A DNA stretch of 32,574 nucleotides. Source: a virus. Each line of letters opens with the position of its first letter. The first letter of the stretch is position 1. The notes under the pieces were generated by a model that saw only the letters and a list, made by a program, of their open reading frames with translations, was not told where the DNA came from and did not search any database. A program made the position numbers and the translations under genes. Of the stretch, positions 1 to 32,574 are shown piece by piece. The stretch covers positions 1 to 32,574 of the IMG/VR virus record IMGVR_UViG_3300010389_000070; one strand, written 5' to 3'.

Positions 1-121
1 GCTCGCTATCTTTCATAATACGACCAGTAGACGCCATAAGGTGCCATCCCTTAGGAATCTTCTTACACTTCTCTGAAGTGAAGCAATAGTAATATCCTTT
101 CTTACAGGATTTTTTCGCCAT
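1..121 (-). CDS. Cys-containing conserved cyanophage protein, N-terminal part only
   Basis: Only the first 40 codons are in the window; the rest lies beyond position 1. The ATG follows the gp16 stop after 2 bases, so it is probably translated from the same message. The visible part is strongly basic and has three cysteines at residues 6, 13 and 19 in the pattern CKKGYYYC then CKKIPKG. I recall similar openings in hypothetical proteins of T4-like cyanophages, some followed by low-complexity tails. The place between the small terminase and the expected large terminase (gp17) would fit a head or packaging accessory protein, but this is position only. The three cysteines could bind metal; no fourth ligand is visible in the part seen. 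Function unknown. Confidence 0.7.
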   Translation of the reverse strand, partial: MAKKSCKKGYYYCFTSEKCKKIPKGWHLMASTGRIMKDSE

Positions 122-123
122 AC

Positions 124-561
124 CTATGCGTCTTGTGACTTATTATTATTTAGAAAACCTTGCTTGAGTAGTTTTGAAAGTTCACTTGTTGATCCTACAA
201 ATAATGCATTATTAGTAACATTATTAGTTGTTTGTTTTACCGAATCTTCTTCAAGATCTTTGAGTTTTTTCTGAAGATCTGCTAATTTATCTGTAGTATC
301 AGCAACACTTTTAATTAACTGTCCCGCAACTTCATATGCTCTTGGACTTGCACTCTCACCGGCAAGTTCCATAATCCCATTAATTGCTTCTTGACCTTTT
401 TCTATAAGAGAATATAAGTTTGCGCGGGTATATTCATAATCTTTTTTAATATCAGTTTTTTCAATAGGAATGGGTGGTTTCCTAATCTCTGCTGGTTCCG
501 TTTCAACAATGCTACTCTCAATATTGAGTGCCTTGTCAATAGACTCATAATTATTATCCAT
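124..561 (-). CDS. gp16: Small terminase subunit (gp16-like)
   Basis: The 145-aa product is close to T4 gp16 (about 164 aa). In T4 the small terminase forms a ring that regulates the gp17 motor and DNA cutting during head filling. Visible features are an acidic, proline-containing N-terminus (residues 1-40), a largely helical middle (about 42-110) with heptad-like leucines, including LADLQKKLKDLEED as a probable coiled coil, and a polar tail with NNVTNN. The C-terminal GSTSELSKLLKQG stretch resembles cyanophage gp16 as I recall it. The gene lies 5 bases after gp15, in T4 order (15, 16). The ATG has no clear Shine-Dalgarno sequence, so coupling to gp15 translation is likely. The call rests on synteny plus the helical layout. 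Confidence 0.88.
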   Translation of the reverse strand: MDNNYESIDKALNIESSIVETEPAEIRKPPIPIEKTDIKKDYEYTRANLYSLIEKGQEAINGIMELAGESASPRAYEVAGQLIKSVADTTDKLADLQKKLKDLEEDSVKQTTNNVTNNALFVGSTSELSKLLKQGFLNNNKSQDA

Positions 562-566
562 GGTAA

Positions 567-1412
567 TTAAATATCAGATTGGCGGGTTGGACTATAAGTT
601 TTTCCGTCTGAGAAGAATTGCCATTCTTCATCAAATCCAAAATTATCTCCTGGTTGGAGAAGATCATTATCAGTTGAGTCAATCACCCCATCATTATTTT
701 TATCCTCAAGTGCTTTTGGTGTAACTGTGTATCTTACCTCACGCTTAGCAGTTTGAATATCCGTGCTAGTGTACATATCAACTTGTACCTTACGGATAAG
801 ACCATCACTACTATCAGCAATAGGACCGAAGAGATATGTTTTTGCAGTAAACTGTAAAGTATGAATCAGTGCTCTTCTAGTATCAAAACTTCCCTCATAG
901 TCGTCTTGGAAACTCACCGAATCTAAAATGATTGGAACATCTCTCTTTTCACCAATAGAATCTACTAAATCTAGGGTAAGATTAAAATGTGGTTGAAAAT
1001 ATGGTAAAATCTGCTCTATGATTTGTAGAGAATCGTCATTTAATTTGGAAAGAATATTTAATTCAAATCCAATATTATATGGAACTGGCATAAAGACTTT
1101 CTTTACTTTACTGCCATCATCACAAGTTTTAAATGTTTGTATTAAACTCGTCTTTCTTGTTGAGTCATACTGAATAGATGTCATCTCAAATGACATTCTT
1201 GGCATAGTAATCTGAATCGGTTTATTTAACTCAGATTGTTGTGTAATTTTTGCTAGAAATTTTTGAACAGGACCATATGCCAATGGTACTTTCATATCAC
1301 TAACACTATTCCCATCACCATCTGCGTGGCGAATATGTATATCATTAAATAATGTTCCAAACGATATGATCGTTTTTCTAATTATTTCGTGATAATAATA
1401 TTTTCCTAACAT
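567..1412 (-). CDS. gp15: Tail sheath stabilizer / tail completion protein (gp15-like)
   Basis: The 281-aa length is close to T4 gp15 (272 aa). In T4, gp15 forms a hexameric ring on the last sheath and tube rings and joins the tail to the neck. The N-terminus (LGKYYYHEIIRKTIISFG) and the following KVPLAYGPVQKFLAKI segment are characteristic of the family. MPRMSFEM and MPVPYNIGFEL further in also fit it. Near the C-terminus, about residues 236-252, a DKNNDGVIDSTD segment has the DxNxDG spacing of a calcium-binding loop; calcium binding is inference. The start codon overlaps the gp14 stop by one base (TAATG), which suggests translational coupling. A possible extra late promoter lies inside gp14 at 1491-1498. 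Confidence 0.93.
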   Translation of the reverse strand: MLGKYYYHEIIRKTIISFGTLFNDIHIRHADGDGNSVSDMKVPLAYGPVQKFLAKITQQSELNKPIQITMPRMSFEMTSIQYDSTRKTSLIQTFKTCDDGSKVKKVFMPVPYNIGFELNILSKLNDDSLQIIEQILPYFQPHFNLTLDLVDSIGEKRDVPIILDSVSFQDDYEGSFDTRRALIHTLQFTAKTYLFGPIADSSDGLIRKVQVDMYTSTDIQTAKREVRYTVTPKALEDKNNDGVIDSTDNDLLQPGDNFGFDEEWQFFSDGKTYSPTRQSDI

Positions 1413-2851
1413 TAATAAGTACCAAATGGATTTGATTCAGTGAAATCTAGGAGATCATCTCCCAGTTTTTCAAATTCATCGTTTTCAGTGTATTTATCAT
1501 AAATATCATCCTGCGTATAAGTTAAGACAGGATAAGACGCTCCAGAAGTCTTACCAATGACACTCTCGCCTGGATAGAATCCAATTTGAGTGTCTGCTAT
1601 ACCAACATTAGAAATCTTAAGGATCTTAGTATCTTCATCCCATTCTTTGACTCTTGCTTCCAGCATTGATCTGGATCCGATAACAACTTCGTTAAACAGG
1701 TAAGTTCCAACTCCAGATAGTGTTTCTGGATCTGCAATGGTAACGGTTGGGTCAGAACTATATCCTCTACCTGGATCTTTGATGTAGATTGCCTTGACAA
1801 TCTTATCAGATCCGTCGTAACCAATAGATGCGATACCAACAGCAGTTTTTGCAATACCACTGTTTGGTGGACCAGAAATAGTTACAATAGGTGTTGTACT
1901 GTAACCAACACCACCATCAGTAATTGTAATTCTAATTACACCCTGACCTGAAGTAACAATAGAAGCAGTTGCTGCTGCCCCAACGCCACCTCCACCAGTA
2001 ATTGTGATTGTCGGTGCAACAGTATATCCAGCACCTGCATTTGTCAGAAGAATCTTATCAATAGAAGTTACTCCACCTCTCGTTGTTAAGAATCCAACTG
2101 CAGTTGCATTATCTCCAACTTGACCTGTCGGAGAAGAAGTAATTCCAATTGTTGGAACTGAAGTAAATCCACTACCATCATTGTTTAAATAAATTTCGGA
2201 AACATAACCACTTGGAACTGTTCCTGCAATAACTGCCGATGCGGTTGCAGTTCTACCAACACCAATTAATTGGAGTGTAGTAATATATCCTTCATCTTGA
2301 ATTTGAGTATCGATTTCCTCAATCGTAGTATCAAGAACCTCATCTTCATATTCAAAGAGTTCACATTTGAGTTGATATACGTAATTTTTTCCTAACTGGT
2401 AGAAAGGATCTTCATGCTCAACAAATTTAACTTCGAAAAGTCTTTGCCCCAATGGAAAATAAACAAGATCTCCTTCTCTGGGTCTTGTTGGGGTTGGCAT
2501 TATAGAATCTTCAGTTCCGTCGTCCTGACCTGCCATAAATGGTGCAATAAAATCCTCAAATCTCTCTTTGGAGATTGTAAGAATCAATTCGTCTCTAACA
2601 CTTACACCAAACTTTGTTAAGATATCTCCAGCACCACCATATCCCTCAAAGGTGTTTACATATGCTTCAATTGCAAAGTTATCATCAAATTTTGAAGTTT
2701 GTACCTCTTCAATAATTGTCTTTGTGTTTACATATTTTCTTGGAATATAAGTAACTTCCACACCATGAAACTTCAGGTGTTCATTAATGATATCTTGGAC
2801 TAATCTCTGCTCAGATGCAGTCCCCTGTAAAAAGAAAGGATTAAGTGCCAT
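1412..2851 (-). CDS. gp14: Neck protein gp14 with an inserted GxGY repeat region
   Basis: The product is 479 aa, against 256 aa for T4 gp14, which with gp13 forms the neck that closes the filled head and binds the tail. The family core shows at the N-terminus: NPFFLQGTASEQRLVQDIIN, VEVTYIPRKYV, FDDNFAIEAYVNTFEGYGGAGD and LTKFGVSVRDEL. It resumes after residue 380 with VVIGSRSMLEARVKEWD and a C-terminal ESNPFGTY. Between about residues 215 and 378 sit four repeats with anchors GSGFTSVP (229), GAGYTVAP (276), GVGYSTTP (317) and GRGYSSDP (364), spaced 41-47 residues. This insertion accounts for most of the extra length. The start overlaps the gp13 stop by one base (TAATG). Confidence 0.95.
   Translation of the reverse strand: MALNPFFLQGTASEQRLVQDIINEHLKFHGVEVTYIPRKYVNTKTIIEEVQTSKFDDNFAIEAYVNTFEGYGGAGDILTKFGVSVRDELILTISKERFEDFIAPFMAGQDDGTEDSIMPTPTRPREGDLVYFPLGQRLFEVKFVEHEDPFYQLGKNYVYQLKCELFEYEDEVLDTTIEEIDTQIQDEGYITTLQLIGVGRTATASAVIAGTVPSGYVSEIYLNNDGSGFTSVPTIGITSSPTGQVGDNATAVGFLTTRGGVTSIDKILLTNAGAGYTVAPTITITGGGGVGAAATASIVTSGQGVIRITITDGGVGYSTTPIVTISGPPNSGIAKTAVGIASIGYDGSDKIVKAIYIKDPGRGYSSDPTVTIADPETLSGVGTYLFNEVVIGSRSMLEARVKEWDEDTKILKISNVGIADTQIGFYPGESVIGKTSGASYPVLTYTQDDIYDKYTENDEFEKLGDDLLDFTESNPFGTY
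1491..1498 (-). promoter_or_regulatory. Candidate internal late promoter GATAAATA before gp15
   Basis: The minus-strand motif lies inside the gp14 coding region, about 78 bases before the gp15 ATG. It fits the late core but is within coding sequence. Confidence 0.3.
1718..2188 (-). repeat. Four GxGYxxxPxxxI repeats within gp14
   Basis: The encoded segment, about residues 222-378, holds four copies of a short unit: a valine/isoleucine strand, then N/D-x-G-x-G-Y/F, then three residues, proline, and an alternating T/I strand followed by a Gly/Ala-rich turn. Spacing between the aromatic anchors is 47, 41 and 47 residues. The composition suggests a beta-solenoid or stacked beta-hairpin. The same unit occurs in the gp7-like, gp8 and gp10-like proteins of this window. 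Confidence 0.85.
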
Positions 2852-3714
2852 TATCCAATAAAGTCGAGAGGTGGAAGTTCATATTCCATTGACATTCTTG
2901 ATTTAATGTCATTCAATTCCTGTTCTGCTTGCTGATAGATTTCTCCACCATTTAATTCAATTCCTCCAGGAAGTTTGACCCCCCTAAACTTACTTAAGTT
3001 TTGTCCCCACTGACGCTTTATGAGAGCGGTCAAATATCTCTTAACAAAACTATCGTTGTAAATCTGTGAGAAAGATCCTGGATCTAATGCTCTATAGCAC
3101 TCAAGAACAATAAAATCATCGACAGTTTGTGCTCCCCAATCAATATCCAAATATAATCTATCTTGTCTCTTATTAAATCTTATTTGTTTATCTGTAGTTA
3201 ACAGAAAATCAATATCCTCAAGGTATGTCTTGACCATTGAGTATTGTAGTAATTCAACTGAGTTAAAATAGTATAAGTCATTCAAAAATAGTTGATACTT
3301 AATACTGAACATTCCACCAGAAATGGAACTAGTATCAAACTTAAATATTCTTTCAACTCCGATTACCGAATCTGGAACTTGAATAAAATTTGAATTTTCG
3401 TAAAAGTTAAATGTGGTGGCAGCAATACCTGTGGAAGTTGCTGTAGTAGTTACAATTCCTACTCCAGTTGTCCCATTTACGGTATTTGAACCAGCAGTAA
3501 CAGCACCTATTCCCCTATCAATATCGTCTTGAGTAATTTTATACTTAAGGTACATTTTTTCAACACCATCATAATGACGCTCGTTGAAATATTGAATGGT
3601 ATCATCAACTAGATCGTCGATTTGATCGTCATCAACGTTAATCTCCAACACTGGAGCACCAAGTTGACGCAAGCAGTAGTCAATTAAACCTTGTCTAGTT
3701 GATGGTTTTGCCAT
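2851..3714 (-). CDS. gp13: Neck protein gp13
   Basis: The 287-aa product is close to T4 gp13 (309 aa), the partner of gp14 in the neck complex that seals the packaged head. The N-terminus is diagnostic of cyanophage gp13: STRQGLIDYCLRQLGAPVLE, then INVDDDQIDDLVDDTIQYF and NERHYDGVEKMYLKYKIT. After a Thr/Gly/Val-rich stretch at about 70-100, which may be a lineage-specific loop, the conserved body continues with IQVPDSVIGVERIFKFD and IDFLLTTDKQIRFNKRQDR. A C-terminal KRQWGQNLSKFRGVKLPGG and a helix with QQAEQELNDIKSRM complete it. It lies 1 base after the 62-aa gene and shares a TAATG overlap with gp14. Confidence 0.94.
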   Translation of the reverse strand: MAKPSTRQGLIDYCLRQLGAPVLEINVDDDQIDDLVDDTIQYFNERHYDGVEKMYLKYKITQDDIDRGIGAVTAGSNTVNGTTGVGIVTTTATSTGIAATTFNFYENSNFIQVPDSVIGVERIFKFDTSSISGGMFSIKYQLFLNDLYYFNSVELLQYSMVKTYLEDIDFLLTTDKQIRFNKRQDRLYLDIDWGAQTVDDFIVLECYRALDPGSFSQIYNDSFVKRYLTALIKRQWGQNLSKFRGVKLPGGIELNGGEIYQQAEQELNDIKSRMSMEYELPPLDFIG

Positions 3715-3715
3715 A

Positions 3716-3904
3716 TTACTTTGTCTCTAGTTGTGCCTTAAGATTGGCGTTTTCTTCGAGCAGTGCTTCTACTTGTGATTTATAATCTTGAGACAAAGTA
3801 CTTAACTTTGCCTCAAGCAGAACGTTTTGATTTGTTAATGTTGCTAATTTGGAATTATAAAGTTTAATAAGAACATTTACATCCACTTCATTTTGTTGTT
3901 CCAT
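3716..3904 (-). CDS. 62-aa coiled-coil protein, unknown function
   Basis: Almost the whole protein is predicted by eye to be one amphipathic helix. After residue 8, hydrophobic residues recur in heptads (LIKLYNSKLATL, VLLEAKLSTLSQDY, VEALLEENANLKAQLE), typical of a parallel coiled coil. No signal peptide or membrane segment is seen. It sits between the fibre-like gene (3 bases before) and gp13 (1 base after), roughly where T4 has the fibritin region, but it is far too short to be fibritin. A small oligomerisation or chaperone role for the neighbouring fibre is possible but unproven. The GGAGGA in the last codons of the upstream gene is its best ribosome-binding site. Confidence 0.8.
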   Translation of the reverse strand: MEQQNEVDVNVLIKLYNSKLATLTNQNVLLEAKLSTLSQDYKSQVEALLEENANLKAQLETK

Positions 3905-3907
3905 GTA

Positions 3908-5614
3908 TCAGAAAGTTCCTCCGTCAAGAGTTGAAGTCCAGTGTGGTTTATTAGTATATATGTCGGTGATTGTATTGGGAACTGAAGCAAGATTTGTAAT
4001 AAATCCGTTCTGACCTTCTCTTCTCAGATTGCTTCCAGTAGTAAATGTACCCTCAATACCAACAAGACTGACTTGAGTTGATCCAGATACACCTTGCTCA
4101 ACCACACCATATGCACCACTGGTATCTTGTCTAATAATATCACCAGCAGAAGCAGTAATTGCTACGCTAAGATCAAATGTCTTTTTAGTGATTGCAGTTA
4201 AAACTTGCTTTGAAGTGAAAACTGGAGAGGCAACAGCATTTGTAGATCTTTGAAGACCAGTGCTGTCAAAATAGACAACACCACCAGTTGCATAATCACC
4301 AGACTGATAGTAAATACCTTTGATATCAAGGAAACCTTTGGTTCCTGCTACAACACTATTGGCAATAGTAGCGTCGGGAACATATACCCATCTTCTGCTA
4401 TCGTCAGCGTGAGTTCCGTGGTTATCTACTCCAGCAGTACTGGTGGCAATGGAGTCATCCTCCATACCAAAGAATCCAGTTTCATTATCTGCAACGCCAC
4501 TTCCACTATTGTATGCAAAAGAAATACCTCTATCGGTATTGCTATCGTATGCATGAGTAATTGTTACTTGCTCAGTCGTTGAAATACCAGCAGTCGTGTT
4601 AGCACTGATAGTAACTACTTTTGTGCCAGTATTATATGCTGTAATTGAAGTTGAACTAGGAATATTTGCATGAGCAATTATATCCCCAGTATTAATACCA
4701 ACAACTGAATCGAGAGTAATTAAGTTTGCACCACTAGCAACGGTTGCCATAACCGTTCTTGTGCTTGTTACATCGCCAATATGTAAGATCGGATCATTTA
4801 TCGTCTTCTGTGTCGAGTTAATGGTAGTGGTTGTACCATCAACTTGTAAGTTACCTTTAATAATAACAGTTCCTTCATTACTCAATCCATCGGGATATGG
4901 ATCAATGTAGATTGTATCATTACTTCCTGGAATACTGGAAATAATGTTATCTTCGATTCTAATTAAATCGAATATTGAACTTCCATCTACACTAAAGTTT
5001 CCACCAACATTCAGATTTTTTTCAATACCAACACCACCTTCTACAATTAATGCACCAGTGTCCTTATCGACAGACTCTGTAACAACATTAATACGGAAGT
5101 CAGCACCAGTATAAGTAAACTGATCTACTCCATTCTCATCATATTCAAATTTTGCGTTCTTATCATCACCAAAGGTGAGGAATGTATCGTCTGGAATCTG
5201 AATTTCACCAATTCCATTTGGATCGAGTACAATATCTCCGTCAGTATCTGTTGACGAAATTGTATTGGTGTCGATTCTTAAGTTATCGACGTTCCACTGA
5301 TCTACTTTCAGTGAAGAAGCACCACCAAGACCAGTGTTTGGCAGTGGTTCCATAACGGCAACAACGCCACCGTCTTGGTTTCTTGTGTTTTGTACACCTG
5401 CAACAGCACCTGGATCGTGCTCCATCATTGAGGTGTAGTAATATCCACCAACTGGGTTGGCGTTAGTACCATCATCTCCAAGGAAAATTCTGTCCTTGTA
5501 CTGATTAGTTCCTCCGAAACTACCAATACCGGTTACATATCCAAATTCACCCCATTGTAGGGTGGATGGTTTGCTAGTACCCGAGGATCTTTTAATCCTG
5601 ATAATACTTGCCAT
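3908..5614 (-). CDS. Fibre-like virion structural protein
   Basis: This 568-aa protein is built of phage-fibre motifs. The N-terminus ASIIRIKRSSGTSKPSTL with GEFGYV resembles tail-fibre openings that display an array of grid-like features. A repeated beta framework follows: DTDGDIVLDPNGIGEIQIPD, then TGALIVEGGVGIEKNLNVGG, then EGTVIIKGNLQVDGTTTTIN. Near residue 270 begins NDPILHIGD, and at about 353 DSNTDRGISFAYNSG with TGFFGMED; these two parts are normally adjacent in this motif, and about 70 residues of Thr/Ile/Val-rich sequence are inserted between them. The protein ends DGGTF. It lies in the place of T4 genes 11, 12 and wac. Probably an accessory or short tail fibre; receptor binding is inference. 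Confidence 0.75.
   Translation of the reverse strand: MASIIRIKRSSGTSKPSTLQWGEFGYVTGIGSFGGTNQYKDRIFLGDDGTNANPVGGYYYTSMMEHDPGAVAGVQNTRNQDGGVVAVMEPLPNTGLGGASSLKVDQWNVDNLRIDTNTISSTDTDGDIVLDPNGIGEIQIPDDTFLTFGDDKNAKFEYDENGVDQFTYTGADFRINVVTESVDKDTGALIVEGGVGIEKNLNVGGNFSVDGSSIFDLIRIEDNIISSIPGSNDTIYIDPYPDGLSNEGTVIIKGNLQVDGTTTTINSTQKTINDPILHIGDVTSTRTVMATVASGANLITLDSVVGINTGDIIAHANIPSSTSITAYNTGTKVVTISANTTAGISTTEQVTITHAYDSNTDRGISFAYNSGSGVADNETGFFGMEDDSIATSTAGVDNHGTHADDSRRWVYVPDATIANSVVAGTKGFLDIKGIYYQSGDYATGGVVYFDSTGLQRSTNAVASPVFTSKQVLTAITKKTFDLSVAITASAGDIIRQDTSGAYGVVEQGVSGSTQVSLVGIEGTFTTGSNLRREGQNGFITNLASVPNTITDIYTNKPHWTSTLDGGTF
3918..3923 (-). promoter_or_regulatory. Shine-Dalgarno inside the end of the fibre-like gene
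   Basis: On the minus strand the bases encoding the C-terminal DGGTF contain GGAGG, 13 bases before the ATG of the 62-aa gene. The spacing is longer than ideal, but no better site exists between it and the start. Confidence 0.45.
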
Positions 5615-5615
5615 G

Positions 5616-5843
5616 TCAGAAATTTCCTCCGTTGATGTCTAAATTCTGCGTTGCGCCTGGCGTCAGGGTAAGTGTTGCTTCCCATTTTCTGATGCTGCTG
5701 TTGTAAACTAGCACCATACCATTTTGCAAGTTAGAAGCACTAACATCACTGAGTTCTGCCAAAGAGAGACCCTGGGCACCTGCGAGAGAAGATATTACTT
5801 TTACCGCCGGTTGCTGACCTACTCTGACTTTTATTTCAGCCAT
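5616..5843 (-). CDS. 75-aa fibre-tip-like small structural protein
   Basis: The protein starts MAEIKVRVGQQPAVKVISSL and continues with LSLAELSDVSASNLQNGMVL and VYNSSIRKWEATLTLTPG, ending in LDINGGNF. The segment 'L-x-D-V-S-...-N-G-x-V-L-V-Y-N-S-x-x-x-K-W-E-A' is a recurrent tail-fibre-associated motif in cyanophages, where it often ends in NGG(N/F/H)F. Here it stands alone as a small gene in front of the fibre-like protein, which ends in the similar DGGTF. It may be a fibre subunit or a head piece for the following protein; this is inference. A perfect TATAAATA late-promoter motif lies 25 bases upstream of the ATG, so this gene probably begins a late transcript that covers the fibre and neck genes. 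Confidence 0.75.
   Translation of the reverse strand: MAEIKVRVGQQPAVKVISSLAGAQGLSLAELSDVSASNLQNGMVLVYNSSIRKWEATLTLTPGATQNLDINGGNF
5623..5630 (-). promoter_or_regulatory. Shine-Dalgarno inside the NGGNF codons
   Basis: The minus-strand GGAGGAAA encodes the Gly-Gly-Asn of the upstream C-terminus and lies about 8-11 bases before the ATG at 5614. It is one of the best ribosome-binding sites in the window, so the fibre-like protein is probably well translated. Confidence 0.6.
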
Positions 5844-5868
5844 TTATATACAGTTCAGGATGTAGAAA

Positions 5869-5876
5869 TATTTATA
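5869..5876 (-). promoter_or_regulatory. T4-type late promoter TATAAATA
   Basis: The minus strand carries an exact TATAAATA in the only non-coding gap between the 56-aa and 75-aa genes. T4-like phages use this motif as the -10-like element for late transcription with gp55. Its place in a 37-base gap in an otherwise gap-free block supports function. Confidence 0.75.
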
Positions 5877-5880
5877 TTCC

Positions 5881-6051
5881 TTAAAGTCCCAAACTACTTA
5901 CAACTTCTTGTTGTTTAAAATAGAGTTTTATGTAGGATTTAGCCAGATTTCTCAATTCCTCAACAGAAGTAATGTTGTCAACCTCTGCTGCTAGTTTGAA
6001 ATATTCAAAACTCTTGCTTAAATTTTCTAATTCAATTTTATCAGGATCCAT
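5881..6051 (-). CDS. 56-aa hypothetical protein
   Basis: A short open frame begins at an ATG inside the end of the preceding small gene, overlapping it by 11 bases, and ends in TAA just before the late promoter. The product begins MDPDKIELENLSKSFEYFKL and ends in KQQEVVSSLGL, with a charged helical body (EYFKLAAEVDN, VEELRNLAKSYIKLYF). No membrane segment or known motif is seen. The tight overlap and position in the gap argue that it is real. I do not recognise the family with certainty. It follows the gp10-like gene and its coiled-coil neighbour, so a small baseplate or assembly factor is possible, by position only. Confidence 0.72.
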   Translation of the reverse strand: MDPDKIELENLSKSFEYFKLAAEVDNITSVEELRNLAKSYIKLYFKQQEVVSSLGL

Positions 6052-6253
6052 TAGCAAGTTGCCTCAATAGTGATTTAATTTCTTCGATATCATTTTTTAT
6101 CATATCAAGTTCAGCACGCTCAGATTGTCTTCGTTGTTTCATTTTTTGATATTGAATATAACTGGCGTTATCAGTATTAATAATAGCGCCAGTATTTCTA
6201 TCTCTGAAGAGATTTTGTTCCCCTTCAACTTGAATAAAATCTTTTTCTTCCAT
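6041..6253 (-). CDS. 70-aa coiled-coil protein following the gp10-like gene
   Basis: The frame could be extended upstream to a TTG inside the end of the gp10-like gene, but I chose the ATG one base after that gene's TAA stop, giving 70 aa starting MEEKDFIQVEGEQNLFRD. The middle, NTGAIINTDNASYIQYQKMK, and the end, with an amphipathic helix LDMIKNDIEEIKSLLRQLA, look like a short family I recall from cyanophage baseplate regions (a conserved GAIINTD..SYxxY then a coiled coil). Function is unknown; a scaffolding or attachment role is inference from context. Its end overlaps the start of the 56-aa gene. Confidence 0.8.
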   Translation of the reverse strand: MEEKDFIQVEGEQNLFRDRNTGAIINTDNASYIQYQKMKQRRQSERAELDMIKNDIEEIKSLLRQLANGS

Positions 6254-6254
6254 A

Positions 6255-9200
6255 TTATGCAAGTGCAATAGCTCTGAAATCTTTCAATCTTACTGGTGTA
6301 GATTCATTCTTAGACGACATAACAACTTTAATTGCAAATGCAGTAAATTGATCAAGATTATTGGCAGTGAATTGATATTCAGAGAATCCTTCAAAATCAT
6401 TTGGTGTAACAAAAGCATCTGCTCTTCCACTATTCTTTTGTGGATCAATAACACGATCACCGAATCCGTCGCCGTCGTCATCAATAAGGTTGTCCCAACC
6501 TGGGAATGGTACAAACTTTTGATCAACTTCACTTGAATCTGCTTTGACCAGTTTATAAAGGACACGGAAATCTGCATCCTCTTGCCTGTTGGCAGCAATA
6601 ATAACTCTCAAACTTGTTGCAGGTTGTGCCAAAGAAATAGTCTTAGTCACAAAAACTGCTCCATGGGGATCTTCGTCAATATTGTTTGATCTTGGATCAT
6701 CAACATAATCAATGATAGGAGAATTAGACTTGTTTCTTCCAAGAACAAATGTTGCATTCTGCATATCCATTACAGGAGACAGATTTTCATCTGTGCTTGA
6801 GAATTCAACTCTCATGGAAAGAGACTTATTGCGAGGAAGAGCACTCAATCTTGCAAGTTCATTTACTCTAGAAGCAACCATTCTTGGTGTGCGTAAGTTC
6901 AATACTTTATTCAGAGTTACTGGTTCAAATCCTTGGTCAATAAATGAAACTTCATTTCCACCAGCACTTGTTCCAGAGATTGTTCTAATTAAAGCATTCG
7001 CAGCAGTTCCTTTTCCTGGAGTAATAACATTGAACATAGGTTCAATTGTACTATATTGGAAGTTTTGTGAAATTCCAACGGTATTTCCACCAAATCCTTT
7101 TTGTGCTGCAAAATTGAGCATTCCAGATCCAGTAGATCGTATAGTTGGTGACTCTGTACTTCTATCAAATTCAAGATAGTAATTGTCAAGGTTAGAATTC
7201 TCAGATCTGTAATATGTTGATGGAATATTGTGAGAAGTGTTAATTCTTGTCAATGAAACGCCATTGACTTCATATGGTTGAATGGATTCACCAACTGTAT
7301 GTGAAGACTTAGAGGAATTGTTAATTGATCTTGCATCAATTGAAAGAGTTCCTGCTCCTCCACTACCAGCACTAATTGCACTGTAAGAAATAACTTCATT
7401 GTTGAGAAGAGCATATCCACGACTTGTGCCGATTCCTTCAAATCTTGCAAAAATTGCGGTGTTAGCGACAGAAACTATAGTATCATTTTCACCGAAGTTT
7501 GAAGTGATTGTAGTTTTTTCCGTATCTGGAAGTACGTCTTCAATCAGAATTCTATTGTTTCCACCATGGTGTGCATGGTTTTGTTGCTTGATTCTGAAGA
7601 CGTTTCCAGTATATCTGTCATCAACAATTGATGAAGATCCATTTACAGTTACTCCAGAACTTGTTCTTGTCGATTCATTATTCGGATCAGTATAATGATG
7701 TACTGCAAGAGTATTTGTGAAGTTTTCACCCTGAACATTTGTGAGATAGAGTGAATCTGGATTTCCAACTCCAGTGATTGTTATTTTTGCTCCAGAACCT
7801 TTTTGTTGTGAAGCAGTACCCATGCTTGAAGTAACAATACCAACAGTTTCTCCAGGAACAAATCCTTCACCGACAGAAGTAATATTTACAGATTGAATAT
7901 TACCAAAAGCATTTGTTGTAATTGTTGCCTGTGCTCCAGTTCCTTTGCCAGTCAATGAATAAAGAGGAACACTTGAAATAGAAGAACTATTTACATATCC
8001 AACACCACTGCTAGCAATTGAAACATTTCCAGTTCCAGATACTGCTGGTCCACCAATGTTCTCAACAAATCCTGTGATGTTTGAACCACTGGATCCTTCT
8101 GTGACTTTTACGCCAGGTCTAACATTTGCATTAAGTGTTCCGGAGATAGGCAGTTTTAACTTTCTTGGCAGACCTTCGATTGGGTTGTCTTGAAGTTTGC
8201 TGCTATTATCGCCCTTTGGAAGAACATCTGAGTTGTAGAAAGTGACTGTTCCTGAAGGAACAAATTTTGCTTTATACAGTTTGAATGTTAAATCCTGATA
8301 CTGACTTGCTGTCCAAATAGTACCATTTTGAGACTTAAACAGAGATCCACCAATATATTGCTTGGTAACAACTACATTCTGAACGTCTGGAAGATTTGTC
8401 GTTCTGACAGTCTTCTTACCCATTGTTGCAGTCCACATTTCATATCCATCTGAAGCTGGTGAAAGAATAACAATCGCATATTCTTTATTTGCTTCAAGAT
8501 AAACTGGGGATGGGAAACGAATCCTTGTTGGAACTGGTTCGAATGGATTTGCCTCGTTAATATTAATATCATCAGGATTCAAAGCAACCTGAGTGTAGTC
8601 TTGAACAAGGAATGAGGTTGGTGTTCCCAACTCCATAGTTCTCAATTCTACATAAATTTTTGCCCCAGGATCTTTGGTTGCAAAGTAGAGATCGAATGAA
8701 GTGAGGAATGCTCCTCTTCCATCAACAGTAAATGACTGTGCTAATGGGTCTCTGTGAGGTGCTTTAACTTGAACTTCAACTTCTGTTTTTCTTGCTGCAG
8801 GTTTGGGTGGATTTCTGACAGAAACACGACTTGTCTCTTGTGTCAGAATTGATCCAGATCCACTATAAGTGCCGAGTGCCTCTGAAGCAAATACTGTAGA
8901 TCCTGGAAGAACTACTGTATTTGGTGGAACTGCAGTTACCTTAACGGTCTTTGTTCCACTCTTAACTCTTACTGGTGGCAGTGGATTTGAATTTGGATCT
9001 CTGAAGAAGAAGTTTGCAACAATATCTCCCCAGTTGTCAGATACTAATTCTGCTCTGGTAATTGTAGCAACAGCACCAGATGTTTCACCAATTACTCTGG
9101 AACCTCTTTCAACATATCCGTAGAACTTTTCATCGGTAGAAAGTGCTCTTACACCAAAGTTAATAAGTCTTGATGTTGGCGAATATGCGTCGCCTGGTGC

Positions 9201-12200
9201 TGGTCTGTTTCTATCATATGGATCTACACTATATTCTTCAACCAAAACTGCTGGAGATCCGAGTCCAGCACCAATGTCTGGTCTGGAAGTATCGCCAAAT
9301 TTATGATTTGGTTTTTGAACTCTAATGTATCCAATCTTCTTACCTGTAGAGTCGAAGATATTTGCGTTCTCGAAAACTCTAAATGTTCCCGAAACCATTT
9401 CAATCTCACAAAGTTTTGGAATAATGTCAACTTGCTGACTATCCAAATACAAATAATGTTTTGAGAAGGGTCTTAATCCATTTGCGTTGAAATAAACATT
9501 TCTTGAACGCATCCATGGATCTGCTTCTCCAGATACTTTTACGTCTTCAACGTAATTGAATTCTCTTGCAGGACCTTGAAGTTTTGGAGTATACTTAGTT
9601 GTTGTTGTAATCGTTGTAGTAGTAAATGCTCTAGTTACTCTTTCACCTCTACCACCACCTTTCTTATAACTTACATACTCTGTTTTGTTATCAACGTCTC
9701 TGGTTACATTTGCCTCTTGAGTCCATTTGGCACCAGTCGATTCTGTTCTGTGATCGTCAACATAAATGGTTCTAACCCAGTTGTCAGATTGAGGATCTAA
9801 TACAACACCACCAACGAATACAATGACATTGAATGGGTTGACATTTTCAACGTTTGTTGCATGTGGTTGATCAATCCAAGCAACTTCCTGATAATCAAGT
9901 GTTAATAAATCTCCAGTCTTTCTGATATTTCTATCAAGAAGAGTCAGGTTTTGACTCATATCTGCCTGATCTACGTCAATTCCTGGATCTAATGCCAATT
10001 GTGCTCCCATTGACCAGAAATCAACTGGAGCAATCGCTGTTGCACCTTCTTTTGAAATATCAACAGTGGAAAGACGTGGATCACAAAGAGATTTGTCTCT
10101 AAAGTCACTAACAATAAATCCACTCTTGAATCTATTGATACCATTAGCGTCGGTGATTTCAAGAGTTTTTGCACTCATTTCCAGCATACTTAAGCTGGTC
10201 AACTCCTCTAATGTTTCAATTCTATCTTCAAGTTTACCAATATCTCTCATCGTGAATCTTCTATTATCACGAAGAAGAACCCTTGGATCTTTTGTTGGAT
10301 TAAAGAGGTATGGTGGCAGAAGAATTTGTGCAATTTCCATTGCATCATCTGCAAGGACTGGAGCCTGTGGTTTATCGGCAGGTTCTCCTTTGATAACTTC
10401 AATTTCACCTAGACGATTGATAGTAACTAAGTCAATTCTTGGCAGATAGTAACTATAACCCATGAATGAAGTTTCATCAGGGGAAACAACGTACTTATAG
10501 TTGTATTCATACTGTCTGCTAGAGAATGCAAATGGAGATGCATTTGTAGTTGCAGGATTAAATGCGGCAACTCTAGGTCTAAAGTCGAGTAAATCTGAGC
10601 AACGAAGTCCGTTTGGAAGAGTTGGAATATCGCTGGTAAATCTATCTTGAGAGTATGAATTTACTGTAAAGATATCTCCGGTGTTATTTGAACCGACTGC
10701 ATATGCGTCGTAAACAACCAATAACTGACGAGAAGGAATTGCGGATCCAGGTCTTCTTATAATTCTGGAGTAATCGCAGAATTGGTGGCGATGACCTTTA
10801 TCAAGTCTATAATTTGCAGTTCTATTGACATAACTTCCTGGAGTTATTTCTTGAATAACTGCACTGATTGCAGAATCTTTAAACTTGACAGATTCACCTA
10901 CTGCAAAGTTGTTTGTATTTAACTTTACATAACTAACACTATTTGAAGTTTTGCTTACTACTTGTGCAACAGCTCTACTGTCTTGACCTACGATTTTTTC
11001 ACCAACGATTACATTCTGGTCTAAAGCAAGACCAGTAGCAAAAGTTAATTTATCAAGAACTGGTGCAGAAGTATTGGTAGATTCATAAACTGCACGAACA
11101 TTAACAACATCTGGAACATTGAGAGAAATCTCATTGTCCTCAATTCTTGTTCCATAATATTTGCTAGTTGTTAATCCAGTAACCTCAGATACTCCACTAG
11201 TTCTTACAATTGATACTGTATTTGATCTAGTAAAATCTTTTGTCTTATTAGTAACTCCTCTCTTTTTAAGAGTTGCTTGAACAGTTACTGCACCATTATT
11301 AGGAAGACCATTGAATGTTACAGAATTTCCATTTGCCCCAAGAGTAAACATTCCACTCTTGAGTTGTACAACTGTTCCATCATCTTCAGTAATAGTATAT
11401 CTTTCTGCGTCAAATGTTTCAAAGAATACACTAGTAATACCGGCATTTACATCTATCGCATCAGCAACTGTCAATGTAAGACTGTTACTAGTAACAGACT
11501 TTCCAGTAATTTGTTTTGTAATTGTTAATTCAGAATTTGCAAGATCAACTGATGCAATCTTTTCTACTGGTAAAGTTGCATAAAGACCATTGAATCCATA
11601 TTGACGAATTCTAGGAACCATCAATGAGAATGTGTATGAACCATTTGCAACTGTAGAAAGGTTTACCCCTGCAATTGCTGCGGGTGCTGCTGCCAAAGTT
11701 ACTGTCGTTCCATCAGCACGAATAGCACTTACAGTGTTGTAAGTTGGGGAAGCATCTCCTGTCTGATACTTGATAATGCTACCAACTTTAATTCCACTCT
11801 CACCATCTGCAAAGTTTCTTCCAGAAACTCTACCAGTATTTCCACCACTAACGACCAGTTGATCCTTTACACCAAATCTTTCGAGTTCTTGCTCATAAAG
11901 AACAGTATCTGCAATAAAGTTCGTATGCAATGAAGTATTCAATGCATCTGCATCTTGGAATACTGACTTAATATCACTGGTATCATAGATTGTCATTCCA
12001 GTAATAGCAGTTTTATACTGCTCATTTTCATTGATAATGACTTGCTCACCAATCAGGAATCTTCCTGAAGTTTGTGTTAAACTATAATCACTTCCATTGA
12101 CATCTGAAAGATATCCAGTTGCTCCACTTGAAAGACCTCTAATATATGAAGTCAGAGGAACTTGATCAGTTTGATTATATGTATTGGCGAGAGTTAAATT

Positions 12201-13676
12201 GACATAAGTCTGAATATCATAAAGATAAAGATCCCAATCAGTTGAATTATCCTCATATGGAGCATCTGATACACCAAACCAATATACTCTTGCTTCACCA
12301 ACTTTTGTAGTTAAACCTGCAGTACTTGCGTTAGTTGTGTTTGTATTTCCTCCAGCGTTTCTTCTTTCACCATATAATTCAATAATATTGCTATTGGTGC
12401 TGCCAGATCCACCTGCAGCAGTGTCGCCAATGTTTATATAAGGTGTGCCGTGAACATTATTGACTTTGACTAAACTACCAAGGGCAAATGGAATTAATGA
12501 TCCATTTATCTTTTTGGTTGTTCTTGGTTTTTGTACGTCAATAACTGTGGAACCCACAAGATCAACATCATATCCTCTAACGTATGCGGTGCCAGCAGAG
12601 ACTCTGACGCCCATCAAATCGTCGCTAGGTGTATTTCCTTGGTCAGTTACTTCGTCCTCTCTGAAGAGACCTCCATTGCCTGTCTCGTTGTTTAAAGTAT
12701 CAACAACGTCTACAATAAAATTATCTACAGCATAGTTCCCAGACTCTTCGAAAGTTCTTTTTGCGAAGTAGTCTTTGATTAAATTATAATTTGATTTATT
12801 TTGTAACTTCTTGATTACTCCATCATCAACTCTTACCAGTTCTACGAAACTGGTATCTTCAATATCTGTAAGTAACTTCTTAGTTAAGTTTAAAGTAATT
12901 TTTAATCTATCTGCACCAGGTGCAGCATAGTTTGTAAATCCTTTTGCATTGTCATTTAGAGATTGATCCTGATCTGAGTTTACAATCTCTTCTATAATAT
13001 CAAAACCAACTCTATATGACGGACTATTGTCATATGGATCAAGAACAACTTGTGAGTTTGGAACGTCTACAAATGTTCCTCTAATAAAGTAAACACCTTC
13101 TGCAACACCAACAGCATATCCAGTAGAAGCAGCATCTACTGCATTTAATGTAAATACAGTATCTCCAGAAACTATTGAAGTATTGCCATAAGTGACATTC
13201 TCTTGAAGAATTAATGTCTCGCCATCTTCAAATTCTACACTGGAACCGTCAATGCCACCATCTTGATACTTGACAAATAAAGTAATCTCCTCTACGCCTT
13301 CTTCTGGTGGTAAAAGATATCCCTTTACCGTCGCATTAATTTCAGAACTTTGACCTTTTACTTTCGCACCTTTGCCGTTATTTGCATTTACAATAGAATC
13401 AAGATATACTGTAACGTCAATACCTAAGTGATCTGGATTTACCTTTACTGTTGTAAATGCATTGTCACATGTGATTCCACCAGGAATCACCATAGAACCT
13501 TCTTTGAACATGTGACTGCCAAAAGATTCTATCTGATTTTGTAGAATCGATTGAAGACCTGTTAATTCCCTAGCCTGTACTGGATATCCAGGTTTAAACA
13601 GAACCTTATAAAAATTATCTGCCTTATCAAAGTCGTCATAGTAAGGACTTACGTTTAAATTCGTCTTTTGTGGCAT
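6255..13676 (-). CDS. Giant gp10-position baseplate/fibre-connector protein (DUF4815 start)
   Basis: At 2473 aa this is about four times T4 gp10 (602 aa). The first 70 residues, with NLNVSPYYDDFDKADNFYKV, LFKPGYPVQARELTGLQSIL and QNQIESFGSHMFKEGSMVIP, match the DUF4815 type of phage structural protein. Near residues 1640-1800 a block with DPLAQSFTVDGRGAFLTSFD and later YEMWTATMGK is typical of these proteins. Residues about 1870-1980 carry GxGY/GEGF repeats. A NEVISYSAI...GESIQPY module lies near 2100. The C-terminus has DDDGDGFGDRVID (about 2397-2409), a calcium-loop-like Asp cluster. It directly follows gp8, where T4 has genes 9 and 10. The gp10 assignment is by position; it may combine gp9/gp10 functions. 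Confidence 0.82.
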   Translation of the reverse strand: MPQKTNLNVSPYYDDFDKADNFYKVLFKPGYPVQARELTGLQSILQNQIESFGSHMFKEGSMVIPGGITCDNAFTTVKVNPDHLGIDVTVYLDSIVNANNGKGAKVKGQSSEINATVKGYLLPPEEGVEEITLFVKYQDGGIDGSSVEFEDGETLILQENVTYGNTSIVSGDTVFTLNAVDAASTGYAVGVAEGVYFIRGTFVDVPNSQVVLDPYDNSPSYRVGFDIIEEIVNSDQDQSLNDNAKGFTNYAAPGADRLKITLNLTKKLLTDIEDTSFVELVRVDDGVIKKLQNKSNYNLIKDYFAKRTFEESGNYAVDNFIVDVVDTLNNETGNGGLFREDEVTDQGNTPSDDLMGVRVSAGTAYVRGYDVDLVGSTVIDVQKPRTTKKINGSLIPFALGSLVKVNNVHGTPYINIGDTAAGGSGSTNSNIIELYGERRNAGGNTNTTNASTAGLTTKVGEARVYWFGVSDAPYEDNSTDWDLYLYDIQTYVNLTLANTYNQTDQVPLTSYIRGLSSGATGYLSDVNGSDYSLTQTSGRFLIGEQVIINENEQYKTAITGMTIYDTSDIKSVFQDADALNTSLHTNFIADTVLYEQELERFGVKDQLVVSGGNTGRVSGRNFADGESGIKVGSIIKYQTGDASPTYNTVSAIRADGTTVTLAAAPAAIAGVNLSTVANGSYTFSLMVPRIRQYGFNGLYATLPVEKIASVDLANSELTITKQITGKSVTSNSLTLTVADAIDVNAGITSVFFETFDAERYTITEDDGTVVQLKSGMFTLGANGNSVTFNGLPNNGAVTVQATLKKRGVTNKTKDFTRSNTVSIVRTSGVSEVTGLTTSKYYGTRIEDNEISLNVPDVVNVRAVYESTNTSAPVLDKLTFATGLALDQNVIVGEKIVGQDSRAVAQVVSKTSNSVSYVKLNTNNFAVGESVKFKDSAISAVIQEITPGSYVNRTANYRLDKGHRHQFCDYSRIIRRPGSAIPSRQLLVVYDAYAVGSNNTGDIFTVNSYSQDRFTSDIPTLPNGLRCSDLLDFRPRVAAFNPATTNASPFAFSSRQYEYNYKYVVSPDETSFMGYSYYLPRIDLVTINRLGEIEVIKGEPADKPQAPVLADDAMEIAQILLPPYLFNPTKDPRVLLRDNRRFTMRDIGKLEDRIETLEELTSLSMLEMSAKTLEITDANGINRFKSGFIVSDFRDKSLCDPRLSTVDISKEGATAIAPVDFWSMGAQLALDPGIDVDQADMSQNLTLLDRNIRKTGDLLTLDYQEVAWIDQPHATNVENVNPFNVIVFVGGVVLDPQSDNWVRTIYVDDHRTESTGAKWTQEANVTRDVDNKTEYVSYKKGGGRGERVTRAFTTTTITTTTKYTPKLQGPAREFNYVEDVKVSGEADPWMRSRNVYFNANGLRPFSKHYLYLDSQQVDIIPKLCEIEMVSGTFRVFENANIFDSTGKKIGYIRVQKPNHKFGDTSRPDIGAGLGSPAVLVEEYSVDPYDRNRPAPGDAYSPTSRLINFGVRALSTDEKFYGYVERGSRVIGETSGAVATITRAELVSDNWGDIVANFFFRDPNSNPLPPVRVKSGTKTVKVTAVPPNTVVLPGSTVFASEALGTYSGSGSILTQETSRVSVRNPPKPAARKTEVEVQVKAPHRDPLAQSFTVDGRGAFLTSFDLYFATKDPGAKIYVELRTMELGTPTSFLVQDYTQVALNPDDININEANPFEPVPTRIRFPSPVYLEANKEYAIVILSPASDGYEMWTATMGKKTVRTTNLPDVQNVVVTKQYIGGSLFKSQNGTIWTASQYQDLTFKLYKAKFVPSGTVTFYNSDVLPKGDNSSKLQDNPIEGLPRKLKLPISGTLNANVRPGVKVTEGSSGSNITGFVENIGGPAVSGTGNVSIASSGVGYVNSSSISSVPLYSLTGKGTGAQATITTNAFGNIQSVNITSVGEGFVPGETVGIVTSSMGTASQQKGSGAKITITGVGNPDSLYLTNVQGENFTNTLAVHHYTDPNNESTRTSSGVTVNGSSSIVDDRYTGNVFRIKQQNHAHHGGNNRILIEDVLPDTEKTTITSNFGENDTIVSVANTAIFARFEGIGTSRGYALLNNEVISYSAISAGSGGAGTLSIDARSINNSSKSSHTVGESIQPYEVNGVSLTRINTSHNIPSTYYRSENSNLDNYYLEFDRSTESPTIRSTGSGMLNFAAQKGFGGNTVGISQNFQYSTIEPMFNVITPGKGTAANALIRTISGTSAGGNEVSFIDQGFEPVTLNKVLNLRTPRMVASRVNELARLSALPRNKSLSMRVEFSSTDENLSPVMDMQNATFVLGRNKSNSPIIDYVDDPRSNNIDEDPHGAVFVTKTISLAQPATSLRVIIAANRQEDADFRVLYKLVKADSSEVDQKFVPFPGWDNLIDDDGDGFGDRVIDPQKNSGRADAFVTPNDFEGFSEYQFTANNLDQFTAFAIKVVMSSKNESTPVRLKDFRAIALA
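7737..8069 (-). repeat. GxGY-type repeat block in the gp10-like protein
   Basis: Residues about 1870-1980 contain SSGVGYVNSSSI, GKGTGAQATITTNAFGNIQS, VNITSVGEGFVPGETV and GSGAKITITGVG. They follow the same strand-GxGY-turn pattern as the gp14 repeats, though more diverged. Confidence 0.65.
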
Positions 13677-13679
13677 TTT

Positions 13680-15239
13680 TTAAAATTCCAGTATAATTTT
13701 GAGGTCTTCTTTTTGGCGTGCGTTTCTAGCAATGCTAGCTCTGTTGTCGAGATAAATTAATTGTCCCGATCCTTTATTTATTTCAGGAACCGCCATTCCA
13801 CTGGTGAAGTTAACACCAAGATTAATTAATTTTGTTCCTGTTGGATTTGTAGTAATCCCCGCAAATGCTGTATCAATTGCTGCAGAAAAATTAGAAGTTT
13901 TTCCGCTGATTACATTTGATGAAGATTCAAAATTATATGGTCTTCCATTAGTGGATATACCAGTATAATCTTGTTGATCAAGAGTGGTCTGATTGTAAAA
14001 TAGAGATCTATCTCTAAAATACTTCAGAACCTTTGTCTCAAGATCGTAAGACGCAACATAACCAAATGCCTTCCCTGTTCCATTTGCAACTACTTGCTCA
14101 ATCTTTTCACCAATTTTTGGTGTTCCTGTAATTGATGAGAATTTGAAAGAACTGAGACCAGAGAATGTATTCTCTTGGTAAACATCATTCGTACCAACTT
14201 TAGTTGGATTCTTTATGATTCCAACTTGAGCAAAACTAGTGTCTACTGGGAAGTCTTTTGTTGAATCATCAAATCTTGCATAAACCAAAACCTTATCGGT
14301 TCCCAATTCGGTATAAACATCAAATCCATGACCCTTTGAAGGTGGAATAATTGGCACTAATTTAGCACTAGTTCCTGTAGTGTTGGAATTAATTGATCCC
14401 AAATCTACAAGTGCGTAACTATAATCTTTTCCACCAGAAGTGACGACTGTATTGGTGATTTTACCACCTTCTACGTCAACTCTTACTTTTCCTCCAGTTC
14501 CATCACCAATGATATTCATTTCTTGACCCAAACCATTTGCATAGTTTGAACCAGATTTTTCAATGTATACCGTTTTAATTTGATTCTCATTGACACTAGA
14601 ATCTGCAGATTCTCTAATAGATCTTATTTGAGAGTCTGTACTAGTTGCCCAACTATTTGGTACAGTAATGTATTCAGTCGAATCAAACTTGATAATGTCA
14701 CTTGGACTAATAGTGAACAGATACTTCCAAATGTATCCGTCACCACTATCGCCAGCTCTTGTTGGTTCTAAATCGGTAAAAGTGGGTTCATCCTGGGAGA
14801 CATTTCCTTTTGGACTATTTCCACTAGATCCGTTTTCAATACAAATATAAACCCTATAATCACTATTCATTACATAGTAATTTGCATCATACAATCTAGA
14901 TGCATTTGTTAGTGGTGCTGGGTTAAGAATACTATAATCATCACGATACATTTCATATCTACTTCCAGCGATCCAATCAATTCTTCTAACCAGTCTTCTT
15001 ACATTAGCAGAAGTTATCCTCTTTCCATACAAAACAACATCACCAGCATGACTATTGTAACTAATGCTGTCAATAGGTGATGGTGGGTTTGTATTCCAAG
15101 CAATGGTTCTACCGTAACCAACAACAGTTGGATTTGGTAGACCCACAGTTATATAATATGAGTTAGAAGAATTTTCTACTGACTCAACAAAATTGCTGGC
15201 ATTCAGAATTCTAAATTGATCAGTAACAATTGCTGACAT
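13680..15239 (-). CDS. gp8: Baseplate wedge protein gp8
   Basis: The 519-aa product is longer than T4 gp8 (334 aa), a dimeric wedge subunit bound by gp7 and gp10 in T4. The N-terminal 200 residues match cyanophage gp8: IVTDQFRILNASNFVESV, YYITVGLPNPT, NVRRLVRRIDWIAGSRYEMY, ASRLYDANYYVMNSDYRVYI and DGYIWKYLFTISPSDIIKFD. Residues about 222-285 hold an inserted GxxY repeat unit (KSGSNYANGLGQ, GGKVRVDVEGGKITN, SGGKDYSYA), which accounts for part of the extra length. The C-terminus (LDNRASIARNARQKEDLKII) is also conserved. An exact late promoter lies 17 bases upstream of the ATG. Confidence 0.95.
   Translation of the reverse strand: MSAIVTDQFRILNASNFVESVENSSNSYYITVGLPNPTVVGYGRTIAWNTNPPSPIDSISYNSHAGDVVLYGKRITSANVRRLVRRIDWIAGSRYEMYRDDYSILNPAPLTNASRLYDANYYVMNSDYRVYICIENGSSGNSPKGNVSQDEPTFTDLEPTRAGDSGDGYIWKYLFTISPSDIIKFDSTEYITVPNSWATSTDSQIRSIRESADSSVNENQIKTVYIEKSGSNYANGLGQEMNIIGDGTGGKVRVDVEGGKITNTVVTSGGKDYSYALVDLGSINSNTTGTSAKLVPIIPPSKGHGFDVYTELGTDKVLVYARFDDSTKDFPVDTSFAQVGIIKNPTKVGTNDVYQENTFSGLSSFKFSSITGTPKIGEKIEQVVANGTGKAFGYVASYDLETKVLKYFRDRSLFYNQTTLDQQDYTGISTNGRPYNFESSSNVISGKTSNFSAAIDTAFAGITTNPTGTKLINLGVNFTSGMAVPEINKGSGQLIYLDNRASIARNARQKEDLKIILEF
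13775..13782 (-). promoter_or_regulatory. Candidate internal late promoter AATAAATA before the gp10-like gene
   Basis: The minus-strand motif lies inside the end of gp8, about 98 bases before the ATG of the 2473-aa gene. It matches the T4 late core ATAAATA. Being inside a coding region it could be chance. Confidence 0.35.
14385..14576 (-). repeat. GxGY-like repeat unit in gp8
   Basis: Residues about 222-285 show two units of the same pattern (KSGSNYANG; SGGKDYSYA) separated by a Gly-rich turn and a VRVDVEGGKITNTVV strand pair. More diverged than the gp14 copies. Confidence 0.55.
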
Positions 15240-15256
15240 CGTTATCTTTTTTTATG

Positions 15257-15264
15257 TATTTATA
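15257..15264 (-). promoter_or_regulatory. T4-type late promoter TATAAATA before gp8
   Basis: An exact minus-strand TATAAATA sits in the 30-base gap between the end of the giant gp7-like gene and gp8, 17 bases from the ATG. The resulting leader would be very short. Confidence 0.75.
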
Positions 15265-15269
15265 TCTGG

Positions 15270-18200
15270 TTATTGGATGTAGAATGGTAAAGAATTGTCG
15301 GCTTCAAGACTTACGCCATCGGCGCGTGGTTTTCTGGAACGTACTGCTCCAGTTTTACCTTCACCAAAGTTTCCTCTTCTTTGGATAGTTGGGAATGTTG
15401 ATAATCCAGCATCTACAGTCAAACCAGTGACACCAATAGAAATTCCATTGGATCTATTGTCATAGTTATATATTCTTCCCCAAGAAAGATATCCAAGTGA
15501 AGTTGTCAATCCTGCTTGAAGATCATCAAAATTACCACTTTCAAGAATTCCAATTACTGGACTGTTTGAATGGACATTACAAATAATTTCTGCATTTGAA
15601 GCAAGACTTGTTATAGAACTTACGACATAAACGTTATCCAAGAATGTTGTTCCAATACCAACAACTGCAGAATCACTACTATTTACGGAGGTAACACCAT
15701 TTCCAACGGTTGTGTCATAGATCATTACAGGATAACCTGCAACGAGATCTAATGCATCTGAAGCAACGTTTGCTTCGCCATTTAAACCGTAATCTGTCAT
15801 TGCACGGAAGTTGAACTTAAGTGCAAGTGGGTGACCACCAACACCAGTAGTGGTGCTGATTCCAGTTATGATTCCACTAAATCCTTGAACATTTTGTACA
15901 TTCGTTACAGTTTCATATGTTGGTCTTGGAATCTCTACAATGATACTTGGTGGATTTGTATTTGTATATCCAAGTCCAGAATTTGTTATTGAAACTGAAG
16001 TTACTTGACCATTTACAACTGTTGCAGTTCCAGTTGCAGTTGTTCCAACTCCTACACCAATTTCTTTTGGTGCTGAGAATTTAACGTCAATAGTTGCTGT
16101 TGTATATCCAAAACCTGCATTTGTAATGGTGACGGCAGAAACTGTTCCAGCAGCAGAAACTGTAGCAGTAAATGCTGCAGAAACTGGTTCGTTTGAATCA
16201 ACCATGAATGCGTCAAATGCGAATGATCCTGAGTTTAGATCAAGAATGATTTCGTCATAATCAAAGAATTGTGCATTATCTACGAATATTTCTGAAGAAG
16301 AAGGTGAAACATCACCAATAATTCTTGCAGTTGGGAATACTTTAGTTTCAAGTACAGGTCTAACTTTGCTAATGATATCACCCTTCACATAGATATCTTT
16401 CTTCTGTTTGATCCAGTCAAATGGTCTAAAGATATTATCATTTACGCCTGGACCAGTATAGATATCGGTTTCAACAATATCGGATCCAGTAATTTCTGTA
16501 ATAGATCTTTCACGAAGTTGATCTTGAGTGTCATTATATGCAGGATGCTTTCTTACGAATAAGTCATCACCAACTTTAATTGTTTCAGTAGTTTCAACTT
16601 GAGTGACATCGACACCATCTATACCAACATAGAAGAAGATATCAATCTTGTCATTTACCTTTGGTGCCTCACTGAACAGGAATGAGGTTCCTCCAGTAAA
16701 TTGATATGAATATCCTGGAGTTTGCAGTACACCATTGACGAATATAACAAGAACAGAATCTAAGTCAATAGCAGAAGAGAGTGGATTATTTGGATCCAAT
16801 TCGAAACTTAAGAGTTCTCCATTATAGTAAAGTGGGAATCTCTTTCTACTTCCATCTTGATATCCAAAGACGCTATCAATATAATCCATTTCACCGAATG
16901 ACCAGGAAGCAAATCTATCACTAAATGTTTCCACAACTTCAAGTTGGAAATCGGAAACTGGTGCTGCAAAGTCTTTTGCAGTGACCAGACCAACTACCTT
17001 CATAACGTCGCCTGGTTGGAAACCATATCCAGATCTTGAAATCTTAAATGTGTCAATAAGGAACAATGTAGATCCAATACCAACACTAGTATTTGCTGAT
17101 CCAACTGTCAGATTAAGCAGGAGGTTTCTTCCAACTTCTGTAGTTGCTCCAACACCAAGTCTGGAAACACCAACAACTTGCATATTCTCATAGTTTGGTT
17201 CTGGAATAATCACTGAAGGGTTTACATATCCTTGACCAGGATTTGTAATTGAGAATGATAAAGTTCCTCCAGCACCAACTACCGCTTCTATAACAGCACC
17301 AGTTCCAGCACCACCAGCAGAACCAACTCCAACACTAATTGTATTTGTAGTATATGTGGTAATTCCAAGTGTTGCTCCAGCAGCAGGATCAGTAGATCTT
17401 GGGTATGGTTGCTCGGTGAAGAAATCATCATCAGAGCAAGTAAATACCAGACCATCTGTAGCAATTCCGATAGTATCACTAGTGGTTAAACCATGATTTG
17501 GAATTGTTAGTTGAAGAATACCAGTATGTGAAGTAAACTTCGCTTTAGTTGGGGTGAATGGACCACCAGTACTTGCAGTAATGCTATTGGAGATAGATCT
17601 TACAAATCTGTGCTCATATGCTAGATCTGTAATTCCAATAGAAACTGGTGATCTATAACCAGATCCAAAGTTGAGATCGAAGAATCTTGATACTGTTCCA
17701 CCAGATTCATATGTGTGAGCAATTGTGCTTGGTCCAACATTAATTGCGACACCTGTTGCAGAAATAATATTATCAACGTCTAAAGCATAATCATAATCTG
17801 GGAAGATCGTTGTTGTGACACCTGCATGTGCTGAAGAACAACTAAATTCAAGATTAGCAAGTTTTACTCTGTCACCGCCACGGAGATTGTGTGAATCTGT
17901 GGTTTCAATTTCAAGAATTCCAGTAACTTCATTATAAAGTGCTGTACTAATAGAAACTGAACCTGTGTAAGTATTGATTCCAATAATATTTGTAATTTCA
18001 CCAGAAGAATTCTTCTCTGCCTTAACTTTTGCACCGACCAAAGGTGCATATCCAAGACCAGGTGTAGAACCCAGAGAAACAATCAAACCACCTCTTGGAA
18101 GTTGATTCTGGTTAATATCAAATTCCGATAAGATATAAGATCCGTCAACAGAAGTAATACCGGTGTAAACTACACTTGTAATGCCTGCAGTCGTGTCTCT

Positions 18201-21200
18201 TTCAATATCGTAGTTGTTTCCAGCGTTGTTATCTGTTGAAGGAGTCTGGAAAACACCATTGATAAACAGAATTCCATTTCCTGGTTCAACGCCAGTTGTA
18301 TCAGCACCACCGACCTTAAGTGTGTATGTCTTACCAATACCAGTAAATGAATCCGAAATATCATCGAATATCATATTGGTATCGTAATTAGATCTCAAGA
18401 AAGTTCTTCCTGAGAATGAAGCAGTCACATAAGGAAGATTGCTCTCATTTCTTCTTGCTCTATTATTTCCTTTTGGTGGTTCAATAAAGAATACTTCATT
18501 CTTTACAATGTTGATAGCACCTCTGTATACTTGAACAGTAGATCCGTCCGTGTGTGATGTTGCTGCTGTTCCAACAGATCCTCTCTCAACAGAAACTGTT
18601 GGGAATGTTGCAGCAGCACCAGCAGCAATAAGACCATTGATTGGACCAAGAATTTCTCCGCCAGAGTTGGTGCTAAAACCAACTTCGACGACTTTCATAT
18701 ATTCTTCGTCAATTTTGAGAAGATCTCTTGGTTGGACCGATGAAATTCCACTAATATTGAAGGTTGAAATGCCTGCAGAGATTCCCCCAGCAAGATAGTG
18801 ACCATTAAAGTCTAACTTGTGGTTAACGGGAGTAAATGTAATTGGTTGCTGTACAATACCATCAATTGCAATAACAGTTTTACTTAATTTCTTAGTAAAT
18901 TCTAATTCATGGGCATTTCCAAGTCCAGGATCAGTAAAGGTGACAAAGATTCCTGCTCTTGCAAATTCGGGAGTTGTTGCTAATTTAAAAGTATCTGGGG
19001 TCAGTGCAATTGGATAAACTTTTTCTGGAAGTTTATCAGTTACAATTCCAAGATAGTTTGAAGTTGCTCCAATTCCCATTGAAGTTTGACCAACTCCAAC
19101 AAAAGTGGAGACTGGGTTATACAATACTTCTTCGGCTGTGTTAAAGAAGTGATCGGGAAGTGTAAAGAGACCAGTTGCATAATTTAATTTTGTAGTATCT
19201 GAAGGATCAAAGGTCTTCACATAAATTGGTTTTCCATTGTGAGTAATTGGGAAGTTTACTCTATTTGCTCTCAGACCGTTCAATCCGTCAAATGCCGAAA
19301 GGAATAAAAGTTGATTGGAAGGACCATAAGAAAGTGGATTTGCTTGATTGTCAAAATCCATTTGTCTGTAGAAGACTTCATTGAAAGACTGAAGTTCTAC
19401 ATCATATGGAGAATCTGGATAGAAATTCAAGTAGAAATTCGTTCCTACAATTTCACTACCAAATGTTCCAAGACCACTTACATTATTAACCGCAGAGAAT
19501 GGTCCTGGAGTAACAGTTACTTCAAGATCTTTTGCATTTGCCAGAATATTAACTTGGTGTATTGCAGAAGTTTCTCCAACCGAAACACGAACAATTGACG
19601 CGGCAGAGGAAATTGTATTAATATCAAATGTTCCTGCTCTTACAACATCAGTACCAAATCCAATGACAGATTCAAGTCTAGCACTTCTCTCTGTTCCTTC
19701 TGGTTGATTATTCAATAAGAATCTGTATGTTCCAATACCTGCAGTTGTGTTGCCAAATCCAACAATATTGGTTCTATAATCAAGTGCGTCAGTTTGACTG
19801 AAATTGCGTCCTCTTACAGAAACAATACCAGAAACAGAATCATAAGTTGCAGTTACTAATCCAACAGAAGAAGCACTGTAGGTTTGAGTATTGTGATCAA
19901 AATAGTACTCACTTACATAAGTATCAGATCCATCAAAGTCAACTACTGCTTCAATGTAATTTGTTTCTCTTGTAAATCTATTAGTAACCTCAATGTTTGC
20001 AAATAATCCTCTGAAGTCTGCGTCAGAAAACTCTGCCAGAGTTTGAATATCATTTCCACTTGGTACACTACTAACACCAACAAATGAAGCAACGAGATCA
20101 ACACAACCTATTGATTGTGTTCCAATACCAGAGTTTCCTGCTGGAAGTGCTTGATACAGGTATGTTTTCTTTATAATCTTTATGTCGTGATCTGTTTCGT
20201 ATGGATCTGTTGGTGTAAAGATGAGAGTCTTTCTTCCAATATCATCAATATCTGCACTAAAATCTCCAAGTTTTCTATTTGAGTATGTGGTATATTTTTC
20301 AAATAAGAAAATATCATTAGTTGAAGATTGTACAATAAGTTCTGATAATTGAACATCATCAGTGTCTGGATCAACAATCTGAATAACATATCTTACATGA
20401 TTATCAACAAAGTCAATCTCCTCAATTTCTACGAAAGTATCTTTAAATCCTCTACTAGAGAACTTGCTACTAATATCGTCATGAGTGAGAACTCTATTTG
20501 TTCTGCATTCGATGTAATCGGTAAGTTTTCTGTTCTGAATTTGCAGAGCATTTGATTGTGGAAGACCACTGATTGAACTTACTCTTGGATCAACATCTAC
20601 AGCATTATCAAAGTAGTTAACTGTGTCAACTCTTCTTTCATTGACAACATCCAAAATAACAATTGAAGTTGTTGATCCACCAAGACCAACAGCACTGGAT
20701 GCTTCAGAAGTAACTCCAACGTCAGCAAAATTCTTCAGACCTGCTGGGTGAATAATACTGTTGACTGGTGCTGAGAGTTCATTCCATGTTATTGGACTCT
20801 TGATTGAATATGAAAGATTTTGATAATAATCATTATTAGGAGTTACTTGATAATCTTCACTAATCTTACCAATATCATTACTCCAACCAAGATCTAATCT
20901 TGAAGAATAATCAACGGTAAACTTAGATCTCTTTCTATCAACAGAAGTTACATCTGCAATAGCGCCACTATTGATTCCTTTAATTTTATCACCTTTCTTA
21001 AGGTTATATCTTCCTCTAACCTTAATATAATCTTCTCTTACCAGGGAGACAAAAAGATCTTCTGCACGGAATCCAGTTCCAGTATTGACGAACAGTTTCT
21101 CATTATCGGAGAATACTGCTCTCTTCTGCTTAATATTGATAATTGGATAATTCTCTTCATTTACAATGGTTGCATATCCAGACTGATATGTTTTTGCAAT

Positions 21201-24200
21201 ACCAGCGTTAGTTGTAAGACCAACACCAGTATCATCAACAAGTTGGAATGTCAATGTTGCAGGACTTGTATTTGCAAACTGAGTAACTTTGAAGAACTTA
21301 TAATCATAGTTTTCAGAGTTAAATCCAGATCCATCTGGAGACGACATTTCAATACCTTCAACAAATATTCTGTCATCAACAGCAAATGGAGGTGAAGTAT
21401 AACCAAGAATTGGTGTTTTAAGGACACAAGTTGCAATACCAGTTGGTCCACTGACCATAGAAACAATACCAACACCATTTGAATTATTGATTGCAATAAT
21501 CTTATGTGGTTCTGATTCCAATCCGTATATTGGTGCTAATTGCTCAATTTCTGAAATTGCTCCGTTTGGTGCATGTGCAATAAGTGTTGTTGAATCTACT
21601 ACTTCTTTCTTAGTATCATTCCACAGTAAAAGATTTGGATCACTCAGATATCTTGCACCACCATATTGAATATCAATCTCTTCGATCGTATCTAAATTAT
21701 CAATACTGACAATGGGTGGAACAAATGCTTCTGGTCTCAGAGTCTTGTCTGCAGAATAATCATATCCAATATCACGGAATCTAATCTTATTGATTCTACC
21801 GATAGAAGTGGAGACACCAATAATGTTAGCATTGACACCATTTACAGTTGTTACGTCTTTGAATTTTGGAAGTTTATCAAAGTTAAATCCTTTAGATATT
21901 ACCTTAACTTTACTGATACTTCCATTCAGAGCAGTGGCAGACTTTGTTGAATATGTAAGAGAATCGCAATCTTCATCATTATATCCTAATACATTTGGAT
22001 ATCTGTATGGAGATATCTTAAATGTATTATTAGAAGCAGTTGAAATGCCAAAGACACTATATGTTCCATTATATTCACTATCAATATAGTCAATCTCAGA
22101 ATAAGATCTTACGTCAGTATCTGCAGTACTAATATATCCGCCTTTTTCTAAAGCATAATAAAGTTTGGAAGGAACGCTTTCGGAATATCTTAGAGTCAGA
22201 GATGCATTTGACGCTGTTCCAAAACCTACACTACCAAGACCAACAACATTAAATTCTCTACTATCAGAAGAACTAATATATTCGTTTATGAAATTTTTAT
22301 CTCTGTAGATCTTTAACTGATACCCTCTTAGAGAAGTATCTTGAAGATTGAATTGGAGATCACTGTTTCTTACGACAGATATCTTAGGATTAATCGCTGA
22401 AACATAATGATTTACTCCACCAGTCGCTGTGATACTTACAGCATTTTCTGTACTTGGGTTTGATTCATATAATGTTTCTGCGAGTCTGAACTTACTGTTA
22501 CTATCTTTAATAATATAGTATGAACCAGTGCTCAGTCCTGCAGCAACTTCCGCGCTTTCGTAGAAAACTTTGTCACCAGTTTCATATCCATGATCTGTAT
22601 ATGTAAATGATCCATCAACAATGCTAATCGAAGTTGAGTTGATACCCAGAGGATTTACAAGTATCTTCTTCTCACTACTATTCAATTTTATGTTGAGTGC
22701 TGCAGTTGTCCCAAATCCAACGACAGTATTGGGGACAACAGTCAACTTAATTGAATCACCATTCTGAAGACCATGTGTTGCAGAAGTACTGACGGTGGTC
22801 GTAATTCTATCAACATCGCCAGTGATTTGCTCTCTATTGGTCTTTAACAGATATTCTGCATTATCAGATCCGTCACTGTAGAAGAACAATCCTTCAGTTG
22901 ATGTTGTTAAACCAACCTGTGTAGTCAGACCAATATAATTTTGACCTTTGTTAATTGCATAAACTTCACTTGTAAGTGTGAAATTATCTGGAATGTAGAA
23001 AGTGTTTATATTTAAATTATTGTCACCAACAATCAATGAATCTACACCTGCGGTGGTTGTCTTTGTGAATGTTAATCTCTCACCAGTTTTGAATCCATGA
23101 TTTGGAATGTAGATTGATCTGCAGGGAACAGAAACGCTAAATGTGGTGACACCAACCTGAGATACTTTTTCTACTGCACCACCTACAGTGGTTCCAATTC
23201 CTACAGATTCTACTGCATTAAAATAAGTTAACTTATCTCTTTGTGATTCAAACTTCCTAGTCTTTACAGGTAACTTGACTCTATCAGAACTCAAGTTGAG
23301 TCTACTTCCGAATGAGTGAGCAACACCCGCTGAACCAAATCTCTTTACTCTGAGTACACCATTTTCAAAATCATTTAGAACTTTAACAACCTCCGTACCA
23401 CTTGAAGATACAATGGTTATAGAATTTCCTATAGATACTGTTCTAAATCTTGAAGATACAAAGATATCCTCATCAATTCCACCAGTGATTGCGGAATAAG
23501 AGGTCATTGTACCTGCCAATCCAACAGATTCTGTGGTAAATCCAATCTTCTTTGGACCTGCAAGGAATGGTACTGATGTTGAAAGACCACTTACAAGAAC
23601 TGTATTATTGTTGTTTAAGTTAAATCCATCTAGAGTATATGCAGAAACTTGAGTATCATTATCCCAAACAAATACACAATTTGAATTTCTTTCCAGTTCT
23701 GTAGTAATTGAAGATATGCCAGCACCCTTCAGTTCTTCTACCAGACCTCTCAGTCCAGATCCATTAGCATCCTCAAAATCAAAGTTTACTGCATCGCCAA
23801 TAGAATATCCTCTTCCACCGTCAATAACTTTAATTTCATCAACATCTCCTTGAGTAACTGACTCAACAATTGAGAGTTGCTCAAAACTTTCATAGGATTC
23901 GTTTATGAAATCATAATCAGCATCTGGATCATTAACTTTATATGGGAATGTATTGCGGGAAAGATTTTGACCATTAAAATCAAACGTTTGATCTAAGACA
24001 GCATTGTCTTCAATAACTTTTGATTTAAATGTGTTACCAACAAAGTATGGATAAGAGGGAACAAAATCTGGTGAAATTGTGCTTGTTGTAACACCAGCAA
24101 AATATGCATAAACTCCATTTGGAAATTCTGGAGTCTTACAGAATCTGCCGTTATGTGAATCTAGATCTCCACCATTAGTATACTGATAATCTTCTATAAA

Positions 24201-27200
24201 GAATCCTGGTTCAAATGCTGGTCTGTCAAATACACCTGCTGTTTTTAATTCATATCCAGGTCTTACTTTAATGATACCAGACTGAATATTATTTGCCGTC
24301 TGATATCCATATGGTCCATAAATTGGATTTCCATCATATGCCCAACCGATAATTGGTGAGTGAGATCCACTAAGATTTTCATAGTTTGCGGCAAGATCTT
24401 CCGAATAACCATAAATTCCATAAACTAGTGAGTTTTCTTCAGCATTTTTATAGAGGTTTGAATAAATCTTAGTCGATTGTGTCGCAGATATCTTTCCAAA
24501 TCTGAATGCATCATTTACATTAAGACTTCTGACGCGAGTATCAAATATTGCACCAGATCCTCTTGGGTCAACATATATTGAAGTTGTTGATGAACTATAC
24601 CCAATACCTGGATTGATTACGATAACATCGTCAACTTTACCATCAATAATAACTGGTCTGAGAATAGCTCCTGTTCCACCAGATTGATCTTCAATATTAA
24701 GTTCTGGAATGGAAATATATTCAGAACCTTTATTCAATACTTGAACATCTACAATCCTTCCATTTGAAATGATTGGATTTAATTGTGCGTTCTTACCTTT
24801 GCTGATCGAAATGATTGGTTTTTTGTGTAAGTTTAAAGTAGTAGATCCATATCCACTACCAGATTCATACAGGTATGCTCCAACAATTTCTCCAGTAACA
24901 ATTGGAGTAAAGTTAAATGTTCCGGTTGTTGCACCAAAGGAAACATTAGCAGTTACTTCAATTTGTGGATATTGGAAAATGTGGTATCCACTTCCAGTTG
25001 AATCAAATTTAGTATATTTTGATTTTGTTAGATCTTGTTTATAAGTTCCAGCAACACCAACATTTACAAGTCTGAAACTATCAGAATCTAATCTCTGAAT
25101 AGAGTATTGATTTAATGTGGATAAACCAACGATACTTGTTCCTGAAGACTCATAAGTGACGATCTCTCCAGTTTTAAATCCATGATCCTTGAATGTGACT
25201 GTATTATATTCTGTAGAGATTCCGGAAGATCTTACTCTAAGTTTTCTATAAGCATATCCAGACCCAGAATTTAATACCTTTACACTTCTCAGATTATTTT
25301 GAGATAGAGTTCTGAATTTGTGAATGCCACTGGCGGTAGTTGCTACAGAAAGACCGATTGTATTAATTCCAGTTGTTCCAGAGAAAGCATCTAACTCATT
25401 TTTGAAGAGTCTGATCGTACTTGTGTTTACAAATCTAACAACATATTCGTCACCACTAACCAAAGATCCTGTAGCGGTGTTTGTTGGATCATATGCAACA
25501 CCAATGGAAATCGGATCATTTCCATTTTGATTGTAAATTATACGTTGACCGTCACCAAGATTATGAGGTTCTAAGAACGTAATTGTTTCGTTCGAAATGT
25601 CAATACCACCACCAAGAGACAGTTTGCGACTGTCAAATGACATTTCTCTAAATCTTTGACCTACTACTGGTTCTAATGAACAACCAGATCCATTTCCACC
25701 AGTAAGAGATACTGAAAGTAATTCTTCAAAGTCAAAATCTTGTGGGTCAACAATAATACTCTTTACATTACCAACAATAATTGGATCAACATATGCTGTA
25801 GATCCAGCACCTGCTGAAATTGTAATGTTTGGTGGATTGACTATATCATATCCACTGCCACCATTTAAGACTTCAAACTTTTCAATAGGTCCATAATAAA
25901 TCTTATCTGAAGAATTTGGACTTGTAATTTCTACACCGTCAACTAAAATACCGATGTTGGATACAGATCTTTCACTGCCCCTTTCATTTTCAAATGATTG
26001 ATTTAATGAGAACTTTCTAACAATCTTCTTAGAACTAAGCGTTCTATTCTCATGACGCCTTAGAGTAAAGTAATGTACTCCAGGATTGTTATTTTGACCT
26101 AATCTAATGCTCTCATTTCCAGACAAGAGTGCCTTTGAGGCATAAAGTCTGATCTCATTTGCTGCTACAAGTTTGACAAAATATGTTTGACCAGAATCTA
26201 ATCCAGATAAAGGATTTGCTGCAGTATATCTGATCTCATCACCATCTCTAAAATCAACTGGTGAAGAGAATTTTACAGTTCCATATGATTGGAAGAAAGA
26301 ACTATAGTCACCAAGACCATTAACAGTTCCATCTGGAAGTGTAGATTCGAGAATATTATCTACAATAGTATATCCTGGTAATGAGTTTGAAGCGATATAT
26401 GCATAAGTATCAGTATCATCACCGTAAACATTTAAAGCATTTGCAATATAAACGTCATTTCCAATTGTGATAATAACACCAGAACTCTTTGCCTTTACAA
26501 GTTTTCTTCTAATACTATATTCAACATTCGGTAATGGTACAAAAGAACCTGTATTAGAAAGAGTAACTTCTCTTGAAGAGGCATTTATACTAGAGACTTG
26601 TGCATATGAAGCATTTGAATTATTTGGATCTGGTACAACTACAATATTACTATTGCCAACAAGAATTTCAACAAAGTCACCTACTTTGAGGCTAGACTTA
26701 TCAATTTCAGAGAATAAGGTGAATACTGACGATGAGATTGATTGTACTTTAAATCTTGCACTAGTATTGTAGATCCAAGAATTAGCAAAAACTTGTTTGA
26801 AAGTTTTATCACCTGCTGGATTGTCAATAATCTCACCAACATTTCTAGTCGAAATGACTTCACCCTCTTCCATAAGAGGAATATCTGACAGTGCTTTAAA
26901 TCCAGAAAGAACACCAGTGATTCTTAAATCACATCTCTTTTCCGTATCACCATTTTCATATCCAAAAATAGTTTCATCTGCTCTTATGAGATCTCCGAGT
27001 TTTATTTGACTAGTTACTCCAGTGCAACCATAAAACTGGTTTATGCTCTTTGAGGTGTACTTAATTACATTACTACCTGAGATAATTGTCCCAGATTCAC
27101 TAAATCCAATTGTGGAATCTACACTAATAACAGAATCATTAACACTAACTGGTTCTAAGCATCTTGAAGCGCCAGGAATAGTAAATACTCCCTCTACAAG

Positions 27201-28115
27201 ATCTCTGTCGTTGTAACCTACAAAGAGACTGAGTTTATAGAAAGTTTGATTATTTCTAGTAAAAATCTCAATTTCTGATACCGATGCATTTGTATTCAAA
27301 TCATTTGACTTGAATATTGTTTGACCTTCCAATCCAAATGGATCACCAGAAATATTTTCTGCAACAACAACCTCTCTTCTGATATATTCTGCAGAAGAAG
27401 GTTTGATTAGGCGACTTTCAAGATCCAGTACTTCAGCATTTACTCCATAAAGAACCTTGAACAAAATTCTAATGGATTCTGCAATACCTTTTGACTGATA
27501 GAAGTTTCTTGCATGTTTAATAAAGTTTCCAACATTCAAGTCGGAAACAAAATCATACTCTTCCAGTCCTGGTGTAAAAGTTTTCTTAAGTTTCTTATAA
27601 AACTCTTGTAAGAACAATACGCTCAGATTCTTTACTGTTGCAGATTGACTATGTGCAGCAGCAGAGGTTTGAGAGAAAACAATATTTTGCTTGTTTACAT
27701 TACTAAAGACGCTAGAAATTCCTACATCATATCCACTAATTCCACTAAATCCACGAATACAACCAGTGAAAGTAGTGCCTGTGATTCCAGTGTAAGTAAT
27801 GATCTCATTGCCAATTTGCAACAGACCATATTCCTCAGGAAATCCCTTTGTCGAAGTAACATTAATTGTAGTATCGGATTGAGATACTGCGGATGTGAGA
27901 GATACTTCTCCCACAACAACTTCTGGGATAAGATTATCGAGTTTGATATAACGATCTAAATTATCAACAAGATCAACATTACCACCCTGATGCTCTAAAG
28001 ACAGATAATACTGTTTAAAAAATTCTACAGCTTTTGGAAAATCTGCAACTAAAAATTCTGGAAGTTGGCTCTCAATAATTTTATTGAGTTGCACTCTCTT
28101 CTCAAAATGCGACAT
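15270..28115 (-). CDS. gp7: Giant gp7-position baseplate wedge protein, 4281 aa
   Basis: It lies between gp6 and gp8, the place of T4 gene 7 (1032 aa), which begins wedge assembly, but is four times as long. The N-terminus (EFFKQYYLSLEHQGG, VLFLQEFYKKLKKTF, FIKHARNFYQSKGIAESIRI, ending VLYG at 224) is typical of this baseplate family; an IGNEIITYTG module interrupts it at about 72-145. The body is a mosaic: GxGY repeats (near 756, 1089, 1173, 1437, 3356, 3487, 3630, 4004, 4050), HGFxTGE modules (near 840, 970, 1670, 1840), a YHYH-like domain (about 1250-1342) and VNGVxQTP modules (near 3284, 3790). The end, with GLSTFPTIQRRG, is conserved. A good Shine-Dalgarno (AGAGGAAA) overlaps the gp6 end. 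No frameshift is seen. Confidence 0.85.
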   Translation of the reverse strand: MSHFEKRVQLNKIIESQLPEFLVADFPKAVEFFKQYYLSLEHQGGNVDLVDNLDRYIKLDNLIPEVVVGEVSLTSAVSQSDTTINVTSTKGFPEEYGLLQIGNEIITYTGITGTTFTGCIRGFSGISGYDVGISSVFSNVNKQNIVFSQTSAAAHSQSATVKNLSVLFLQEFYKKLKKTFTPGLEEYDFVSDLNVGNFIKHARNFYQSKGIAESIRILFKVLYGVNAEVLDLESRLIKPSSAEYIRREVVVAENISGDPFGLEGQTIFKSNDLNTNASVSEIEIFTRNNQTFYKLSLFVGYNDRDLVEGVFTIPGASRCLEPVSVNDSVISVDSTIGFSESGTIISGSNVIKYTSKSINQFYGCTGVTSQIKLGDLIRADETIFGYENGDTEKRCDLRITGVLSGFKALSDIPLMEEGEVISTRNVGEIIDNPAGDKTFKQVFANSWIYNTSARFKVQSISSSVFTLFSEIDKSSLKVGDFVEILVGNSNIVVVPDPNNSNASYAQVSSINASSREVTLSNTGSFVPLPNVEYSIRRKLVKAKSSGVIITIGNDVYIANALNVYGDDTDTYAYIASNSLPGYTIVDNILESTLPDGTVNGLGDYSSFFQSYGTVKFSSPVDFRDGDEIRYTAANPLSGLDSGQTYFVKLVAANEIRLYASKALLSGNESIRLGQNNNPGVHYFTLRRHENRTLSSKKIVRKFSLNQSFENERGSERSVSNIGILVDGVEITSPNSSDKIYYGPIEKFEVLNGGSGYDIVNPPNITISAGAGSTAYVDPIIVGNVKSIIVDPQDFDFEELLSVSLTGGNGSGCSLEPVVGQRFREMSFDSRKLSLGGGIDISNETITFLEPHNLGDGQRIIYNQNGNDPISIGVAYDPTNTATGSLVSGDEYVVRFVNTSTIRLFKNELDAFSGTTGINTIGLSVATTASGIHKFRTLSQNNLRSVKVLNSGSGYAYRKLRVRSSGISTEYNTVTFKDHGFKTGEIVTYESSGTSIVGLSTLNQYSIQRLDSDSFRLVNVGVAGTYKQDLTKSKYTKFDSTGSGYHIFQYPQIEVTANVSFGATTGTFNFTPIVTGEIVGAYLYESGSGYGSTTLNLHKKPIISISKGKNAQLNPIISNGRIVDVQVLNKGSEYISIPELNIEDQSGGTGAILRPVIIDGKVDDVIVINPGIGYSSSTTSIYVDPRGSGAIFDTRVRSLNVNDAFRFGKISATQSTKIYSNLYKNAEENSLVYGIYGYSEDLAANYENLSGSHSPIIGWAYDGNPIYGPYGYQTANNIQSGIIKVRPGYELKTAGVFDRPAFEPGFFIEDYQYTNGGDLDSHNGRFCKTPEFPNGVYAYFAGVTTSTISPDFVPSYPYFVGNTFKSKVIEDNAVLDQTFDFNGQNLSRNTFPYKVNDPDADYDFINESYESFEQLSIVESVTQGDVDEIKVIDGGRGYSIGDAVNFDFEDANGSGLRGLVEELKGAGISSITTELERNSNCVFVWDNDTQVSAYTLDGFNLNNNNTVLVSGLSTSVPFLAGPKKIGFTTESVGLAGTMTSYSAITGGIDEDIFVSSRFRTVSIGNSITIVSSSGTEVVKVLNDFENGVLRVKRFGSAGVAHSFGSRLNLSSDRVKLPVKTRKFESQRDKLTYFNAVESVGIGTTVGGAVEKVSQVGVTTFSVSVPCRSIYIPNHGFKTGERLTFTKTTTAGVDSLIVGDNNLNINTFYIPDNFTLTSEVYAINKGQNYIGLTTQVGLTTSTEGLFFYSDGSDNAEYLLKTNREQITGDVDRITTTVSTSATHGLQNGDSIKLTVVPNTVVGFGTTAALNIKLNSSEKKILVNPLGINSTSISIVDGSFTYTDHGYETGDKVFYESAEVAAGLSTGSYYIIKDSNSKFRLAETLYESNPSTENAVSITATGGVNHYVSAINPKISVVRNSDLQFNLQDTSLRGYQLKIYRDKNFINEYISSSDSREFNVVGLGSVGFGTASNASLTLRYSESVPSKLYYALEKGGYISTADTDVRSYSEIDYIDSEYNGTYSVFGISTASNNTFKISPYRYPNVLGYNDEDCDSLTYSTKSATALNGSISKVKVISKGFNFDKLPKFKDVTTVNGVNANIIGVSTSIGRINKIRFRDIGYDYSADKTLRPEAFVPPIVSIDNLDTIEEIDIQYGGARYLSDPNLLLWNDTKKEVVDSTTLIAHAPNGAISEIEQLAPIYGLESEPHKIIAINNSNGVGIVSMVSGPTGIATCVLKTPILGYTSPPFAVDDRIFVEGIEMSSPDGSGFNSENYDYKFFKVTQFANTSPATLTFQLVDDTGVGLTTNAGIAKTYQSGYATIVNEENYPIINIKQKRAVFSDNEKLFVNTGTGFRAEDLFVSLVREDYIKVRGRYNLKKGDKIKGINSGAIADVTSVDRKRSKFTVDYSSRLDLGWSNDIGKISEDYQVTPNNDYYQNLSYSIKSPITWNELSAPVNSIIHPAGLKNFADVGVTSEASSAVGLGGSTTSIVILDVVNERRVDTVNYFDNAVDVDPRVSSISGLPQSNALQIQNRKLTDYIECRTNRVLTHDDISSKFSSRGFKDTFVEIEEIDFVDNHVRYVIQIVDPDTDDVQLSELIVQSSTNDIFLFEKYTTYSNRKLGDFSADIDDIGRKTLIFTPTDPYETDHDIKIIKKTYLYQALPAGNSGIGTQSIGCVDLVASFVGVSSVPSGNDIQTLAEFSDADFRGLFANIEVTNRFTRETNYIEAVVDFDGSDTYVSEYYFDHNTQTYSASSVGLVTATYDSVSGIVSVRGRNFSQTDALDYRTNIVGFGNTTAGIGTYRFLLNNQPEGTERSARLESVIGFGTDVVRAGTFDINTISSAASIVRVSVGETSAIHQVNILANAKDLEVTVTPGPFSAVNNVSGLGTFGSEIVGTNFYLNFYPDSPYDVELQSFNEVFYRQMDFDNQANPLSYGPSNQLLFLSAFDGLNGLRANRVNFPITHNGKPIYVKTFDPSDTTKLNYATGLFTLPDHFFNTAEEVLYNPVSTFVGVGQTSMGIGATSNYLGIVTDKLPEKVYPIALTPDTFKLATTPEFARAGIFVTFTDPGLGNAHELEFTKKLSKTVIAIDGIVQQPITFTPVNHKLDFNGHYLAGGISAGISTFNISGISSVQPRDLLKIDEEYMKVVEVGFSTNSGGEILGPINGLIAAGAAATFPTVSVERGSVGTAATSHTDGSTVQVYRGAINIVKNEVFFIEPPKGNNRARRNESNLPYVTASFSGRTFLRSNYDTNMIFDDISDSFTGIGKTYTLKVGGADTTGVEPGNGILFINGVFQTPSTDNNAGNNYDIERDTTAGITSVVYTGITSVDGSYILSEFDINQNQLPRGGLIVSLGSTPGLGYAPLVGAKVKAEKNSSGEITNIIGINTYTGSVSISTALYNEVTGILEIETTDSHNLRGGDRVKLANLEFSCSSAHAGVTTTIFPDYDYALDVDNIISATGVAINVGPSTIAHTYESGGTVSRFFDLNFGSGYRSPVSIGITDLAYEHRFVRSISNSITASTGGPFTPTKAKFTSHTGILQLTIPNHGLTTSDTIGIATDGLVFTCSDDDFFTEQPYPRSTDPAAGATLGITTYTTNTISVGVGSAGGAGTGAVIEAVVGAGGTLSFSITNPGQGYVNPSVIIPEPNYENMQVVGVSRLGVGATTEVGRNLLLNLTVGSANTSVGIGSTLFLIDTFKISRSGYGFQPGDVMKVVGLVTAKDFAAPVSDFQLEVVETFSDRFASWSFGEMDYIDSVFGYQDGSRKRFPLYYNGELLSFELDPNNPLSSAIDLDSVLVIFVNGVLQTPGYSYQFTGGTSFLFSEAPKVNDKIDIFFYVGIDGVDVTQVETTETIKVGDDLFVRKHPAYNDTQDQLRERSITEITGSDIVETDIYTGPGVNDNIFRPFDWIKQKKDIYVKGDIISKVRPVLETKVFPTARIIGDVSPSSSEIFVDNAQFFDYDEIILDLNSGSFAFDAFMVDSNEPVSAAFTATVSAAGTVSAVTITNAGFGYTTATIDVKFSAPKEIGVGVGTTATGTATVVNGQVTSVSITNSGLGYTNTNPPSIIVEIPRPTYETVTNVQNVQGFSGIITGISTTTGVGGHPLALKFNFRAMTDYGLNGEANVASDALDLVAGYPVMIYDTTVGNGVTSVNSSDSAVVGIGTTFLDNVYVVSSITSLASNAEIICNVHSNSPVIGILESGNFDDLQAGLTTSLGYLSWGRIYNYDNRSNGISIGVTGLTVDAGLSTFPTIQRRGNFGEGKTGAVRSRKPRADGVSLEADNSLPFYIQ
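15921..16148 (-). repeat. C-terminal GxGY repeat pair in the gp7-like protein
   Basis: Residues about 3990-4065 carry VSAVTITNAGFGYTTATIDV and VTSVSITNSGLGYTNTNPPS with tyrosines at 4004 and 4050, 46 residues apart. The spacing equals that in gp14 (41-47), and the two units are nearly superimposable. Confidence 0.8.
24081..24368 (-). other. YHYH-like domain encoded within the giant baseplate gene
   Basis: Residues about 1250-1342 contain GWAYDGNPIYGPYGY (W1258), then GGDLDSHNGRFCKTPEFP and NGVYAYFAGV. The order A-x-D-G-x-P-I-Y-G-P, L-D-x-x-N-G-R, G-x-Y-A-Y-F matches what I recall of YHYH-type domains (PF14240), in which the last motif is GYHYH; here it is YAYF. Family assignment is from memory of the motif. 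Confidence 0.6.
24546..24863 (-). repeat. GxGY repeat cluster in the gp7-like protein
   Basis: Residues about 1085-1190 hold three consecutive units anchored at SGSGYGSTTL (Y1089), NKGSEYISIPELNI and NPGIGYSSSTTS (Y1173), each followed by a Gly/Ala-rich turn and a V-x-D-V strand. Same pattern as in gp14. Confidence 0.75.
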
Positions 28116-28118
28116 ATT

Positions 28119-30095
28119 TTATTTCCTCTCTAGAGCTCCGTTTGAATAACTTGAAGTATAGTAATCTCTTGTGAAAGACACGCCAGAAATATCTTCACCA
28201 GATGCAATTACATCTTTAACCATATTTATTGAACTATTGGGAACGCTGAACGTCAAATATAGATCCTTAAGACCTATAACATCATTTGATTCTGGGTATG
28301 CTTGAATCTCAATAATGTTGTTTGGTCTTTGAGTACTTGTGATATTAAGTGTGTTGAGTATGATCTCACCTTTAACATAATCAACGGTTCCTGCCTCCTT
28401 AGCAACGACAACTCTATTGCCATTAGAATCAAGTTTAACCAATGAAAGAACTCCCTTTTCAGCACTTACAATTCCTGGTCTGGAAAGGAACACCTGTGAC
28501 GCTGCAGTAGCATTTGATACTCTGTTTCCACCTGCTGTAATTTCTGGTGCGTCTGTAAGGTATACGGTTGATGATTCTCCAGCAATTGTGAATCCTGTAG
28601 ATTTAATGTTGTATCCGTTGACATTTACATGGAACTTATTGCCAAAACAAAGTTCATATTGTGCAAACTGATTCAACAATGCCTTCATATCTCTTCTAAT
28701 TTTCACCTTTGTGATATTAGAAGTAATTGCAGAGTCAACTCTATCAATAAGTTGTAGGACTTTACTGTATTTGAATCTTCCACCAAAGCGATTCATGTCA
28801 ACATCTTGAGAATATTTGGTAAGAGAATCAATAACGTTGGTTCTCAGATCATCAACATTTGTAACTTGGGCATTGTTGTAGTAAATGAAGGAGTCAATTT
28901 CAACATAAAGAACCTTAAGGTCGATAATTTTTTGGTTGATTCCGGCAATTGAGTATTGTTTGATCTTGTTTAAAATATTTTGCTTATCAAAATCAGAAAC
29001 ATATGTACCATTTTTTGGTTTGATACTGATTTGTACCGTACCAAACTGTGGTGGGGACAATTCTTCTCCACCAACTACTGCAACTGATTCTGTATTTGGA
29101 TAAATTGAAGCAATGATTGCCTCATAATCCCTCGCTGTAACCGCTCTGTATTGCGCTGAGTAGAGTCTTGGAGCGAAATACTTGATAGAGGACACATTCT
29201 CAATTTCACCGCCATTCATTGCCTTCTGAATGGTCGTTACGGGAACTGACGCAGTAGGAATGACGCGAACATTTGACTGATCGAGGAAATTTCCTTGGAA
29301 ATCAAAGACCGAAGGTCCATTTCCAGACTCACCATCAGTAATAATGTATCTTACTGTGATAACAGCATTATTTTCTAACTCTTTACCGAAGTATCCGTCA
29401 CCAAACAGAAGTTCATAACGCTCATCTTGAACTTCTTGTATTAAAAAGACTTCAGAATTTTTGTCAATGTTTAAAATATTGTCAATCTTACTATATTCTC
29501 TTCCTAAACCGGTGTCATTGATACCTTTGACGTATACAGTAATAGTTGAGGTGTCAATATTTGGATTATCAAGAACAAATCTCTGATCAATTGACGTATC
29601 AACTAAAAATTGTCTTGAAAGTAGAGATCCTTGATAGATTTGAATTGGTGCTGCTGCTGATCCAAACTGTGCCACACCATTTACTACTGCGGCAGTGACA
29701 TCTTCTGGAATTGAGAAGCGATATGAAGTGTTATCTTGCCTTCCAATGCACACCAGACCTGCTTGGAGGGTGATAAAACCACTACTGGTAGTGGTAGGAA
29801 CACTAAAAGTTACGTTTGCCTTAGAGGCGCTTCTAGAGCGTGGTATGTAACCTATGTTTCTTGCTAATGAAACCACATTTTCACGAACTGTTGCCCCATC
29901 CAAGAAGGATTCGTTGACAACCAGGTTCGCATTAAACGCATTAATGTAAGTATTATACGCAAGAGTATCGATCAGGACGGAAAAATTCGACCCTTCAAAG
30001 TCAAAATCCGTGAAATTTGAATTTGCACGGAGATAATCCTTGATTTGAGCCTTGATTTGATCGAAATCTAGGTTAGTAAACTGTGTAAAAGGCAT
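28119..30095 (-). CDS. gp6: Baseplate wedge protein gp6
   Basis: The 658-aa length equals T4 gp6 (660 aa), a wedge protein whose dimers form the inner baseplate ring and which is related to the P2 gpJ family. The N-terminus (TNLDFDQIKAQIKDYLRANS, DFDFEGSNFSVLIDTLAYNT, YINAFNANLVVNESFLDGAT, VRENVVSLARNIGYIPRS) is the strongly conserved gp6/gpJ-like wedge core. Further on are LFGDGYFGKELENNAVITV, YRAVTARDYEAIIASIYPN and a C-terminal FTRDYYTSSYSNGALERK typical of cyanophage gp6. It follows gp25 after 3 bases in the T4-like cyanophage order. No truncation or insertion is apparent; it is the least modified large gene here. Confidence 0.96.
   Translation of the reverse strand: MPFTQFTNLDFDQIKAQIKDYLRANSNFTDFDFEGSNFSVLIDTLAYNTYINAFNANLVVNESFLDGATVRENVVSLARNIGYIPRSRSASKANVTFSVPTTTSSGFITLQAGLVCIGRQDNTSYRFSIPEDVTAAVVNGVAQFGSAAAPIQIYQGSLLSRQFLVDTSIDQRFVLDNPNIDTSTITVYVKGINDTGLGREYSKIDNILNIDKNSEVFLIQEVQDERYELLFGDGYFGKELENNAVITVRYIITDGESGNGPSVFDFQGNFLDQSNVRVIPTASVPVTTIQKAMNGGEIENVSSIKYFAPRLYSAQYRAVTARDYEAIIASIYPNTESVAVVGGEELSPPQFGTVQISIKPKNGTYVSDFDKQNILNKIKQYSIAGINQKIIDLKVLYVEIDSFIYYNNAQVTNVDDLRTNVIDSLTKYSQDVDMNRFGGRFKYSKVLQLIDRVDSAITSNITKVKIRRDMKALLNQFAQYELCFGNKFHVNVNGYNIKSTGFTIAGESSTVYLTDAPEITAGGNRVSNATAASQVFLSRPGIVSAEKGVLSLVKLDSNGNRVVVAKEAGTVDYVKGEIILNTLNITSTQRPNNIIEIQAYPESNDVIGLKDLYLTFSVPNSSINMVKDVIASGEDISGVSFTRDYYTSSYSNGALERK
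28122..28129 (-). promoter_or_regulatory. Shine-Dalgarno AGAGGAAA for the giant gene
   Basis: The minus-strand AGAGGAAA overlaps the last codons of gp6 and has GAGG 9 bases before the ATG at 28115. It fixes the start of the 4281-aa protein. Confidence 0.7.
28223..28230 (-). promoter_or_regulatory. Candidate internal late promoter AATAAATA before the giant gene
   Basis: The motif is in the gp6 coding region, about 107 bases before the giant gene's ATG. It matches the late core ATAAATA; function is unproven. Confidence 0.35.
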
Positions 30096-30098
30096 TTT

Positions 30099-30500
30099 TT
30101 ATCGCGTCGCCTCTAATATGAACGAAAATGCTTGGGTTGGTAAATCTAAACCTACAATATCGAAGTAAACATTTACGTCAAAACTATTATTATCGGGTTG
30201 TGGATTGACTTTGACGAGTAAATTTTCGACTCTATCCTCATAAAATTGAATAGTTTCCCGTATTTGCTCTTCAATAACACGACTTGAGGCAATATCCACG
30301 AAATCAAAGAGACTTCTACGAATATCAGACCCCAAGTCTGAGTTAAAAAATCGTTCTGTAGGAATGGTTTCAACCAAATTACGCACAGATCTAATGATTG
30401 CACGCTCATTAATCAAGACAGGAAGGTCCTTTGTCACAGGATGTGGGTCAAATGCAAAACTAATATCCTTAAATGCTCTTGAAACCCTTCTGGTTGCCAT
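30099..30500 (-). CDS. gp25: Baseplate wedge protein gp25
   Basis: The 133-aa product has the length of T4 gp25 (132 aa), a conserved wedge/sheath-initiator protein of the GPW/gp25 family that starts sheath polymerisation together with gp6 and gp53 in contractile systems. Visible family features are FKDISFAFDPHPVTKDLPVL near the start, INERAIIRSVRNLVETIPTE, ERFFNSDLGSDIRRSLFDF and the C-terminal VNPQPDNNSFDVNVYFDIVG with LEATR. The central R-S-V-R-N-L...ERFF...GS pattern is the family signature. It precedes gp6 by 3 bases. An exact TATAAATA late promoter is 24 bases before the ATG, so gp25, gp6 and the giant gene probably share a late transcript. Confidence 0.97.
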   Translation of the reverse strand: MATRRVSRAFKDISFAFDPHPVTKDLPVLINERAIIRSVRNLVETIPTERFFNSDLGSDIRRSLFDFVDIASSRVIEEQIRETIQFYEDRVENLLVKVNPQPDNNSFDVNVYFDIVGLDLPTQAFSFILEATR

Positions 30501-30524
30501 TGAATAGGTAGATTTTTCTGAATT

Positions 30525-30532
30525 TATTTATA
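30525..30532 (-). promoter_or_regulatory. T4-type late promoter TATAAATA before gp25
   Basis: An exact minus-strand TATAAATA fills the 36-base gap between the 98-aa gene and gp25. It is the most clearly placed late promoter in the window. Confidence 0.78.
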
Positions 30533-30536
30533 GTAC

Positions 30537-30833
30537 CTACTCAGAAATCTTCCCATAATAGGGTTCTGTACCATAATCCCAGTCATCATAGTCCTCGTCA
30601 TTGCGAATTCTTTCATGAAGTTCATTCTGAGTCCTAAAATCATGTTTTTTAGGTGTCAAATCGTCATTTGCAATCTCACGAAGCATCTTTTGGTGCTGAT
30701 GATTACCTAAATTGTCCAAAAAATCATGTTGTGCAGTCATTTTTTCGTCCTTATAGTAGTCTGTGACGAGTTTAGTGGTTCCCCACATCTCATACATGTA
30801 GTCAGAATTTCTATCGACAGGTGAATGTCCCAT
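30537..30833 (-). CDS. 98-aa acidic hypothetical protein
   Basis: The product starts MGHSPVDRNSDYMYEMWGTT and is rich in acidic and aromatic residues, with a charged tail DEDYDDWDYGTEPYYGKISE. A helical His/Gln-containing middle (DFLDNLGNHQHQKMLREIA) is visible. No signal peptide, membrane segment or catalytic motif is seen, and it is not T4 gp53, which is longer and has a different motif set. It has its own AATAAATA motif, a hairpin in the leader and an AGGA-type Shine-Dalgarno about 10 bases before the ATG. It sits just upstream of the wedge operon. I recall such short acidic proteins next to gp25 in cyanophages but cannot name a function. Confidence 0.8.
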   Translation of the reverse strand: MGHSPVDRNSDYMYEMWGTTKLVTDYYKDEKMTAQHDFLDNLGNHQHQKMLREIANDDLTPKKHDFRTQNELHERIRNDEDYDDWDYGTEPYYGKISE

Positions 30834-30841
30834 TTGAGTTC

Positions 30842-30861
30842 CTGATTTACAGCGAAATCAG
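30842..30861 (-). promoter_or_regulatory. Perfect hairpin in the leader of the 98-aa gene
   Basis: CTGATTT and AAATCAG form a perfect 7-bp stem with a 6-base loop, ending 8 bases before the ATG on the minus strand. The ribosome-binding AGGAAC overlaps or touches its foot, so it could modulate translation. No T-run follows, so it is not a terminator. Confidence 0.45.
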
Positions 30862-30892
30862 AACTTTTAGAGGGGTTGCTATCCCTTATCTC

Positions 30893-30900
30893 TATTTATT
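30893..30900 (-). promoter_or_regulatory. Late promoter motif AATAAATA before the 98-aa gene
   Basis: The minus-strand motif is in a 72-base gap after the 143-aa gene, 59 bases from the next ATG. It matches the late core ATAAATA seen at several other starts. Confidence 0.6.
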
Positions 30901-30905
30901 CTACC

Positions 30906-31337
30906 TCAAACACCCTTCAAACGGGTGCCTTGGACTAATCTTTCTCTATCAGCAAAGGTCATACCACGTGTGCTAGGTGCTGTAGAGAGTGCCTGACGTG
31001 CTGTAGCGTCTCTTTCAGTTCTTGCTTTATGAACTCTTTTACCTACAGGTGTTGCAAGTTTAGTTGCTGCCGTAACTGCCATTGCAGGAACTGCTAAAGG
31101 ACCCATTCCAAGACCAGACATACCAATTTCGCCAATGTCTCTTACAGGACGAGGTAATTTTTGAATCACTTCGTCTGCTGCTGTCGCTGCTGTTATTCCT
31201 CTGACGGCTCTACCAAGACCAGTACGTCCAATAATCGTTCTGCCAATAGGAGTATTAGCGGCACCTCTTACCGTATTCAAAAAAACATTCTCATCCAACT
31301 GATATGCTTCTGAACAAAACTGATTAAAGGTTTTCAT
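30906..31337 (-). CDS. Putative capsid-targeted internal protein, 143 aa
   Basis: The first 16 residues, MKTFNQFCSEAYQLDE, resemble the capsid-targeting sequence of T4 internal proteins and Alt (MKTYQEFIAEA...), which takes proteins into the prohead and is cut off by the gp21 protease after an (L/I)-x-E site. Here L14-D15-E16 would be the cut, leaving a mature protein starting NVF. A second possible site is I68-G69-E70. The mature part is basic (RTIIGRTGLGRAVRG; KRVHKARTERDATARQ) with a small, Ala/Gly-rich hydrophobic stretch at about 71-92, as expected of a DNA-associated or injected protein. Function after delivery is unknown. It follows a terminator and has its own late-promoter motif. Packaging is inference from the sequence similarity. 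Confidence 0.78.
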   Translation of the reverse strand: MKTFNQFCSEAYQLDENVFLNTVRGAANTPIGRTIIGRTGLGRAVRGITAATAADEVIQKLPRPVRDIGEIGMSGLGMGPLAVPAMAVTAATKLATPVGKRVHKARTERDATARQALSTAPSTRGMTFADRERLVQGTRLKGV

Positions 31338-31355
31338 TATACCAATCTTTTTAGG

Positions 31356-31363
31356 TATTTATT
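31356..31363 (-). promoter_or_regulatory. Late promoter motif AATAAATA next to the terminator
   Basis: This minus-strand motif begins directly at the end of the terminator T-run and lies 18 bases before the ATG of the 143-aa gene. It makes a compact terminator-promoter junction. Confidence 0.68.
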
Positions 31364-31391
31364 AAAAAAGGGAGAGTCCGAAGACCCTCCC
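31364..31391 (-). terminator. Rho-independent terminator with UUCG tetraloop
   Basis: On the minus strand, arms GGGAGGGTC and GACTCTCCC pair over 9 positions (one G-U) around a TTCG loop, followed by six T. It lies 8 bases after the stop of the 49-aa gene, so it ends the upstream glycosyltransferase unit. Confidence 0.92.
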
Positions 31392-31399
31392 TCAACATA

Positions 31400-31549
31400 T
31401 CAACCTTTACCTTGTCCCCGATAGGGTTTACGCGCTTTATTGCGAGAAGACGCGGCGTATTTCGTTCCACCCCCAGCTCCTTGACGAGATTTCTTAGGAG
31501 GTCCCGGAATATAAGAGCTCTTGTTCAGACCGACTTTTGCTTTTGCCAT
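31400..31549 (-). CDS. 49-aa basic small protein
   Basis: The product, starting MAKAKVGLNKSSYIPGPPKK and ending RNKARKPYRGQGKG, is very basic (many Lys/Arg, few acids) and rich in Gly, Ser and Pro, and looks unfolded. AAGGA lies about 13 bases before the ATG as a Shine-Dalgarno. It is followed at once by the terminator, so it is the last gene of the unit. I recall a conserved short protein with the KSSYIPGPPKKSRQGAGGG pattern in cyanophages; function is not known. Nucleic-acid binding is a guess from charge. Confidence 0.78.
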   Translation of the reverse strand: MAKAKVGLNKSSYIPGPPKKSRQGAGGGTKYAASSRNKARKPYRGQGKG

Positions 31550-31555
31550 AATGTT

Positions 31556-31717
31556 TTAATCCTTTTGAATAATTTGAGTTTCAAGTTCCGAAGGGTTTGG
31601 AGAGCCCGTCTCATAAAACCTCTGAGACAGGTCCTCCATTGTATCGAAATATTCCTCCTCAGTCAAGTGTTCATAAAGAACTTTGTTGTGGTGGAGTATT
31701 GTATACAACTCTGCCAT
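31556..31717 (-). CDS. 53-aa hypothetical protein
   Basis: The small frame begins with MAELYTILHHNKVLYEHLTE, continues through EEYFDTMEDLSQRFYETG and ends PSELETQIIQKD, 4 bases after the glycosyltransferase stop and 6 bases before the 49-aa gene. It is acidic, with two probable helices and no membrane segment. The even spacing with its neighbours supports a real gene co-transcribed with them. No family recognised. Confidence 0.72.
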   Translation of the reverse strand: MAELYTILHHNKVLYEHLTEEEYFDTMEDLSQRFYETGSPNPSELETQIIQKD

Positions 31718-31721
31718 TGTA

Positions 31722-32483
31722 TCAGATCACGCGAGTCTTTTCGTGTCCGACGCGAACGCGAGGATCACACCAAATCTCAAATCCTGCTGCAATTGCATCC
31801 AGACAGAATGATACATCCTCTCCACACATATCCTGTACTTCACCAGATTCAAAGACTTGCATCTTTGGAGCAAACCAAGGATACTTCATTTCACCATGTT
31901 CAAATACACCGTTCTTAATCAACAACCAACCAAATCCAGTGTAGTCAACAGTGAAAGGCTTCTTACGCTTAGTAATGCTATCACCAGTTTCATGATTCAT
32001 GACTCCACCATTATTACGGAAGTCGTCTTCTTCTAACCAGTGTGCTACAGAAGTCGTATGCCCGTCTTCCGTCATATACCAACCTGCTGCGATATCTTTG
32101 TCCATCAAAATTAATTGATAGAATTTCTCAGTGTTAAACACAATATCACTATCAATCCACAACTGATAATCATATTTTAATTTGCCGTCCCATGGTTTTT
32201 GATCAGGTCCACGCAGTACGTTCGCTCCCAGACATTTACACCTTGCAAAATTAACCATGGATGAGTAATCCTGCGAGATCTGGATACTTGCTCCAGACTG
32301 TACAAGATCAAAACAGAGTTGTACAAAGTTCTTCAAAAATGTGTAAGAAACATTGCGTCCAGGTAGACAGAATACAATTGTCTTACCTTTGACCATTTCT
32401 CTAGCGAGTGCAAAGTCCCATTCTTCTGTTGCTTCTTTCTTCACAACGGGCGACGTTGCCTTTACTGTAAATCCTTTTGCCAT
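31722..32483 (-). CDS. GT-A-like glycosyltransferase (family 2-type)
   Basis: The 253-aa product has a GT-A layout. A Rossmann-like start, GKTIVFCLPGRNVSYTF (about 33-49), precedes YQLWIDSDIVF with a D-S-D metal/nucleotide motif (111-113). An acceptor-side segment follows: GFGWLLIKNGVFE, then MKYPWFAP, CGEDVSFCLDA with E222-D223 as a candidate catalytic or acceptor motif, then EIWCDPRVRVGHEKTRVI with His247 as possible metal ligand. The substrate is unknown; it could glycosylate phage DNA, a virion protein or a host surface sugar. The first gene of its unit, it has an upstream promoter-like region and no clear Shine-Dalgarno. The fold call is good, the specificity is not known. Confidence 0.85.
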   Translation of the reverse strand: MAKGFTVKATSPVVKKEATEEWDFALAREMVKGKTIVFCLPGRNVSYTFLKNFVQLCFDLVQSGASIQISQDYSSMVNFARCKCLGANVLRGPDQKPWDGKLKYDYQLWIDSDIVFNTEKFYQLILMDKDIAAGWYMTEDGHTTSVAHWLEEDDFRNNGGVMNHETGDSITKRKKPFTVDYTGFGWLLIKNGVFEHGEMKYPWFAPKMQVFESGEVQDMCGEDVSFCLDAIAAGFEIWCDPRVRVGHEKTRVI

Positions 32484-32497
32484 AACTTAATCAAGTT
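32484..32497 (-). promoter_or_regulatory. Short inverted repeat at the glycosyltransferase start
   Basis: AACTT and AAGTT flank a four-base loop directly before the ATG. With no visible Shine-Dalgarno, a 5-bp hairpin at the start could restrict initiation, but it is short and may be chance. Confidence 0.3.
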
Positions 32498-32531
32498 TGA
32501 ATTTGAATCGATTCATTCCGAATCATAACGC

Positions 32532-32560
32532 ATTATCTATAAGAAGTCAATTGGTATCAA
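32532..32560 (-). promoter_or_regulatory. Sigma-70-like promoter upstream of the glycosyltransferase
   Basis: On the minus strand TTGATA is followed after exactly 17 bases by GATAAT. This is a near-consensus host-type pair, about 48 bases before the ATG. A TATAGATA (one mismatch from the late motif) overlaps the -10 at 32534-32541, so middle or late use is also possible. Confidence 0.5.
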
Positions 32561-32574
32561 TCTCTCTTGACTTC
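32543..32574. repeat. 8-bp inverted repeat at the window edge
   Basis: GAAGTCAA and TTGACTTC, 16 bases apart, form a perfect inverted repeat that ends at the window edge and may extend beyond. It surrounds the -35-like element, so it could be an operator or the hairpin of an upstream transcript. Not resolvable here. Confidence 0.4.

Follow-up and report, generated by a model that had tools for sequence, protein, structure and literature searches.

The closest described systems are the internal proteins of T-even phages, in which diverse bodies stand behind one conserved targeting sequence (PMC3012670). In T4 IPIII, targeting depends on residues 4 and 7 and processing on residues 8 and 10, and the propeptides of the T4 internal proteins are 10-19 residues long (PMC9026906). 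IPI and IPIII counter host strains from within the cell (PMC9026906; PMC9391042). In the T4 genome, read directly, IPI starts MKTFKEF (sequence MKTFKEFTSTTTPVSTITEATLTSEV) and both IPII and IPIII start MKTYQEFIAEA; when all ATG-started ORFs of at least 40 aa were scanned for MK[TSK][FY]xx[FY]xxE, the sole matches were ipII, ipIII and 61.1. The product of the last, gp61.1 (54 aa, MKTFKEFIKEDMVAG), has a capsid-targeting-like leader at 19101-19130 on the minus strand and may be an unrecognised packaged protein; its gene adjoins 61.2, near 61.4 and dmd, in a possible anti-toxin-antitoxin island (PMC9391042). For cyanophages, the proteome papers on S-CREM2, S-SCSM1 and S-SM1 note that enzymes such as nucleotidyltransferases and a SAM lyase recur in virions, with no packaging signal named in the passages concerned (PMC10665884; PMC9602691; PMC3037559). 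Full-text searches of open-licence papers turned up no tie between capsid-targeting sequences and cyanophages, barring one review that mentions both.

A basic protein with a T4-like leader

The window, a 32,574-nt stretch of viral DNA (IMG/VR record IMGVR_UViG_3300010389_000070), is a 32.6-kb fragment from which head genes are absent. On its minus strand, positions 30906..31337 hold an intact, ATG-started ORF of 143 codons, read here as the likely gene of a capsid-targeted internal (cargo) protein on the basis of the ORF itself, its orthologues and their invariant leader. The protein begins MKTFNQFCSEAYQLDEN; on re-reading the sequence, the position, strand, N-terminus and LDE site were as the original prediction described them, and its description of the protein as basic agrees with a pI of 11.1 at full length (pI 11.8 and net charge +11.9 for residues 17-143). 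Orthologues in several other IMG/VR contigs indicate a real gene, and in an alignment of seven of them residues 1-4 and 6-17 are invariant at identities as low as 59%. Extending the ORF further upstream was rejected, just seven in-frame codons, none of them Met, preceding the ATG.

A putative late promoter (AATAAATA, 31356..31363, minus strand), lying about 20-27 nt before the ATG, matches NATAAATA, the cyanophage late promoter consensus (PMC2984593). Behind it, a TTCG hairpin followed by a T run (31368..31393, minus strand) forms a predicted intrinsic terminator of the upstream gene and sets the transcription unit apart, so that the 143-aa gene would be expressed late from a promoter of its own. 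The downstream neighbours, also on the minus strand, encode the baseplate wedge proteins gp25 (30099..30500; PHROG 261, Pfam PF04965) and gp6 (28119..30095; PHROG 219). The phage is taken to be Kyanoviridae-like because this gp6 is 66% identical to that of Prochlorococcus phage P-SSM2, and its host is presumably a cyanobacterium. Two short upstream ORFs on the minus strand (31400-31549 and 31556-31717) belong to PHROG families 516 and 3252, which have no assigned function, and Syn9 gp96, encoded just upstream of gp25, resembles the first of them.

The leader itself, a capsid-targeting-like sequence, occupies codons 1-16 (MKTFNQFCSEAYQLDE; 31290..31337, minus strand) and matches the starts of T4 IPI, IPII and IPIII. 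Its beginning, MKTFNQF, retains F4 and F7, the counterparts of the T4 targeting residues, as well as E10, with Cys instead of Ile at residue 8. The original prediction had likened this N-terminus to those of both the T4 internal proteins and Alt; the first half of the comparison stands and the second is wrong, because T4 Alt starts MELITELFDED, without the shared motif. An Alt-type packaged protein was rejected for the same window protein, in which an N-terminus MELITELFDE is absent. A tblastn search with the leader only returned coliphage records named 'internal head protein', which at E about 8 amount to a hint only.

Spread of the leader and its presence in virions

The search for orthologues also returned proteins that were alike over residues 1-17 only. 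A leader set was therefore assembled from pattern scans of IMG/VR together with other fetched loci and clustered on the sequence after residue 20, giving at least 292 distinct leader proteins in at least 73 body clusters, at least 26 of which have two or more members. The original prediction had proposed looking for the same start on other phage proteins, and it is found on all of these unrelated bodies. In 18 viral records, MK[TS][FY]xx[FY]xxE matched 40 times, as many as five times on a single contig, compared with 0 matches to the reversed pattern. A looser pattern matched 19 times in eight complete T4-like genomes, where its control matched 3 times; in four large phages that are not T4-like, the respective counts were 1 and 2. 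Chance matching is ruled out by the reversed-pattern controls and by these non-T4-like phages, and many unrelated bodies carry the leader as a portable tag.

Some of the bodies have recognisable folds, including cytidylyl/NMN adenylyltransferases, a double-psi beta-barrel (RlpA-type) domain, adenylate kinase and glucosaminidase. For one 14-member family (L258:3736-4149, L313:5389-5838 and relatives), an AlphaFold model with pLDDT 80 matched Tpt1/KptA tRNA 2'-phosphotransferases of the ADP-ribosyltransferase superfamily and contains a YHGT motif (best E 8e-4 and probability 1.0, but a TM of only 0.38). One 14.2-kb contig (L275) carries five different leader genes, a cargo-gene cluster comparable to the T4 ipII-ipIII pair. 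In another locus (L070) an insert lies between the leader and an AYDKDVM segment. In S-CAM9 (KU686205, 108259-109098; L003:4001), the annotated start of S820908_123 (108343) misses an in-frame upstream ATG from which the leader MKTFREFCAETYQLDEG is encoded, so that the tag is hidden by the annotation.

Published virion proteomes of related cyanophages served as an independent test of the leader. In S-CREM2, just two ORFs carry the looser pattern, ORF154 (cytidylyltransferase) and ORF6 (annotated as SAM hydrolase; S-AdoMet lyase in Pfam), and both stand among the virion proteins in Table 3 of that study (PMC10665884). In S-SM1, the sole leader ORF is gene 190, the T4-GC190 citidylyltransferase, reported from the virion (PMC3037559). 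Of the two leader ORFs of S-SCSM1, virion status is given for one, the NMNAT (PMC9602691), and ORF30, which has a strict leader, went undetected in the published virion proteome. Across the three phages, 4 of the 5 strict-leader ORFs are in the virion, an outcome with a probability of 0.006 by chance. In S-CREM2, the strict form marks 3 of 50 virion genes and 0 of 165 others (p=0.012); a relaxed rule,.[KRQ].[FYL]xxFxxE, chosen after the virion list was known, marks 5 of 50 and 0 of 165 (p=5.8e-4), adding the packaged kinase ORF14 (VKRFDAFLTE), ORF13 and ORF136.

Ranking of whole proteomes by a leader profile separated virion genes from the others in S-CREM2 (p=8e-4). It showed no enrichment of virion genes in S-SCSM1 (p=0.90), which counts against a simple reading; most virion proteins are tail parts without the leader. 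The S-CREM2 authors themselves point out that enzymes of this kind may have co-purified as contaminants (PMC10665884). Four S-CREM2 (L161) genes on the minus strand (3837-5081, 10579-12846, 10310-10546 and 7704-10313) form a cluster of virion proteins with leader-like starts, among them those of the SAM lyase (MKDFDSFLEE), the kinase (VKRFDAFLTE) and ORF13 (MKDLHSFLTE). The S-CREM2 ORF labelled Cas9 nuclease, for which a Pfam search gave no match, carries LRFASFMAEA near residues 18-27, and its C-terminus reads KTFRDFLN. Similar C-termini occur on the cyanophage prohead protease gp21 (LGLFNDFLNSL, LRLFQDFLGSL, ISAFEAFLKSL and VSAFETFLKSL, from L127, L136, L143 and Syn9) and on S-SCSM1 virion protein 93 (KKKRTFKEFLEYIE). 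The docking motif may also be active from the C-terminus; as a general rule, a C-terminal leader was unsupported by the whole-proteome profile ranking.

Proteolytic processing of the leader

At the canonical T4-type cut position, residues 8-10 (C-S-E|A; 31308..31316, minus strand), the window protein has Cys where Ile stands at the processing residue of T4 (roles from PMC9026906). Among the leader matches listed, most proteins have I, L, V or M there. An alternative site for the prohead protease is predicted at L14-D15-E16|N17 (31290..31298, minus strand), and LDE at residues 14-16 is invariant in the seven orthologues. Again among the matches listed, [LIVMF]xE ending at residues 14-18 occurs in 8 of 11 Cys-8 clusters and in 9 of 61 clusters with I, L, V or M at residue 8 (p=2e-4), and a hydrophobic-x-E in comparable windows further along occurs in only 1-4 of 73 clusters. 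The common ancestry of EAY leaders may contribute to this excess, since leaders with Tyr at residue 12 also tend toward a second hydrophobic-x-E site. To judge from the sequences, the LxE site at 14-16 may replace the canonical processing site at residue 8, and cleavage at E16|N17 (LDE|N), with a predicted mature start at Asn17, is plausible. The largest leader cluster (L016 and about 74 relatives, at least 75 proteins, EAYDADVMGSSQI..., with Cys at residue 8 in its representative) has no hydrophobic-x-E within the first 30 residues, and its members may be uncut or cut differently.

The eight reference genomes with the leader, among them those of the nearest relatives P-SSM2 and S-SRM01, all encode peptidase S77 (prohead protease). 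Cyanophage gp23 precursors retain FLAE|A, LLTE|A or ILTE|T-like sequences at the place of FLTE|A in T4 gp23, with cut positions assigned by comparison with T4.

The variable body and its possible roles

Behind the leader, codons 18-100 (31038..31286, minus strand) form a basic, Gly/Ala-rich cassette that varies between phages with near-identical flanks. In one such phage (L010), the 600 nt upstream of the gene are 100% identical to the window and the 600 nt downstream 99.8%; inside the gene, identity is 100% for the leader DNA, only 60.6% (with gaps) for codons 18-100 and 95.5% for codons 101-143. The middle was apparently exchanged by recombination, because that of L010 is 92% identical to the middle of a more distant phage (L017) despite an upstream flank of 84.6% identity between the two. 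A swap of the body between a fixed leader and tail is easier to reconcile with an arms-race protein that faces the host than with a structural one. Hydropathy shows a moderately hydrophobic Gly/Ala-rich stretch at about residues 71-90, and an amphipathic segment lies at about residues 49-66. The window protein matched no PHROGs family, even at E 10, and no Pfam family, a PDB profile search gave nothing meaningful, and AlphaFold on seven orthologues yielded an unusable model (pLDDT 47, pTM 0.33).

Altogether, the window protein is quite likely a late-expressed, strongly basic, head-targeted cargo protein of a Kyanoviridae-type virus. It is probably cleaved at E16|N17 and injected. The capsid targeting originally predicted is well supported by inference, given the spread of the leader over at least 73 body clusters and its presence on packaged proteins of three cyanophages. 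As in T4, F4 and F7 would let the leader bind the scaffold core of the prohead while the shell is still open. Most likely, gp21, a prohead protease of the S77 type, would then cut after E16 (QLDE|N), so that a mature protein of 127 residues and pI 11.8 is set free in the head. By analogy with T4, this protein would exit the head together with the DNA (PMC9391042) and so enter the host. A host-countering role of the body is the leading guess and the likeliest single reading, given the pattern of cassette exchange, and by analogy it is held at slightly under an even chance. The chances seem evenly balanced that T4-like cyanophages and their uncultured relatives possess a general head cargo-loading system, in which a short exchangeable leader brings many unrelated proteins (NMN adenylyltransferase, SAM lyase, kinase, ADP-ribosyltransferase-fold proteins, adenylate kinase, wall hydrolases and uncharacterised basic proteins) into the head, to be delivered at infection, and the window protein is a rapidly exchanged host-countering payload.

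The best-surviving alternative, that the protein is targeted to the head core but stays there (or is uncut) as a structural or DNA-condensing part, as suggested for IPIII, is unlikely. It would suit so basic a protein, T4 IPIII mutants have head-assembly defects (PMC9026906), and Cys-8, together with the absence of an alternative LxE site from the largest cluster, leaves room for doubt about the cutting; however, replacement of the middle between near-identical phages would be unusual for a structural part, and the packaged leader proteins of relatives include enzymes. Lower still is the probability that it is an ejection protein, either membrane-active or tail-linked, which works in the baseplate or DNA channel with the leader as a docking motif there. 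The conserved tail (codons 101-143, APSTRGMTFADRERLVQGTRL; 30909..31037, minus strand) points in that direction, residues 98-141 being 52% identical (E 3e-10) to residues 607-650 of an S-H9-2 protein of 1103 aa, beside a Gly/Ala-rich stretch there, as do the hydrophobic Gly/Ala-rich stretch of the window protein, the baseplate genes next door and a leader protein (L097) that matches a tail-associated lysin family. Against it, soluble enzymes carry the leader too and it occurs elsewhere in genomes, the peak hydropathy of 1.33 is modest for a membrane span, and the S-H9-2 genome has no leader match. A non-packaging role of the common start, such as translation enhancement or an unrelated binding motif, is very improbable: direct proof of targeting is confined to T4, but the T4 targeting residues are kept, strict-leader proteins are mostly in the virions of three cyanophages, and the S77 protease is present in each of the eight reference genomes with the leader.

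If the head-targeted cargo reading holds, a tag of 10-16 residues would predict, from sequence alone, which cyanophage proteins are virion-borne and enter first. It would account for the NMNAT-like enzymes, SAM lyase and kinase in cyanophage particles, left open by the proteome authors, and would turn dozens of orphan genes of ocean and estuary phages into candidate first-minute host-takeover or anti-defence proteins. Its wider value would lie in a rule tying the leader to packaged cyanophage proteins.

Compared with known systems, the protein of Synechococcus phage S-H9-2 has a 44-residue tail in common with the window protein but is large, lies beside baseplate hub genes and has no leader. 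T4 Alt is packaged and injected but starts without the window leader; the ADP-ribosyltransferase-superfamily fold predicted for the 14-member leader family recalls this packaged enzyme. The cytidylyltransferase/NMNAT and SAM lyase of S-CREM2, S-SCSM1 and S-SM1 share the leader type and are in purified virions, but they have recognisable folds and leaders that end FLTE, FLKE, FLNE or FLEE, with Leu at residue 8. Unlike the T4 internal proteins, the window protein has Cys instead of Ile at residue 8, a conserved 43-residue tail and presumably a cyanobacterial host, its packaging and cutting are predicted, and similarity between its body and theirs was not detected. Like them, it is small, basic and, by its promoter, late, with an MKT[FY]xxF start, Glu at residue 10 as in IPII and IPIII, a leader common to unrelated bodies and a variable body, and it resembles IPI in its later LxE-type site (in IPI presumably cut at STITE|ATLTSEV). 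The class of tag is already known from T4, and the open-licence full texts searched contain no report of it in this phage family.
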